Source of the DNA: Thalassobius sp. I31.1
Lineage (GTDB): Bacteria > Pseudomonadota > Alphaproteobacteria > Rhodobacterales > Rhodobacteraceae
Length of the DNA stretch: 64,000 bases
Reading direction: 5' to 3'
Assembly (NCBI RefSeq): GCF_003031585.1
Contig: NZ_PWAA01000005.1
Coordinates: 28,987 to 92,986 of the forward strand
Shown: positions 1-64,000 of the stretch, one piece after another
Layout: each line of letters starts with the position of its first letter
How positions within the stretch are numbered: position 1 is the stretch's first letter
Notes under the pieces: model-generated
Seen by the model: the letters and a program-made list of their open reading frames with translations, nothing else
The model's database searches: none
Told to the model about the DNA's origin: nothing
Program-made: the position numbers and the translations under genes

Positions 1-835
1 CATCGCGAATGAAGGCGTGTCTGCCTTCCCACAGGCTGTGACGCAACAGATGGTCCTGAACTTTCTGAACAATGGCGCGGCGGCAAATGTGTTTGCCAAC
101 CGTCTGGATGTGCCGGTGACTGTGGTGGATGCGGGCGTTGCCGGTGACCCGATTGAGGCACCGGGACTTGTGTCAAAACGTATGGGCGCAGGCACTGACA
201 GCTATCTGTCAGGCTCGGCGATGTCGGCTGAAACATTGGCGACGACGCTTGCGACCGGGGCAGAGATTGCGGCCGCTTCTGACGCTGACGCCATGAGCTT
301 TGGTGAAATGGGTATTGGCAACACCGCCACCGCAACCATGCTGATCCACAAGCTGACCGGCGTTGATCTGGCGACCCTGACGGGGCGTGGCACCGGGCTT
401 GATGATGATGGTGTTGCGCGCAAACTGGCGATCCTTGAAAAGGCCGCTGCGCGTACCTCTGATCTGTCTGTCGATGAAATCCTTGCCGAATACGGTGGGT
501 TCGAAATTCTGATGATGGCGGGCGCGATGATCAAAGCCGCAGAAATGCGTAAGGTGGTTCTGGTGGATGGGTTCATCGCAACCTCTGCCGCGTTGGTCGC
601 TTTGACCAAAGCACCACATATCCGTCCGGCGATGATCTTTGCGCATCTTTCTGAAGAAGCGGGCCATATCGCCGTGCTGAACCATCTGGATGCCAAACCT
701 GTGCTGAACCTTGGCCTGCGCCTGGGCGAGGGCACCGGGGCGCTTCTGGTCTGGCCTCTGGTACGTGCAGCTGCGGATATGCTGAACAATATGGCGACCT
801 TTGCGGATGCCGGTATCAGCGGAAAAGACGACTGA
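1..835 (+). CDS. cobT: Nicotinate-nucleotide--dimethylbenzimidazole phosphoribosyltransferase, 5' partial
   Basis: CobT makes alpha-ribazole 5'-phosphate from nicotinate mononucleotide and dimethylbenzimidazole, for assembly of the lower loop of cobalamin. The frame is open to the window edge and already reads through a typical internal CobT stretch (IANEGVSAFPQAVT), so the true start lies upstream and the GTG at 17 is an internal valine. Near the C-terminus RLGEGTGALL carries the glutamate known as the catalytic base in this family. cobS begins one base after the stop, so the two are surely co-transcribed and sit in the same late step of cobalamin synthesis. Only the 5' end is missing. Confidence 0.95.
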   Translation, partial: IANEGVSAFPQAVTQQMVLNFLNNGAAANVFANRLDVPVTVVDAGVAGDPIEAPGLVSKRMGAGTDSYLSGSAMSAETLATTLATGAEIAAASDADAMSFGEMGIGNTATATMLIHKLTGVDLATLTGRGTGLDDDGVARKLAILEKAAARTSDLSVDEILAEYGGFEILMMAGAMIKAAEMRKVVLVDGFIATSAALVALTKAPHIRPAMIFAHLSEEAGHIAVLNHLDAKPVLNLGLRLGEGTGALLVWPLVRAAADMLNNMATFADAGISGKDD

Positions 836-836
836 T

Positions 837-1595
837 ATGACCCTGCGGGAAGAGATCGAAACCCTGCGCCTTGCGGTGCAGTTCATGACGCGTCTGCCTG
901 TGCCAGAAGGTGCGCTCTATGATCCTTCCCGCATGGCCCGTTCCATTCGCTACTATCCTCTGACCGGCCTGCTGGTTGGCGGCGCGGCGGCGCTGGTTCT
1001 TCTGATAGCATCCTGTCTGTGGTCTATGCCGGTTGCTATTGTGCTGGCGATGCTGACCGCGACCCTGATGACCGGTGCGCTGCATGAAGACGGGTTTGCC
1101 GATATGGTGGATGGGTTCTGGGGTGGCCACACGGTGGAACGCCGCCTTGGAATCATGCGCGACAGCCGCCTTGGCAGTTATGGGGCGTTGGGGCTGATTT
1201 TTCTGGTGCTGTTGAACCTCGCTGCATTGATGTCTTTCACACCTGGTCAGGCAGCCGTCGCTTTGCTGACGGCACATATGCTGTCGCGTCTGTCTGTGGT
1301 TGTGGTGATGGATCGTGGCAATTACGTGCGTCGTACAGGGGCGGGACAGGATGTTCAGAAAGGCCCGGGCCGTGAAGGCTGGCTGGTGATTGCCTGGACG
1401 CTTGTTCCTGGCCTGATCGCATCATTTATGTGTTTTGGTCTTCTGCTGACGGTCCTGTCGATGGCCCTTGCCGTTGTGGCCAGCATTGCCTTTCTGAAGT
1501 TCTCAGAACGCAAGATCGGCGGCTACACCGGCGATGTATTGGGGGCAGTACAGCAACTGACCTGCCTGATTGTGATCCTGACACTGGCCCTGTAA
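837..1595 (+). CDS. cobS: Adenosylcobinamide-GDP ribazoletransferase (cobalamin synthase)
   Basis: Integral membrane enzyme that joins adenosylcobinamide-GDP to alpha-ribazole (phosphate) in the last step of cobalamin assembly. The 252-residue product has the family size, several hydrophobic helices, and the acidic signature HEDGFADMVDGFWGG followed by RRLGIMRDSRLGSYG. The ATG at 837 is chosen because MTLREEIETLRLAVQFMTRL matches the usual N-terminus and because it follows the cobT stop by one base; the longer in-frame start at 801 lies inside cobT. Probably translationally coupled to cobT. Confidence 0.95.
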   Translation: MTLREEIETLRLAVQFMTRLPVPEGALYDPSRMARSIRYYPLTGLLVGGAAALVLLIASCLWSMPVAIVLAMLTATLMTGALHEDGFADMVDGFWGGHTVERRLGIMRDSRLGSYGALGLIFLVLLNLAALMSFTPGQAAVALLTAHMLSRLSVVVVMDRGNYVRRTGAGQDVQKGPGREGWLVIAWTLVPGLIASFMCFGLLLTVLSMALAVVASIAFLKFSERKIGGYTGDVLGAVQQLTCLIVILTLAL

Positions 1596-1675
1596 CGCAT
1601 CTGTCAGCCCACAGCACTTGCATTGCGTGGGACAGGGCTTAGAACTGGGGGCCAGACATCATTCAGGGACCTGCC

Positions 1676-2443
1676 ATGCTCGCCGTTCTTTCCCCCGCCA
1701 AAAGCCTTGATTTCAATCCCGCGCCCGAAGGCACCGCCTACAGCATGCCTGACTTTCAGGCAGACGCAAACCGCCTTGTGCAGATCGCAAAGAAGCTGAC
1801 AGTAGAGGATTTGCGTAAGCTGATGAAGATCAGCGAAGATCTGGCACAGCTGAATGTGAACCGCTTCAAAACCTTCGCGAAAGCTTCCACGGAAGAGAAC
1901 GCCAAACAGGCAGCTCTGGCTTTTACGGGCGATACATATCAAGGCTTTCAGGCCTGGGATCTGGATGCGGATCAACTGGCCTATGCCCAGGACCATGTGC
2001 GCATTATGTCTGGCCTGTATGGCGTGTTGCGCCCGCTGGATCTGATGCAGCCTTACCGCCTTGAGATGGGCAGCCGGCTTGAAAACAAAGAAGGCAAAAA
2101 TCTTTACGCCTATTGGGGCACCCGCCTTGGTAAGGCCTTGGATCAGGCGTCTGGCGGGGATGCGGTGATCAACCTGGCGTCCAATGAATATTTCAAAGCC
2201 GCCAGCGCCAAAACCATGAAGTCCCGTGTTATCACGCCGGAATTTAAAGAAGAAAAAGGCAATGAGCTGAAAATGGTCGGCTTCTACGCCAAACGCGCCC
2301 GCGGGGCGATGGCGCGTTACATGGTCGAAAACCGGGTGGACCAGGAAGAAGGCCTGAAGGATTTCAACACCGATGGGTATGGCTTCCGGGCGGATCTGTC
2401 TTCAGATGACAAATGGGTCTTTTCCCGCAAGCAGGCGGCCTGA
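1676..2443 (+). CDS. yaaA: YaaA/DUF328 peroxide stress protein
   Basis: 255-residue member of the YaaA family, which in E. coli lowers free iron and limits oxidative DNA damage during peroxide stress. The N-terminal MLAVLSPAKSLDF, the central SGLYGVLRPLDLMQPYRLEMG, INLASNEYFKA and the C-terminal FYAKRARGAMARYMV are family landmarks, and the length is normal. The gene stands 80 bases after cobS on the same strand, without an obvious functional link, and ends at a strong hairpin shared with the convergent gene. Biochemical role is inferred from the family. Confidence 0.93.
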   Translation: MLAVLSPAKSLDFNPAPEGTAYSMPDFQADANRLVQIAKKLTVEDLRKLMKISEDLAQLNVNRFKTFAKASTEENAKQAALAFTGDTYQGFQAWDLDADQLAYAQDHVRIMSGLYGVLRPLDLMQPYRLEMGSRLENKEGKNLYAYWGTRLGKALDQASGGDAVINLASNEYFKAASAKTMKSRVITPEFKEEKGNELKMVGFYAKRARGAMARYMVENRVDQEEGLKDFNTDGYGFRADLSSDDKWVFSRKQAA

Positions 2444-2448
2444 TCGGA

Positions 2449-2476
2449 AAGGGCCGGAGAATTCCCCGGCCCTTTT
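2449..2476. terminator. Bidirectional intrinsic terminator between yaaA and the TerB-like gene
   Basis: A perfect 9-bp stem (AAGGGCCGG with CCGGCCCTT) with an 8-base loop is flanked by A and T runs. It lies between two convergent stop codons (2443 and 2480), so it can end transcription from both sides. Confidence 0.85.
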
Positions 2477-2479
2477 GCT

Positions 2480-3343
2480 TTATACCGCTTCTTCTGTGTC
2501 GGGCGTGTCGCCATTCGCTTCTGAAATGATATCGTCCAACGTCTCCGGGCTCAGGCCCAGATCGTTCATCAGAAGCCCGATGAATTTCTGCTCATCCGCG
2601 CCGAATTCACCGGCAGACATTGCGACGAGATAAACCGCTTTCAGAACCACCCGGCGCTGATCTGTGGACAGACCAGCCCCAAAGCGCACGAAATTGCCAT
2701 CCGCCAGATTTGGTTCCGCCAGATCGACAATTTTTCTGACCAGGCTGTCGTCAAGATCATCCCCGGTCAGATCCCGTGCAATTTCAGCAATGGTCGTGAC
2801 TTCGCTATCATCCACCTGACCATCCGCGCGCGCCATATGGGCCATGGCGTCGATCACCATTTTGGTTGCGTGTGGAATATCGCCCATGGCTTCCATCCGG
2901 GCTTTCTGACGGCGGGAGGTCATGACGCCACCATAGATCGCAAAGAGGATGATAATCCCGATGACGATGCTGCCTGCAAAACCTGTCAGGATTTCTGTAA
3001 AGCTGAGTTTTGGCTGCACAGGCAGATCTGCACTGATCTGACCATCGTTCTGCGCCTGGATGAATTCGCCGGAACTGATGCCGTAGTAATAGTCACCGTT
3101 GCAGCCCTGATCAGACAGCGCATATTCGTTCACATGGCGAAAGAAACCGGTCCAGAACAGATGATATTTTGTTGAATACCGGCAAAGTGCCATAGTGCTG
3201 CCATTGCCGGAAGGGATACGGGTTTGTTCAACAAAATGCAGTTTGTCCTGGCTGCCATAAAGGATCAGGCCACGGGCTTCTGCGTTGGTTGTGGGGAAAA
3301 ACTGCAGCAATGCAGCAAGGGGAATTGCGAGAATAAGACGCAT
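2480..3343 (-). CDS. Exported membrane protein with a TerB-like domain
   Basis: 287 residues: a signal peptide (MRLILAIPLAALLQFFPTT...AEA), an extracytoplasmic part of about 100 residues with several Cys and aromatic residues, one transmembrane segment near 135-160 (FAGSIVIGIIILFAIYGGV), and a cytoplasmic C-terminal half resembling TerB/DjlA-like helical domains (AMAHMARADGQVDDSEVTTIAEIA; a second helix pair MSAGEFGADEQKFIGLLM). TerB domains bind metals and occur in membrane stress complexes; no substrate can be given here. It is a single gene, divergent from nothing and convergent with yaaA. A perfect palindrome lies about 30 bases upstream. Confidence 0.8.
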   Translation of the reverse strand: MRLILAIPLAALLQFFPTTNAEARGLILYGSQDKLHFVEQTRIPSGNGSTMALCRYSTKYHLFWTGFFRHVNEYALSDQGCNGDYYYGISSGEFIQAQNDGQISADLPVQPKLSFTEILTGFAGSIVIGIIILFAIYGGVMTSRRQKARMEAMGDIPHATKMVIDAMAHMARADGQVDDSEVTTIAEIARDLTGDDLDDSLVRKIVDLAEPNLADGNFVRFGAGLSTDQRRVVLKAVYLVAMSAGEFGADEQKFIGLLMNDLGLSPETLDDIISEANGDTPDTEEAV

Positions 3344-3371
3344 ATCGATAACCTGTAACTGTGTAACAAAA

Positions 3372-3385
3372 CCGGGGTACCCCGG
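3372..3385. promoter_or_regulatory. 14-bp perfect palindrome upstream of the TerB-like gene
   Basis: CCGGGGTACCCCGG reads the same on both strands and ends 29 bases before the start codon of the minus-strand TerB-like gene. It could be an operator or a small hairpin in the leader. No family of regulator can be named. Confidence 0.35.
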
Positions 3386-3413
3386 ACAGGTCTTCGTTAG
3401 TGTAGAAATGAAA

Positions 3414-3444
3414 TCGGGGGAAGGTCAGGAAGTCCTTCCCCCGA
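3414..3444 (-). terminator. Terminator of the odh-lpd transcription unit
   Basis: A perfect 11-bp GC-rich stem (positions 3414-3424 with 3434-3444) with a 9-base loop starts seven bases after the lpdA stop codon. On the minus strand it is followed by GATTTCATTT, a weak U tract. It closes the long minus-strand series that begins at sucC. Confidence 0.75.
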
Positions 3445-3450
3445 AGTGTT

Positions 3451-4839
3451 TTATGCGTGGATTGCACCATCGCCACAGGCCAGGGCCGCTTCGCGTACAG
3501 CTTCTGAACAGGTTGGATGCGCGTGGCAGGTCAGGGCGATGTCTTCGGCAGATGCACCGAATTCCATCGCAACGCAGATCTCGTGGATCATCTCGCCAGC
3601 TTGTGGACCAAGGATATGACCGCCAAGGATGCGGTCTGTTTCCGCGTCGACCAGCAGTTTCACGAAACCGTCGCCTGCGAACATGGCTTTCGCACGACCG
3701 TTGCCCATGAAGGAAAACTTGCCAACCTTATAGGCGCGGCCTTCTTCTTTCAGCTGCTCTTCGGTCTTACCAACGGTTGCAACCTCAGGTGCTGTGTAAA
3801 CCACGCCTGGGATAACCCCATAATTTACGTGGCCTTTTTTGCCTGCGATGACTTCGGCGACTGCCATGCCTTCGTCTTCAGCTTTGTGGGCCAGCATCGG
3901 ACCCTCAATCGCGTCACCAATGGCGTAGACGCCCGGAACATTGGTCGCCCAGTGATCGTTTGTGGCAACCTGACCGCGTGGGGTCAGAGCAACCCCAAGC
4001 GCATCCAGGCCAAGGCCATCAGTGAAAGGTTTGCGGCCGGTTGCGACCAAAACGACGTCGGCTTCGACCATGTCTTCCTTGTCATTTTTCTTCAGTTTGT
4101 AATGGACTTTTGCTTTGGTTTTGTTGGTCTCAACGGATTGAACCGCAGCGCCCATTACGAACTTAAGCCCTTGTTTTTTCAGGGTGCGTGCGAAGGTTTT
4201 GGAGACATCCAGATCCATGCCAGGGCAGACGTTATCCATGAATTCCACAACGGTCACTTCAGTGCCGAGACGGGCGTAAACAGAGCCCATTTCAAGGCCG
4301 ATGACACCAGCGCCGATGACAACCATTTTCTTTGGGATCTTGCCAAGTTCCAGCGCGCCGGTGGAGGTCACGACGATCTTTTCGTCGATCTCGATACCGG
4401 GCAGAGAGGCAGCCTCAGAACCCGTTGCGATGACGATATTCTTCGCCTCATGCACTTCATCGCCGACTTTGACTTTGCCGGCCTCAGGGATAGAACCCCA
4501 GCCTTGCAGCCAGTCTACCTTGTTCTTTTTGAACAGGAATTCGATGCCTTTGGTATTCTGGCCGATGACGTCATCTTTGTAAGACAGCATCTGTTTCCAG
4601 TCGATGGATGGGGATTTGCCCATCAGGCCCATCTTGGTGAAGTTATGGGTGGCTTCGTGGTAAGAATGGGAGGCATGCAGCAGCGCCTTGGACGGGATAC
4701 AACCCACGTTCAGACAGGTGCCGCCAAGGGTTTCGCGGCCTTCCACACAAGCGGTCTTCAGACCCAGTTGGGCGCAGCGGATTGCGGAAACATAGCCGCC
4801 AGGGCCGCCGCCGATAATGATTACGTCATATGATGCCAT
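3451..4839 (-). CDS. lpdA: Dihydrolipoamide dehydrogenase (E3)
   Basis: FAD flavoprotein that reoxidises dihydrolipoamide of the 2-oxoacid dehydrogenase complexes with NAD+. The 462-residue product shows the FAD-binding GGGPGGY at 10-16, the redox-active disulfide GGTCLNVGC (Cys42/Cys47), a second Rossmann fold ([13 protein letters not shown]) and the C-terminal His-Glu pair in HAHPTCSEA. The start is placed at MASYDV because an AGGAG lies just upstream; a longer in-frame start has no such signal. It is the distal gene of the odhA-odhB series, so it probably serves OdhAB. An 11-bp-period TGCA array lies 30-66 bases upstream of the start. Confidence 0.96.
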
Positions 4840-4868
4840 TGGTACTCTCCTGAGGGCGGAAATGGGGA

Positions 4869-4905
4869 TGCACAAAGTATGCACAAGTTATGCATATACT
4901 ATGCA
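4869..4905. promoter_or_regulatory. Array of four TGCA half-sites with exact 11-bp period, upstream of lpdA
   Basis: TGCA begins at 4869, 4880, 4891 and 4902, each inside an ATGCA(C/T)A core. The constant 11-bp step puts all four on one face of the helix. A second array of the same design lies at 36804-36840, upstream of ymdB. The placement just upstream of the lpdA start suggests a multi-site operator. The binding protein is unknown. Confidence 0.55.
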
Positions 4906-4918
4906 TATGGTGGGTGTA

Positions 4919-4986
4919 TGGGGGGAAGGGGGCGCTGCCCCCGTCGCCTGCGGCGACTCCCCCAGGATATTTATGCTGAAAAGAAA
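4919..4986 (-). repeat. Rhodobacterales-type 3' intergenic element
   Basis: Read on the minus strand directly after the MAPEG stop codon, an AT-rich segment (TTTCTTTTCAGCATAAATA) leads into TCCTGGGGG, then two nested inverted repeats (GTCGCC/GGCGAC and GGGGGC/GCCCCC). The same order, TTC-TCTTT-AAATA-TCC-GGGGG followed by a G/C hairpin, recurs after the lipoprotein gene at 43160-43205. I recognise the pattern as common behind genes in this order, but copy number could not be checked. Confidence 0.5.
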
Positions 4987-5376
4987 TCATAAGAGAGCTG
5001 TAATCAGCATGATGAGGGTTGCGAGGAAGCCAACGCCCCAGATGATGGAGCGGGCGGGTGTCAGGCCCAGGACATAGGCGGGCACATAGAGGATGCGCGC
5101 GCCCAGATAGATCCCGGCGCAGGTCTGGGTGACGGCGTTTGAAGCATAGCCGAGGTGCACCACCAGGGCTGCGATGGTGAAGAGGATCAGCCCTTCAAAG
5201 TGGTTGTTGAGCGCGCGTTTGTGACGGCCCAGAAGCTGACTTTGTTTGGCTTCCTCGTCGCGGTTGCCCAGGGTGTAGGATTTGCCAAGTTCTTTGTTGG
5301 CGGTCCAAGCGTAAGCGCCGAACTGGCACATTTGCAAGATGGCGGCGAGGGTGAGGGCGGTGAGTTCAGTGGTCAT
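4987..5376 (-). CDS. MAPEG-family membrane protein
   Basis: 129-residue four-helix membrane protein of the MAPEG superfamily (eicosanoid and glutathione metabolism in eukaryotes, mostly uncharacterised in bacteria). The family motif NNHFEGLILF lies in the middle, followed by YLGARILYVPAYVLG. It overlaps the preceding zinc-ribbon gene by 11 bases, so it belongs to the same translational chain that starts at odhB. No enzymatic role can be assigned from sequence. Confidence 0.88.
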   Translation of the reverse strand: MTTELTALTLAAILQMCQFGAYAWTANKELGKSYTLGNRDEEAKQSQLLGRHKRALNNHFEGLILFTIAALVVHLGYASNAVTQTCAGIYLGARILYVPAYVLGLTPARSIIWGVGFLATLIMLITALL

Positions 5377-5818
5377 TCGGGATATCCAGAACTTTAATTT
5401 CCTCGAAACGCCCTAGGGCCAGGACTGGGAGGAAAATAAAAAAGAAGCATATGATCAGGAAACCCAGAAAATTGGGCTTGCTATGAGTGCGTTCTGCAAT
5501 CGTGTGACTTAATCCCTTCACATTCGAGAGCAAGGTAATGCCGAAAAAGGACCCTGCAAAAAACACCGGTACAGTTCTGGTGAAGAAGCGTCGATTTCGA
5601 CCTTTGCCTGTCAGATAGATCATGCTGCTGCACCCATTACATTGGTGAGCGTCAAATTTATTCCAACCTTTGTGCGGATTGGTTTTTCCCATTCGACTAA
5701 TGGGTTGAAGCATGTTGCACTCAGGGCAGCGCATATTTGCGATCTTTGAGAAGAACGTCAGAGAAGTATCTTTTCTCAGGCGGCTGATGAGGGGCGGATC
5801 CTGAAGTCTGGTCCTCAT
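5366..5818 (-). CDS. Zinc-ribbon membrane protein of unknown function
   Basis: 150 residues with two CxxC knuckles near the N-terminus (MRCPECN at about 29-35 and CNGCSS at about 61-66), then two strongly hydrophobic segments near 82-100 and 118-138. The architecture is a zinc ribbon anchored in the membrane. The ATG at 5818 overlaps the upstream stop as ATGA, which supports that start; an internal start at residue 29, right at the first CxxC, is the alternative. It overlaps the MAPEG gene by 11 bases. Function unknown. Confidence 0.75.
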   Translation of the reverse strand: MRTRLQDPPLISRLRKDTSLTFFSKIANMRCPECNMLQPISRMGKTNPHKGWNKFDAHQCNGCSSMIYLTGKGRNRRFFTRTVPVFFAGSFFGITLLSNVKGLSHTIAERTHSKPNFLGFLIICFFFIFLPVLALGRFEEIKVLDIPNDH

Positions 5819-6039
5819 GTTTGAATACCGTTTTGATCTTCGGAACCAGCCTGACCAAAATCGTTTTCGATCAGGGATGCATCCAGAGTTCCATCCGCAA
5901 GCGGTAAGGCTGTCAGAAACAATACATCGCCCCCGACGAACTCTATTCGGAGGTCGCCGGGTGGTGTTTGCGAAACGCTTTCTATGGTTTTCCCGACCAG
6001 GCTTTTGATGGCCCAGTCAGGTAAAACGGCCTGTGTCAT
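5815..6039 (-). CDS. Small protein of unknown function coupled to odhB
   Basis: 74 residues, soluble and acidic, without a recognised motif. Its ATG overlaps the odhB stop (TAATG) and its own stop overlaps the next start (ATGA), so it is translated from the odhB message. The tight coupling on both sides argues that it is a real gene. The predicted strand pattern (GDLRIEFVGGDVLFLTAL) hints at a small beta fold, nothing more. Confidence 0.7.
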   Translation of the reverse strand: MTQAVLPDWAIKSLVGKTIESVSQTPPGDLRIEFVGGDVLFLTALPLADGTLDASLIENDFGQAGSEDQNGIQT

Positions 6040-7514
6040 TACAGATCCATCAGCAGGCGGCGTGGGTCTTCGAGTGCTTCTTTGACGCTCACGAGGAAGG
6101 TCACAGCGCCTTTGCCGTCAACGATGCGGTGGTCGTAAGACAGGGCCAGATACATCATTGGACGGATCACAACCTGACCGTTGATCGCCATCGGGCGGTC
6201 CTGGATTTTATGCATGCCCAGGATGCCGGATTGTGGCGGGTTCAGGATCGGGGATGACATCAGGGACCCATACACACCGCCGTTTGAGATGGTGAAGCTG
6301 CCGCCCTGCATTTCGTCCATGGACAGTTTGCCGTCGCGCGCGCGTGCACCTTTTTCAGCGATCGCTTTTTCGATGCCTGCGAAAGACATGGCGTCGGCGT
6401 CGCGGATCACAGGCACAACAAGGCCGGTTGGCGTGCCGGCGGCGATGCCCATGTGGACGTAGTTTTTGTAAACCACATCGGTGCCGTCGATTTCGGCGTT
6501 GACTTCGGGCACTTCTTTCAGCGCATGCACACAGGCTTTGGTGAAGAAGGACATAAAGCCCAGCTTCACGCCGTGTTTCTTCAGGAACAGATCTTTGTAT
6601 TCGTTGCGCAGGGCCATCACCTCGGTCATGTCGACCTCGTTATAGGTGGTGAGCATGGCAGCGGTGTTCTGGCTGTCCTTCAGGCGGCGCGCGATGGTCT
6701 GGCGCAGACGGGTCATTTTTACGCGTTCTTCGCGTGGGGCGTCATCTGCGGCGGATGCCGGGCGGGCTGCGGCGACTGGGGCGGGGGCGGCTGCCTTGAT
6801 CGCGTTTTGCACGTCGGATTTCATGACGCGGCCATCTTTGCCGGTGCCTGCAACGGAACCCGGGGCAAGGCCTGCTTCTGCCATGGCTTTGTTGGCGGAA
6901 GGCGCGTTTTCAACGTCTTTGCCTGTTGAGGCTGCGGGTGTTGCGGCGACTGGAGCTGCTGCCGGGGCTGCTGTTGCGCCTGCGCCGGAAGTCATGATCG
7001 CAAGCTTGCCGCCTGCTTCCACGGTTGCGCCTTCAGCTGCCAGGATTTCTGTGATCACGCCAGCAGCGGGGGCGGGCACTTCGACGGACACTTTGTCTGT
7101 TTCCAGCTCACACAGCATTTCGTCCTGTGCGACCGTGTCGCCGACAGCTTTGAACCAGCTGGCAACAGTTGCCTCAGACACGCTTTCGCCCAGGGTTGGG
7201 ACCATCACGTCAACGGAACCACCGGAAGCCGCCGGGGCCGCAGCGGGTGCGGCTGCCGGGGCAGGGGCTGCGCCTTCGCCAGCGGTGATGGTGGCAAGCA
7301 GGGCGTCAACGCCAACGGTGTCGCCTTCTTGCGCGATGATTTCACCCATCACGCCAGCGGCGGGGGCGGGCACTTCGACGGTGACTTTGTCTGTTTCCAG
7401 TTCACACAGCATTTCATCCTGTGCCACCGCGTCGCCTGGCTTTTTGAACCAGGTTGCGATGGTGGCTTCGGATACACTTTCGCCCAGGGTTGGGACACGT
7501 ACTTCGGTTGTCAT
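6039..7514 (-). CDS. odhB: 2-oxoglutarate dehydrogenase E2 (dihydrolipoyl succinyltransferase), two lipoyl domains
   Basis: Core acyltransferase of the 2-oxoglutarate dehydrogenase complex, moving succinyl from lipoamide to CoA. The 491-residue chain carries two consecutive lipoyl domains (each with [12 protein letters not shown] and the lipoylated lysine in ELETDKV), separated by Ala/Pro linkers, then an E1/E3-binding domain (around 205-240) and the catalytic domain with the active-site His462 in YDHRIVDG. Many E2o proteins have a single lipoyl domain, so the doubled domain is notable. It starts five bases after odhA; its stop overlaps the next small gene. Often named sucB. Confidence 0.97.
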
Positions 7515-7519
7515 AATGA

Positions 7520-10480
7520 TTATCCTTTGATCGTCAGCGCATCATCAACGAGTGCGGCTTGTTCTGCTTTGTGTTTTGAAGCGAGGCCTGTTGCCGGAGA
7601 GGCAGAGGCCGCGCGGCCAGCGTATGTGGCGCGGGCGGATGTGTGATCTTTGATGCGGGACAGCACCCATTCGATGTTTGGTTCCATAAAGGACCAACCA
7701 CCCTGGTTTTTCGGTTCTTCCTGACACCAGACCATTTCCGCGTTTTTAAAGCGGGACAGTTCCTGGACCATGGATTGCGCCGGGAACGGATAGAACTGTT
7801 CCACACGCATCAGGTAGACGTCATCGATGCCACGGTTGTCGCGTTCTTCCAGTAGGTCAAAGTAGACCTTACCGGAACACATGACCACGCGTTTGATCTT
7901 GTCATCCGCCTTCAGTTTCGTGTCGGAATTGCCTTTTTGCGCGTCATCCCACAGCACCCGGTGGAAGGAACTGTCGCCTGTGAAATCCTCAATCTCAGAC
8001 ACGGCCAGTTTATGGCGCAGCAGGGATTTTGGTGTCATCAGGATCAGCGGCTTGCGGTAATCGCGGTGCATCTGACGGCGCAGAATGTGGAAATAGTTCG
8101 CAGGCGTGGTACAGTTGGCAACGATCCAGTTGTCGCCACCACACATCTGCAGGAAACGTTCCAGACGCGCTGAGGAATGTTCCGGGCCCTGGCCTTCAAA
8201 ACCATGCGGCAGAAGAACAACCAAACCAGACATACGCAGCCATTTGCTTTCACCGGAACTGATGAACTGGTCGAACATGATCTGCGCGCCGTTGGCGAAA
8301 TCGCCGAACTGGGCTTCCCACATCACCAGCGCATTTGGTTCTGCAAGGGAATAGCCATATTCAAAGCCCAAGACCGCATATTCAGACAGCATAGAGTCGA
8401 TGACTTCATACTGTGCCTGACCTTCGCGGATGTTGTTCAGCGGATAGTAGCGTTCTTCCGTGTCCTGGTTCACGATGCCGGAATGACGGTGCGAGAATGT
8501 CCCGCGTGTCGCATCCTGGCCTGCCAGACGCACAGGGTAACCTTCGGTCAGAAGGGACCCAAACGCCAAGGCTTCGCCGGTGGCCCAGTCAATGCCTTTG
8601 CCAGCCTCAAGCGCTTTGCCTTTGGTTTCCAGCATCCGCGTGACGGTTTTATGGGTTGGGTAGCCTTCAGGCACGGTGGACAGGGCGCCGCCGACTTCCT
8701 TAAAGGTTTCGTCCTTAATCGCCGTTGTGCCACGCTGGTAGTTGTCATCTTTGGTATCAAGATGGGACCAGCGGCCATCCAGCCAGTCGGCTTTGTTTGG
8801 CTTGTAGACTTTACCGGCTTCGAATTCTTCATTCAGATGCGCCTGGAAAGAGGCTTTCATATCCTCGATCTCGCCCTCAGGGATCAGGCCGTCTTTGACC
8901 AGACGTTCTGTGTACAGCTGAAGCGTGGTCTTATGGCCTTTGATGTTTTTATACATCAGAGGGTTGGTGAACATCGGTTCATCGCCCTCATTGTGGCCAA
9001 AGCGACGGTAGCAGAAGATATCCAGCACAACGTCTTTGTGGAACTTCTGACGGAATTCTGTTGCAACGCGGGCTGCGTGTACCACCGCTTCCGGGTCATC
9101 GCCGTTGACGTGGAAGATCGGGGCCTCAACCATCATCGCGATGTCGGTTGGATAGGGGCTGGATCGGCTGAAATGCGGCGCTGTGGTGAAACCGATTTGG
9201 TTGTTCACAACGATATGCATGGTGCCGCCGGTTTTATGACCGACAAGGCCGGACAGACCGAAACATTCCGCAATCACACCCTGGCCAGCAAAGGCCGCAT
9301 CACCATGCAGAAGGATCGGCATGACTTTGGTGCGATCAGTGTCGTTCAGCTGGTCTTGTTTCGCGCGGACTTTGCCGATGACAACCGGGTTCACCGCCTC
9401 AAGATGGGACGGGTTCGCTGTCAGGGACAGGTGCACGGAATTGCCGTTGAAATCACGGTCAGATGACGCGCCAAGGTGATATTTCACATCGCCAGAACCA
9501 TCGACATCCTCGGGCTTAAAGCTGCCGCCCTGGAATTCGTTAAAGATCGCTTTATACGGCTTTTGCATGACGTTCGCGAGAACGGACAGACGGCCCCGGT
9601 GCGGCATACCAATGATGATATCCTGCACGCCCAACGCGCCACCGCGTTTGATGATCTGTTCCATCGCCGGGATCAGGCTTTCGCCGCCATCCAGACCAAA
9701 ACGTTTGGTGCCCATGTATTTCACATGCAGGAATTTTTCAAAACCCTCGGCCTCAACCATCTTGTTCAGGATCGCCTTGCGGCCTTCCTTGGTGAACTGG
9801 ATCTCTTTGCCGTAGCCTTCAATGCGTTCTTTCAGCCAGGAGGCCTCTTCCGGGTTGGAAATATGCATGTATTGCAGTGCAAATGTGCCGCAATAGGTGC
9901 GTTTTACGATGTTCACGATCTGACGCATGGAGGCGATTTGCAGGCCCAGCACGTTATCAAGGAAAATCGGGCGGTCCATATCCTGGGCGGTGAAGCCATA
10001 GGTCGCCGGATCAAGTTCCGGGCGGATGGTTTCGTCGCGCATTTTCAGGGGATCAAGGTTCGCCGCCAGATGGCCCCGGATCCGGTAAGCGCGGATCAGC
10101 ATCAGGGCGCGGATTGAATCCAGAACCGCACGTTTGATGGCCTCGTCAGACACCTCAACGCCTTTTTCCTGCGCCTTGGCTTTGATCTTGTCACCCGCGC
10201 CTTTGGCTTCGGGTTCTGCGGGCCATTCACCCGTCAGGGCTGCGGTGACATCGTCCGCTGGCACCGGCGGCCAGTCCATGCGGCCCCAGGACGGGCCTGC
10301 TGCCTCTTGCGTGACTTCATGTGCACCATCACCAAGCGACTGGAAAAATTCAGCCCAGGACGCATCAACGGCCGATGGGTCGTTGGCGTAGCGGGCATAC
10401 ATTTGCTCCAGGTACTCGGCATTATGCCCCTGCATAAAGCTGGTGGCATGAAACTGGTCATTGGGGGACTGGTCGTTCAT
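7520..10480 (-). CDS. odhA: 2-oxoglutarate dehydrogenase E1 component
   Basis: Thiamine-diphosphate enzyme that decarboxylates 2-oxoglutarate and succinylates the lipoyl group of E2. The 986-residue length fits E1o. Visible landmarks are the N-terminal peripheral helix ([18 protein letters not shown]), [27 protein letters not shown], the cofactor-site [13 protein letters not shown] and [11 protein letters not shown]. The start ATG overlaps the stop of a DUF805 gene as ATGA, so the E1 gene is translationally coupled to it, which is unexpected for a housekeeping enzyme. odhB follows five bases later. Also called sucA. Confidence 0.97.
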
Positions 10481-11052
10481 TGGATGACCTCACTGGGGTT
10501 GGGACCGTATTTGTTTGTTTTGGATTCGGATGGCGTAGCAAGCCAATGGATGTTCAAAATGAGAACGATGATAAAAGCCACTAACATTGCCCCGGCAAGA
10601 TAACCGGAAACCGGTACCTGTACGTGACTCTGTTGGGCATACTCAGAGAAGAAACCTGATACGCCGGTATGGGCGAGCAGGATCAGAAACATGATGAGCC
10701 ACCAGCCAAGAAACGGCAGATAAGGCAGATACCCGGGTTTGCCCATATCGTGCATTCTGCGCCAGCCGGCGGTGATCCAGGGCAGGGCACAGATCAAAAG
10801 GAAGGTAGTGCCAAAGATGCCGCCAGAGTATTGCTTTCTGATGGCGATAGGGTCGCCAATTGGATTGCCAAGGCTGTCGACATTGTAGGAGACAGTGATC
10901 GTCGGACCGAAAATGGCTGAGTTCACGATGATCAGTGCGATGCTAACCAGAAGAATAAACAGGATGAACTTCCAGAACTCACTGCGGGTAGCGCGACCCG
11001 AAAACGTGAATCCTTTGCGGAAACAGATTTTTGCTGCCTCAAGCATAGTCAT
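10477..11052 (-). CDS. DUF805 membrane protein 1
   Basis: 191-residue DUF805 protein. It has the family opening (FSGRATRSEFWKFILF), four hydrophobic segments and the loop WRRMHDMGKPGYLPYLPF with the conserved R-R-x-H-D. The start at 11052 is favoured because it overlaps the stop of the second DUF805 gene as ATGA; its own stop overlaps the odhA start in the same way. DUF805 proteins have no settled function. The position between sucD and odhA in an otherwise metabolic series is the main clue. Confidence 0.88.
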   Translation of the reverse strand: MTMLEAAKICFRKGFTFSGRATRSEFWKFILFILLVSIALIIVNSAIFGPTITVSYNVDSLGNPIGDPIAIRKQYSGGIFGTTFLLICALPWITAGWRRMHDMGKPGYLPYLPFLGWWLIMFLILLAHTGVSGFFSEYAQQSHVQVPVSGYLAGAMLVAFIIVLILNIHWLATPSESKTNKYGPNPSEVIQ

Positions 11053-11654
11053 AGGATCTCTCCCCGTGGATGCGCGCCCCATTGGTTTTCATCGGGGTCT
11101 GATCTGCGTAGCAGGGTGGGGGTGATCAGGGCAAATGACAAGCCCGCGATCATAACGAGCGGCAGGATCGCCACATAGAAAATCAGCGCGCCCAGGATGT
11201 TATGGGCGGCAGTGCCCAGGGCGACACCCGGGCTGAGATAGGCGTAAAGCGCGTTTTCGCGGGGGCCAGCCCCATCCATAGCCATATCAGCGTGGACAGC
11301 GGCCAGATGGGCATCAACACGCAGAGAAGGCAGGGACAGCCAGGCGGCAAGACTCAGGCAGAGGAAACAGAGCAGAAACAGCGCCGCGCCGGTTTTTGCG
11401 AATTGTCCCGCATCATGGAAACGGCGAATTGCGGCGGTGAATGTCAGGGGCAGGGTGATCAGGGAAAGGATCAATCCAAAGGTAAAGGCCCGCAGGCCCG
11501 TCAGCGGGCTTTCTGCGAGGGCCAGCATCCCTAAGCCAAAAGCAGGCGCCCCCATATGCACAGCCCATAAAGACCAGAACTCCCCCCGTGTGGCACGGGA
11601 AGAGAGTGACAGGCCATTGGTCAGGCGACGTGATATGGAAGCAATGATGCTCAT
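11049..11654 (-). CDS. DUF805 membrane protein 2
   Basis: 201-residue paralogue of the following gene: NGLSLSSRATRGEFWSLW, four membrane segments and the AIRRFHDAGQ loop match DUF805. The ATG at 11654 has a good GGAGG eight bases upstream; the long N-terminal extension in the same frame is Pro/Gly/Arg-rich and reads through a structured intergenic element, so it is rejected. Compared with its partner it has a longer loop before the last helix. It is the first of two DUF805 genes translated into odhA. Confidence 0.86.
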   Translation of the reverse strand: MSIIASISRRLTNGLSLSSRATRGEFWSLWAVHMGAPAFGLGMLALAESPLTGLRAFTFGLILSLITLPLTFTAAIRRFHDAGQFAKTGAALFLLCFLCLSLAAWLSLPSLRVDAHLAAVHADMAMDGAGPRENALYAYLSPGVALGTAAHNILGALIFYVAILPLVMIAGLSFALITPTLLRRSDPDENQWGAHPRGEIL

Positions 11655-11664
11655 GGCAGAACCT

Positions 11665-11745
11665 CCGCCCGGCGGTGAGGCCGGGCAGCGCCCGACCCTC
11701 CCCACGGGAGGGCGCTTACGCACCCGCCCTGGGCCGGGCGCTGGA
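11665..11745. repeat. GC-rich structured intergenic element between sucD and the DUF805 pair
   Basis: Contains nested inverted repeats: CCCTCCC/GGGAGGG with a three-base loop inside a wider CGCCCGG/CCGGGCG pairing. It resembles dispersed hairpin elements of this order more than an intrinsic terminator, since no T run follows. It may lower read-through from sucCD into the odh genes or stabilise the processed ends. Confidence 0.45.
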
Positions 11746-11788
11746 GATAATCCAGCCTTGACCATATGTGGAGAGAGGCCGTCATTTT

Positions 11789-12670
11789 TTAGCCGATCGC
11801 TTTCAGCACTGCTTCGCCAAGGGTGGCGGGGCTGTCTGCAACAACGATACCAGCGGATTTCATTGCTTCGATCTTGTCTTCGGCACCACCTTTACCACCA
11901 GCAACAATCGCGCCCGCGTGGCCCATACGACGGCCGGGAGGGGCTGTGCGGCCTGCGATGAAGCCAGCGGTTGGTTTCCAACGGCCTTTTTTCTTCTGCT
12001 CGGCGAGGAATTCAGCGGCTTCTTCTTCTGCGGAGCCACCGATTTCACCGATCATGATGATGGATTGGGTTTCATCATCATCCAGGAACATATCAAGCAC
12101 GTCGATGTGTTCTGTGCCTTTGATTGGGTCGCCGCCGATGCCAACAGCTGTGGATTGGCCAAGGCCGATGTCAGATGTTTGCTTAACTGCTTCGTAGGTC
12201 AGTGTGCCGGAACGGGACACAACACCAACGGAACCACGCTTGTGGATGTGGCCTGGCATAATGCCGATTTTACAGGCGTCAGGGGTGATCACGCCCGGGC
12301 AGTTTGGCCCGATCAGGCGGGAGGCAGAGCCTTCCAGCGCGCGCTGTACACGCATCATGTCAAGCACAGGAATGCCCTCAGTAATGCAAACGATCAGTTC
12401 CATCTGCGCGTCAATCGCTTCCAGGATGGAATCAGCTGCGAAGGGGGGAGGCACGTAGATCACGGAAGCGTTGGCTTCGGTCGCGTGTTTCGCTTCGTGG
12501 ACAGAGTCGAAAACCGGCAGGCCAAGGTGGGACATGCCGCCTTTGCCCGGGGTCACGCCGCCGACCATTTTGGTGCCATACGCGATGGCCTGTTCAGAGT
12601 GGAATGTGCCCTGAGAGCCGGTAAGGCCCTGACAGATCACTTTGGTGTTTTCGTCGATGAGGACTGCCAT
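11789..12670 (-). CDS. sucD: Succinyl-CoA ligase (ADP/GDP-forming) alpha subunit
   Basis: Alpha subunit that carries the phosphohistidine intermediate and binds CoA. The 293-residue product opens with [18 protein letters not shown] and has the CoA-binding Rossmann region ([10 protein letters not shown]), [15 protein letters not shown] and the phosphorylated His251 in [13 protein letters not shown]. The start at 12670 has a clear AAGGAG upstream; the longer frame is excluded. It follows sucC with one small membrane-protein gene in between and works as a heterodimer with SucC in the cytosol. Confidence 0.97.
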
Positions 12671-12681
12671 TTGGAGTCTCC

Positions 12682-12918
12682 TTAGTTGTGTCTCTGTTTC
12701 CAGAAAAACAAAGAATATTGGATTGTTAGAAGCGTTGCCGTGAAGCCCAGCCCGATACACCCGAAGCCAGTCAACATTGCTTCGGTAATTCCAGCACCTG
12801 GGCCACTACATGTTTCATAGCTGCTTTCTGGGCCGGTAATGACGGTTCGGCAAAGTGTCATCAACCAAAGACCGACAAGCGCCGGAATACAAAAGATGAC
12901 AGACACGATGAGCTTCAT
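12682..12918 (-). CDS. Small membrane protein between sucC and sucD
   Basis: 78 residues with two hydrophobic stretches (about 3-22 and 46-68) and a polar, Cys-containing loop between them, ending in a basic tail (FWKQRHN). It fits precisely in the gap between sucC (7 bases) and sucD (11 bases), which supports a real gene even though no strong Shine-Dalgarno is visible. Topology suggests a two-pass inner-membrane protein. Function unknown. Confidence 0.62.
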
Positions 12919-12925
12919 TGGCGGC

Positions 12926-14119
12926 TTACCCTTTAACCGCTTTCACGATTTTCTCGGCACCGTCGGAGAGGTCGTCAGCTGCGATCACATCAACGTCGGA
13001 GTTGTTGATGATGTCTTTGCCGGCTTCCACATTGGTGCCTTCAAGGCGCACAACGAGCGGAACCTGCAGGCCAACTTCTTTCACCGCGGCAACAACGCCC
13101 TCAGCGATCACGTCACAGCGCATGATGCCGCCGAAGATGTTCACAAGGATGCCTTTGACGTTCGGATCAGAGGTGATGATTTTGAACGCTTCGGTCACTT
13201 TCTCTTTGGTGGCGCCGCCGCCAACGTCAAGGAAGTTCGCAGGTTCCGCACCATACAGTTTGATGATGTCCATGGTCGCCATGGCCAGACCCGCGCCGTT
13301 CACCATACAACCGATTTCACCGTCAAGGGTGATGTAGTTCAGGTCGTATTTAGAAGCCTCGAGTTCCTTCGGGTCTTCTTCGGTCATGTCGCGCAGTTCA
13401 GCCACGTCAGGGTGACGATAGATGGCGTTGCCGTCGAAGCTGACTTTCGCATCAAGCACTTTCAGATCACCGGAATCGGACACGATCAGCGGGTTGATTT
13501 CCAGCATTTCCATGTCTTTTTCGATAAATGCTGTGTACAATTGACCCATCAGTTTCACGCATTGTTTGACCTGCGCGCCCTTAAGGCCCAGAGAAAACGC
13601 GATGCGACGACCGTGGAACGCCTGATAACCCGTTGCCGGATCAACAGAGAAGGACAGGATCTTTTCAGGTGTTGCTTCTGCAACTTCTTCGATGTCCATA
13701 CCGCCTTCGGTGGAACACACGAAAGACACGCGAGATGTCTGACGATCAACCAGCAGGGCCAGATACAGTTCGGTTTCAATGCCAGAACCTGCTTCGATAT
13801 AGATGCGGTTCACTTGCTTGCCAGCCGGGCCGGTCTGGTGGGTGACCAGGGTGCGGCCCAGCATTTTCTTAGCTTCTTCAGCGGCTTCTTCAACGGATTT
13901 GCAAAGACGTACGCCGCCTTTTTCGCCTGCGTCAGCTTCTTTGAATGTGCCTTTGCCGCGACCACCAGCGTGGATCTGCGCCTTAACAACCCAAAGCGGG
14001 CCATCAAGTTCGCCAGCGGCGTTTTTTGCGTCTTCAGCTTTGGTGACCGGGCGGCCCTCAGAAACGGGTGCGCCGTAAGAACGCAAAAGCGCCTTGGCCT
14101 GGTATTCATGAATGTTCAT
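12926..14119 (-). CDS. sucC: Succinyl-CoA ligase beta subunit
   Basis: ATP-grasp subunit that binds nucleotide and succinate and works with SucD. The 397-residue product begins [19 protein letters not shown], with [14 protein letters not shown] in the ATP-grasp fold and [16 protein letters not shown] near the C-terminus. The start at 14119 is the family start; the long upstream extension is Arg/Ser-rich and crosses an intergenic operator region. It is the first gene of the minus-strand series that probably runs to lpdA. Two TGTGATCAC palindromes lie 109-139 bases upstream. Confidence 0.97.
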
Positions 14120-14227
14120 GTCATCTTCCGGTTTGTTGCTGCGGTTTCTGGCAGTCAATACGACCTGATCCTGTAAATAAATCGTTTTTATTCCACAAAT
14201 GCGTGATCGGCGGATATTTGTTGCATT

Positions 14228-14258
14228 TGTGATCACGGATTTTGCGGCTGTGATCACA
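14228..14258. promoter_or_regulatory. Paired TGTGATCAC palindromes upstream of sucC
   Basis: TGTGATCACG (14228-14237) and TGTGATCACA (14249-14258) are exactly 21 bp apart, two helical turns. The same pair with the same spacing and same end bases occurs at 22795-22825 upstream of sdhC. A shared transcription factor for both TCA operons is the simplest reading. I do not recognise the regulator. Confidence 0.65.
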
Positions 14259-14381
14259 AAATTGCAGGATCGTAACTCTGATCGGATTCGTATGGCAGAT
14301 GTCTGGCGGAAAGATCCGAAAGCGACCCTTCGTGTTTTCCGGGAGACCCGCGCGGCGACTTCTGCCACCGCGCGTAATTTA

Positions 14382-15749
14382 TCAGTTCAGCATAAAGACG
14401 AACAGCCCGCTTTGTCGTTGTACCATGCGTTCAAAGCGGGTCCAGTTGTCGCCGGTCATGACCTCGCCCTGGCGGGCGTAAGGCAGTGTGGCCGTGCCCT
14501 GGGCCCAGCCGATCACATTCAGAGGGGCGGGGTTTTGAACCCAGGCGTTAATATCAATGCCGTGGCCAGGGGCGTAGCGCCAGAAGGGGATCAGAAGTTC
14601 GCCCTTCAGCATTTTTTCCATATCCGTCAGGACGGCCAGCCAGGCTTCATCAATATTCTGGGGCATCTCAACCCCAAGGGCGGCCTGCTGCGATCCATTG
14701 GGGATCCATTCGCGATCATTGTCGGTTTCCGCATTCACCAGACGCCAGAAATTACGGTTGTGATCGACCATATCCAACAGATGTTGCTGTGCTTTTGCAA
14801 CCCGGGCCTGATCCGGCTGGTGGCGCAGAGTTTCGATAATGACAGCTGCCATGTCGACGAAGTGGGCGCTTTCGGACATCCAGTTTCTCTCGCCTGCAAG
14901 AAGTGCGCCAAGCGCGTATTTGTCGTCGTCGCTGAGCTGCTCGTACAGCTTCTGATATTCTATGAGTTGCGCCTCTGTCGGGTTCTCCACCGACAGGCTA
15001 AATTCGACAATTTTCTGCAAGCCAGGGAACTCTGCCGCCATGGCAAGGCGCTGATCGTAAATTGCCCGGCGCAGGTCCAGCGCCTTCTGAATTTCAGGTT
15101 GTGGGTCAAAAGCCAGGATCAACTCGCTGACGCCGGAAATCACATTGCTATAGGCGCGCAGCCAGTGCGCGTCGGCTTCGTCAAAACGAATGGTGGCCTG
15201 AAGAGGATTGGGCAGGTCCGGGTTGTCTTCAAACTGGCTTTCAAATTCCTGGATCTGCCAGCGGGACAGAACGTTCTGAAGGGCGATTTTGCCGAAGTCC
15301 TCTTCAGCGTCCCGCGTGCCGTTCATATTGATGTCAAACCAGATGTCCGGCAGCGACAGTTCAAACGCGGCGTCTGATCCTTCCGGAATTTGTGCCAGCA
15401 GTGCATCGGTTTTCGCCATATCCGCAAGGAAGGTCTCAAACAGGTTGTTCAGCGTGTCGCCTTCAATCATCTCGGGTGCAGGATTTATCGGCAGTTCATT
15501 GGAAAATAACGGCAGGGGCAGATCATTGGTCACATAGCCCACCCGCCAGCGGGTCTGATAGGCTTTCTCAATCGCCCGTAAAAAGGTGATGCCACTGAGG
15601 GCCAGACGATCACTGTCAGTCAGACTATCCTGATTTTCCAGATTTTCGATCGCCCCGGCAAGGCCTTGCTCGCGGATCAGATCAGTTGGTGCGGCCTGCG
15701 CAGTCAAAGCAAAACAGCAGGCAGCGGCGGACATAAGAAGGGTTCGCAT
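14382..15749 (-). CDS. Secreted protein of unknown function
   Basis: 455 residues with a clean signal peptide ([20 protein letters not shown]). The mature part is acidic and largely helical, with a segment resembling a calcium-binding loop ([14 protein letters not shown] near 150) of EF-hand type, and a Trp-rich C-terminus. I do not recognise the family. It ends about 130 bases before the sucC operator pair, and is preceded by the terminator of the glycosyltransferase gene, so it seems to be a separate unit in the TCA block. Confidence 0.8.
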
Positions 15750-15771
15750 GGAACATCCCCATCATAAATTA

Positions 15772-15801
15772 AAAGCGCGCCACAAAAATGTAGCGCGCTT
15801 T
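15772..15801 (-). terminator. Intrinsic terminator after the mdh-glycosyltransferase pair
   Basis: A 9-bp perfect stem (AAAGCGCGC with GCGCGCTTT) and a 12-base loop, followed on the minus strand by TTTTAATTT. It lies 70 bases after the glycosyltransferase stop codon. Confidence 0.8.
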
Positions 15802-15870
15802 CATGATTTTACGAGGGCAGGAATTCCTGACCTTGAACAGAGTAGAGCATTTGCAAGGGCGAGCCGCCTG

Positions 15871-16617
15871 TTAGCCAAACAGGCGGAAAAGCAGAAAGCG
15901 GATGCGGGCAGATGCGGACTGCAGCAGGTAGGATCGTGATTTCTTTCGCGCGATCTCGTCTTTCTTAACGGTGGCTGTGTCGTCGCCAATGTGAAGCACA
16001 TCACCGTCTTTCAGGTGGGCAAGGCGAAAGCCGGACAGCTTGTGTTTCAGGCAGATTTCCCGTTCCGGACCCATATTAGAGAACGGGGCGCAGGCCAGAT
16101 AGTCGCTGGTCCGACGCAGGCCCGGATTGAACGAGAAGCTGCCGTAACGTCGATGGTGCTTTGGGTCGAATTCCCAGTATTCGACGCCGTTTTCGACACG
16201 ATCCCACAGTTTGTAGGCTGACAGCGGTGTCTCTTCTGGTGCGCGGACCATAACAGCATGAATGTTTGCAAACTGATCCAGGATCACACGGGATTGTGGT
16301 ATGAACAGGCCGGTTGGAAAGACCCAATCGTCTTCGCAGTGATAGATATAGTCGGTATCGACTTCAGCATAGGCACGATCAACAGAATGGATCTGACCCA
16401 TGTTTTGTTCATTCTGTATAAACAGATGGGGAATATCCCGAAGGCATCGCGAAACGATGCCTCCGATCTCATGGTTTGTCGAATCCTCGATCACGATTAT
16501 GCGTTTGACACTTTCAAGATCGCAGGATGCAATTGAGGTCAGCGTTTTCTCCAGATCATCTGGTCGATTACAACTGGTCAGGACCAATGTGACATCTTTT
16601 ACTTGATTTTCCAGCAC
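15871..16617 (-). CDS. Family 2 (GT-A) glycosyltransferase
   Basis: 248 residues with the GT-A opening VTLVLTSCNRPDDLEKTLTSI, the IIVIEDSTN strand and the acidic metal-binding motif YHCEDDW near residue 95. No membrane segment is evident, so it is probably cytosolic and acts on a soluble or membrane-edge acceptor. The gene starts 21 bases after the mdh stop on the same strand, suggesting co-transcription, though there is no metabolic link to malate dehydrogenase. Donor and acceptor cannot be predicted. Confidence 0.85.
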   Translation of the reverse strand: MLENQVKDVTLVLTSCNRPDDLEKTLTSIASCDLESVKRIIVIEDSTNHEIGGIVSRCLRDIPHLFIQNEQNMGQIHSVDRAYAEVDTDYIYHCEDDWVFPTGLFIPQSRVILDQFANIHAVMVRAPEETPLSAYKLWDRVENGVEYWEFDPKHHRRYGSFSFNPGLRRTSDYLACAPFSNMGPEREICLKHKLSGFRLAHLKDGDVLHIGDDTATVKKDEIARKKSRSYLLQSASARIRFLLFRLFG

Positions 16618-16638
16618 GCTGCCTCTCCTTGCGTTAGA

Positions 16639-18520
<1,882 letters not shown>

Positions 18521-18524
<4 letters not shown>

Positions 18525-18853
18525 ATCTGTTCACCGGGTGCAACGGCCGCAACCTCTTCGTCGATCGCTTCCCAGGCCTGACCAGAGGCCACAACACATG
18601 TCATGCCGTTTGGCACGGTGACGGTGATCGTCCAGGTGCCGGTTTCGGTTGAAGCGAAAGTTTCCACCACCGCATTATTCGCCCCCAGCGCCACGGATTG
18701 GCGGCTTTCGCCAAACCCTTCGGCCAGACGATCCACAACCATTTCACGCGGGGCGCAACGGCTGCCCTGGGCATGTGCATTCTGAACCGCAATCAGTGTT
18801 GCCCCAACTGCCAGAGACAGGGCCAAAAGCGGGGCCAGTATATTCTTCTGCAT
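18521..18853 (-). CDS. Small secreted protein of unknown function
   Basis: 110 residues with a signal peptide (MQKNILAPLLALSLAVGATL...AHA) and a mature part with two cysteines (CAPREM, MTCVVASG) that may form a disulfide. The region MVVDRLAEGFGESRQS followed by a beta-rich TWTITVTVPNGMTC is a combination I associate with many small periplasmic proteins of this order, without known role. A good AAAGGA precedes the start. It is convergent with the TauE gene, overlapping by four bases. Confidence 0.8.
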
Positions 18854-19146
18854 CGGTTTTCCTTTCAGAGCGGGTGCATTTTGCCACCCGTTTCGATCTG
18901 ATCAGAGGCTTGCCTGCGTGGCCCTGTCTGCCGTCATCTCTTGCGTCGCGCCGGAATTTTTTGCCCCGGAATGCCTGTGCGCCCTTTTGGACGCCTGATC
19001 CTGTAATGCGTTAACTTTGCCGGATAAGGCGCAAAGAAGTGGTTAAGCCGCCGTTCGATGCAATTTCTGCATTGCAGCAAATTTACACTTGCTAAATCAT
19101 GCGAATGGGGTGATTTTTGCGCAACTTTATTACAAGGCGGAAACAA
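18854..19146. other. Divergent intergenic region upstream of mcl2
   Basis: Holds promoters for the small secreted-protein gene (minus) and mcl2 (plus). Around 19061-19098 it is rich in TTGC/GCAA words (TCTGCATTGCAGCAAATTT, then CTTGCTAAATC), similar in composition to the TTTGC words upstream of the ScfR-family gene at 58139-58186. A link to short-chain acyl-CoA control is only a hypothesis. No open reading frame worth calling. Confidence 0.35.
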
Positions 19147-19995
19147 ATGACCCTCTCTCGTCCCCTGCGCTCTGTGCTTTACATCCCGGCTTCTAAAGAA
19201 CGTGCGCTTGAAAAAGCCCGTGGTCTGACCTGCGACGCGATTATCTTTGATCTGGAAGATGCGGTTGCGGTGGACGAGAAAGAAAACGCCCGTGTTTTGT
19301 TGGGCGAAACTCTGAAAACCGGCGGTTATGGCAAGCGTATGAAGATCGTGCGCATCAACGGGTTTGACAGTGCCTGGGGCAAAGAGGATGCCGCCGCTGT
19401 TGCCACGATGGACGCCGACGCAGTGCTTTTGCCAAAGGTCGAAAGCGTTGCGCAGCTGGATGCGCTGGCGGCGATCACCGGTGACATGCCGATCTGGGCG
19501 ATGATGGAAACCCCGCGTGGGATGATGAATACGGCGGACATCGCCGCACATCCAAAGATGCAGGGTTTTGTTATGGGCACCAATGACCTTGCGAAAGAAC
19601 TGAACACCCGTTTCCGCGCGGATCGCCTGCCGATGATGGCGGGGCTTGGCCTGTGTTTGCTGGCGGCGCGGGCCGAAGGGATTGCTGCGATTGATGGCGT
19701 GTATAACGCGTTTAAGGACGAAGACGGTCTGCGCGCAGAATGCGAACAGGGGCGTGACATGGGCTTTGATGGCAAAACCCTGATCCACCCGGCGCAATTG
19801 GATGTGGCGAATGAATGTTTCGCACCGTCTGAGGCCGAAGCAGATCTGGCCCGCCGTCAGATCGAAGCTTTCAACGCAGCCGAAGCCGCCGGTGAAGGTG
19901 TGGCTGTGGTCGATGGCAAGATCGTCGAAAATCTCCATATCGTGACCGCAAAACGTATCCTGGCCCAGGTCGAAGCCATTGCCGAAATGGCGTGA
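19147..19995 (+). CDS. mcl2: (3S)-malyl-CoA thioesterase, CitE-like
   Basis: 282-residue HpcH/HpaI aldolase-fold protein of the CitE branch. In Rhodobacter sphaeroides the paralogue Mcl2 hydrolyses (3S)-malyl-CoA to malate and CoA, which with Mcl1 gives apparent malate synthase activity in the ethylmalonyl-CoA pathway. Visible are RSVLYIPASKERALEKA, the Mg-binding IIFDLEDAV, the LLPKVES and MMETPRG strands, and KTLIHPAQLDVAN. The ATG at 19147 follows an AAGG and gives the family N-terminus. The neighbourhood (mdh, mch, sdh) matches the locus of Mcl2 rather than Mcl1. A plain malyl- or citramalyl-CoA lyase is the alternative. Confidence 0.85.
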   Translation: MTLSRPLRSVLYIPASKERALEKARGLTCDAIIFDLEDAVAVDEKENARVLLGETLKTGGYGKRMKIVRINGFDSAWGKEDAAAVATMDADAVLLPKVESVAQLDALAAITGDMPIWAMMETPRGMMNTADIAAHPKMQGFVMGTNDLAKELNTRFRADRLPMMAGLGLCLLAARAEGIAAIDGVYNAFKDEDGLRAECEQGRDMGFDGKTLIHPAQLDVANECFAPSEAEADLARRQIEAFNAAEAAGEGVAVVDGKIVENLHIVTAKRILAQVEAIAEMA

Positions 19996-20037
19996 TGCTG
20001 TAGGTGTAGCGCAAACTTACATCTCGGAGACTTCGCC

Positions 20038-20586
20038 ATGATCCTTCTTCTCGCCGGTCTTGCCCTTTGGTCGGGCGCCCACCTTTTGAAACGCCTTGCA
20101 CCTGATGCGCGCACCAATTTGGGGGCCAGAAGCAAGAGCATCATCGCGATCGCGATCTTTTGGTCCGTGGTTTTGATGGTCATCGGCTATCGCACCTGGG
20201 ACAGTTTTGACCTGTTCATCGTGCCCACAGGGCTGCGTCACCTGAACAACCTGATGGTGCTGATTGCGATCTATATGATGAGCCCGGCTGCCAAACGCGG
20301 CGTGCTGCTGAACGGCGTGCGTCACCCGATGCTGATCGGCTTCAAGCTTTGGGCGCTGGCCCATCTCATGGTGAACCCGGATCCGGCTTCTATGGTATTG
20401 TTCGGCGGTCTTCTGGCATGGGCCGTGGTGGAAGTGATCGTGATCAATCGCGCAGATCGCGGCTGGTCCCCACGTCCCCGTGGCAAACTGGCGATGGACG
20501 CGATGTTCTTTGTGGCTTCCATCATTCTGATGGGCGTGATCGGTATGATCCACATGCACCTCGGCCCTATGCCGTTTGGAGGATAA
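20038..20586 (+). CDS. nnrU: NnrU-family membrane protein
   Basis: 182 residues with five hydrophobic segments and the family core VRHPMLIGFKLWALAHLMVN. NnrU proteins were first linked to nitric oxide reductase expression in denitrifiers but are widespread outside that context; a related fold is seen in isomerases of isoprenoid pathways. Here it lies between two ethylmalonyl-CoA-pathway genes, 42 bases after mcl2, so any denitrification role is doubtful. CGGAGA precedes the start. Confidence 0.85.
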   Translation: MILLLAGLALWSGAHLLKRLAPDARTNLGARSKSIIAIAIFWSVVLMVIGYRTWDSFDLFIVPTGLRHLNNLMVLIAIYMMSPAAKRGVLLNGVRHPMLIGFKLWALAHLMVNPDPASMVLFGGLLAWAVVEVIVINRADRGWSPRPRGKLAMDAMFFVASIILMGVIGMIHMHLGPMPFGG

Positions 20587-20590
20587 CCTG

Positions 20591-20794
20591 ATGAAACTAT
20601 ACCGTTTATTGACCGAAGAAGACACAGCCGCCTTCTGCCACAAAGTATCCGAAGCCATATCCAAAGGCTGGGAGCTTTACGGCGATCCGACCTATGCATT
20701 TGACGCTGCAAATGGCGTCATGCGCTGTGGTCAGGCCGTCACGAAAGAGGTCGACGCAGACTATCACCCCGACATGAAACTGGGAGCACAGTAA
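20591..20794 (+). CDS. DUF1737 domain protein
   Basis: 67-residue protein that matches DUF1737: MKLYRLLTEEDTAAFCHKV, then GWELYGDPTYAFD and CGQAVTKEV. The GGAGG at 20578-20582 fits the start at 20591. Its stop overlaps the mch start as TAATG, so it is coupled to mesaconyl-CoA hydratase. Function unknown; members are usually small cytosolic proteins. Confidence 0.88.
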   Translation: MKLYRLLTEEDTAAFCHKVSEAISKGWELYGDPTYAFDAANGVMRCGQAVTKEVDADYHPDMKLGAQ

Positions 20795-21819
20795 TGAAAA
20801 CCAACACGGGCCGATTTTTTGAAGACTACAAACTGGGCGAAGTCATTCCCCACGCTGTGCCGCGCACCCTGTCAGGGGGCGAACGTGCTGCTTATACGTC
20901 GCTGTATCCGACACGATTTGCGCTGACGTCTTCCGATGAATTTGCCCGTGTGTCTGGCCTGCCGCAAGCGCCTTTGGATGAATTGATTGCCTTCCACACG
21001 GTGTTTGGCAAAACCGTGCCGGATATTTCCCTGAATGCGGTGGCGAACCTTGGCTATGCGGAAGGGCGCTGGCATCTGCCTGTGTACCCTGGTGATACTC
21101 TGCGGTCTGAAAGCGAAGTCATTGGTTTGAAGCAGAACTCCAACGGTAAAAGCGGTGTCGTCTGGGTGCGGACCCGTGGTCTGAACCAACGCGATGAGCT
21201 GGTGATGGATTATGTGCGTTGGGTGATGGTGCGTAAGGGTAATTTGGATGCAGATGCCCCTGAAACTGTGATCCCTGACTTGGCGAAAACAGTGTCTGCC
21301 GATGATCTGGTGATCCCGGCTGGGCTGGATTTCAGCAACTATGATTTTACCCTGGCTGGCGAAGCGCATCGCTGGGGCGATTATGAGGTTGGAGAGGTGA
21401 TTGATCACGTCGATGGTGTGACCGTGGAAGAGGCGGAGCACATGATGGCGACACGCCTGTGGCAGAACACCGCCAAAGTACATTTTGACGCCACCAACCG
21501 TGCGGATGGCAAACGTCTGATCTATGGCGGTCACGTGATTTCTATGGCGCGGGCCTTGTCCTTCAACGGTCTCGCCAACGCGCAAATGATCGTTGCCTTG
21601 AATGGTGGCGCACATGCGAACCCTTGTTTCTCAGGCGACACAATCCGCGCCTGGACCGAGGTTCTGGACAAAGCTGAAACCAGCGCCCCCGGCGTCGGTG
21701 CCATCCGCCTGCGTCTGGTTGCCACCAAAGGCAAGGCCGGTGATCTGCGTGGTGAAGACGGCAAATACCTGTCTGATGTTTTGCTTGATCTTGACTACTG
21801 GGCGCTGATGCCTGTGTGA
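20794..21819 (+). CDS. mch: Mesaconyl-CoA hydratase
   Basis: Hydrates mesaconyl-CoA to beta-methylmalyl-CoA in the ethylmalonyl-CoA pathway. The 341-residue chain is a double-hotdog MaoC-type hydratase; MKTNTGRFFEDYKLGEVIPH is the typical opening of Rhodobacterales Mch, and the second hotdog half begins around HRWGDYEVGEVIDHVDG. Its position near mcl2 and sdh is the same as I recall for R. sphaeroides. The start overlaps the DUF1737 stop. The pathway also needs Ccr, Ecm, Mcd and Mcl1, which are not in this window. Confidence 0.92.
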   Translation: MKTNTGRFFEDYKLGEVIPHAVPRTLSGGERAAYTSLYPTRFALTSSDEFARVSGLPQAPLDELIAFHTVFGKTVPDISLNAVANLGYAEGRWHLPVYPGDTLRSESEVIGLKQNSNGKSGVVWVRTRGLNQRDELVMDYVRWVMVRKGNLDADAPETVIPDLAKTVSADDLVIPAGLDFSNYDFTLAGEAHRWGDYEVGEVIDHVDGVTVEEAEHMMATRLWQNTAKVHFDATNRADGKRLIYGGHVISMARALSFNGLANAQMIVALNGGAHANPCFSGDTIRAWTEVLDKAETSAPGVGAIRLRLVATKGKAGDLRGEDGKYLSDVLLDLDYWALMPV

Positions 21820-21830
21820 GCTATAGTTGC

Positions 21831-21855
21831 GTGACACTGAGAGTATCAGTGTCAC
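21831..21855 (+). terminator. Perfect hairpin after mch
   Basis: GTGACACTGA pairs exactly with TCAGTGTCAC around a five-base loop, 11 bases after the mch stop. A T run occurs only about 16 bases later, so it is either a weak terminator or a 3'-end stabiliser. Confidence 0.55.
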
Positions 21856-21975
21856 GTGTATGCAATGACAATTTTTTTGTTTTGTGTGGCCGCCATTTTG
21901 CTGCAATTTGGGTAATGGCGGTTCTCTCTCCTGAGGGAGGTGATATTTGGATAGAACGATAGTTAAGGTTTTACC

Positions 21976-22743
21976 ATGAGTGACGATCTTGTCGGACAGC
22001 TTCAAGATGATATTCAGACTTTGATAGATAACCTAACAGCACCTGCGAGCTTGGAAAAATCACGTATTAGAAGTGTTTCTACAAGTATATGTCGGCGTTG
22101 GCTTATCGATAGAGGCTTGTCCAACTTGGCACACACGATGGGAGTGTGTCCGACGCTTCCAGCGTTAGATAATACATCGCATGTTTTCGACATTGAGAAG
22201 TGGAAGCATGTGGAGTTTTATACTCTCGGCGGTGTATCTCTGGAGGGGTTTCCTATCAACTCCATCTACCGGCCACAGTTTGGTTTTCCGGGGAACCCGA
22301 ATTTTGTGCTCCCGAAGCTTAAAGAATACTCCCCAGCTAAATTTCTTAATCGTAAGTGTTCCTTTGGGCAAAGAACATGGTTCACCACTGAAAACGTACT
22401 ACGTTACATGGCCAACAAAGCTGGTGGTGTGCATTTTGATACGAAACGAGAGAAAGATATTGATCGAAAGATTGATGTGGTGCGGGAAAAATACACAGTC
22501 GTATCCGAGGCCGGAATGTCCAACGAAGCTCAGAGCATTCAATTGGTCATAGCGGGCACTTTTGAAGAACAGTTCGATTTTTGCTACCTTGAAATGATTT
22601 CAATCGCTCAGTCGCTTTGCAATGTTCGGTTTGATGGGAAACCCGTCGTACACAAGTTGAGGCTTGGTGAAGACGAAACGGGCTTTGGAGATGACATTTT
22701 ACTCGGGCATAGTCATCATCGCAGAATTGATCTTCCAAATTGA
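21976..22743 (+). CDS. AT-rich orphan gene, unknown function
   Basis: 255 residues, soluble, no signal peptide. Composition is clearly more AT-rich than the flanking TCA genes, with codons such as ATA, TTA and AAT that are rare nearby. Recognisable features are few: an N-terminal helical part with SRIRSVSTSICRRWLIDRG, aromatic stretches (GFPINSIYRPQFGFPG), and a helix MANKAGGVHFDTKREKDIDRKI. I do not recognise the family. It lies alone between mch and the sdh operator, in a block otherwise typical of the order, so recent insertion is likely. Weak ribosome-binding site. Confidence 0.7.
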   Translation: MSDDLVGQLQDDIQTLIDNLTAPASLEKSRIRSVSTSICRRWLIDRGLSNLAHTMGVCPTLPALDNTSHVFDIEKWKHVEFYTLGGVSLEGFPINSIYRPQFGFPGNPNFVLPKLKEYSPAKFLNRKCSFGQRTWFTTENVLRYMANKAGGVHFDTKREKDIDRKIDVVREKYTVVSEAGMSNEAQSIQLVIAGTFEEQFDFCYLEMISIAQSLCNVRFDGKPVVHKLRLGEDETGFGDDILLGHSHHRRIDLPN

Positions 22744-22794
22744 GAAAGGGCTTTTTGCCTGAAGTGTGCGTTAGCGATAGCAATCGACATTTTT

Positions 22795-22825
22795 TGTGAT
22801 CACGAAAAATAATCATGTGATCACA
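22795..22825. promoter_or_regulatory. Paired TGTGATCAC palindromes upstream of sdhC
   Basis: TGTGATCACG (22795-22804) and TGTGATCACA (22816-22825), 21 bp apart, identical in design to the pair upstream of sucC. They lie about 200 bases before the sdhC start, leaving a long leader that contains a CCTGCCGGCAGG palindrome at 22971-22982. Confidence 0.65.
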
Positions 22826-23028
22826 AAATGGTAAAAATATCGCGATCAGAGGCAATACCGCTGCGAAAGTTGCAAAAAACAACATCGAAAGGTGTGACAT
22901 TCGGGAAATATTCAGTATTGATGGGTGAAATCCGGCGCAGGCGGCATTTTCCCGTCTGATTCCGACATGTCCTGCCGGCAGGCCAGCAGGGCCAACATAA
23001 GGCAGACCAACCGCAAGGGGGCACCCAC

Positions 23029-23412
23029 ATGGCTGACGTAAACCGGGGTAACCGGCCGCTATCGCCGCATCTGACGATTTACCGTCCACAGTTCACTTCT
23101 GTGACTTCTATTTTAACCCGTATCACTGGCAATGCTCTGATCGTTGGCACGCTGCTGACCGTCTGGTGGCTGATTGCCCTGGCATCTGGTCCGGAATACT
23201 TTGAATGCGCGAATGCGGTCATGACCTCCTGGTTTGGCAAGCTTGTGATGCTGGGGTCCCTCTGGGCGCTTTCCTATCACTATATGGCGGGTCTGCGTCA
23301 CCTCTGGTGGGATTCAGGTCGCGGGTTTGAGCTGGACAAAGCCAGGACCCTGGCCATCGTTGTTGTCGCAGGGTCGTTCGTTCTGACGATCCTTGCCCTG
23401 CTGATTATATAA
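23029..23412 (+). CDS. sdhC: Succinate dehydrogenase cytochrome b556 subunit
   Basis: 127-residue membrane anchor of complex II that carries part of the heme b and quinone site. RPLSPHLTIYRPQ, SILTRITG and the heme-ligand helix SYHYMAGLRHLWWD are standard SdhC marks, with three transmembrane helices. AAGGGGG lies seven bases before the ATG. First gene of sdhC-sdhD-sdhA-lipoprotein-sdhB. Confidence 0.96.
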   Translation: MADVNRGNRPLSPHLTIYRPQFTSVTSILTRITGNALIVGTLLTVWWLIALASGPEYFECANAVMTSWFGKLVMLGSLWALSYHYMAGLRHLWWDSGRGFELDKARTLAIVVVAGSFVLTILALLII

Positions 23413-23425
23413 GGGAGCGCAAAAC

Positions 23426-23797
23426 ATGTCTTTTCTGACTGACCGTAAACGCGCCAACGGCCTTGGGTCTTCCAAATCCGGCACCGCACACCACTGGCAG
23501 ATGATGATTGGATCCACCGCGCTGATCCTGCTGGTACCGCTGTTTGTCTATGTCTTCGGGTCTGCCATCGGGCTGGCCTATGACGATGCGATTGCGCATT
23601 TCGCCAAACCGTTCAACGCCATCATCACCGGCCTGACCATCACCGTTGCCATGATCCACTTTCGCCACGGTGTTCAGATCATGCTGGAAGATTATGTGCA
23701 TGGTCACACCCGGACCTATCTGATCGCGGGCGCCGCCTGCCTGAGCTATGGCCTCATTGCCGTTGCTCTTTTCGCTCTCGCACGTATCGCCCTCTGA
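23426..23797 (+). CDS. sdhD: Succinate dehydrogenase membrane anchor subunit
   Basis: 123-residue second anchor subunit with three hydrophobic helices. The helix IHFRHGVQIMLEDYVHG contains the histidine and Asp-Tyr of the heme/quinone region. It starts 13 bases after sdhC with AGGGAG upstream and is followed by sdhA after 25 bases. Confidence 0.95.
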   Translation: MSFLTDRKRANGLGSSKSGTAHHWQMMIGSTALILLVPLFVYVFGSAIGLAYDDAIAHFAKPFNAIITGLTITVAMIHFRHGVQIMLEDYVHGHTRTYLIAGAACLSYGLIAVALFALARIAL

Positions 23798-23822
23798 TTG
23801 ATGGCTGTAAGGAATTAGAACA

Positions 23823-25628
23823 ATGGCAGCATATGAATATGAAACCCACGAATTTGACGTCGTGGTTGTCGGTGCCGGTGGCGCAGGTCTGCGCGCAACC
23901 CTTGGCATGGCAGAACAAGGGCTGAAGACCGCCTGTATTTCCAAAGTATTCCCAACCCGTTCCCACACGGTTGCGGCGCAGGGCGGTATTGCCGCGTCTT
24001 TGTCCAACATGGGGCCGGACCACTGGCAGTGGCACATGTTTGACACTGTAAAAGGGTCTGACTGGCTGGGTGACACGGATGCGATGGAATATCTCGCCCG
24101 TGAAGCCCCCAAAGCCGTGTATGAACTGGAACATTACGGTGTGCCGTTCTCACGTACCGAAGAAGGCAAAATTTATCAGCGTCCGTTTGGTGGTCACACC
24201 ACTGAATTCGGTGATGGCCCACCCGTACAGCGGACATGTGCTGCGGCGGACCGGACCGGTCACGCGATCCTGCACACGCTGTATGGTCAGTCCCTGAAGC
24301 ATAACGCAGAATTCTACATCGAATATTTCGCCATTGATCTGATCATGTCGGAAGACGGTCAGTGTCAGGGTGTTGTCTGCTGGAAACTCGATGACGGCAC
24401 GATCCACGTCTTTAACGCCAAGATGGTTGTTCTGGCGACCGGTGGTTATGGCCGTGCTTACTTCTCTGCGACCTCTGCCCACACCTGTACGGGTGACGGT
24501 GGCGGTATGGTGGCCCGTGCGGGTCTGCCTTTGCAGGACATGGAGTTTGTGCAGTTCCACCCGACCGGCATCTATGGGTCTGGCTGTCTGATCACAGAAG
24601 GTGCGCGCGGCGAAGGCGGCTATCTGACCAACTCGGAGGGTGAACGTTTCATGGAACGTTACGCCCCCCAGTATAAAGACCTGGCCCCACGCGATTATGT
24701 GTCCCGCTGTATGACCATGGAAATCCGCGAAGGTCGTGGTGTTGGTAAAGAAGGCGATCACATCCACCTGCACCTGAACCACCTGCCACCGGAGACCCTG
24801 GCCGAACGCCTGCCGGGTATTTCTGAAAGCGCACGGATCTTTGCCGGTGTTGATCTGACCAAAGAGCCGATCCCGGTTCTGCCGACAGTGCACTACAACA
24901 TGGGCGGTATTCCGACCAACTATTATGGCGAAGCCCTGAACCCGACTGCAGAAGATCCAAACGCTGTTGTGCCTGGCCTGATGGCCGTGGGCGAAGCGGG
25001 TTGTGCCTCTGTGCATGGTGCGAACCGTCTTGGCTCCAACTCGCTGATTGACCTTGTGGTCTTTGGGCGTGCGGCTGCGATCCGCGCGGGTAAAGTTGTG
25101 GATGCAGATGCACCAAACCCGGTTCTGAACCAGGCGTCTGTCGACAAGGCGCTGGATCGTTTCGACGGTCTGCGTCACGCCAAAGGTGGCACCCCAACTG
25201 CGGAACTGCGTCTTGAGATGCAGAAAACCATGCAGGCGGATGCGGCTGTCTTCCGCGAAGCCAGCACCCTGTCTGAAGGTGTTGAGAAGATGACCGGCGT
25301 TGCAGCTAAGCTGGACGATCTGGCCGTGTCTGACCGCACCATGATCTGGAACACAGATCTGATGGAAACGCTGGAACTGACCAACCTGATGCCAAATGCT
25401 CTGGCGACGATTGTTGGCGCTGAGGCCCGTAAAGAAAGCCGTGGCGCACACGCCCATGAAGATCACCCGACACGGGATGACGAAAACTGGCGCGTGCACA
25501 CTATCAGCCGTGTGGAAGGCAACAAAGTTGAACTGTCCCACCGTCCGGTTGTGACAGATCCGCTGACCACAGAAGCAGAAGGCGGCATCGAGCTGAAGAA
25601 AATCGCACCAAAGGCGCGGACTTTCTGA
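23823..25628 (+). CDS. sdhA: Succinate dehydrogenase flavoprotein subunit
   Basis: Catalytic flavoprotein of complex II, oxidising succinate to fumarate. The 601-residue chain has the FAD fold [17 protein letters not shown], the covalently flavinylated His48 in [12 protein letters not shown], the capping-domain GQMEF-type segment [11 protein letters not shown] and the catalytic Arg region around [19 protein letters not shown]. The last base of its stop codon is the first base of the lipoprotein ATG (TGATG). Confidence 0.98.
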
Positions 25629-25957
25629 TGCGCCGTATGGCTTCATATATTGCACTGGCTGCGGTGGCATTTGCCGCTGCGGGTTGTACGTTGCAGGAAC
25701 AGGTCGACAACACCACACGCGCAGCAGCCCTGCGCACCGTGGTGTCCGTGTCCGAGGATAAATTCCCCGGCGTGAACGTCGAACCTGTTGCCGCCTGCAT
25801 CATCAACCAGGCCAGCAGCAATGAAATATTCACACTTGCCGGTGCAGCTGTCACGGGCATTAATGATTCAACCGTTGAGACCGTGGTCAACATCGCCGCG
25901 CGCCCGGATGCTGTGAAATGCATCGCCCGGGAAAGTCTCAGCGGCATTCAGCTATAG
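25628..25957 (+). CDS. Lipoprotein encoded between sdhA and sdhB
   Basis: 109 residues: a lipoprotein signal peptide ending in the lipobox AAAGC (Cys at about residue 20), then a small, mostly helical domain with three further cysteines (CIINQ, KCIARES). The TGATG overlap with sdhA and the ten-base gap to sdhB place it firmly inside the sdh message. No family known to me. An envelope lipoprotein has no obvious place in complex II, so a role in assembly or in an unrelated envelope process is open. Confidence 0.8.
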
Positions 25958-25967
25958 GAGAAGACTG

Positions 25968-26747
25968 ATGGCAGAATTCAGACTCCCCAAGAACTCCCGC
26001 ATGGTGACAGGCAAGACCTGGCCCAAGCCGGAAGGCGCAACCAACGTCCGTAAATTCCAGATTTACCGCTGGAACGAAGAAGACGGCAAGAACCCGCAGG
26101 TCGACACCTATTTTGTGGATCTCGACACCTGTGGTCCGATGGTTTTGGATGCGCTGATCAAGATCAAAACGGATATTGACCCGACACTGGCCTTCCGCCG
26201 GTCCTGTCGTGAAGGCATCTGTGGATCCTGTGCGATGAACATCGACGGCATCAACACGCTGGCCTGTATCTATGGCATGGATGAAATCAAGGGCGACGTA
26301 AAAATCTACCCGCTGCCACACATGCCGGTGGTGCGCGACCTGATCCCGGATCTGACGCATTTCTATGCCCAGCACGCATCCATCATGCCGTGGCTGGAAA
26401 CCAAGACCAACCGCCCTGCGAAGGAATGGAAGCAGTCCATCGCCGATCGTAAAAAACTGGATGGTCTCTATGAATGCGTGATGTGTGCGTCTTGTTCCAC
26501 ATCCTGCCCAAGCTACTGGTGGAACGGTGATAAATATCTCGGTCCAGCCGCGCTGTTGCATGCGTATCGCTGGATCATTGATTCACGGGATGAAGCGACG
26601 GGTGAGCGCCTGGACGAGCTGGATGATCCGTTCAAACTGTACCGCTGCCACACCATCATGAACTGCGCCAAGACCTGCCCGAAAGGCCTGAACCCGGCCA
26701 AGGCAATCGCTGAAATCAAGCAACTGCTTGTTGAACGCGCGGCGTAA
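25968..26747 (+). CDS. sdhB: Succinate dehydrogenase iron-sulfur subunit
   Basis: 259-residue electron-transfer subunit. The three cluster motifs are present in order: [2Fe-2S] [22 protein letters not shown], cited here by its cysteines at about residues 83, 88, 91 and 103; then [12 protein letters not shown] (start of the [4Fe-4S] site) and [17 protein letters not shown] ([3Fe-4S] and closing Cys). It follows the lipoprotein gene by ten bases with AGGAG upstream and ends just before a strong terminator. Confidence 0.97.
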
Positions 26748-26770
26748 GCCAGCAGAACACTGAAAATCAG

Positions 26771-26799
26771 AACGCCCGCCTTTGTCACGGGCGTTTTTT
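26771..26799 (+). terminator. Terminator of the sdh operon
   Basis: AACGCCCG pairs with CGGGCGTT around a nine-base loop, followed by a six-base T run. It starts 24 bases after the sdhB stop codon: a textbook intrinsic terminator. Confidence 0.92.
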
Positions 26800-26855
26800 G
26801 TTGCTCTGTTGTCTGAAATAACCAGGATAGAGGCATGTAATGAGTGAGGGGCAGA

Positions 26856-27080
26856 ATGCCTGTTTTAGTTTTATTGGTTCTGCTTCTGGCAGGGTATTTC
26901 ATCTTCCGCAAATCACAGACCGGTGTGTCTGGAAAGCCCTGTCGCTGGCGCGAAGATCGTTTCCGTCCGCGTGGAAAATCACAATGCTGGAAATGTGCGG
27001 AATGTCATGTGGAAGCTTTCACCTATGATGGTCAGCCGCCGAAAGAATGCAAACGATCGCTGCGCAGTGGCGGCCTCTGA
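26856..27080 (+). CDS. Small membrane-anchored cysteine-rich protein
   Basis: 74 residues: an N-terminal hydrophobic anchor (MPVLVLLVLLLAGYFIF) and a basic, cysteine-rich tail with CRW, CWKCAECH and ECKRSL, which could bind a metal. GAGGGG lies five bases before the ATG at 26856; earlier in-frame GTG is rejected for lack of a signal. It follows the sdh terminator and ends only four bases from the convergent luxR stop. Function unknown. Confidence 0.72.
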   Translation: MPVLVLLVLLLAGYFIFRKSQTGVSGKPCRWREDRFRPRGKSQCWKCAECHVEAFTYDGQPPKECKRSLRSGGL

Positions 27081-27084
27081 TTCC

Positions 27085-27891
27085 TCAGATTAACCCGCCC
27101 TGCCATTTCAGAAAGGCCGTGAAAAGCTGCTGTTGCGTGCTGACTCCCAGTTTGCTGTAGGCATTCCTGCGGTGGGATTTCACAGTGGGCAGAGCAATGC
27201 CCAAAGCCATGCTGACAGACAGGCTGGAATGGCCCTTCAGGATCATATGGATGATCTCAGATTCTCTCGTGGTCAGGACGTCTTGCGCAAATTCATCCAG
27301 GGCCGGGGCAGGTTTGGGTGTCGGGGTTGCATCCTGCCCGGACCAGATCCGCCGGAACGCAACAGCGATCAACGGCAGGAACGGGCGCAGCATATCCAGC
27401 ATGCACGGGGTAAACCCACCATCAGCCGCAGGACGGGCGAAACTGATTTCCCCCATATCGCCGTGCCCCAGGTCCACAAGCAGGGAAAGCTCCTGAAGGC
27501 CACGGGGCCAGCCCTCTGTCCGGTACCCAATCTCTTCGTCCTGTGCCGGTGAAACGTGATCTGAACTCAGATCCGCTGCCCAGTTGTCCGGTGCCAGATC
27601 CGCCATCGGATACAGTCCTTGGGGCAGCCCGTTCAGAATTGCGTTATAGACCGGGTTCAGAAGATACGTGCTGCGTACATAAAGTTGCACAGCCTCGCGC
27701 GCCGGGCCGTCGGGGTAGTTGTCTGCAAGATAGATCGGTGCACCAGAAGGCCGGTTCACAACACAGAAAGCAGCAGAGAAAGACAGGATATGCCCCGCAG
27801 CCTCAATCAGCCTGCCACCTGCGCCGCCGTTTTCGATGATACCCGCCAGCGCAGAAGCAAAAGCTGACACATCCGATTTGTATTCCTGCAT
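27085..27891 (-). CDS. LuxR-type transcriptional regulator
   Basis: 268 residues. The C-terminal 60 residues form a LuxR/GerE helix-turn-helix (LTTRESEIIHMILKGHSSL, then ALPTVKSHRRNAYSKLGV). The N-terminal 190 residues are not a recognisable autoinducer or response-regulator domain; a CVVNRPSGAPIYLADNYPDG segment hints at a GAF/PAS-like fold. It is divergent from the cyclodeaminase gene across 100 bases that hold a perfect 16-bp palindrome, so it probably controls that cluster in response to a small molecule. Confidence 0.87.
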   Translation of the reverse strand: MQEYKSDVSAFASALAGIIENGGAGGRLIEAAGHILSFSAAFCVVNRPSGAPIYLADNYPDGPAREAVQLYVRSTYLLNPVYNAILNGLPQGLYPMADLAPDNWAADLSSDHVSPAQDEEIGYRTEGWPRGLQELSLLVDLGHGDMGEISFARPAADGGFTPCMLDMLRPFLPLIAVAFRRIWSGQDATPTPKPAPALDEFAQDVLTTRESEIIHMILKGHSSLSVSMALGIALPTVKSHRRNAYSKLGVSTQQQLFTAFLKWQGGLI

Positions 27892-27922
27892 GGCCCCGGC
27901 TCATCACATGTTTCCCTTGGCC

Positions 27923-27938
27923 TCATCCCCGGGGATGA
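27923..27938. promoter_or_regulatory. Perfect 16-bp palindrome between the luxR-type gene and the cyclodeaminase gene
   Basis: TCATCCCCGGGGATGA is an uninterrupted palindrome in the centre of the divergent promoter region, 32 bases from the regulator start and 54 from the cyclodeaminase start. Position and symmetry fit an operator for the LuxR-type protein. Confidence 0.5.
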
Positions 27939-27991
27939 TAGCCAGATCTCTGAAAACCATACAATATCGGCACAAAGAAGGAAAAGCAGAT

Positions 27992-28939
27992 ATGAATACA
28001 TCCCCGCTGGTGCTTGATGCGAAAGCTGTCGAACAGGTTTTGCCACAGCTTGATATCTTAGGTGAAATGCGATCCCTGTTCACCGCTTTGGGCGAAGGCA
28101 AGGCTGTGCAGCCGTCCCAGACGCTGACATTGCTGCCGGGCGATACGGGTGATTTTATCACCTACCTGGGTGCGGAAACCGGCAGCGGTGTCTTTGGCGC
28201 GAAACTGTCGCCTTATCTGGTCAAACCGGGCAAACCTGTGATCACCGCCTGGACGACGCTTATGTCATCCGAAACCGGCCAACCCCTGCTGTTGTGCGAT
28301 TCCGGGCGTCTGACAACAGAACGCACGGCGGCGACAACGGCGCTGGCGGTGGATTTCCTCGCGCAGCCCTCATCCCGCAAACTGGCGATCATCGGCACAG
28401 GCGCGGTTGCGCTGGCCCATTGGCAGTATGTGCAGGACCTGCGGAACTGGGATGAGGTTTGCATTTATTCCCCCGGCCTGACGGCAGATGAGGCCCGGCA
28501 GCAAAGCTGGCAAAACGCATGCCCCGGGGTGCAGCTTGCCACCACGGCAGAAGACGCGGCGAAAGATGCGGATGTGATTATGCTTTGCACATCTTCCGGC
28601 ACACCGGTTCTGGACATGTCTGCTGTGGGGCAGGACACCCTTGTCACGTCGATCAGCACCAATGTTGCAAAGGCCCATGAAATTGCGCCTGCGTTCCTGA
28701 ACACAGCCCAGGTTTATTGCGACTACCGCGCAACAACCCCAGGCGCGGCCGGTGAAATGCAACTGGCGGCACAGGATCATGGCTGGCAGGTTGAGGCGTT
28801 GAAGGGGGATCTGGCGGAACTTGCCACCGGCACATGCGCCACACCGGAAAAGGGAAGCCCCGTGTTCTTCCGTTCCATCGGCCTTGGGCTTGAAGACATC
28901 GCCGTCGCCCATGCCGTTTACCGCGCCGCGATGGCCTGA
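27992..28939 (+). CDS. Ornithine cyclodeaminase / mu-crystallin family protein
   Basis: 315 residues. The NAD-binding fold LAIIGTGAVALAHWQYVQDL lies at about 125, and GDTGDFITYLGAETGSGVFGAKL near 50 is the usual substrate-side region. The family includes ornithine cyclodeaminase, ketimine reductases, alanine dehydrogenase and EutC; sequence alone does not choose. The ATG at 27992 has AAGGAA eight bases upstream. It starts a three-gene set with an aminotransferase (14-base gap) and an amidohydrolase. A ketimine reductase acting on the aminotransferase product is an attractive but unproven idea. Confidence 0.85.
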   Translation: MNTSPLVLDAKAVEQVLPQLDILGEMRSLFTALGEGKAVQPSQTLTLLPGDTGDFITYLGAETGSGVFGAKLSPYLVKPGKPVITAWTTLMSSETGQPLLLCDSGRLTTERTAATTALAVDFLAQPSSRKLAIIGTGAVALAHWQYVQDLRNWDEVCIYSPGLTADEARQQSWQNACPGVQLATTAEDAAKDADVIMLCTSSGTPVLDMSAVGQDTLVTSISTNVAKAHEIAPAFLNTAQVYCDYRATTPGAAGEMQLAAQDHGWQVEALKGDLAELATGTCATPEKGSPVFFRSIGLGLEDIAVAHAVYRAAMA

Positions 28940-28953
28940 AGAAAGGAAACCCT

Positions 28954-30072
28954 ATGCATATTGAACCTTTTGGCGTCGAAATCTGGATGAACGAATGGGA
29001 AACCAGATGCGAATGGAACCTGGCTGAAACCTGTGTTGAAAGCCTGACAATTGCGGAACTTCTGAAGCTGGCCGGGCGCAATGACGACAGCCTGTCTGAT
29101 CTTCTGCCGATGAAAATGACCTATGGCGCGATTGAAGGGTCGGATCGCCTGCGGCAGGCAATCTCTGCATTGTATCAGAACCAAAAACCGGAAAATACAA
29201 TTGTCACCCATGGCACGATTGGCGCGAATATGCTGGTGCATAAAACGCTTGTGTCGCGGGGTGATCGGGTGGTGGCTGTGGTGCCGACCTATCAGCAGCA
29301 TTATTCCATTCCGGCCAGCATTGGCGCCGATGTGTATCCGCTGCAACTGCGTGAAGAAGATGGTTTCCTGCCGGATCTGGAACAGCTGCGCGCACTGGTC
29401 ACGCCCGACACCCGCCTGATTGCGATCAATAATCCGAACAACCCAACCGGCGCGTTGATGGGGCGTGAGATGCTGGAAGAGATTGCAGAAATCGCGCGGT
29501 CCGCCGGGGCCTGGGTTCTGTGTGACGAGGTGTATCGCGGCACCGATCAGACCGGGAACGGCATGACAGATTCCATCGCGGATATCTATGAAAAAGGCAT
29601 CAGCACCGCGGGCATGTCCAAGGCGTATTCTCTTGCTGGTCTACGTCTTGGCTGGATTGCCGGGCCTGTGGATTTGATCGAAGAGGTCACCATTCACCGC
29701 GATTATGACACGATCTCGGTCGGGATGATTGACGATCATTTTGCGGCCCTTGCGCTTGAAAACAAAGATCAGGTTCTGGCTCGCAGTCAGGCGATCACCC
29801 GGGGCAATCTCGTAATTCTTGACGCATGGATCGCGGATGAGGCAAAGATCAGCTGGGTGAAACCGGCTTCTGGCACAACGGCGCTTCTGAAATATGATCT
29901 GCCCCTGAATTCACGCGATTTCTGCGTCGCACTTTTGCGGGAAACCGGGGTGATGTTCACGCCGGGTTCGGCCCTGGGCATGGAAGGCTATGTGCGGATT
30001 GGCTACGCCAACAGCCCTGAGATCCTGGAAAAAGGTCTCGCGCTTGTGTCAGAATTCCTGGCGCGCCATTAA
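28954..30072 (+). CDS. Class I/II PLP-dependent aminotransferase
   Basis: 372-residue fold-type I enzyme. The PLP lysine is Lys223 in STAGMSKAYSLAGLRLGW, the pyridine-binding Asp191 lies in LCDEVYRG, and INNPNNPTGAL and a C-terminal arginine segment (GYVRIGYANSPE) are present. The opening MHIEPFGVEIWMNEWETRCE marks a subgroup distinct from AspC or HisC. It is co-directional with the cyclodeaminase gene, 14 bases downstream. Amino-acid substrate unknown. Confidence 0.88.
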   Translation: MHIEPFGVEIWMNEWETRCEWNLAETCVESLTIAELLKLAGRNDDSLSDLLPMKMTYGAIEGSDRLRQAISALYQNQKPENTIVTHGTIGANMLVHKTLVSRGDRVVAVVPTYQQHYSIPASIGADVYPLQLREEDGFLPDLEQLRALVTPDTRLIAINNPNNPTGALMGREMLEEIAEIARSAGAWVLCDEVYRGTDQTGNGMTDSIADIYEKGISTAGMSKAYSLAGLRLGWIAGPVDLIEEVTIHRDYDTISVGMIDDHFAALALENKDQVLARSQAITRGNLVILDAWIADEAKISWVKPASGTTALLKYDLPLNSRDFCVALLRETGVMFTPGSALGMEGYVRIGYANSPEILEKGLALVSEFLARH

Positions 30073-30088
30073 CCTTGTATTCATCAGC

Positions 30089-30115
30089 CGCCCCGGGATG
30101 GATTGATCCGGGGCG
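30089..30115 (+). terminator. GC hairpin after the aminotransferase gene
   Basis: CGCCCCGG pairs with CCGGGGCG around an 11-base loop, 17 bases after the stop, but ATAAAATAT rather than a T run follows. It may attenuate read-through into the amidohydrolase gene, which has 155 bases of leader. Confidence 0.45.
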
Positions 30116-30227
30116 ATAAAATATCATATAGTTTCCCCGCTGGCCGGAGTCCTTGCCCTTCTGTCCGCCAGCCTTTGGGCGCGCATGCGCCACACCGAAC
30201 GGGTCTTCTATAGAGAGGACTTGTGCG

Positions 30228-31583
30228 ATGATGCCAAACCCGGACCGTGAAATTCTGATTAAAAACGCCCGCTGCATTCTGACCATGGATGACGACCGGC
30301 GCGAATTGCAGCACGCCGATATCCTGGTCCGTGGAAACCGGGTTGCGGCTGTCGGGCAGGGGTTGACAGCCGCTGCCGGGGCAGAGGTGATTAACGCTGA
30401 AAACTGCCTTGTGACCCCAGGCTTCGTGAACACCCACCACCATCTGTACCAAAGCCTGACCCGTGCCGTACCCGGCGCACAGGATGCGTTGCTTTTTGGC
30501 TGGCTGCAAAGGCTTTACCCGATCTGGTCCGGCTTTGGCCCGGAAGAAATGCGGGTATCTGCCCTGACGGGCCTGGCCGAACTTGCCTTGTCTGGATGCA
30601 CGATGACCTCGGATCACCTCTACCTGTATCCCAACGGTTCAAGGCTGGAAGACACGATTGAGGCGGCGCAGGAAATCGGCATGCGCTTCCATCCCACACG
30701 CGGGGCGATGTCGATTGGTGAAAGCGATGGTGGCCTGCCACCCGATGCGCTGGTGGAACGCGAAGAAGATATTCTCAACGATATGATCCGCCTGGTGGAT
30801 CGCTGGCATGACCCGTCTGAAGGATCCATGCTGCGTATCGGTCTGGCCCCCTGTTCGCCTTTCTCCGTCAGCAGGGAGTTGATGCGCGATACGGCTTTGC
30901 TTGCGCGGGATAAAGGCGTGATGCTGCACACGCATCTGGCGGAAAATGACGAAGACGTGGCCTATAGCCTTGAAAAATTCGGCTGCCGGCCTGGCCAATA
31001 TGCAGAAGATCTGGGCTGGACGGGGGATGATGTCTGGCACGCGCATTGTGTGAAACTTGATGGGCAGGAAATTGACCTGTTCGCACGCACCGGCACCGGT
31101 GTTGCCCATTGCCCCTGTTCGAATTGTCGCCTTGGGTCGGGTATCGCGCCGGTCCGGGCGATGCGGGATGCAGGCGTGAAAGTTGGCCTTGGCGTTGATG
31201 GTTCGGCGTCAAATGATATGGCGAATATGGCGGCTGAGGCCCGTCAGGCGATGCTTTTGCAGCGGGTGAATCTTGGCGCAGACGCCATGAGCGCCCGGGA
31301 AGCGCTTGAAATTGCCACACGGGGCGGGGCCGATGTTCTGGGGCGTCCGGATTGCGGGCGTATTGCGGTGAATGCCTGCGCTGATATCGCGATCTGGGAT
31401 CTCGGTCAGGTTGAATCCGCCGGAAGTCACGACCCCGCAGGGTTGCTCTTGACAGGGCCCACAAAAGTGAGGGATCTTCTGGTGAACGGGCGAAAGATAG
31501 TGAGCGATGGCCACATTGTGACCATAGATCTCTACCAGACTATCTCCCATCAAAATACATTGGCACGGGCTCTGGTAATCTGA
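30228..31583 (+). CDS. Amidohydrolase, 8-oxoguanine deaminase / AtzB-like
   Basis: 451 residues of the amidohydrolase superfamily, TrzN/AtzB/guanine-deaminase branch. Zinc ligands and active-site positions are visible in NTHHHLYQSLTRA, LHTHLAEN, AHCVKLDG and GVDGSASND, and SCTMTSDHLYLYPNGSRLED is characteristic of 8-oxoguanine deaminases. It should deaminate an oxidised purine or a related aminated heterocycle. GAGAGGA precedes the start at 30228. It may belong to the cyclodeaminase-aminotransferase unit or be an independent purine-salvage gene; a guanine deaminase lies 2 kb downstream. Confidence 0.85.
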   Translation: MMPNPDREILIKNARCILTMDDDRRELQHADILVRGNRVAAVGQGLTAAAGAEVINAENCLVTPGFVNTHHHLYQSLTRAVPGAQDALLFGWLQRLYPIWSGFGPEEMRVSALTGLAELALSGCTMTSDHLYLYPNGSRLEDTIEAAQEIGMRFHPTRGAMSIGESDGGLPPDALVEREEDILNDMIRLVDRWHDPSEGSMLRIGLAPCSPFSVSRELMRDTALLARDKGVMLHTHLAENDEDVAYSLEKFGCRPGQYAEDLGWTGDDVWHAHCVKLDGQEIDLFARTGTGVAHCPCSNCRLGSGIAPVRAMRDAGVKVGLGVDGSASNDMANMAAEARQAMLLQRVNLGADAMSAREALEIATRGGADVLGRPDCGRIAVNACADIAIWDLGQVESAGSHDPAGLLLTGPTKVRDLLVNGRKIVSDGHIVTIDLYQTISHQNTLARALVI

Positions 31584-31617
31584 AACTTCCAGGGGCTCTG
31601 CCCTGAGGGAGAATACG

Positions 31618-32148
31618 ATGTTTCGTTCTTTGGTTGTGTTGGTCATGGTGCTGTTGTTGCCGGCTTGTGTGGTTGAACATCGTGCGTCCTATACACATGT
31701 GGTGCCTGCGGATCAGGCGATTACCCGGGCCGCCGGACAAATCCGGCGTCAGAACGCGCCCTCCGGCAGTATTGCTGATAAAGTAGGTCTGCGCCTGAAT
31801 GCGGAACGCCGGGCGCGTGGGCTTTCGCCGATCAGTTACAACCGGGGTCTCAGCCGGGTGGCACAGGGGCATGCCAACTGGCTGGCGCAACCCGGTATTG
31901 CCTTGTCACACACCAACGGGCAGGGCAAAAACGCCATCACCCGTGTGCGCGACAGCGGCTATGGGGCCTGTCGTGTCGCTGAAAATCTGGGACAGGGGCA
32001 GGAAACCGTTGACGTGATTATGCGCGATTGGCTTGGCTCATCAGGGCACCGTGACAATATCTTTTTGCCAAATCTGCAGGAATTTGGCCTGGCCCTGCAT
32101 CCGGAACGTAATCACTGGGTCTTGCTCCTGGCCGCACCAGGTTGTTAA
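31618..32148 (+). CDS. CAP-domain lipoprotein 1
   Basis: 176 residues: lipoprotein signal peptide with lipobox LLPAC, then a CAP/SCP domain (LRLNAERRARGLSPISYNRG, HANWLAQPGIALSHTNG, ENLGQGQETVDVIMRDWLGS, SSGHRDNIFLP). These carry the conserved His and Glu of the CAP cavity. Bacterial CAP proteins are secreted or surface-attached and mostly uncharacterised. The next gene encodes a second CAP lipoprotein after 28 bases, so the two look like an old tandem duplication. Confidence 0.9.
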   Translation: MFRSLVVLVMVLLLPACVVEHRASYTHVVPADQAITRAAGQIRRQNAPSGSIADKVGLRLNAERRARGLSPISYNRGLSRVAQGHANWLAQPGIALSHTNGQGKNAITRVRDSGYGACRVAENLGQGQETVDVIMRDWLGSSGHRDNIFLPNLQEFGLALHPERNHWVLLLAAPGC

Positions 32149-32176
32149 ATCAGGCTATATTTGCCCGGAGATTACC

Positions 32177-32671
32177 ATGAGACTTACCAAATCTATTGTC
32201 GCGCTGGCCCTTGGTTCAGCAATACTGGCGGGATGCAACAATACAGGCAGCGCGCCTGGCCCTGAAGAGGTCAGAGCCTCTGTCAGTGTTGCCCCGCGTG
32301 CAGAACTGGTGGCGGCCGCAATTGTGAATGCACAACGCAAACGCGTGGGACTGGCGGAACTTGAATACGCCCCGCAGGTGTCCGGGATTGCCCGCCTGTT
32401 TGCATCCGAAGTCAGCAATCAGACCAGCCTGTCCCATCAAAGCGCAAGTGGCGCTGGTCCAGGTGATCGTCTTGCGGCAGGCGGGGTGCAGGCCTGCACC
32501 TTTGCTGAAAATATCGCCCGTGGGCAGACCAGTCCGGAAGATGTCGTACAATCCTGGATGGCTTCCCCGCCACATCGTGCGAATATCCTGAACCCTCGCG
32601 CGACCCAATACGGTCTTGGTTATGATCCCGAAGGTCAGGCCTGGGTTCTTCTGCTGGTCAAACCCTGTTGA
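32177..32671 (+). CDS. CAP-domain lipoprotein 2
   Basis: 164 residues with lipobox ILAGC and a CAP domain (AAIVNAQRKRVGLAELEYAP, SLSHQSASGAGPGDRLAAGG, ENIARGQTSPEDVVQSWMAS, PPHRANILNPRATQYGLGYD). The CGGAG at 32165-32169 fits the ATG at 32177; the longer in-frame start lies inside the upstream gene. Domain order and length match the preceding gene, but identity outside the motifs is low, so the duplication is not recent. Confidence 0.9.
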   Translation: MRLTKSIVALALGSAILAGCNNTGSAPGPEEVRASVSVAPRAELVAAAIVNAQRKRVGLAELEYAPQVSGIARLFASEVSNQTSLSHQSASGAGPGDRLAAGGVQACTFAENIARGQTSPEDVVQSWMASPPHRANILNPRATQYGLGYDPEGQAWVLLLVKPC

Positions 32672-32714
32672 TGATTTATTTGGTTCTTTGCTGATTGTGC
32701 CTGTTTTCAGGGGA

Positions 32715-32892
32715 ATGATGTCTGGACAAAAACGAGAAAATTTAAAGACTGCCCTTGAATGCCCTTGAATGCCCTTGAATGCCCTTGAATGCCCTGAAAA
32801 GGCTGAGTGCTTCAGCTGACTTAAAGGTTGCATCTTTTGCACAACAGCGTCTGGACCGCTGGGAAGCAGAACTGGAACGCAAAAGATATTGA
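32715..32892 (+). pseudogene. Small ORF interrupted by a decamer tandem repeat
   Basis: An ATG at 32715 (after AGGGGA) opens MMSGQKRENLKTALECP and stops inside a decamer repeat. After the repeat, another frame reads ALKRLSASADLKVASF, then AQQRLDRWEAELERKRY and a TGA at 32890-32892, with codon choice typical of local genes. If the 40 bases of repeat are removed the two halves join in frame into a 46-residue helical protein. No other gene occupies 32672-33032. Whether the interrupted form is dead, or whether the downstream 37-residue frame (ATG at 32779) is translated, is open. Confidence 0.45.
32751..32798 (+). repeat. Decamer tandem repeat, four full copies plus a partial
   Basis: GCCCTTGAAT is repeated exactly four times (32751-32790), followed by GCCCTGAA, a fifth copy lacking one T. 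A 10-bp unit changes the reading frame with each gain or loss and could act as a variable locus. Confidence 0.9.
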
Positions 32893-33032
32893 GGATCAGG
32901 CGGCTTCCGTTGCTTCTGGTCATTTAGCTGCCCGGGGTACGCCTGTGAATTTCGGTTAAACCCAGGGGCTGGCCATTCAGAATTGCGCCTGATGAATGGA
33001 TCTGACTTTGTGGAACCCTGAAAGGTAAGGCT

Positions 33033-33365
33033 TTGAACGATATTTACGACTATATTGCACGTATGGAGAAATACCCGGGAATGTTCACCCGCGACCTTTC
33101 TCTGGACGACCTGGAAACACTATTGCATGGGTATTGCAGCTGTCTGAGGGTAAACAAAATTACAGAAGTATATGAGGGTCGGATGTTCTCGCCGGCAGAT
33201 TTTTCTGTTTGGCTGCATTCTGCGACGGGTTGGTCAGCGGCACTTGGCTTTGCAGCGGCGATTGAAGAAAATACTGCGGGGGCGGAAGAGGCATGGAGCA
33301 TGTTTTTTAAGTTCGTTCAGCAGTACCGGAACGCTTCAGGCGTAGGTTCAGCTGAACTGCTCTGA
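33033..33365 (+). CDS. Small acidic protein of unknown function
   Basis: 110 residues, soluble, acidic, predicted mostly helical, with the opening NDIYDYIARMEKYPGMF and two Trp in the second half. There is no upstream ATG; the TTG at 33033 has AAGG a few bases before it, and the ATG at 33063 is the alternative start. The size, acidity and isolated position resemble immunity-type or other accessory proteins, but I cannot assign a family. It ends seven bases from the convergent guanine deaminase stop. Confidence 0.6.
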   Translation: MNDIYDYIARMEKYPGMFTRDLSLDDLETLLHGYCSCLRVNKITEVYEGRMFSPADFSVWLHSATGWSAALGFAAAIEENTAGAEEAWSMFFKFVQQYRNASGVGSAELL

Positions 33366-33371
33366 TGTTTT

Positions 33372-34652
33372 TCACGGCTCGCCGTTTATCCAGCAATCCA
33401 CCACAGCCCGGTCATCCCCCATCATGATCGTTGGGAAAAGGGCCTCCCAGATATCACCGGCTCTTACGTGGCGCTGGGCAATCGCCGGGGTTGAAGCCAG
33501 ATCAAGCACGGTCAGGTCCGCTTCCATCCCCTCAACGATATTGCCGATCTTATCTTCCATCCGCAGCGCGCGCGCAGATCCCTGGGTCGCCAGCCACATC
33601 AGTTGTGCCGGATGCAGCGGTGTGCCGCGCAGTTGCCCCACTTCATACGCCGCAGCCATGGTGCGCAGCATCGAAAAACTGGATCCGCCACCGGTATCTG
33701 TCGCCAGGCCCACACGCTGTCCCTCAGCTATCAATCCGGCCATATCAAACAGGCCGGAACCGATGAATGTGTTCGACGTCGGGCAATGCACAAGGCTTGC
33801 GTCCATTTCCTTCAGGCGTGCGCGTTCACGATCTGTCAGATGGATCGCATGGCCAAACAGCGCCCCGGGGCGCAACAGCCCGTGTTCTTCATAAGTGTCC
33901 AGGTAATCACGGGAATTCGGGAAAAGTTCCTTCACCCATTCGATCTCATCCAGTTGTTCTGACAGATGGGTCTGCATCAGAACCTCAGGATGTTCCGCCC
34001 ACAAAGCCCCCATCGCCGCCAGTTGTTCCGGCGTCGAGGTCGGTGAAAACCGCGGTGTGATCGCATAGGTCGCCCGCCCGCGCCCGTGCCATTTTTCCAG
34101 CAGGGCTTTGCTGTCGTCATAAGCGCTTTGTGCCGTGTCGCGCAGCCCGTCCGGCGCGTTGCGATCCATACAGGTTTTGCCCGCCACAATGCGTTGCCCG
34201 CGCGCCTCTGCCGCGTCAAACAGCGCATCAACACTTTCCGGATGGATCGTACAAAAACTGGTCACAGTGGTTGTGCCATTGGCCCGGGTCAGATCCAGAT
34301 AGCGATCCGCCGTTTCCCGGGCAAAACCGGCATCCGCAAACCGCATTTCTTCCGGAAACGTATAGGTGTTCAGCCAGTCAATCAGCCGCTTCCCCCAACT
34401 CACAATAATCGCAGTCTGCGGATAATGCACATGGGCATCAACAAACCCGGCGCAGATCAGGTGATCGCCATAGCGTGTCACCACGGCTTGCGGATAATCC
34501 GCCAGCAGATCCGCCGCACGGCCGACCTTCGCAATACGCCCGCCCTCAACCAGAATGGCACCATCCGTGATCACACGCGCGCTTTCTTCCGCCGGGCCCT
34601 CAAACGGGTTGGCAAGAAACTGCAGCACCTGGCCGGTCAGAATTTTCTGCAT
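33372..34652 (-). CDS. guaD: Guanine deaminase
   Basis: Converts guanine to xanthine in purine catabolism. The 426-residue amidohydrolase has the zinc-binding GFVDAHVHYPQT near the N-terminus, TSFCTIHPES, MQTHLSEQLDE, GHAIHLTD and TDTGGGSSFSMLRTM, the expected order for bacterial guanine deaminase. The start at 34652 gives MQKILTGQVLQF with AAAGGA upstream; a longer Ser/Arg-rich extension is rejected. Divergent from mgtE. Confidence 0.93.
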   Translation of the reverse strand: MQKILTGQVLQFLANPFEGPAEESARVITDGAILVEGGRIAKVGRAADLLADYPQAVVTRYGDHLICAGFVDAHVHYPQTAIIVSWGKRLIDWLNTYTFPEEMRFADAGFARETADRYLDLTRANGTTTVTSFCTIHPESVDALFDAAEARGQRIVAGKTCMDRNAPDGLRDTAQSAYDDSKALLEKWHGRGRATYAITPRFSPTSTPEQLAAMGALWAEHPEVLMQTHLSEQLDEIEWVKELFPNSRDYLDTYEEHGLLRPGALFGHAIHLTDRERARLKEMDASLVHCPTSNTFIGSGLFDMAGLIAEGQRVGLATDTGGGSSFSMLRTMAAAYEVGQLRGTPLHPAQLMWLATQGSARALRMEDKIGNIVEGMEADLTVLDLASTPAIAQRHVRAGDIWEALFPTIMMGDDRAVVDCWINGEP

Positions 34653-34815
34653 TATCAAAGCGTCCTTTATGCGTTCACCGGCGATTAGCATAGCCTGTCG
34701 CATTTTCCAGGTAAATCGCCCGGTTATGCCTGTTTTCCCGAAAGACTTTTGGTTATGTTTGCATAAAGGCGGGGCAACCGCCACATCGGTTGATTTCCAG
34801 GTATGAGGGCAAAAC

Positions 34816-36198
34816 ATGGCAGATACACTCTTTGACCAGAACGACCAGGACGAAGATTTTGCCCTGGACCGGTCACTGGTCGATGAGGTCCGCCTGGTCC
34901 TGGCCACCGCCGATAAATCCCGCCTGGAAGAAATCTTTGAACCCCTGCATGCTGCTGACGTTGCCGACCTTCTGGAACAGGTCGATCAGGGGGAACGCCG
35001 CGAAATCCTTCTGCTGGCGCGGGATGTGTTTGACGGGGAAATCCTGTCTGAACTTGACGAAAGCCTGCGCGAAGAGGCAATCGAATTCCTGCCCGACGAT
35101 GTGGTGTCAGAGGCCGTCCGCGAACTTGAAACCGATGATGTTGTTGATCTGGTTGAGGATCTGGATGAACCCCAACAGGAAGCCATCCTTGACGCGCTGG
35201 AAGATGCAGACCGGGTTGCGGTGGAACAGGCGCTGGCCTGGCCAGAAGACTCCGCCGGTCGTCTTATGCAGCGTGAAATCGTTGCTGCCCCCGAACACTG
35301 GAACGTCGGCCAGACAATCGATTTTCTGCGCAACCAGGATGAACTGCCGGAACAGTTTTACCATGTGATCATGGTTGATCCGCGCCTGAAACCCACGGGC
35401 TATGTGACCCTGGGCAAATTGCTGGGCGCGGCGCGTGAAATCCCCCTGACAGATTTGTGCGAAGACACCTTCCGTCCGATCCGCGTGACCCAACCGGAAG
35501 AAGACGTCGCCTATGCGTTCAACCAGTACCACCTGATTTCCGCCCCCGTCGTGGATGAAGATGACCGCCTGGTGGGTGTCATCACCATTGATGACGCCAT
35601 GGCGGTTCTGGATGAAGAACACGAAGAAGACATCCTGCGTCTGGCCGGTGTGGGCGAAGCCACAAGCCTGTCTGACCGCGTGATTGAAACCACCAAAACC
35701 CGTTTCCCATGGCTGTTTGTCAACCTGATCACCGCGATCCTGGCCTCTCTGGTGATCGCCCAGTTTGAAGCCACCATCGCGCAATTTGTCGCCCTGGCGG
35801 TTCTGATGCCCATTGTGGCGTCTATGGGCGGGAATGCTGGCACTCAGGCGCTGACAGTGGCGGTGCGGGCGCTGGCGACAAAAGACCTTACCAGTTCCAA
35901 CCTCTGGCGGGTGATCAAACGGGAAGCCCTGGTGGGGCTGGCCAATGGCCTGGCCTTTGCCCTGATCATGGGCGTGGTCGGCTGGATCTGGTTCGGGCAA
36001 CCGATGCTGGGCGCGGTGCTGGCGATTGCTATGGTGGTGAACCTGGTGATCGCGGGGCTTGCGGGCATTCTTGTGCCGGTCTCGCTGGAAAAACTTGGGG
36101 TTGATCCGGCACTGGCGTCGGGGGCCTTTGTGACAACTGTGACCGATGTGGTGGGCTTTTTCGCCTTCCTGGGTCTTGCGGGATGGATGCTATTATGA
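34816..36198 (+). CDS. mgtE: Magnesium transporter MgtE
   Basis: 460-residue Mg2+ channel of the inner membrane. The acidic N-terminal MgtE_N domain (about 30-130, with repeated ELDE/DLVEDLDE-type helices) is followed by a CBS pair (about 135-265) and five transmembrane helices with MGGNAGTQALTVAVRA, the helix lining the pore. Magnesium sensing is done by the acidic cytosolic domains themselves; I see no M-box leader upstream. Its stop overlaps the next start as ATGA. Confidence 0.96.
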   Translation: MADTLFDQNDQDEDFALDRSLVDEVRLVLATADKSRLEEIFEPLHAADVADLLEQVDQGERREILLLARDVFDGEILSELDESLREEAIEFLPDDVVSEAVRELETDDVVDLVEDLDEPQQEAILDALEDADRVAVEQALAWPEDSAGRLMQREIVAAPEHWNVGQTIDFLRNQDELPEQFYHVIMVDPRLKPTGYVTLGKLLGAAREIPLTDLCEDTFRPIRVTQPEEDVAYAFNQYHLISAPVVDEDDRLVGVITIDDAMAVLDEEHEEDILRLAGVGEATSLSDRVIETTKTRFPWLFVNLITAILASLVIAQFEATIAQFVALAVLMPIVASMGGNAGTQALTVAVRALATKDLTSSNLWRVIKREALVGLANGLAFALIMGVVGWIWFGQPMLGAVLAIAMVVNLVIAGLAGILVPVSLEKLGVDPALASGAFVTTVTDVVGFFAFLGLAGWMLL

Positions 36199-36767
36199 CC
36201 GATCTGACGGCTCTGAAATCTGCGGCACGCGAAGCCGCCTTTGAACGCCGGGGCGCAACACATCGCGCCGATGATGCGCCTCTGCGCAATGCGACGGCGA
36301 ATGCAAAACTGATGGAAATTCTGGCGACGCATTCCGGCAAAGTGATCGGGGCCTATATGCCTATGCGCAGCGAAATCGATCCGCTGCCCGCGATGGCTGA
36401 TCTGGCCGCGTCATCAAAGATCGCCGTCCCGGTGATCGAAGCCAATGGCCAGCCCCTGAAATTCGCGCTCTGGACGCCAGACACCACCATGACCATGGGC
36501 ACTTTCGGCGCACGTATCCCGGCGGATTGCCAATGGGTGGAACCCGAAGTGCTGATCGCCCCGCTTGTGGCCTTTGATCGCGCGGGCGGGCGTCTTGGGT
36601 ATGGCGGCGGATTTTATGACCGCACGCTTGAAGGCCTGCGCGCCAAACGTCCGACCCTTGCCATCGGTTTCGCCTGGGCTGCGCAGGAAGCTGAAAACTT
36701 GCCTCTGGAAGCAACCGATCAGCCGCTGGATTACATCGTGACAGAGCGCGAAGTGATCACCTTCTGA
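36195..36767 (+). CDS. 5-formyltetrahydrofolate cyclo-ligase
   Basis: ATP-dependent conversion of 5-formyl-THF to 5,10-methenyl-THF. The 190-residue product has the family pattern: basic N-terminal helix, AYMPMRSEIDPLPAM, the substrate strand VPVIEANGQPL, and the ATP/Mg loop FDRAGGRLGYGGGFYDRTL. ATG at 36195 overlaps the mgtE stop; the earlier in-frame start at 36183 lies further inside mgtE. In many bacteria this gene borders 6S RNA, but none was recognised in the 210 bases that follow. Confidence 0.94.
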   Translation: MTDLTALKSAAREAAFERRGATHRADDAPLRNATANAKLMEILATHSGKVIGAYMPMRSEIDPLPAMADLAASSKIAVPVIEANGQPLKFALWTPDTTMTMGTFGARIPADCQWVEPEVLIAPLVAFDRAGGRLGYGGGFYDRTLEGLRAKRPTLAIGFAWAAQEAENLPLEATDQPLDYIVTEREVITF

Positions 36768-36803
36768 TCGTTAACCGGGGCTGAAACCTCCGCGCGCGTG
36801 ATA

Positions 36804-36840
36804 TGCATAAGTTGTGCATAGGATGTGCATGGATTGTGCA
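36804..36840. promoter_or_regulatory. Array of four TGCA half-sites with exact 11-bp period, upstream of ymdB
   Basis: TGCA begins at 36804, 36815, 36826 and 36837, each inside (A/G)TGCAT(A/G), the same step and copy number as the array at 4869-4905. It is 138 bases from the ymdB start. Confidence 0.55.
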
Positions 36841-36977
36841 TACGATATTTACCCGTGGCGCCATCGCAGCAATAGCCTGCCGGTTTCCCCTCATTTCACC
36901 CGGCTATCAGCAGAAAACGCGACGTTTCTGTAATTTCCCCGCTTGCGCGACACAATGACCGTGATAATGCATTCTTT

Positions 36978-37811
36978 ATGCGTATTCTATTTCTTGGCGA
37001 TGTCGTTGGCCGCGCCGGCCGCAATGCAATCTCAGAACGCCTTCCCGGCCTGCGGGAGGACTGGAAGCTCGATTTTATCGTGGTGAACGGTGAAAATGCG
37101 ACCTCTGGTATGGGGCTGAATGCCAGTCATGCTAAAGCGATCCTTGCGGCAGGGGCCGATGTGATTACCCTGGGTGATCATGCGTTTGATCAACGGGATA
37201 TGTATGGCTATATCGCCCAGGAACCCCGCATCATCCGCCCGCTGAACTTTGCCAAAGATGCGCCTGGCCGTGGTGCCGGTATCTTTGATGCCACGCGTGG
37301 GCGCAAGGTTCTGGTGACTCAGGCGCTGGGCCAGGTCTTCATGAAACGCCCGTTTTCTGATCCCTTCTCCGCGATTGAGGCCGAGCTGAAGAAAGCCCCG
37401 CTGATGGGACGTGTGCAGGCAAGCCTTGTGGACATCCACTGCGAAGCCACCAGCGAGAAAATGGGCATGGGCCACTGGTGCGACGGGCGTGCAAGCGTTG
37501 TGGTCGGAACCCACACCCATATCCCGACCGGTGACGCACAGATCCTGCCAAAAGGCACAGCATTTCAGGCAGATGCGGGCATGTGCGGCGATTATAATTC
37601 CGTCATTGGCATGGAAAAAGAAGAACCTATGCGCCGCTTTATCACCGGCATGGGCAAGGGGCGTTTTACCCCCGCGCTTGAGGAAGCCACCCTGTCCGGC
37701 CTGTTCGTTGAAACCGATGACATGACCGGCAAGGCAAAGCGCGTGGCGATGATCCGCAATGGCGGGCGTCTGCAACCTTCCAGCCCCGACAGCGCCTGGC
37801 CACCCGCGTGA
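36978..37811 (+). CDS. ymdB: YmdB-family metallophosphoesterase
   Basis: 277 residues matching the TIGR00282/YmdB phosphoesterase family, whose Bacillus member hydrolyses 2',3'-cyclic AMP. Metal ligands appear in order: FLGDVVGRAGR, VVNGENAT, TLGDHAFD, LVDIHCEAT, VVGTHTHIPTGDAQI. Family length is about 260-280. The stop overlaps the next start as GTGA. Cytosolic; physiological role in this order unknown. Confidence 0.92.
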   Translation: MRILFLGDVVGRAGRNAISERLPGLREDWKLDFIVVNGENATSGMGLNASHAKAILAAGADVITLGDHAFDQRDMYGYIAQEPRIIRPLNFAKDAPGRGAGIFDATRGRKVLVTQALGQVFMKRPFSDPFSAIEAELKKAPLMGRVQASLVDIHCEATSEKMGMGHWCDGRASVVVGTHTHIPTGDAQILPKGTAFQADAGMCGDYNSVIGMEKEEPMRRFITGMGKGRFTPALEEATLSGLFVETDDMTGKAKRVAMIRNGGRLQPSSPDSAWPPA

Positions 37812-38722
37812 TTGCGCGCGTAAAACAGGGCAATGGCCTGTTATTTCTGGTGCTTCTGGGCTGTGGCATGGTCTGGGGCCTGTCGTTCCCGCTGAACAAA
37901 ATCGCCGTGTCCGAAGGCTACCGCGATTTCGGGATCATCTTCTGGAACCAGTTCATCTGTGCCGCCCTTCTGTCCCTGATCTGCTGGCAGCGCGGCGTCT
38001 GGCCCGGGTTTAAACGGGATCAGATCCGGCTGTATCTGGCGGTGATGCTGTGTGGCACATTGCTGCCGAACTGGGCGTCTTATACGGCTTCCGTGTACCT
38101 GCCTGCGGGCGTCGTGGCGCTGCTGATTTCACTGGTGCCGATGTTCGCCTTCCCCATCGCGCTGGCGCTTGGGTCTGAAAAATTCAACTGGCGTCGTTTC
38201 GCCGGGTTGCTCACGGGCATGGCTGCGGTTCTATTGATCGCAGGCCCAGAGGCCAGCCTGCCAGACCGCGCCATGGTGGTCTTTGTGCCGCTCGCGCTGA
38301 TTGCACCGTTTTTATACGGGCTGGAAAGCAACCTTGTGGCGAAATGGGGCGACACCGGCGAAGGTCCGGTGCGTGTTCTTCTGGGCGCAAGCATTCTCGG
38401 CAGCATTGCAAGCCTGCCCATCGCCCTGATGACCGGCACGTTTATCACTCCGCCCACCACCTGGGCCGCCCCCGATTTCGCCATTGTCATGGCCTCCCTG
38501 ATCAACGTGATCGCCTATACGGGCTACGTCTGGCTGGTGGGGCGTGCCGGAGCGGTGTTCTCAGCCCAGGTCGCCTATATCGTCACGGCGTCCGGCCTGC
38601 TCTGGTCCATGCTGCTGCTGTCCGAGAGCTATTCCAGCTATATCTGGATCGCCCTTGCTCTGATGATGGCCGGGCTGTTTCTGGTGCAGCCGAGGGGGAA
38701 TGCTTCAGCTGTTGGACAGTGA
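37808..38722 (+). CDS. EamA/DMT-superfamily transporter
   Basis: 304 residues with ten hydrophobic segments in two EamA repeats (GCGMVWGLSFPLNKIAVSEG, and the second half from VPLALIAPFLYGLESN). The GTG start at 37808 overlaps the ymdB stop (GTGA), so translation is coupled; no better start exists. Substrate unknown: family members export amino acids or other metabolites. The last 18 bases overlap the convergent downstream gene. Confidence 0.88.
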   Translation: MIARVKQGNGLLFLVLLGCGMVWGLSFPLNKIAVSEGYRDFGIIFWNQFICAALLSLICWQRGVWPGFKRDQIRLYLAVMLCGTLLPNWASYTASVYLPAGVVALLISLVPMFAFPIALALGSEKFNWRRFAGLLTGMAAVLLIAGPEASLPDRAMVVFVPLALIAPFLYGLESNLVAKWGDTGEGPVRVLLGASILGSIASLPIALMTGTFITPPTTWAAPDFAIVMASLINVIAYTGYVWLVGRAGAVFSAQVAYIVTASGLLWSMLLLSESYSSYIWIALALMMAGLFLVQPRGNASAVGQ

Positions 38723-39181
38723 GTATGTCAAAGTCACTCTTGCTTCTTGTGCTGCTTGCAATTCATCACATACCGGCTGGCCATAATTCGCAGCCTTTCT
38801 TGGATGAGCATTGAAGTTTTTCCAGTCCTCCTGTTCCTCAGCCCATATATGCAGGGCATGTTTGAAACCCCGGCGAACCTTCTGACTTTCTAGGGATGGG
38901 TGGTCAGAGAGTACAAAAATCTCTATATCCCCTGTTCCCCAGTCTTTCAGGTGATTGATCAGCGGACCTTGTCGGTTAAGTCTGTTCGCTGCAGCACTCT
39001 GCATCCATTTCTGGTTCTTAATACAATTACTTTTAATGTTCTGCGCCTCACCAACCCGGATGCCTCGAACGGGCCAATAAACCTCGCAATATATGCCGGG
39101 GGTTTCAGGGAGTTCCTCACAGTTTCGATATCCGGTACCATGTTTCCAGTTCATGTTAAATTTGATGTCTTCAGTGAACAT
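38705..39181 (-). CDS. Degenerate GIY-YIG-like protein
   Basis: 158 residues in a stretch richer in A+T than its neighbours. PGIYCEVYW followed ten residues later by IRVGEAQNIKSNCIKN follows the spacing of a GIY-YIG nuclease core, but the YIG position reads RVG and the usual catalytic arginine after the Asn is not evident. A helical, Trp-rich second half (HALHIWAEEQEDWKNF) follows. Start could also be ten residues later at MNWKHGTGYRN. It may be an inactive or divergent nuclease-like protein from an accessory element. Confidence 0.6.
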   Translation of the reverse strand: MFTEDIKFNMNWKHGTGYRNCEELPETPGIYCEVYWPVRGIRVGEAQNIKSNCIKNQKWMQSAAANRLNRQGPLINHLKDWGTGDIEIFVLSDHPSLESQKVRRGFKHALHIWAEEQEDWKNFNAHPRKAANYGQPVCDELQAAQEARVTLTYSLSNS

Positions 39182-39304
39182 AGCTGCCTCGTTGGTGTGA
39201 TAGTCTATTCAGGAGACAACCTTTTAGATACTCAGGCAACACCACACTTGCGCCCATCCCCATAAACCGCGACACTCAGCGCGGTTTAACGAATATGGGC
39301 TCAG

Positions 39305-41086
39305 ATGATTTTAGCTGAAATTCTATCCCCCACGGGACAGGCCATCGTCGCACTTTGCGTCGTGGCTGCGATGTTTGTGCTGTTTCTGCGCGAAAGCTAT
39401 CCAACCGAAGTTGTGGCGATTGCCGGCGTGGCACTGATGTTGGCCACGGGCATTCTGCCTTATGAAAAGGCCCTGCCGGTGCTGGCAAACCCGGCGCCCT
39501 GGACGATTGCGGCGATGTTCATCATCATGGGGGCGCTGGTGCGCACGGGATCGCTTGACTGGTTCACGCAATTTGCCGACCGCAAGGCCAAGACCCAGCC
39601 GGTTCTTGCGGTGGCGATGTTGATGGGGTTTGTGATCCTCAGCTCTGCGATTGTGTCGAACACCCCCGTTGTTGTCGTGATGATCCCGGTGTTTGTACAA
39701 CTGGCCCGTACCCTGGATCTGCCCGCCTCCAAAATGCTGATCCCCCTGTCTTATGCGGCAATCCTTGGCGGCACGCTGACCCTGATCGGGACTTCAACCA
39801 ACCTGCTTGTCGACGGTGTTGCACGCGCAAACGGGATGGAAGCGTTTTCGATCTTTGAAGTCACGCCTCTGGGCATTATCCTTGTGATCTGGGGCATGAT
39901 TTATCTACGCTTTATCGGGCCAAAACTGCTGCCGGATCGTGGGTCTATGGCGGATATGCTGGGCAAGATTTCGAAAAAGAAATTCTTCACCGAGGCCGCG
40001 ATCCCCCCGGAAAGCAACCTGATCGGTCGTGAGGTCAAATCCGTTCAGCTGTTCAAGCGCGAAGGCGTGCGTCTGGTGGACGTGTTACGCGGCGATCAGT
40101 CCCTGCGCCGGAACCTTGATGTGGTGACATTGCAGGTCGGCGACCGGGTGGTTCTGCGGACCGAAATGACCGAACTTCTGTCCCTGCAACGGAACAAAAG
40201 CCTGAAACGTGTGGACCAGTTGTCTGCTGTGGAAACCACAACGGTTGAGGTGTTGATTTCGCCCGACACAAAGATGGTCGGTCGGTCATTAGGTTCCCTG
40301 CGTCTGCGCCGACGTTATGGTGTTTATCCACTGGCGGTGCACCGGAAGAACCAGAACATCGGGCGTCAGCTGGACGATCTGATTGTGCGGGTCGGCGATA
40401 CGCTTTTGCTGGAAGGCGCACCGGAAGATATCGCACGCCTGGCCCAGGATATGGGGCTTGTCGATGTGTCAAAACCCTCTGGCCGGGCCTACCGTCGCAG
40501 CCATGCGCCAGTGGCGATCGCTGCCCTTCTGGGGGTTGTGATCCTGGCGGCGTTTAACGTCGCGCCGATCTTCCTGCTGTCGATAATTTCTGTTGCGCTG
40601 ATCTTTATGTCGCGCTGCATTGACGCCGAAGAAGCGTTTTCCTTCATTGATGGTCGCCTGCTGGCGCTGATCTTTTCGATGCTTGCCATTGGGGCAGCGT
40701 TGGAAGCTTCTGGGGCCGTCAAACTGATCGTCGACGCCATCGCGCCGGGCCTTGGTTTGCTGCCGCCTTTCCTGATCGTCTGGGCGATATATCTGCTGAC
40801 ATCCGTGCTGACAGAACTTGTATCCAACAATGCGGTGGCGGTGGTTGTGACACCAATTGCGATTGGCCTGGCCGATGCGCTTGGCGTTGATGCCCGCCCG
40901 CTGGTCGTGGCTGTGATGGTGGCCGCAAGCGCAAGTTTTGCCACACCAATTGGGTATCAGACTAACATGCTGGTTTATGGTCCGGGTGGCTATAAATTTA
41001 CCGACTTCATGAAAATCGGGATCCCGCTGAACCTGACAATCGGTCTGTTGGCCTCTGCCCTGATCCCGGTCTTCTGGCCGTTGTGA
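39305..41086 (+). CDS. SLC13-type permease with TrkA-C domains (1)
   Basis: 593 residues: an N-terminal membrane half (LFLRESYPTEVVAIAG, SNTPVVVVMIPVF, LGGTLTLIGTSTNLLVDG), two cytosolic RCK_C/TrkA-C domains (about 210-375), and a second membrane half with LTELVSNNAVAVVVTPIA and FATPIGYQTNMLVYGPGGY. The SNT/SNN and T-P-x-G motifs are the sodium/substrate elements of the DASS/SLC13 fold. Substrates range from dicarboxylates to sulfate. A transporter of identical length lies at 43209 on the other strand, flanking the nitrile hydratase genes. Confidence 0.9.
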   Translation: MILAEILSPTGQAIVALCVVAAMFVLFLRESYPTEVVAIAGVALMLATGILPYEKALPVLANPAPWTIAAMFIIMGALVRTGSLDWFTQFADRKAKTQPVLAVAMLMGFVILSSAIVSNTPVVVVMIPVFVQLARTLDLPASKMLIPLSYAAILGGTLTLIGTSTNLLVDGVARANGMEAFSIFEVTPLGIILVIWGMIYLRFIGPKLLPDRGSMADMLGKISKKKFFTEAAIPPESNLIGREVKSVQLFKREGVRLVDVLRGDQSLRRNLDVVTLQVGDRVVLRTEMTELLSLQRNKSLKRVDQLSAVETTTVEVLISPDTKMVGRSLGSLRLRRRYGVYPLAVHRKNQNIGRQLDDLIVRVGDTLLLEGAPEDIARLAQDMGLVDVSKPSGRAYRRSHAPVAIAALLGVVILAAFNVAPIFLLSIISVALIFMSRCIDAEEAFSFIDGRLLALIFSMLAIGAALEASGAVKLIVDAIAPGLGLLPPFLIVWAIYLLTSVLTELVSNNAVAVVVTPIAIGLADALGVDARPLVVAVMVAASASFATPIGYQTNMLVYGPGGYKFTDFMKIGIPLNLTIGLLASALIPVFWPL

Positions 41087-41176
41087 TGGCGCGCAGAAGT
41101 CGCATGTATGTGTGAGCATTTGCACGGTTGACCGATCAGGCATGTCAGGGGCATCCTCTTGTCAGGAGGAACCCCA

Positions 41177-41821
41177 ATGACATCCGGCACATCATTTGAT
41201 CGCGACAAGCTTGCGAAAATTCATGACCATCTGCATTCTCACCTGCCCCCGGAACCCGCCCTTCGGGTGAAGGCGCTGGAAAGCCTGCTGGTGGAGCGCG
41301 GCCTGGTGGCGACAGAAACGCTTGATGCCTGGGTGGAAGCTTACTCAGAAGATATCGGCCCAAAGCGCGGCGCGCAGGTGGTGGCACGCGCCTGGTTGGA
41401 TGCGGATTTCAAGGCACGCCTGATGGAAGATGCTGCGCAGGCGATCACAGAATTTGGATTTGAGGGCAAAGCAACCGGTGATCTGAAAGCGGTGGAAAAC
41501 ACCGATGACCAGCACAATGTCGTCGTCTGCACCCTGTGTTCCTGTTATCCGTTTTCCCTGCTGGGCCTGTCGCCTGCCTGGTACAAAGCATCAGCCTATC
41601 GCGCGCGGGTGGTGCGCGAGCCACGTAAAGTGTTGGAAGAATTTGGTGTCTCGCTTGGCGATGACGTTGCCGTGCGCGTCTGGGACAGTACTGCGGAATT
41701 GCGTTACCTGGTGGTGCCGCAACGCCCGGCCGGGACCGAAGGCTGGAGCCAGGAACAACTCGCTGCCCTTGTGACACGCAATTCCATGATCGGCACTGAT
41801 CGCGACCTGGAGGTGAAGTGA
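41177..41821 (+). CDS. nthA: Nitrile hydratase alpha subunit, cobalt type
   Basis: Hydrates nitriles to amides. The 214-residue subunit has the metal site VCTLCSC (Cys118-Cys123); threonine after the first Cys is the mark of Co(III) enzymes, serine of Fe(III) enzymes. [13 protein letters not shown] and [14 protein letters not shown] are family features. AGGAGGA lies just before the ATG at 41177, so the six-residue longer start is rejected. The stop overlaps the beta start as TGATG. Confidence 0.95.
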
Positions 41822-42489
41822 TGGATACGATCCATGATCTGGGCGGCAAGCAGGGGTTTGGGCCGATTGATGTGAATGAACCTGAAGCCCCCTGGCACCA
41901 TGATTGGGAAGGTCGCATGTGGGCGCTGGCGCAGTCTTCACGCAACTCCACCGTGACAATCGACTGGTGGCGTCACGTGGTCGAACAACTGCCCCCGCAG
42001 GCCTATATGACCATTCCCTATTTCGAGAAATGGTGCATGACGGATCTGGCCCTGGGCGTGGATTGCGGGACCTTCACGATGGAAGAAGCCCTGAATATCG
42101 TGGGGAAGAATGCTTTGCGTGCGGATGGTGCATCCAGGGCTGAAGTTCTGAACAAGGAACAGATCCTTGAAAAGAACCGCACATCTGTCAAAACATTTGA
42201 GGAAGAGGTCGATTTCGCGCCTGCCTTCGCGGTTGGGGATCCGGTGAAAACCCTGTCCCATTCCGTCCCTACACACACCCGTCTGCCCGCCTATGCCCGT
42301 GGCCGGTCTGGCAAAATCCTTGCACAGCGCGGCGCACACCCGTTGCCGGATAAATCTGCACAGGGACAGGAGGTGCCGGAACATCTCTACACTGTGGTTT
42401 TTACCGCGCAGGAGCTTTGGGGCGCTGACGCAGATCCGCGTGATAGCGTGACCCTTGATCTCTGGGAGAACTACCTTGAGCACCTGTAA
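41821..42489 (+). CDS. nthB: Nitrile hydratase beta subunit
   Basis: 222 residues, opening [20 protein letters not shown], with WEGRMWALA, the mid-region YEK-type FEKWCMTDLAL and the C-terminal SH3-like barrel (PAYARGRSGKILAQRG, YTVVFTAQELWG, VTLDLWENYLE). The barrel holds arginines that contact the modified cysteines of alpha. Coupled to alpha by TGATG and overlapping the accessory gene by 14 bases. Confidence 0.95.
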   Translation: MDTIHDLGGKQGFGPIDVNEPEAPWHHDWEGRMWALAQSSRNSTVTIDWWRHVVEQLPPQAYMTIPYFEKWCMTDLALGVDCGTFTMEEALNIVGKNALRADGASRAEVLNKEQILEKNRTSVKTFEEEVDFAPAFAVGDPVKTLSHSVPTHTRLPAYARGRSGKILAQRGAHPLPDKSAQGQEVPEHLYTVVFTAQELWGADADPRDSVTLDLWENYLEHL

Positions 42490-42844
42490 TATCCCCCGCG
42501 AATTCGGACCTGAGGATGCCCTCGCCCCGGATGCGCCGAAATTTGGCGAGGCCTGGCATGCCCAGGTTCTGGCAATCGCTGATACGCTGGTGACATCCGG
42601 CCAGATCAGCGCCACCGCCTGGGCAGAAACGCTTGGCGCAGAACGCGACGCAGATGAAAGCGCCGGGCGGGCAGACACTGAAGAAACGTATTATGCGGCT
42701 GCTTTGCGGGCGCTTGAAAGGCTGCTTGACGGTGGTGCAATTGTTGCTTCCGGTGATCTTAAAGCCCGGCGTGACACCTGGGAACGCGCCTATCTGGCGA
42801 CGCCACATGGCGCGCCGGTGGAACTGGCCGCGGGAGAAAAATGA
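42476..42844 (+). CDS. Nitrile hydratase accessory protein (activator)
   Basis: 122-residue protein related to the beta-subunit N-terminal half and to the activators that deliver cobalt to the alpha subunit. PKFGEAWHAQVLAIADTLV, SATAWAETLGAE, the central TEETYYAAALRALERLL and KARRDTWERAYLATPHGAPVEL are diagnostic. No ATG is available; the TTG at 42476, seven bases after GGGAGAA and inside nthB, is the best start. Its stop overlaps the next gene as ATGA. Confidence 0.88.
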   Translation: MSTCNIPREFGPEDALAPDAPKFGEAWHAQVLAIADTLVTSGQISATAWAETLGAERDADESAGRADTEETYYAAALRALERLLDGGAIVASGDLKARRDTWERAYLATPHGAPVELAAGEK

Positions 42845-43155
42845 AACGTATCTTTCTGTTCCTGGCGCTGGCAGGCTGCACCATGCAGGATGCCTCGCCT
42901 GTGGTCACCCCAACAGCCGCAGTCCTGTATCGTGATACGGTCACGGTGCAGACATCTGACGGCGCGCTCTGTACTGGTCCTCGCAACAGGCCCGGCAACA
43001 CATGGTCTGGCACATTGGGCGGCTGCCCCCATGCCTGGCCCTATCAGGTGATCCGGAATACGACCCGCCCGCGACTGCCTCTGGCAGCGGGCAGTGATGG
43101 CACGTCCGGTGTAACCCTTGAGACCCCAATGGGCCCGCAAGAGTTCTCTGGCTGA
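42841..43155 (+). CDS. Small lipoprotein of the nitrile hydratase operon
   Basis: 104 residues: very short lipoprotein signal (MKRIFLFLALAGC, lipobox LAGC), then a small beta-rich domain with two cysteines (GALCTGPRN and GGCPHAWPYQV) that could form a disulfide. ATGA overlap with the accessory gene shows it is translated with the operon. Not known to be needed for nitrile hydratase; an envelope role is inferred from the lipobox only. Confidence 0.75.
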   Translation: MKRIFLFLALAGCTMQDASPVVTPTAAVLYRDTVTVQTSDGALCTGPRNRPGNTWSGTLGGCPHAWPYQVIRNTTRPRLPLAAGSDGTSGVTLETPMGPQEFSG

Positions 43156-43159
43156 TCCA

Positions 43160-43205
43160 TTCATCTTTCCGGAAATACTCCAGGGGGTGCGGGGGACTGG
43201 TCCCC
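43160..43205 (+). repeat. Rhodobacterales-type 3' intergenic element, second copy
   Basis: Directly after the lipoprotein stop, TTCATCTTTCC is followed by GAAATACTCCAGGGGG and a CGGGGGAC/GTCCCCCG hairpin. The order matches the copy read on the minus strand at 4919-4986. It separates two convergent genes and may serve as their common 3' end. Confidence 0.5.
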
Positions 43206-43208
43206 CGT

Positions 43209-44990
43209 TTACAACGGCCAGAACACGAGAATTGACGGGATAGAAACCGCCACGATCAAAATCTCAAGCGGCAGGCCCATCCGCCAGTAATCCCCAAAAC
43301 CATACCCACCAGGCCCCAGGATCAGCGTATTGTTCTTATGTCCGATTGGTGTCAGAAACGCACAGCTGGCGGCCACAGCGACGGCCATAAGGAAGGGATC
43401 AGGGTTTACGCCCATGCTTTGGGCCATCTGAATACCCACGGGGGCTGCAACAATGGTGGTGGCGGTGTTGTTCAACACATCTGACAGGGTCATGGTCACG
43501 ATCATCAGAACGGTCAGCACAGCCCAGGCAGGCAGGCCCGCGGTCAGGCCAGTCAGGCTGTTTGCGATCAGTTCCGTGCCGCCGGAGCTTTCCAGGGCCG
43601 CCCCCAGCGGGATCATCGACCCCAGCAACACCACGACAGGCCATTCAATATGGTCATAAAGTTCCTGCACTGACAGAATATTGGTCAGCACATAGGCGAC
43701 CACCACCACACCCAGGGCAACTGGCAAATAGATCAGACCAAGGCTTGCCGCAAGAACCGCGCCGCCGAAAATGCCGATCGCCATCCACGTCTTGCTGTTT
43801 TCAGTCACCTGCAATCCACGATCCGCCAGTGGCAGACAGCCCAGCCATTCCGTCACGTCAGACGCATGACCATCGGGGGTGAGCAACAGAAGAATATCGC
43901 CGGGGCGGATTTCCGTTTTGCGCAATTGATGGGTGATCTTTTTACCTTCGCGGGAGATCCCCAGAAGGACCGTGCGTTGCCGCCAGCCAAGGCCAATGGA
44001 AAGTGCGGTTTTACCGTCGATCCGGGCACCGGCGGGCACAACGACTTCTATGGTGGTCAGACCGGCCCCATCAGCGCGTAGCGCTTCTTGGCGCCTGGTT
44101 TCCGCGAAATCAAGCTTTAATGCGGCGCGAAATTCATCCAGGGCATCGGGGGCGGCTTCAAGGACCAGGGCATCGCCTGCCGTCAGTTTTGTGTTGCGCT
44201 GGGTGCCATAGCGTCGTTCGCCCTTTCGTACGAGACCCAGGATTGCGACATCGGTTTTGTCGGCTTCCGCATATAGATCAGACAAGCGTTGTCCGATCAG
44301 CTTTGAGTCTTCGGGCACGGTCAGTTCCGCAATATATTGCGCAAGACCATCCATCGGATCACCTGCAGCGCCTTTGTCTTCCCCCTGCGGGATCATCCGC
44401 CAGCCAACCAGGGTCACAAACGCCAGCCCCGCGATGGCCGCGATGCCGCCCACAGGGGCAAAATCGAACATTTTGAACGGTTCACCCAGGCTTTCACCAC
44501 GAATGGCTGCGATAATAATGTTCGGAGGCGTGCCGATCATTGTGACCATACCGCCCAGGATCGTTGCAAAGGACAGGGGCATCAGTGACAGACCCGGTCC
44601 GCGCCCGGCTTTGCGTGCGGTCTGGATATCAACGGGCATCAACAGAGCAAGGGCGGCCACATTGTTCATGAAGGCCGAGAGAACCCCACCAATGGCCCCC
44701 ATCAGCGTGATATGTGCACCAAGGCTGCGGGTGCTGTCGACAAGGGTGCGGGTGATCAGGAAGATCGCGCCAGAGCGCACAAGCCCGGCAGAAACCACCA
44801 GAACCAGGGCCACAACAATTGTTGCAGGGTGTCCGAAACCATCGAATGCGTGTTTTGTATCAACAACCCCCAGGACGACGCCGGCCATCAAGGCAGCAAA
44901 AGCCACCAGATCATAGCGGAACCGTCCCCAGAGCAGACCGGCAAAAACAAGGGCAAACAAAGCAAACAGAATAATCTGGTCAGTGGTCAT
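43209..44990 (-). CDS. SLC13-type permease with TrkA-C domains (2)
   Basis: 593 residues with the same plan as the transporter at 39305: membrane half with [14 protein letters not shown] and [16 protein letters not shown], two TrkA-C domains (about 205-375), membrane half with [18 protein letters not shown] and [19 protein letters not shown]. The helix-hairpin motifs differ (NNV/GTPPN here, SNT/GTSTN there), so the two are paralogues and not a recent duplication. Convergent with the nitrile hydratase operon. Substrate unknown. Confidence 0.9.
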
Positions 44991-45106
44991 GGAAACATCC
45001 GTTTTCTTTTAAAAGACCGGATCACGAGCATGATTGCAATCACTTGAGGCTTTCGCCCCCATGTTTTATAGAAGGCCAAAGCGAAATTCCGCCAAAGGGA
45101 GTTACC

Positions 45107-45847
45107 ATGGCCGGCCATTCAAAATGGGCAAACATCCAACACCGTAAAGGTCGTCAGGATAAGCTGCGTTCAAAGATGTTCTCTAAGTTCTCAAAAGAGA
45201 TCACCGTTGCTGCGAAAATGGGCGACCCGGATCCGGAGAAAAACCCGCGCCTTCGTCTGGCTGTGAAAGAAGCCAAGTCGAATTCCATGCCAAAAGACAA
45301 CATTGATCGCGCGATTAAAAAGGCGATTGGTGGCGATGCGGAAATCTATGACGAGATCCGTTATGAAGGCTACGGGCCCAATGGTGTAGCGATCATCGTT
45401 GAAACCATGACCGACAACAAAAACCGCACTGCATCTACTGTGCGCTCCACGTTTTCCAAGAACGGTGGCAATCTGGGCGAAACCGGTTCTGTTGGGTTCA
45501 TGTTCGATCGCAAGGGCGAAATTACATATGGTGCAGAAGCGGGTGATGCGGACACTGTGATGATGGCTGCGATCGAAGCGGGTGCTGAGGATTGTGAAAG
45601 CTCTGAGGATGGTCACACCATCATTTGTGGCGATACCGATCTGAACGAAGTGTCCACCGCGCTTGAAGCGGAACTGGGCGAATCCAATTCCACCAAGCTG
45701 ATCTGGAAGCCGAACATGTCCACTGAGCTGGACCTGGAAGGTATGCAGAAGCTGATGAAGCTGATTGATGCGCTGGAAGATGATGATGATATTCAGCGCG
45801 TGACCGCAAATTTTGACGCCTCTGACGAGGTTCTGTCGCAGCTCTGA
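45107..45847 (+). CDS. yebC: YebC/PmpR-family protein
   Basis: 246 residues. [18 protein letters not shown] and the [26 protein letters not shown] region (spanning about 45-65) identify YebC/TACO1, a family of putative transcription factors now also linked to relief of ribosome stalling at proline tracts. AAAGGGAG precedes the start at 45107. Single gene ended by a strong terminator. Confidence 0.96.
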
Positions 45848-45873
45848 CTTGCAGATGGAAACAGAATAAAAAG

Positions 45874-45899
45874 CGGCTCCTTTACGGGGCCGTTTTTTT
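45874..45899 (+). terminator. Terminator of yebC, overlapping the end of argP
   Basis: CGGCTCC pairs with GGGGCCG (one G-U) around a five-base loop, followed by seven T. The right arm and T run lie within the last codons of the convergent argP gene, so coding and terminator sequence are shared. Confidence 0.88.
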
Positions 45900-46847
45900 G
45901 TTTGTGAACTCTGAAAAGGGTGAATACCCGTTTTCTAGTTTTCCGGTATTCTGGTTTTGCACCAGGCTTTCGTGCGCCAGTTTCACTACCGCCCGGGTCA
46001 GGGGGCGCAAAGGCCCGGCAACAATGCGGCTGACCTGCCAGTAAAGCGGTGTGTCATATTCCGGACGCGATCCAAGGGCCACAAGCGATCCGTCTTTGAT
46101 TTTGTCGCGCACCAGGTTTTCCGGGTTCATGCCCCAGCCAAGTCCGGCTTCTGCAGCGCTGACAAACCCCTTTGTCGAAGGCAGCATGTGCTGGCGTCGC
46201 AACACCAAAGGCCGCCCGCATTCGCGTTGTACCCACAAATTTTGCAATCTGTCCTGACGATCAAACACAAGGGCAGGGGCGTTCTGCAGGCTTTCCGCAG
46301 TCACACCGTCCGGGAACCAGTGCTGTGCAAATTCAGGACTGCAGGTTGCGACATATCGCAAGGCCCCCAGGTGCGTGACATCACACCCCGCAACCGGTTG
46401 ATTTTCTGCCGTAATTGCGGCCTGAACCTTACCTGCACGCAGGCGGGACAACGTGTGATCCTGGTCAACCGACGTCACATCAAACAGCAGATCGCTGTCC
46501 TCCTGCGCCCGTGCCATCGCCGGAATGAACCATGTGTCGAGACTGTCTGCATTTACAGCAATCCGGGCGCGCTGTGGGCGATCTGTTCCGGTATCCGGAC
46601 GGAAGTGCTGGCTCAGATCCTGTTCCAGCAGGGCGATGGTTTCAGCATGTTGATACAATATCTGCCCGGCCGCTGTGGCTTCCACCGGTTGTGAACGGAT
46701 CAGCAGGGTCCCACCTGCAACTTCTTCCAGGGCACGGATGCGCTGTGACACAGCCGAGGGGGTGATGTTCATCCGCGCGGCAGCCGCGTCAAAACTGCCC
46801 TCATTCAGAACCGCGGCAAGGGCGCGCAGATGTGCCTGATCAAACAT
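45882..46847 (-). CDS. argP: LysR-family regulator ArgP
   Basis: 321 residues. N-terminal winged helix (LAAVLNEGSFDAAAARMNIT, PSAVSQRIRALEE) and a two-lobed effector domain. ArgP/LysG senses lysine and arginine and activates the LysE-type exporter; here the exporter gene is divergent across 93 bases, the usual arrangement. An 8-bp inverted repeat lies in the gap. The C-terminal codons overlap the yebC terminator. Confidence 0.92.
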   Translation of the reverse strand: MFDQAHLRALAAVLNEGSFDAAAARMNITPSAVSQRIRALEEVAGGTLLIRSQPVEATAAGQILYQHAETIALLEQDLSQHFRPDTGTDRPQRARIAVNADSLDTWFIPAMARAQEDSDLLFDVTSVDQDHTLSRLRAGKVQAAITAENQPVAGCDVTHLGALRYVATCSPEFAQHWFPDGVTAESLQNAPALVFDRQDRLQNLWVQRECGRPLVLRRQHMLPSTKGFVSAAEAGLGWGMNPENLVRDKIKDGSLVALGSRPEYDTPLYWQVSRIVAGPLRPLTRAVVKLAHESLVQNQNTGKLENGYSPFSEFTNKKTAP

Positions 46848-46880
46848 TAGAATTCCTTAAGTTTAGTTAGAGTATTTAAT

Positions 46881-46899
46881 TTGAATGATCTTCATTCAA
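46881..46899. promoter_or_regulatory. Probable ArgP operator
   Basis: TTGAATGA and TCATTCAA form a perfect inverted repeat with a three-base spacer in the argP-argO gap, 33 bases from argP and 41 from argO. Symmetry and place fit a LysR-type regulatory site. Confidence 0.55.
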
Positions 46900-46940
46900 G
46901 TACTATTCCCACTCAGGCCACCCTTTTGCGGAGAATAAAA

Positions 46941-47543
46941 ATGCAAACAGCGCTTGCCGGATTTGCCCTTGGACTGACCCTGATCGTTGCAATCGGTGCC
47001 CAGAATGCATTTGTGCTTCGCCAGGGTTTACGACAGCAATATGTTTTTGCCATCTGCCTGACCTGTGCTATGTCTGACGCTATTCTGATCATCGCTGGTG
47101 TTGCCGGATTTGGCTGGATGGTGGAACAGGCGCCCTGGATCAAACCCGCCTTCACCTGGGGTGGCGCGGCGTTTCTGATCTTTTACGGGCTGATGAACGC
47201 GCGGGCGGCCTGGAAAGGCGGCGAAAGCCTGGAGGCCGCCGAGAACACCCGCCAAAGCCTGGGCAAGACCCTTGCGATTTGTATGGCGCTGACCTGGCTG
47301 AACCCGCATGTCTACCTTGATACTGTGGTGCTGCTGGGGTCCGTGTCCACGGATTATGACAACCGCATTGCCTTTGCCGCCGGGGCGGTCACCGCGTCTT
47401 TCAGCTTTTTCTTCGCGCTTGGTTATGGTGCGCGTCTGCTGGCCCCACTGTTCGCGCGCCCCATGGCCTGGCGTGTGCTTGATGGGCTGGTGGCACTGAC
47501 CATGTGGGCGATTGCCGTAAAACTACTGTTCGCAAGCGAATGA
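46941..47543 (+). CDS. argO: LysE/ArgO-family basic amino acid exporter
   Basis: 200-residue membrane exporter with six hydrophobic segments and the LysE signature LIVAIGAQNAFVLRQGLR near the N-terminus and LTWLNPHVYLDTVVLLG in the middle. The ATG at 46941 has GGAG nine bases upstream; the 20 residues before it have no family match. Exports arginine or lysine under ArgP. Confidence 0.93.
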   Translation: MQTALAGFALGLTLIVAIGAQNAFVLRQGLRQQYVFAICLTCAMSDAILIIAGVAGFGWMVEQAPWIKPAFTWGGAAFLIFYGLMNARAAWKGGESLEAAENTRQSLGKTLAICMALTWLNPHVYLDTVVLLGSVSTDYDNRIAFAAGAVTASFSFFFALGYGARLLAPLFARPMAWRVLDGLVALTMWAIAVKLLFASE

Positions 47544-47580
47544 GCTTGCAACCCGGGTCTGATCCGGGTCATCTGACCGA

Positions 47581-48489
47581 ATGGATCAGAACGCGCAACA
47601 AGCTGACAGGCCCCTCGCCGGGGTCTTCTGGATGATCGTGACGGGCCTGTGCTTTGTCGCCGTCACCGCCACCGTGAAATATATGGATGGGTCTTTGCCC
47701 GCCGCACAATTTGCCTTCCTGCGCTATTTCCTGGGGCTGATATTTGTCATCCCGATGATCCGCCCAATGCTGAATGCGCCGATGACCCGTCAGATGCTGA
47801 CACTGTTTTCGATCCGTGGGGTTTTGCAGACGGGGGGTGTGATCTGCTGGTTTTACGCCATGTCTCAAATCACCATCGCGGAAGTCACGGCGATGAATTA
47901 TCTCTCACCGGTCTATATCACCATCGGCGCGGCGCTGTTTCTGGGCGAAAAGTTCGCAGCGCGTCGTCTGATCGCCGTACTTGCAGCTCTTGTCGGCGCC
48001 TTGATCATTCTGCGGCCCGGCGTACGAGAGTTGTCATCCGGTCATTTCGCGATGATCTTCACAGCGATTTTCTTTGCGGCAGGCTATCTGATCGCTAAAC
48101 GACTGTCGGGCCAGGTTTCCGCCGCTGTGGTGATCGGGATGTTGTCGATCACTGTGACGATTGGACTTGCGCCTTTTGCCTGGGTGGTCTGGCAGCCGGT
48201 GTCTTTTGAACAGGCGGCCTGGATGTTGCTGGTGGCAGCTTTTGCGACGGGCGGGCATTACGCGATGACGCTGGCCTTTCAGGCGGCACCTGTGTCTGTG
48301 ACTCAGCCGGTGACTTTCCTGCAGCTTGTCTGGGCAACCCTTCTGGGGGCTGTGTTCTTTGCCGAACCCGTCGATCAATGGGTGGTGCTTGGGGGATCAC
48401 TGATCATTGCGGCGATCAGCTATATTTCCTGGCGCGAAGCGCGGCTGAAGCGCCAGAAAAGCAATCCTGTGAAAACGGTGTCCTCGTAA
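47581..48489 (+). CDS. EamA/DMT-superfamily transporter
   Basis: 302 residues, ten transmembrane segments, two EamA repeats (ALFLGEKFAARRLIAVLAAL ends the first, LGAVFFAEPVDQWVVLGGSL ends the second). No close link to its neighbours beyond being downstream of argO by 37 bases, so it may share that message. No strong ribosome-binding site. Substrate unknown. Confidence 0.88.
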   Translation: MDQNAQQADRPLAGVFWMIVTGLCFVAVTATVKYMDGSLPAAQFAFLRYFLGLIFVIPMIRPMLNAPMTRQMLTLFSIRGVLQTGGVICWFYAMSQITIAEVTAMNYLSPVYITIGAALFLGEKFAARRLIAVLAALVGALIILRPGVRELSSGHFAMIFTAIFFAAGYLIAKRLSGQVSAAVVIGMLSITVTIGLAPFAWVVWQPVSFEQAAWMLLVAAFATGGHYAMTLAFQAAPVSVTQPVTFLQLVWATLLGAVFFAEPVDQWVVLGGSLIIAAISYISWREARLKRQKSNPVKTVSS

Positions 48490-48504
48490 CAAAACAAACG
48501 GGTA

Positions 48505-48526
48505 TGGGGGGGGGCACGGCCCCCCA
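48505..48526. terminator. GC hairpin between convergent eamA and choV
   Basis: TGGGGGG pairs with CCCCCCA around an eight-base loop in the 44-base gap between two convergent stops. There is no T run on either side, so termination strength is uncertain. Confidence 0.45.
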
Positions 48527-48533
48527 CTGCTGC

Positions 48534-49559
48534 TCAGCTGCGAGGATCAAGAAGTTTGCTGAGCACCCGATCCTTTGTGATCTGGCCGATGATTGTGTCG
48601 CCGTCTTTCACGCCAACCGCGTCTGTGCTGTCGCCGATCAGCTCCATCACCGCGCGGATGTCCATATCCGGGGCAACCGTGTGGTCTGGTGTTCCGGTAA
48701 CAGGCACCATCACATCTCGCGCGCACAGAACGCCAAGCGGGTTCATATGGGCTACGAAATCCGCGACATATTCATTCGCAGGGTTTGAGAAAATTTCCTG
48801 CGGCGTGCCGCATTGCACGATACGTCCGCCTTCCATAATCGCGATGCGGTCGCCCAGTTTGAACGCCTCATCCAGATCGTGGCTCACGAAAATAATCGTG
48901 CGTTTCAGGTCGCGTTGCAGATCCAACAGTTCATCCTGCAGTTTGGTGCGGATCAGCGGATCAAGCGCGGAAAAGGGTTCATCCATCAACAGGATCGGCG
49001 CTTCGGTTGCGAAAGCACGGGCCAGACCCACACGCTGTTGCATACCGCCGGACAGCTCGCCCACCTTGCGGTCCGCCCAGTCAGACAGACCGACAAGCGC
49101 CAGTTGTTGATCAACTTTCGCGTTGCGCTCCGCTTTGTCCATGCCAGCAAGCTCAAGACCCAGACCGGCGTTTTCACGCACAGAACGCCAGGGCAGAAGG
49201 CCGAATTGCTGAAACACCATGGACACGTGATGTTGGCGCACGTCCCGCAGTGTTGCGGCAGAGCAGGATGTCACATCAACCATTTCCTGGCCGTTGTTCA
49301 CACGCACAGCACCGCGCACAACCGGGTTCAGCCCGTTAACGGCCCGTAAGAGCGTGGATTTCCCGGACCCGGACAGGCCCATCAGAACAAGGATTTCCCC
49401 TTCGCCCACATCGATCGAACAGTCATGCACGCCCAGCACCTGGCCGGTTTCTTTCTGCACGTCGGATCGGGTTTTCATGTCGTCCATCAGGGGCAGGGCG
49501 GTTTCCGGCTTGTCGCCGAACACGATGGATACATTGTCGAATTCTACAGCATTGGTCAT
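48534..49559 (-). CDS. choV: Choline ABC transporter ATP-binding protein
   Basis: 341-residue ATPase of the quaternary-amine (OTCN) class. Walker A is GLSGSGKST, the Q-loop VFQQFGLLPW, the signature LSGGMQQRVGLARA and Walker B ILLMDEPFSALD; the C-terminus carries a CBS-like regulatory tail (AVMELIGDSTDAVGVKDGDT). Its start overlaps the permease stop (TAATG). Last gene of choXWV. Confidence 0.95.
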   Translation of the reverse strand: MTNAVEFDNVSIVFGDKPETALPLMDDMKTRSDVQKETGQVLGVHDCSIDVGEGEILVLMGLSGSGKSTLLRAVNGLNPVVRGAVRVNNGQEMVDVTSCSAATLRDVRQHHVSMVFQQFGLLPWRSVRENAGLGLELAGMDKAERNAKVDQQLALVGLSDWADRKVGELSGGMQQRVGLARAFATEAPILLMDEPFSALDPLIRTKLQDELLDLQRDLKRTIIFVSHDLDEAFKLGDRIAIMEGGRIVQCGTPQEIFSNPANEYVADFVAHMNPLGVLCARDVMVPVTGTPDHTVAPDMDIRAVMELIGDSTDAVGVKDGDTIIGQITKDRVLSKLLDPRS

Positions 49560-50392
49560 TATTTTGTCTCCACCCGCAGCATCCGGTCAAGGGCGATGGC
49601 CACCGCCACAATCACAAAGCCGCTTTCAAAACCTTTGGCGGCGTTCACAGTGTTCAGCGCTCGGATCACCGGGATGCCAAGGCCGTCAGCGCCAACAAGG
49701 CCAGCGATCACAACCATCGACAGGGACAGCATAATTGTCTGGTTCAGGCCTGCCATGATTTGGGGGAATGCATATGGTAGTTCAACCTTGAACAGGGTTT
49801 CGCGTGGTGTCGCACCAAAGGCGCGCGCGGCTTCTTTCAGGGCAATGGGCACCTGGGAAACGCCCAGCTGTGTCAGGCGGATTGGGGCGGCGACCACAAA
49901 GATGAAGGTCGCAACCAGACCCGGCACCATGCCAATGCCAAACAACACGATCATCGGGATCAGATAGACGAATGTCGGGATGGTCTGCATCATGTCCAGC
50001 ACCGGTTCGACCGCCTTATAGGCGCGGGGATTATGCGCAAAATAGATGCCAAGGGGCACGCCAAACGCCATGCAGAAAAAGCCAGCATAAAGGATCAGGG
50101 TCAGGCTTTCGGCGGTTTCTTCCCAATAGCCCTGGTTGATCACATAGAGAAAGCAGAGCGTGACAATCACAACTCGTTTCCAGTCTTTCTGGATCAGCCA
50201 GGTGACGCCGGCAAAGAGCGCAACCATCAGCAGGGCAGGGGGATATTGCAGCAGATCAACCGTACCGTCGATAACCCAGGACAGCAGCGTTTCAAGGCCG
50301 TCAAAAAACCAGGAAAGATTGTCTTTCAGCCACTCGAATACGGCTTTCATCCATTTCCCGACAGGTATCTTTTCCTCTGTCAGCCATTCCAT
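49559..50392 (-). CDS. choW: Choline ABC transporter permease
   Basis: 277-residue permease of the ProW/OpuAB type with about six hydrophobic segments and the coupling-loop motif EAARAFGATPRETLFKVELP. The ATG at 50392 has GGAGGG nine bases upstream; a GTG three codons earlier is possible. It lies between choX, from which it is separated by a strong hairpin, and choV, which it overlaps. Confidence 0.94.
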   Translation of the reverse strand: MEWLTEEKIPVGKWMKAVFEWLKDNLSWFFDGLETLLSWVIDGTVDLLQYPPALLMVALFAGVTWLIQKDWKRVVIVTLCFLYVINQGYWEETAESLTLILYAGFFCMAFGVPLGIYFAHNPRAYKAVEPVLDMMQTIPTFVYLIPMIVLFGIGMVPGLVATFIFVVAAPIRLTQLGVSQVPIALKEAARAFGATPRETLFKVELPYAFPQIMAGLNQTIMLSLSMVVIAGLVGADGLGIPVIRALNTVNAAKGFESGFVIVAVAIALDRMLRVETK

Positions 50393-50430
50393 TGAACGCA
50401 CCCTCCCCGGTGGTGATCTTTACGTCATGT

Positions 50431-50460
50431 GAAAGGCCCCGACCTGTGCCGGGGCCTTTC
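50431..50460 (-). terminator. Intra-operon hairpin between choX and choW
   Basis: A perfect 11-bp stem (GAAAGGCCCCG with CGGGGCCTTTC) and an eight-base loop start 19 bases after the choX stop. It should stabilise the binding-protein message and reduce read-through, giving more ChoX than ChoWV. Confidence 0.75.
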
Positions 50461-50478
50461 GTGTTCATCAAAGTCTAA

Positions 50479-51396
50479 TTACATGCCAAAGGCGTGCTTC
50501 AGGGTGGCGTATGCGTCTGCGCCATCCTTGGATGTCACGCCAGCCAGCCATGGTTCAACCGCTTCGATGTTTGCGGTGATCCAGGTGCGCGCTGCATCGT
50601 CAGCTTCTTCGCCGCCGTCCAGGATCGCGCCCATGATTTCGTTTTCCATGCCAAGGCTGAACTCAAGGTTTTCCAGCATCTTGCCAACGTTCGGGCATTC
50701 AGCAACGTAACCTGCGCGGGTGTTTGTATAAACGTCACCTTCCGCGCCAAACCATTCTTCGCCACCGGTCAGATAAGTAACGTCAAAGTTAGAGTTCATC
50801 GGATGCGGTGCCCAGCCAAGGAACACAACAGGTTCGCCTTTGCTGTCAGCGCGTTCAACCTGCGCCAGCATGCCTTGTTCAGAGCTTTCGACAACTTCCA
50901 GCGCGGACATGCCGAATGTGTCAGCTTCGATCAGATCCATAACGATGCGGTTGCCGTCGTTGCCTGGCTCGATGCCGTAAATGGTGCCGTCCAGCGCGTC
51001 AGCATGTGTCGCAAGATCTTTGAAATCCGCAATGCCAAGGGCCGCGCCAGCTGCGTTGGTTGCCAGTGTATAGGCTGTGCCATTCAGGTTTGCGCGGACA
51101 GTGTCAACGGTGCCAGCTTCGCGGTAAGCAGCGATGTCGCCTTCCATTGTTGGCATCCAGTTGCCAAGGAAAACGTCGATGTCGCCTTCGGCCAGAGACA
51201 CGTAGGTCACGGGTACGGAAAGAACTTTGATATCGGTTTCATAACCGATGGCTTCGAGAATTGTGGTGGTCACTGCGGTGGTTGCGGTGATGTCGGTCCA
51301 GCCTACATCTGAGAATGTGACAGTGCCACAGTCAGCAAGTGCCGGGCCTGCGAATGCGATCAGCGCGAGGGCGGATGCGGTCGTCTTGAGTTTCAT
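50479..51396 (-). CDS. choX: Choline-binding periplasmic protein
   Basis: 305-residue solute-binding protein with a signal peptide (MKLKTTASALALIAFAGPALA). GWTDITATT, LGNWMPTM and FLGWAPHPMN place the tryptophans that form the aromatic cage for the trimethylammonium group in ChoX/ProX proteins. The gene is divergent from betI and the first of the choXWV operon. Choline is favoured over betaine by the adjacent choline oxidation genes. Confidence 0.95.
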   Translation of the reverse strand: MKLKTTASALALIAFAGPALADCGTVTFSDVGWTDITATTAVTTTILEAIGYETDIKVLSVPVTYVSLAEGDIDVFLGNWMPTMEGDIAAYREAGTVDTVRANLNGTAYTLATNAAGAALGIADFKDLATHADALDGTIYGIEPGNDGNRIVMDLIEADTFGMSALEVVESSEQGMLAQVERADSKGEPVVFLGWAPHPMNSNFDVTYLTGGEEWFGAEGDVYTNTRAGYVAECPNVGKMLENLEFSLGMENEIMGAILDGGEEADDAARTWITANIEAVEPWLAGVTSKDGADAYATLKHAFGM

Positions 51397-51416
51397 TTGA
51401 GGCTCCCTGGTTTTTT

Positions 51417-51437
51417 CTTGATTGACGAGTCAATTAA
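51417..51437. promoter_or_regulatory. Probable BetI operator in the choX-betI gap
   Basis: CTTGATTGACGAGTCAATTAA contains ATTGAC-GA-GTCAAT, an inverted repeat, and resembles the E. coli BetI site as I recall it (TTGATTGGACGTTCAAT). It lies 20 bases upstream of choX and 41 of betI, so BetI may repress both operons. Confidence 0.6.
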
Positions 51438-51478
51438 AATCATTGAAAGCTATATGGCAAGCCTTTTGGAGAAAAAAC

Positions 51479-52072
51479 ATGCCTAAGCTCGGGATGGAGC
51501 CTATCAGGCGCGATGCCTTGGTAAAAGCGACGATTACGGAAATTGGCCGTGCCGGTTCCCTTGACGTTACGGTGTCGCAGATCGCGAAACGTGCCGGCAT
51601 GTCGTCAGCCCTTGCGCATCACTACTTTGGCGGAAAAGAACAGATTTTTCTGGCTGCTATGCGCCATACGCTGACTTTATACGGGGCATCTGTACGCGGT
51701 GCGCTGATGACAGTAAAATCCCCGCACGAACGGGTGGAAGCCGTGGTTGTTGCCAGTTTTGAGCCGGGGAATTTCCGGCCTGAAGTGGTGGCGGCCTGGT
51801 TGAATTTTTATGTGCTGGCGCAGACCTCAGATGAGGCGCGGCGGCTGCTACGAATCTATCAAAAGCGGCTTCACTCGAATCTTATGGCCGGCCTTCGTCC
51901 CTTAATGGGCGATGCCGCACAACACGCGGCGGCGGGCATTAGTGCGATGATTGATGGCCACTATATTCGTCGCGCCCTGCATGAAGTTGAAGAAGACGCC
52001 GAAGGCGCCGCTGACATCGTTCTGGAATATCTGCATGCCCTGCTGGAAGGGCATAGATCCGCCCCGCAATAA
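51479..52072 (+). CDS. betI: Choline-responsive repressor BetI
   Basis: 197-residue TetR-family repressor. [19 protein letters not shown] is the typical BetI opening and the helix-turn-helix is [20 protein letters not shown]. BetI is released from DNA by choline. GGAG lies ten bases before the start at 51479; the upstream extension is not family-like. First gene of betI-betB-betA; betC (choline sulfatase) is absent. Confidence 0.95.
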
Positions 52073-52128
52073 CACCCGGACCGCTGGTTCGTCTCTCTCT
52101 TACCCACTCTCTTTACGGAGGTTGCCAC

Positions 52129-53592
52129 ATGACACATCCCGCCCAACCCAAAGCCAGCCATTATATCAATGGCGAATATGTAGAAGACACATCCGGTGCT
52201 GAAATCCCGGTGATTTACCCAGCCACTGGTGAAGTGATCGCGACCCTGCATGCCGCGACCCCGGCGATTGTCGATCAGGCGCTGGATGCTGCGAAGAACG
52301 CACAGAAAAAGTGGGCTGCGATGTCTGGTACCGAACGCGGTCGTGTGCTGCGTCGTGCGGCCGATATCATGCGCGAACGCAACCACGATCTGTCCGTGCT
52401 GGAAACCTATGACACCGGTAAGCCGTATCAGGAAACATCGGAAGTTGACGCGACATCCGGCGCAGATGCACTGGAATATTTCGGTGGCCTTGCGGGTTCG
52501 CTGACCGGTGAACATATCCCTCTGGCTGGTGGTGACTTCGCTTATACCATCCGCGAAGCCCTGGGCGTTTGTGTTGGCATTGGTGCCTGGAACTATCCAA
52601 CCCAGATCGCTTGCTGGAAAGGCGCACCAGCGCTGGCCTGTGGCAACACGATGGTGTTCAAACCGTCTGAATCCACCCCGCTCTGCGCACTGAAAGTGGC
52701 AGAAATCATGGTGGAAGCCGGTGCGCCAAAAGGTGTTTACAATGTTGTGCAGGGCTACGGCGAAGTGGGCGCAAAGCTGGTCACTGATCCGCGTGTTGCG
52801 AAAGTTTCCCTGACCGGTTCCGTGCCGACAGGTAAGAAAGTCTACGCCGCTGCCGCTGCCGAAATGAAGCACGTCACCATGGAACTTGGCGGCAAATCCC
52901 CGCTGATCATCTTTGATGATGCGAATCTGGAAAATGCAGTGTCTGGTGCGATCCTGGCAAACTTCTATTCCACCGGTCAGGTCTGTTCCAATGGCACACG
53001 TGTCTTTGTGCAGAAGGGTATCAAAGAAGCCTTCCTTGCGCGTCTGAAAGAACGTCTGGATGCGGGCATTAAGATGGGTGATCCAATGGATCCCGAGGTG
53101 AATTTCGGTCCAATGGTGAATGAAAACCAGCTGAACATCGTGAAGAAATACGTGGCACTGGGTCAGGAAGAAGGCGCGCGTCTGGTGACAGGTGGCGGCT
53201 ATCCTGAGAAAGACGGCTTCTGGGTTGAACCTGTGGTTTTCGCAGATGTTCAGGATGATATGACCATAGCCCGCGAAGAAATCTTCGGTCCGGTGATGTC
53301 TGTGCTGGATTTCGATACAGAAGAAGAAGTTCTGGCCCGTGCCAATGCCACCGAATTTGGTCTGGCTGCCGGCGTGTTCACCGCAGACCTGACCCGTGGT
53401 CACCGTATTGCGGCCGGATTTGAGGCAGGCACATGCTACATCAACACCTATAATCTGGCCCCGGTTGAGGCACCTTTTGGTGGTTCCAAGGCGTCTGGTG
53501 TCGGTCGTGAAAATTCCAAGCTGGCGATCAACCATTATTCAGAAATGAAGATGGTCTACGTGAGCATGAATGACGTTGAGGCGCCTTTCTAA
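52129..53592 (+). CDS. betB: Betaine aldehyde dehydrogenase
   Basis: NAD-dependent oxidation of betaine aldehyde to glycine betaine. The 487-residue enzyme has [20 protein letters not shown], the general-base Glu in [10 protein letters not shown], the nucleophilic Cys in [13 protein letters not shown] and the C-terminal [23 protein letters not shown] lies eight bases before the ATG. Between betI and betA. Confidence 0.96.
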
Positions 53593-53606
53593 GGCGCACT
53601 CCCCCT

Positions 53607-53638
53607 CCCTTGCGGGCGGGGCTCGCAAGGGCCCGCCC
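53607..53638 (+). promoter_or_regulatory. Two mutually exclusive hairpins in the betB-betA gap
   Basis: CCCTTGCG (53607-53614) can pair with CGCAAGGG (53624-53631), or GGGCGGG (53614-53620) with CCCGCCC (53632-53638). The second structure ends 12 bases before the betA ATG, which has no clear Shine-Dalgarno. An attenuator-like or processing role is possible. Confidence 0.4.
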
Positions 53639-53650
53639 ATTGACTGAGTG

Positions 53651-55315
53651 ATGAAAATGGAAGCAGATTTTGTAATTGTCGGCGCGGGCTCTGCGGGCTG
53701 TGCCATGGCTTATCGTTTGTCCGCGGCGGGTGCGTCAGTGATTGTCGTGGAGTTCGGTGGCACGGATGCCGGGCCGTTTATTCAGATGCCGGCGGCCCTG
53801 TCTTACCCGATGAATATGCCGCTCTATGACTGGGGATTTCAGTCAGAACCGGAACCGAAACTGGACAACCGTAAACTGGCGACGCCGCGCGGTAAGGTGA
53901 TTGGCGGATCCAGTTCTATCAACGGAATGGTCTATGTGCGTGGGCATGCGCATGATTACGACACATGGGCCGATCTGGGGGCATCTGGCTGGGGTTATGC
54001 TGATGTGCTGCCCTACTTTAAGCGTATGGAAACCTGGCATGAAAGTGGTCAGGGCGGTGATCCGGAATGGCGTGGGAAAGACGGGCCTTTGCATGTGTCC
54101 CGTGGCCCGCGTGACAACCCGCTGCATGCGGCTTTCGTGAAGGCGGGTCAGCAGGCCGGTTATGAAACCACCGACGATTACAACGGTCAGAAACAGGAAG
54201 GCTTTGGCCCGATGGAACAGACCGTCTGGAATGGACGGCGCTGGTCTGCGGCGAATGCCTATCTGCGTCCGGCCCAGGCAACCGGCAAGGTCGAGATCGT
54301 CAAAGGTCTGGCTGAGAAAGTGGTCATTGAAGATGGCCGCGCAACCGGTGTGCAACTGTCACGCGGTGGCAAATCTGAAGTGATCAAAGCAAAGCGCGAA
54401 GTGATCCTTGCGGCAAGCTCTATCAACTCGCCTAAGCTTCTGATGCTTTCCGGTATTGGCCCTGCGGATCACCTGAAGGATCACGGAATTGAGGTGATTG
54501 CAGATCGTCCCGGTGTTGGCAAGAACCTGCAGGACCACCTTGAGGTGTATTTCCAGTTTGCGGCGAAGAAGAAGATCACCCTTTATCGTTACTGGAATCT
54601 GTTCTGGAAGGGATTGATTGGCGCGAAATGGTTGTTCTTCAAGAAAGGCCTTGGGGCGTCTAACCAGTTTGAATCTGCGGCTTTCATTCGATCCCGCAAG
54701 GGGCTGACCTATCCGGATATTCAGTACCACTTCCTGCCGATTGCTGTGCGCTATGATGGCCAGGCGGCGGCAGAAGGCCATGGTTTTCAGGCCCATGTTG
54801 GTCCGATGCGCAGCCCGTCACGCGGGGAAATCACGCTGAAATCTGCGGACCCGAAAGAAGCGCCGCGTATCTTCTTTAACTATATGTCCACCGATCAGGA
54901 CTGGGTTGATTTCCGTCAGTGTCTGCGCCTGACACGTGAAGTGTTTGAACAGCCGGCGATGCAGGAACATGTGAAACATGAAATCCAGCCGGGCGCTGAT
55001 ATGGTCACGGATGAACAGCTGGATGATTTCATCCGGGAACATGCGGAAAGCGCCTATCACCCCTGTGGCACCTGTAAGATGGGTGCTGCCGATGATCCGA
55101 TGGCTGTTGTCGATCCGGAATGCCGTGTGATCGGTGTGGAAGGGCTGCGCGTTGCGGACAGTTCCATCTTCCCGCAAATCACCAATGGCAACCTGAACGG
55201 GCCGTCCATCATGGTGGGCGAAAAGGCAGCGGACCATATCCTGGGCAAGAATATGCTGCCGCCGTCCAATGATGAGCCCTGGGTGCATCCGGACTGGCAG
55301 AACAGTCAACGATAA
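53651..55315 (+). CDS. betA: Choline dehydrogenase
   Basis: Membrane-associated GMC flavoenzyme that oxidises choline to betaine aldehyde and passes electrons to the respiratory chain. The 554-residue chain has [21 protein letters not shown] for FAD, the GMC signature [20 protein letters not shown] and the C-terminal active-site segment [12 protein letters not shown]...[15 protein letters not shown]. Start 53651 (MKMEADF) is chosen over the GTG at 53648 and the ATG at 53657; none has a good ribosome-binding site. Last gene of the bet operon. Confidence 0.95.
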
Positions 55316-55337
55316 AAACAGAAACTGCGACGGATCG

Positions 55338-55359
55338 GCGGGCCTTTGGGCCCGCTTTT
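55338..55359 (+). terminator. Terminator of betIBA
   Basis: GCGGGCC pairs with GGCCCGC around a four-base loop, followed by TTTTCTTTT. It begins 22 bases after the betA stop. Confidence 0.88.
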
Positions 55360-55464
55360 CTTTTGTGGGGAAGGGGTGCGACAATCGTGTTTGATCCTGG
55401 TCAAAGCTGTCGGCCGACGTGTGGCTTAACCTCAGAATCAACCGAGGATGAGAGGAGAGCGAAC

Positions 55465-55701
55465 ATGTCTCATACACCACACGAGTTGGCAGAAGAGTTT
55501 CCGGATTATGCGGAAAAGATGAGTGAGTTGAAGCAGTCCGACGCACATTTTGCGAAGCTTGCGGATGAGTATCATGAAATCAACCGCGCGATACATCGGG
55601 CTGAAACAGATGTTGAACCAACTGATGATCTGAACATGGCGACAATGCGCAAGCAGCGTATGGGGCTGAAAGATCAGATCTGGGGGCTGATCAGCGCCTG
55701 A
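55465..55701 (+). CDS. YdcH-family (DUF465) protein
   Basis: 78-residue, two-helix protein of the DUF465/YdcH family: MSHTPHELAEEFPDYAEKM, FAKLADEYHEINRAIHRAE and MRKQRMGLKDQIWGLI are all typical. AGGAGAG precedes the ATG at 55465. Cytosolic, function unknown. Ended by a hairpin (stem 55709-55717 with 55727-55735) and a second, better terminator 90 bases later. Confidence 0.9.
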   Translation: MSHTPHELAEEFPDYAEKMSELKQSDAHFAKLADEYHEINRAIHRAETDVEPTDDLNMATMRKQRMGLKDQIWGLISA

Positions 55702-55790
55702 CACGAAATACGCGGGCCTTTCACCTGCCCGCGTACTATGGAAGGTCGTTGCAGAAGTCTCCCCGGATGTGTGCAATGACCTGCCTCCCT

Positions 55791-55827
55791 ACACCGGTGC
55801 CTGGCGAGGCGCCGGTGTTTAAGTTTT
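55791..55827 (+). terminator. Intrinsic terminator downstream of the DUF465 gene
   Basis: ACACCGGTGCCT pairs with AGGCGCCGGTGT (one T-G pair) around a four-base loop; TTTAAGTTTTT follows. It stops plus-strand transcription before the convergent hydrolase gene. Confidence 0.8.
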
Positions 55828-55876
55828 TGAACCGATATTTGTCGAATTGACAGACCTCAGACGGAGAGCGTTGTTC

Positions 55877-56704
55877 TCAATCCTCTGTCGCAGACGTGAC
55901 TGCGCCAGAAAGAAACTGTTCCAGACGCGCAACTGGGTTTGTCTGCCAGGTATTGTCATGTCCACCCCCCGGAATTTCGATGAATTGTTTGTCCGGGCTG
56001 GCTGCCGCCTGAAACACGGCCTGTCCCATGCGGAAGGGAATAACCCGGTCGTCCGTTCCGTGCAGGACCAGAAGCGGGGTGGTGATATTGCGGATCCGAT
56101 CTTCAGTTGGAAAACGGTTTTTGAGGGCAAACAGAAGATGCCGGAATTGGGGGAATTCCTGCCGGATCATATCGGGGATCGATGTGAAGGGGGCTTCAAG
56201 GATCAGACCGGCAAGTCTTGGGTTGTCCTGAAGTCCCTCAGCAAGACCCGTGCCAACGGCTCCTCCGATGCTTTCCCCATAGATCACGACAGGGTTGTCG
56301 TGGCTGCCGATAAGCTGGCTGATCTGATCCCAGACTTCGCGGGCATCTGACAGGATTTTACGTTCAACAGCCGTGCCTGCGCTGCCAGATGATCCCCGGT
56401 AGGACATCGCGACGAGGCCATAGCCGCGATCAATGAACCACTGATAGCGCCAGGCTCTGTTGGCGAAATTTCCGCCATTGCCATGAAAGTAAAGGATTGT
56501 CGCCTTGCCCGCAGCGGGCGGTGTGGTCCAGATGATGACCTCTGTCCGGTCACGCATGACCATCCGGTGTTCCTGCGCGGTGACGCCGGCGTGTTCCGGG
56601 CTGACATAGGTAGGATCAAGGGGCCAGATCATACCGCGTTCAAACCGGCCGAGGCCGAAGAAGGCGATGAAGCCAATTGCTGCAATGTTCAGAAGGCTCT
56701 TCAT
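55877..56704 (-). CDS. Alpha/beta hydrolase
   Basis: 275 residues with an N-terminal hydrophobic anchor, the oxyanion motif YFHGNGGNF, the nucleophile Ser145 in YGESIGGAV, the acid in VLHGTDDRVIP and the His in PGGGHDN. This is the BEM46/ABHD13-like serine hydrolase group, usually membrane-tethered. Its ATG follows the regulator stop without a gap (TAAATG), so it is probably co-expressed with the ScfR-type gene. Substrate unknown; a (thio)ester linked to acyl-CoA metabolism would fit the regulator, but that is inference. Confidence 0.87.
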   Translation of the reverse strand: MKSLLNIAAIGFIAFFGLGRFERGMIWPLDPTYVSPEHAGVTAQEHRMVMRDRTEVIIWTTPPAAGKATILYFHGNGGNFANRAWRYQWFIDRGYGLVAMSYRGSSGSAGTAVERKILSDAREVWDQISQLIGSHDNPVVIYGESIGGAVGTGLAEGLQDNPRLAGLILEAPFTSIPDMIRQEFPQFRHLLFALKNRFPTEDRIRNITTPLLVLHGTDDRVIPFRMGQAVFQAAASPDKQFIEIPGGGHDNTWQTNPVARLEQFLSGAVTSATED

Positions 56705-58126
56705 TTAGCGCACCACTTTATACGGCAGAACGCCGCGCCGGTCCGGATCAACCGAAAGCTGGCGTTCAAGCGGTGGAACGGACCGCTGGTGGCAGCGTTC
56801 GCGTTCGCAGATCCGGCAGGAAATGCCGATAGGTTCAAACGGTCCCTGACCCAGATCCATGTCATCCGCATAGACCAGGGCATCAGCGTGTTTCACTTCG
56901 CAGCCAAGGCCAATCGCATAGCGGCGCACCGGGGCTGCAAAGCTGCCACCGCTTTTGGACACATCCCGCGCAAGGCACAGATAACGCACCCCATCCGGGG
57001 TTTCGGCAAGCTGGCGCAAAAAACGACCGGGCGTTTCAAACGCCTGATGCACATTCCACAGCGGGCAGGCCCCGCCGTACCGCGCGAACTGCAGTAAGGT
57101 TGCGGAATGGCGCTTGGTAATCGTGCCGGCCTGATCTACGCGAACAAAAAAGAAAGGCACGCCTTTGTCGCCCTTGCGTTGAAGGGTCGACAGGCGATGC
57201 GCCACCTGTTCAATCGAGGCGTTGAAAAGATCTGCAAGGCGTTCCAGATCGTGCCGGGTTTCCAGCGTGGCCTGACGGAAGGCCCGGTAGGGCATCAGGG
57301 CTGCGCCGGCAAAATAGTTTGCAAGGCCCATTTTCGCGATAGATCGCGAGGCCTCGGACTGAAAGCGGGCGAAATCAAGCGTGGCTTCCAGAAGTTCATC
57401 CTGTGTCAGCAAAGCGATTTGTAAAAGGGCCTGAAATCGCCGGGTTTCTGGCGCGGCGCGGCGTGAAAGCGTCAGGCGGGAATTTTCTGTGTCGAAATGC
57501 CGGAGTGGCGCATCATCAGAAAGAACCAGATCAATGCCCAACGTCGAAAGTGTTCTGGCGATCAGCGCATCTGCATTCAGTTCACGCCCGCCGGGCATCG
57601 AAAAATGCTCTGCGGCGCGGTCAATTGCGTCGACGTAATTGTCGCAATAGTGGAAGAAGTCCCGCACTTCCTCCCAGGGGCTGGTGGTGGCTGCCGTGCC
57701 ATGGCCGCCCAGGGCTTCGTTCATCGCGGCCAGACGTTCCTGACTTTGTCGGTACGCGCCATGCAGGTTCAGAAACGCCCGGGCAAGCGCTGGCGCGTTT
57801 GATGCCGCAAGGCGCAGATCTGCCAGCGGTACACCGGCGTCAACCAGCGTTTCATTGCCGTCGGTGAAGACGGGGTCCGCAAGGGCTTCGCGCATATCGC
57901 TGACCATACGTTCGCCGTCCCCGGTAGACAGTTCTGTGACGTCATAGCCAAACTCGCGCGCAAGCGCGAGAACCACGCCGGTTGATACCGGCCGGTTGTT
58001 GTTTTCCATCTGGTTGAGATAGGGCAGGGAGACCGACAGTTTTTTGGCAAACATCTTTTGCGTCAGTCCCAGGCCCGACCGGATTTCGCGCAGTTTTGCC
58101 CCTGCGTAGAGTTTCTGGACAGCCAT
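56705..58126 (-). CDS. Short-chain fatty acyl-CoA regulator (ScfR/PccR/RamB family)
   Basis: 473 residues: N-terminal XRE helix-turn-helix (LREIRSGLGLTQKMFAKKL, SLPYLNQMENNNRPVS), a middle IrrE/DUF955-like region, and the C-terminal ScfR part with CRICERERCHQRS. Family members bind short-chain acyl-CoAs and control assimilation genes: PccR regulates propionyl-CoA carboxylase in R. sphaeroides, RamB acetate genes in actinobacteria. MAVQKLYAGAKLREIR fixes the start at 58126. TTTGC-rich sites lie directly upstream, suggesting autoregulation. Which acyl-CoA it senses is unknown. Confidence 0.9.
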   Translation of the reverse strand: MAVQKLYAGAKLREIRSGLGLTQKMFAKKLSVSLPYLNQMENNNRPVSTGVVLALAREFGYDVTELSTGDGERMVSDMREALADPVFTDGNETLVDAGVPLADLRLAASNAPALARAFLNLHGAYRQSQERLAAMNEALGGHGTAATTSPWEEVRDFFHYCDNYVDAIDRAAEHFSMPGGRELNADALIARTLSTLGIDLVLSDDAPLRHFDTENSRLTLSRRAAPETRRFQALLQIALLTQDELLEATLDFARFQSEASRSIAKMGLANYFAGAALMPYRAFRQATLETRHDLERLADLFNASIEQVAHRLSTLQRKGDKGVPFFFVRVDQAGTITKRHSATLLQFARYGGACPLWNVHQAFETPGRFLRQLAETPDGVRYLCLARDVSKSGGSFAAPVRRYAIGLGCEVKHADALVYADDMDLGQGPFEPIGISCRICERERCHQRSVPPLERQLSVDPDRRGVLPYKVVR

Positions 58127-58138
58127 TGACGGATCTCG

Positions 58139-58186
58139 CTTTGCAGATTTGCTAATCGTCAGTATGGCATTTGCAAAATCTGCGCG
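58139..58186. promoter_or_regulatory. TTTGC-rich operator candidates upstream of the ScfR-family gene
   Basis: TTTGCAGATTTGCTAA (58139-58154) and TTTGCAAAATCTGC (58171-58184) resemble the TTTGCAAA-type sites reported for PccR and RamB. They lie 12-60 bases before the regulator start and between it and the divergently placed promoter space, consistent with autoregulation. Confidence 0.5.
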
Positions 58187-58193
58187 GCAAGTC

Positions 58194-59411
58194 CTATTCG
58201 GCTTCCAGTCTTGCTTCGCGCACAGAAACAAGCCAGATCACCCCACCCGCGGCGGCTGTGACCAGGAACATCATCCACAGCAAGGGGGTGGCACCTGTCT
58301 CATGGTTCAGAAGCGTGCCCGCCAAAGCAGACAGGGCCGCCCCACCAGCAAGCATGATGGCGCCTGACAGTCCGGATGCAGAACCGGCCAGATGGGGCCG
58401 TACTGACAGGGCGCCTGCGGTTGCATTTGGGATAACCATGCCATTGCCCAGGCCGACAAAAATCATAAAGCCGAAGAACGTGTATTCACTGCCATAATCT
58501 GCCAAAAATATCAGCAGAGAAAGCCCCGTTCCGAAAGCCCCGAAGATTGTGCCTGTGGCGATCATGCGATTGATGCCCATGCGCACGGAATAGCGGCCTG
58601 AAATAAAGTTACCAATCATATAGCCAATCGCAGGCGCGCCAAAAAAGAAGCCCAGTTTCACTTTGCCCATTTCGAAGATTTCCTCTCCGACAAAGGTTGC
58701 GCCACCCAGGTAGGAAAAAAACGCACCGGCCGTCAGCGCTGAGCTGATCGCATACCCCCAGAAACGCGGAGACATGAGAAGTTCAGGCATGTCCCGTATC
58801 TGGCGTTGAAATCCGCCTTCACGACGTACCGCCGTTTCGCCCTGATCCCTCCAGCAGATCCCGAACAACAGAATGCCGGTCAGGAACATCACCCAGAAAC
58901 TTGCCCGCCAGCCCCAGATGCTGTCCAGAACGCCGCCGATCCCCGGTGCAATCATTGGGATCACGGCCATACCCATGGTGACATAGCCCATCATAGAGGC
59001 CGCTTCCTCTGCCGGGACCATATCGCGGATGATGGCGCGGGACAGAACCATTGCGGTCACGATCACGGCCTGGGCCATGCGAAACATCAGGAAAACCGTG
59101 GCGTTGGGGGCAAAGATGCAGCCCAGCGTCATCAGTATGAACAGGATGATTGCCACCAGGACCACCGGGCGGCGTCCGAAACGATCCGAGATCGGACCGA
59201 CGATCAGCTGCATAACCGCATTCATCCCGAGATAAAGCGCAACAGACAGCTGCATGACCCGATATTCGACATCAAAATATTCGGCCATCCCCTGCAATGA
59301 CGGCAGGAAAATATTCATCGACAGTGTCGATACCCCGACCATCACGATCAGGGTGGAAATATGTGGCGGTGTTGTGTTGTCGAAGTAACGGGATTTTGGC
59401 TTTGTTGACAT
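58194..59411 (-). CDS. Bcr/CflA-type MFS drug-resistance transporter
   Basis: 405 residues with twelve hydrophobic segments. The MFS loop 2-3 motif QLIVGPISDRFGRRPVVLVA and ISTLIVMVGVSTLSMNIFLPS at the first helix are typical of the Bcr/CflA group (H+-coupled export of bicyclomycin, chloramphenicol, sulfonamides). Start ATG at 59411; TTG two codons earlier is less likely. It is transcribed toward the ScfR gene, ending 68 bases before it. Confidence 0.9.
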   Translation of the reverse strand: MSTKPKSRYFDNTTPPHISTLIVMVGVSTLSMNIFLPSLQGMAEYFDVEYRVMQLSVALYLGMNAVMQLIVGPISDRFGRRPVVLVAIILFILMTLGCIFAPNATVFLMFRMAQAVIVTAMVLSRAIIRDMVPAEEAASMMGYVTMGMAVIPMIAPGIGGVLDSIWGWRASFWVMFLTGILLFGICWRDQGETAVRREGGFQRQIRDMPELLMSPRFWGYAISSALTAGAFFSYLGGATFVGEEIFEMGKVKLGFFFGAPAIGYMIGNFISGRYSVRMGINRMIATGTIFGAFGTGLSLLIFLADYGSEYTFFGFMIFVGLGNGMVIPNATAGALSVRPHLAGSASGLSGAIMLAGGAALSALAGTLLNHETGATPLLWMMFLVTAAAGGVIWLVSVREARLEAE

Positions 59412-59581
59412 TGTCAATTAATGCAGTGCTTTGAATACGGAAGTCCAGAGAATTATCCGTTTATCCTCCACAATTGCACTACCTTATTTGCTCTTCATCT
59501 GTTCGCTTTCGATGTCGGAACAGGTGTGGAAATCTGCGTAGGAATAAGGGTGGCATTTGTCTGGCTGTAACTTGCAACGCT

Positions 59582-59878
59582 CTAAAGCTTTGCCTGAATT
59601 TCTGCCAGAACCTTCACATCGACTGGGTTTGTCTCTGGCTGGCGGTCAATCAATGCCTGGCCATACAGCGCAGCAATTCGGTATGCACCGTCCTTGGCTG
59701 CTTTGTTTCGTACAAATTTCAGAAGTTTCAGGGAGTGAGCCAACCGAATGTGGTGCGCAAACCACTGTTCTGTTTCACTAATGTTAACTTTAGTAGCCAA
59801 AGTCCGGACCAGTTTGTGATCTGCATGTTTCTGAATCGAATGAATAGCAGAAAGAAATTCTTTCTCACCGATTTGCGG
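59582..59878 (-). other. Open frame continuing past the sulfotransferase stop
   Basis: After the TAA at 59879-59881 the same frame stays open for 98 further codons to a TAG. It reads as plausible helical protein (IGEKEFLSAIHSIQKHADHK near the start, GAYRIAALYGQALIDRQPE near the end), with no ATG or GTG; the only usual start is a TTG at 59800 without a good ribosome-binding site. It is either the 3' part of a sulfotransferase gene cut by a nonsense mutation (CAA or GAA to TAA) or a separate small gene of about 72 codons. Confidence 0.5.
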
Positions 59879-60883
59879 TTACTCCTCTTCCGTGAGGCGC
59901 TCCAGGTAAGGTTGGGCATAGTCTGCCCCGAATAGAGTTTCGTTCTGTGTCAGTTCCAGAAAATACTGTCGATAGGGTTCAATGGCCTCCATTCCTGCTC
60001 TGAAAATACGGCCAGACGGCAAATATTCGCTGCGATCCGTTGGAAATATATTGGCGTAGTTTCGCACGTTTAATGAAACTTCATCCCCATAGCTCAAAGT
60101 ATTGCCGGGCCGGGAATGCAGGAAACTGTTCAGTTTCTGGCGCAAAACGATCGACTTGCCGTAATCTTTCTTGTTGGCGACACCAGCTGAAAGATCATCA
60201 GTTTCGGGCAACCCAACGATATGGCGGAAATCATGCACAAGAGACCCGCCCACCAGATTATGATCGAGACATCGACAAATCAGATTTTCTGAACCGAATA
60301 CCTCAGTCATCAGCTCGATTTTCTGTTTCACTAAAGCCAGAGGCTGGAAGCTGCACGAGATCAGGTAGCCATCATCCGCAGGGTTAAACCGCAAAGAGGA
60401 CTGATGGATATGACTCAGCCACCAGGCAATCGGATTGCGCAGGTAAAGCACCACTTTCGGCGTCAGAGACAGGCTTTTGGCATACTTACAGGCATTCTCA
60501 GCCGCAATCCTGCTGACGGGTGGTTCATGGTCAGAAAGCCCGTCCCGGAACAACCCTTCTGAAGAAATAACAATATTGCAGCCTCGTGCGACAGCGTCTG
60601 TTATCTCTTTATGATAGGCGGCCCGTTGCGTGTCATATTGTGCCTGGTTCAGGGCAATTTCTTTGTTTGCATAAAACCGCTGTGGCCAACGGATGTTTTT
60701 ATGGTGCTCAAAGTCAAGAAACAGTGCAGATGCGACACCCTGATGCTTATTCCGAAAGTCTGTCGGATAGTAGACGCCCAGTTCCTGATGTTCTTGACGC
60801 CCTTCTGTCATATGCGATTGAATTGCCGTCGATCCGGTTTTCGGGGGGCCGATATGAAAGAATATTTTCTGATCTTGCGGCAT
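59879..60883 (-). CDS. Sulfotransferase-like protein
   Basis: 334 residues. FFHIGPPKTGSTAIQSHM at the N-terminus is the PAPS 5'-phosphosulfate loop, and VVLYLRNPIAWWLSHIHQS near 150 is the 3'-phosphate motif of sulfotransferases; the acceptor cannot be predicted. The region is more AT-rich than the core genes. The start codon at 60883 has only a weak ribosome-binding site. The reading frame stays open after the TAA stop, so the gene may once have been longer (433 codons). It is isolated, with more than 800 bases of non-coding DNA upstream. Confidence 0.75.
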   Translation of the reverse strand: MPQDQKIFFHIGPPKTGSTAIQSHMTEGRQEHQELGVYYPTDFRNKHQGVASALFLDFEHHKNIRWPQRFYANKEIALNQAQYDTQRAAYHKEITDAVARGCNIVISSEGLFRDGLSDHEPPVSRIAAENACKYAKSLSLTPKVVLYLRNPIAWWLSHIHQSSLRFNPADDGYLISCSFQPLALVKQKIELMTEVFGSENLICRCLDHNLVGGSLVHDFRHIVGLPETDDLSAGVANKKDYGKSIVLRQKLNSFLHSRPGNTLSYGDEVSLNVRNYANIFPTDRSEYLPSGRIFRAGMEAIEPYRQYFLELTQNETLFGADYAQPYLERLTEEE

Positions 60884-61719
60884 ATGACGGATCCGGGAGT
60901 TGGTTAACTTAACAGACTATCGCGGCCGCATTCATCGGGTTCAACCCCGAATTTCCGATGTCGAAGCCAGGGTTGGCCTGGATTGCGCCCATGAGTGCCA
61001 GGCCAGGGTCCGGAAGTAGGGCAGGTGATTACCCATGTCGGGGGGCTGTCATAATAACGCTGCCATGAAAACATGCGTTCAAAAACGATCAACGCCGAAC
61101 CGATCTGGCATAGGCGGGGACGCCCTGGCGAAAATGATTCGTCAAAGTGGCTGAGAAAGTTCAACTGCAAGCTTATGTGAAACTGGATAAAACCACGTCA
61201 AGTCGTGCGCATTTGCGCCACATTCTGCGATGTTCCGTGGTGGTATTGTAAAAATGCACCATTATTTCGCTAGGGCAGTTGGGACAGGTGGTTGGGTCAG
61301 CCCTCAATTTGACGCAATGACGCCATCACCATTTCCCTAACGTCACAACAATAGGCGATTTTTTCTGATCATTATTTCCTGATGTGCGCCAATGTCTGAA
61401 AGAGGCCGCAATCAATGCGATTTCCTGACTTTTGGGTCAAATTTATTTTAAATGATGATGGTGCGATCCGGAATATAGATGAGGTATTATAGGTATATTA
61501 AATACCAACTAGTAAACGGCCATATATCGCAATGCGAGTTACAGCGTTCAGATTCAGATCATCAGCAAGTCTCCAGTTCCGGGAGTGTGGGTGCTTTTTA
61601 AGTGTACCGCCTCCGGCCTGACCTGAGTGCTGAACGCCTTCGGACGTTCCTGATTACCCTGGTTTAAAATGTGTAAGTGCCGCAGCTCATGCTTCGGTCC
61701 GTAAAGAGTGAAAACAGAT
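60884..61719. other. Long non-coding stretch in the accessory region
   Basis: No convincing gene. On the minus strand near 60920-61010 a short frame without a start reads GLALMGAIQANPGFDIGNSG and may be a remnant. An inverted repeat GGTAT-ATTAA-ATACC lies at 61492-61506, and a GAACG/CGTTC hairpin near 61635-61652. The composition is mixed and AT-rich from about 61360, as expected for decayed or transferred DNA. Promoter of the downstream gene is probably in the last 200 bases. Confidence 0.5.
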
Positions 61720-62916
61720 ATGACAGCCCTTAGCTTCGGAAGAATTTCAGCCAGCCCAACTGCTTCGCATCCTGATGAGATTAGTTCAGTAAGCGGTATT
61801 AATACACTGCAAATGTCCAATGGGGATATTGTTAAGACATGGGTGGATCCCGGGACTGCCGCAGGTGGTGGCGGACAGCCAATTTCTGATTCTATTTGTA
61901 TGCGCATTTTCTATGCGGATGGCACATCAAGCGGTGACATTAAGGTAAACGAATATGTCAGCCCGCCAACGGTTCAGGACGCATATGACGATCACGACTC
62001 TGCGGGCGTGGGTGAAAATGAAGGCGCGACGGTTTCTCTGTCAGAGGGGGCGGACGGCAAGATCAATGTGATCTGGCAATCAAAAGGTCAGTCTTTTATT
62101 GAAGATGGCACTGAGGATATAAGTTCATCCACTGTTTATGGCCGGCAATTTGATGGTACCGGAACGGCGGTGACGGGCGAAACACGGTTGGAATTTGACG
62201 CCCCGGTTGTTAGCCCTTCAATCTTACACTCCATCGGATCCCCGAATACGACATCCATCGGCCTGGCGAACGGCAACACGCTGATCGGCTGGAATGAGCC
62301 GAATGAGGAATCCGGATATCTTGAGTGGAAAACAATGGTTCTGGATGGCGATCTGAACGTCATTCAGGATCAAACCGGTCATTTTGCGACGAGCGACGGT
62401 AATTTTGGCGGTAGCCCGGATACGAACCCTCAACCAAGTGTCGATAACAGCATCCCTGCTCATAATTATTCCTATCTTCATGACGTGAGTTCATATCAGC
62501 TTGCCAATGGCAATGTCATGTTCGTTGCCGGCGCTGAATACAATGATGACGGGCCCACGACAAATCCAGCCGATGATGGCGATTTCGAAATTATCCAGTG
62601 GATTGTAGATCCGACGGATAACTCTTTTGTATCCGGGCCAACGCAGGTCTCGCCAATCAATGATCCGGATGACTATACGTTGATTGATGCGACGCAGGAT
62701 CCGACAACCGGTAACGTTGTCGTTCTAAGCGATAACGGCGGTAGCATGCTTAGAACTGAGCTGGATCAGAGTGGCAACACTGTCAGCGAGGTAACTATCC
62801 CGGGTCCCTCTATTTTCGATATGTCAAATCTGGGGCCGGATGCCGCGCCAGGCGCCCAGGATACGGGCGCAAATGCCATCACGATAGATGGTGCGGGGAA
62901 TACTGTTGTTGTTTAA
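61720..62916 (+). CDS. Repeat-rich acidic surface/secreted protein, probably C-terminally truncated
   Basis: 398 residues, very acidic, rich in Asp, Gly, Asn, Ser and Thr, nearly free of Cys, and without an N-terminal signal peptide. It holds degenerate repeats of the type L-x-NG-(N/D)-x-x-x-x-W/A (LQMSNGDIVKTWV, GLANGNTLIGWN, QLANGNVMFVAG), as found in large RTX-like proteins exported by type I systems. Those end in calcium-binding nonapeptides and an export signal, both missing here: the frame stops abruptly at GAGNTVVV where a truncated integrase gene arrives from the other side. GTG at 61708 is an alternative start. Confidence 0.7.
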   Translation: MTALSFGRISASPTASHPDEISSVSGINTLQMSNGDIVKTWVDPGTAAGGGGQPISDSICMRIFYADGTSSGDIKVNEYVSPPTVQDAYDDHDSAGVGENEGATVSLSEGADGKINVIWQSKGQSFIEDGTEDISSSTVYGRQFDGTGTAVTGETRLEFDAPVVSPSILHSIGSPNTTSIGLANGNTLIGWNEPNEESGYLEWKTMVLDGDLNVIQDQTGHFATSDGNFGGSPDTNPQPSVDNSIPAHNYSYLHDVSSYQLANGNVMFVAGAEYNDDGPTTNPADDGDFEIIQWIVDPTDNSFVSGPTQVSPINDPDDYTLIDATQDPTTGNVVVLSDNGGSMLRTELDQSGNTVSEVTIPGPSIFDMSNLGPDAAPGAQDTGANAITIDGAGNTVVV

Positions 62917-63921
62917 CCACCATTTGTCTCATAGCTGTAGTCATGGAACAGGCGGGTATGTTCTTTGCGGCTTTCAATGAAGGCGGGAAAGCCCAGTCTG
63001 ATCAGTTCAGAATGCAGCGGTACTTGTCGCTTGCTGGCACGTGCTTTCAGGCGCTTGTTGTTTTCGCCTTCATCTGTGATGTTCAGAACCCATATCCCAT
63101 CTGTCTGTTGAATATCTGCGATCTCTATCTGACAGATCTCGTTCAACCGTGCGCCGGTAAACATGGCCAACAGTGTCGCCCACTTGTGGCTTTCTTTCTT
63201 CACCAATTTCGAAGAGTTATCCGTCAGCTCTGTGAATAGCTTCTGTATCTGTTCCGGGGTGAATGCTGCACGGTCAGTTGCACCAGCCTTTGCTTTTGCG
63301 ACTTTCATATCTGCAAACAGCACATGTGTTGTGTGCCCGTGGTTCGCTGCCCATTTAAAGAAGTTGTGGAAACGGTCGATGTGACTGTTTATGGTTTTTG
63401 GTGAAATCCTGTTGTGCCCCGTTACTTTCACCACCTCTTTTAAGGGGCAAGTCTTTCAGTGCAGGTTTTGTGTTCCGGCTGGCAGGCAGGGACAGAAGAA
63501 TTTTCTTTACCTCGCTCGCATCCTGCTTGGTGATTGTGGCAAGCGGGCGATCTGCACCGAAGTATTCCAGCAGAATATTCAGGTAGGCGCGGAACTGTTT
63601 CGCGTCCTTTGGCAGCCATTTCCGGGAATGTTCAGCCATGTAATCATCAATGGCCCCTCCCAGAGGCGCAGAGGCGGGTCGTGGTGGCGTTTTCGGGCTG
63701 TCGGCCGTCTGTGTGAAGGAATAGCTGTTCAGGCCTTCAGCGAGCTTAAGGGCGGCTCTGAGCTGATCGCGTCGAGCCTTGCGCATTTCATCGCGCAGAA
63801 TGGGTTCATTTTCCGTCCATAAAGTACCGGAAATATCACTGACCCGGCAGAAGTCATCTATCGTATCATCCAGATAACTATCTGATATCTCATCACATAC
63901 AGTGAACGCCTGCTCATGCAT
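62913..63921 (-). pseudogene. Tyrosine recombinase (integrase), frameshifted and truncated
   Basis: The N-terminal frame (from ATG 63921) gives a SAM-like core-binding domain (DDYMAEHSRKWLPKDAKQFR, DRPLATITKQDASEVKKILL) up to DLPLK. There an AAAA run (63438-63441) shifts the frame; removing one A continues as EVVKVTGHNRISPKTINSHI into the catalytic domain with the first arginine in FTGARLNEICQIE and KRQVPLHSELI. The second box (HxxR), the H/W and the nucleophile Tyr are absent because the gene ends at 62913, four bases inside the end of the convergent secreted-protein gene. It cannot be an active integrase. Confidence 0.85.
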
Positions 63922-63986
63922 TGTGGACTTGTCCCGTATTTGTTCCGTTCCTTTAACTTGGTATTTTGCCGAAAAGGAGAACGGAA

Positions 63987-64000
63987 ATGGCAAACGGACA
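63987..64000 (+). CDS. Start of a gene cut by the window edge
   Basis: AAGGAG at 63975-63980 followed seven bases later by ATG GCA AAC GGA CA- looks like a genuine translation start reading MANG and then His or Gln. Too little is present to name it. Confidence 0.4.

Follow-up and report, generated by a model that had tools for sequence, protein, structure and literature searches.

In the DNA of Thalassobius sp. I31.1 analysed here (64,000 nucleotides; the window), two short palindromes recur at a fixed distance upstream of both sucC and sdhC, which raises the question of what the paired element is and which regulator reads it. At sucC, TGTGATCACG starts at 14228 and TGTGATCACA at 14249, a start-to-start distance of 21 bp; at sdhC, the identical words start at 22795 and 22816, also 21 bp apart, and the two pairs (14228-14258 and 22795-22825) are 8567 bp from each other. 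The words, positions, and spacing are present as an earlier note on this DNA had described them.

Palindrome pairs and target operons in the window

The genes and palindromes concerned are as follows.

12926..14119, minus strand: sucC, succinyl-CoA synthetase beta subunit (Pfam ATP-grasp_2 and Ligase_CoA)
7520..12760, minus strand, downstream of sucC: sucD (frame within 11789-12760), two more open frames, and odhA (7520-10480)
14228..14237, minus strand: promoter-proximal palindrome of the sucC pair; TGTGATCACG on the plus strand reads CGTGATCACA towards sucC
14249..14258, minus strand: promoter-distal palindrome of the sucC pair, TGTGATCACA
22795..22804, plus strand: promoter-distal palindrome of the sdhC pair, TGTGATCACG
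22816..22825, plus strand: promoter-proximal palindrome of the sdhC pair, TGTGATCACA
23029..26747, plus strand: sdhC, sdhD, sdhA, and sdhB, succinate dehydrogenase, from Pfam domains (Sdh_cyt twice, FAD_binding_2 with Succ_DH_flav_C, and Fer2_3)

The names SucD and OdhA rest on gene position and on matches with the corresponding genes of relatives, and we infer that the sucC-sucD-odhA stretch on the minus strand is co-transcribed. In the window, the core of the proximal palindrome lies 109 bp from the start codon of sucC and 204 bp from that of sdhC. The word TGTGATCAC gave nine strand-wise matches in the window, a count in which a full 10-bp palindrome scores on both strands, with 0.78 expected and a maximum of five among 100 shuffles. 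The earlier note had also pointed to the same order of the two words at both places. This holds in window coordinates only and is mirrored relative to transcription, because the two genes lie on opposite strands: sucC, with its start codon at 14119, on the minus strand, and sdhC, starting at 23029, on the plus strand. The tenth base in which the palindromes differ (G or A) varied in the relatives that were read, and therefore the word order carries no meaning.

Two further arrangements were seen in the window. At 14382-16617, an open frame without a Pfam match and a glycosyltransferase-like gene separate sucC from mdh, and sucC and mdh are neighbours in one relative (L089). At 39305-44990, the alpha and beta genes of a nitrile hydratase lie between two CitMHS/TrkA_C transporter genes on opposite strands.

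In the whole 3.73-Mb genome, the exact TGTGATCAC pair occurred at three places, and the reversed control at none. The third place, on contig C64, falls within long open frames of 498 and 431 codons, one on each strand; it was set aside and is probably incidental. Outside the window there were 72 distinct single-word sites, three of which were not in open frames of at least 130 codons. This open-frame rule over-calls coding: it even masks the site ahead of the gene for the regulator described below. At L036 (2717-2724), TGTGATCACA was seen shortly upstream of a long frame encoding a DUF3179 domain, with TGTGATTT 15 bp upstream of it.

Conservation, placement, and spacing of the pair

The genome scan for the spaced pair that the earlier note had called for was carried out in 149 genomes of the family, one per genus and including the genome of the window. 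The exact pair was found in 117 of them, with no occurrence of the reversed control in the rows of that table. Among the 32 family genomes lacking it, the 8-bp core GTGATCAC occurred twice at 21 bp in nine and twice at 20 bp in six more. A class-wide draw of 385 genomes contained the exact pair in five, namely in four of the five family members and in one of the 380 others. As far as can be read from sequence, the pair is a conserved promoter element.

The sole exact pair outside the family among the 380 genomes was in G295 (L219, 992-1020). It is flanked by a TonB-receptor gene and a GntR-FCD open frame, the latter opening about 8 bp past the second core and encoding a protein 28% identical to AkgR, the regulator discussed below. 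A distant GntR-FCD regulator may use the same paired layout in G295, a single case among 380 genomes.

The placement of the pair was followed in relatives, as the note had also proposed. Stretches were fetched from 20 relatives, a set selected for having the pair and (mostly) the regulator gene on one contig. They contained 32 pairs at 21 bp, of which 19 preceded sucC, 12 sdhC, and one odhA, so that 31 of the 32 stood before sucC or sdhC. In the odhA case (L098 of G136, 9754-9934) the pair is directly before odhA, and no match to sucC or sucD was found in that stretch. When loci were instead fetched by the regulator protein, the pair was present in all seven sucC upstream regions, five more being too short, and in three of four sdhC upstream regions, the fourth having one exact and one degenerate core. 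In the pooled loci, which needed at least 250 bp upstream and were mostly fetched because the pair was present somewhere, pairs at 20-21 bp preceded 45 of 46 sucC genes and 29 of 35 sdhC genes; no exact pair was found in the remaining six sdhC upstream regions and one sucC upstream region of this mostly pair-selected set. From the proximal core to the start codon, the pair-bearing sequences measured 96-166 bp at sucC, mostly 105-113 bp, and 107-204 bp at sdhC.

Centre distances between cores were counted over the same 149 family genomes. A distance of 20 bp was found at 23 places, distances of 8-19 bp at 11 places, and distances of 22-51 bp at 30 places, spread over 27 genomes, or roughly one for each distance. 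The two cores of the element are two helical turns apart, with 21 bp as the rule and 20 bp as a minority form. Upstream of sucC in two loci (L135 and L145) there was a third exact GTGATCAC core, making three in a row at 21 bp each.

The regulator of the paired sites

AkgR of Rhodobacter sphaeroides is reported to be RSP_0981, a GntR-family protein that directly activates TCA-cycle genes (Imam, Noguera and Donohue, mBio 2015). The sites reported for this activator include the core GTGATCAC (PMC6365646, in part), and sucCD, odh, and sdh are predicted targets of RSP_0981 (PMC4344238, in part). Published ChIP coordinates led us to take genome G051 as R. sphaeroides: a GntR gene of G051 at 2,223,051 is within the ChIP peak at 2,222,600-2,223,600 published for RSP_0489, a GntR protein (PMC4344238, in part). 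On contig C4 of G051, two GntR genes at 2.740 and 2.798 Mb lie between the published landmarks RSP_0773 (2.515 Mb) and RSP_1173 (2.941 Mb), and the first of the two, which adjoins sdh, is at the expected place of RSP_0981.

The genome of the window has 15 GntR-domain matches, 14 of them over the cut-off. The gene at 3107-3754 of contig C10 was the first of the GntR genes to be tried, and it fitted; the GntR gene at C5:10000, nearer the window, was scanned for domains only. The C10 gene encodes a protein of 216 amino acids with GntR (PF00392) and FCD (PF07729) domains, both over the cut-off, and is 75% identical to the GntR gene adjoining sdh in G051. The nearest solved structure by sequence is McbR of E. 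coli (PDB 4p9f, E 2.9e-22). The genome has the core GTGATCAC at the window sites, the targets sucCD, odh, and sdh, and an orthologue of RSP_0981. The protein that reads the pairs is very likely AkgR, the GntR-FCD protein known in R. sphaeroides as RSP_0981, and the motif, regulator, and targets thus belong to a known system.

With an orthologue cut-off of E <= 1e-50, which was our own choice, the C10 orthologue was found in 133 of the 149 family genomes; the best 20 candidates at most were scored per genome, so that orthologues may have been missed. Pairs at 20-21 bp were present in 129 of the 133 genomes with the orthologue vs 3 of the 16 without it (Fisher p 7e-13, uncorrected for relatedness). 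The four genomes with an orthologue and no exact pair at this distance were G040, with one mismatch, G061, with a spacing of 22 bp, and G122 and G147, which are 76% and 73% complete, respectively. Those with the pair in which no orthologue was found among the best 20 candidates at most were G019, G096, and G114. In the class-wide draw, where the best seven candidates at most were scored per genome, matches at E <= 1e-94 were obtained in the five family genomes only, and relatives at 37-40% identity in five others. In many genomes the regulator gene is on the contig of suc and sdh, often 5-25 kb away. In the window genome, however, it is on another contig, and G055, whose genome is a single contig, has it more than 2.7 Mb away by coordinates; therefore linkage alone is insufficient to account for the association.

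The C10 gene itself carries TGTGATCACA, with the core beginning 16 bp before the start codon. An exact core preceded 21 of the 93 regulator genes examined, and 15 of these hits were at -17 to -14 relative to the aligned start codon. The R. sphaeroides orthologue had no exact site within 250 bp before the aligned start codon. These sites suggest autoregulation by AkgR in part of the family; it would not be general, because only 21 of the 93 regulator genes, and not that of R. sphaeroides, carry the site.

It is quite improbable that a GntR-FCD regulator other than AkgR reads the pairs, although related regulators appear to share the core and the 15 GntR-domain matches of the genome offer other candidates. 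A Pseudomonas GntR protein 32% identical to AkgR has been proposed to use GTGATCAC (PMC6365646, in part), the gene 28% identical to AkgR adjoins the sole pair outside the family, and three genomes have the pair with no orthologue found. However, almost all genomes with the pair also have the C10 gene, at 63-80% identity; in the window genome this gene has a site before its own start codon, and it matches RSP_0981, whose predicted targets are these same operons. Binding by a CRP/FNR-type activator is the least credible of the readings considered here. The half-site words TGTGA and TCACA do fit the CRP consensus, in which they are 6 bp apart (TGTGA-N6-TCACA), but in each conserved copy of the palindrome they abut with no spacer. 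Moreover, R. sphaeroides is not predicted to have CRP-analogous proteins, according to the partial text of PMC4344238.

Two other readings concern the way in which the sites work. Every core has GATC at its centre, and one match to a D12-class adenine methyltransferase was found in the genome (G000:C65:138672-139367). The D12 class includes Dam, and the pair might then act as a methylation-sensitive switch controlled mainly by adenine methylation. We consider this very unlikely: GATC is also just the middle of a palindrome whose conservation reaches beyond it, to the whole of GTGATCAC and to the two-turn spacing. That the sites are read independently, the spacing having no cooperative role, is somewhat less remote and still improbable. 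The single site before the regulator gene is in its favour, whereas distances other than 20-21 bp occur at about one place each over the 149 genomes and the extra sites fall in the same 21-bp phase, both of which argue against it.

Promoter geometry and a proposed mode of activation

Downstream of the pairs, the following promoter elements were predicted.

14155..14160, minus strand: predicted -10-like hexamer TATTGA of the sucC promoter, from sequence reading and position class in relatives
22894..22899, plus strand: predicted -35-like element GTGACA of the sdhC promoter
22916..22921, plus strand: predicted -10-like hexamer TATTGA of the sdhC promoter, from sequence reading and relatives

A GTGAC -35-like word was found 57-61 bp past the proximal core in 21 of 29 sdhC upstream regions (69 bp in the window), and TAT words in these regions clustered at 78-83 bp past it (15 occurrences). 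The -10 signal at sucC was weaker than the -35 signal at sdhC, with 14 of 40 sequences having it at 70-71 bp in a motif search. If the predicted promoters hold, the proximal site would be centred at about -86 for sucC and -96 for sdhC, a difference of about one helical turn, and near -107 for sdhC of the window. Start-site data for R. sphaeroides have been published (PMC7471390). In the 52 bp past the proximal core, AT content had a best period of 9.75 bp at sucC (n = 46) and 10.25 bp at sdhC (n = 29); the observed power was reached by none of 500 letter shuffles and none of 500 random rotations, a statistic that ignores relatedness.

The upstream regions were also scanned with a fuller form of the CceR site, GTTANCGNTAAC. 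With at most two mismatches to this query, 12 of 46 sucC upstream regions matched (shuffle mean 6.05, maximum 12), as did 8 of 29 sdhC upstream regions (shuffle mean 3.43, maximum 9). In the window, GTTAGCGATAGC at 22770-22781, 26 bp upstream of the distal core at sdhC, is one mismatch from the repeat in this form, and similar words were seen at the corresponding place upstream of sucC in several relatives. The position is suggestive, but neither count exceeds its shuffle maximum. Published CceR sites are GTT-N6-8-AAC inverted repeats (PMC4344238, in part).

The earlier note had proposed a dimeric regulator, which it did not name, binding two sites on one helix face and coordinating the suc/odh and sdh operons. 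A shared regulator acting on two phased sites gained support from the family conservation, the two-turn spacing, the placement before the target genes, and the co-occurrence of the GntR gene. The argument from word order fell away, and a dimer on each palindrome, with the dimers acting together, is an inference, as it was in the note. We consider it highly probable that the paired sites are binding sites of two AkgR dimers that would turn on the sucC and sdhC operons together. One dimer would be expected on each copy, because the core is a palindrome, and the two-turn spacing would place both dimers next to each other on the same face of the helix, where neighbours may bind cooperatively. The complex would then activate transcription while bound about 85-105 bp ahead of the predicted start sites, with the phased AT-rich DNA between sites and promoter possibly helping activation, and AkgR may control its own gene through the single site. 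More tentatively, and with odds that we put somewhat below even, the pair could form a helix-phased platform on which two, sometimes three, AkgR dimers lock only at two-turn spacing, the AT-rich DNA bending or holding the polymerase alpha subunit, and thereby activate both sucC and sdhC from that same upstream distance. We know of no such cooperative activation geometry for GntR-FCD regulators. In the literature searched, the primary AkgR paper excepted, none of strict two-turn pairing, family-wide conservation, triplets, or phased AT-rich DNA is described.

The window genome has in common with the AkgR system of R. sphaeroides (sources seen in part, as above) the core GTGATCAC, the targets sucCD, odh, and sdh, and an orthologous regulator gene, and differs in that this gene is off the suc/sdh contig. 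PS417_07240 of Pseudomonas simiae, a proposed regulator of deoxyribonate catabolism 32% identical to AkgR, shares the core GTGATCAC, but serves a catabolic gene cluster with one palindrome rather than a pair (PMC6365646, in part). NanR of E. coli resembles the proposed action of AkgR in being a GntR-type protein of which several dimers bind cooperatively to adjacent operator repeats; unlike AkgR, it is a repressor with three GGTATA direct repeats and another regulon (PMC8012715, in part). The double sites of the FadR/HutC type are likewise paired at a near-constant distance and taken as cooperative, but lie in divergent promoters, whereas here each pair precedes one operon in one direction (PMC4494728, in part). 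In FadR-subfamily sites, GT and AC are typically 3 nt apart, or 2 nt in some groups (PMC4494728, in part). In GTGATCAC, they are 4 nt apart, although the regulator is of the FCD type, and 4 nt is the distance of HutC-type sites (PMC4494728, in part).

For work on this family, AkgR targets can be sought as pairs at 20-21 bp rather than by a short word whose matches are mostly background, and the pair is a clean test case for whether a GntR-FCD protein activates cooperatively. Were succinyl-CoA synthetase, 2-oxoglutarate dehydrogenase, and succinate dehydrogenase controlled jointly, flux through this whole segment of the TCA cycle would be set together. If two or three AkgR dimers do lock together on the phased sites, the element would link the middle of the cycle to one signal through wiring specific to the family.
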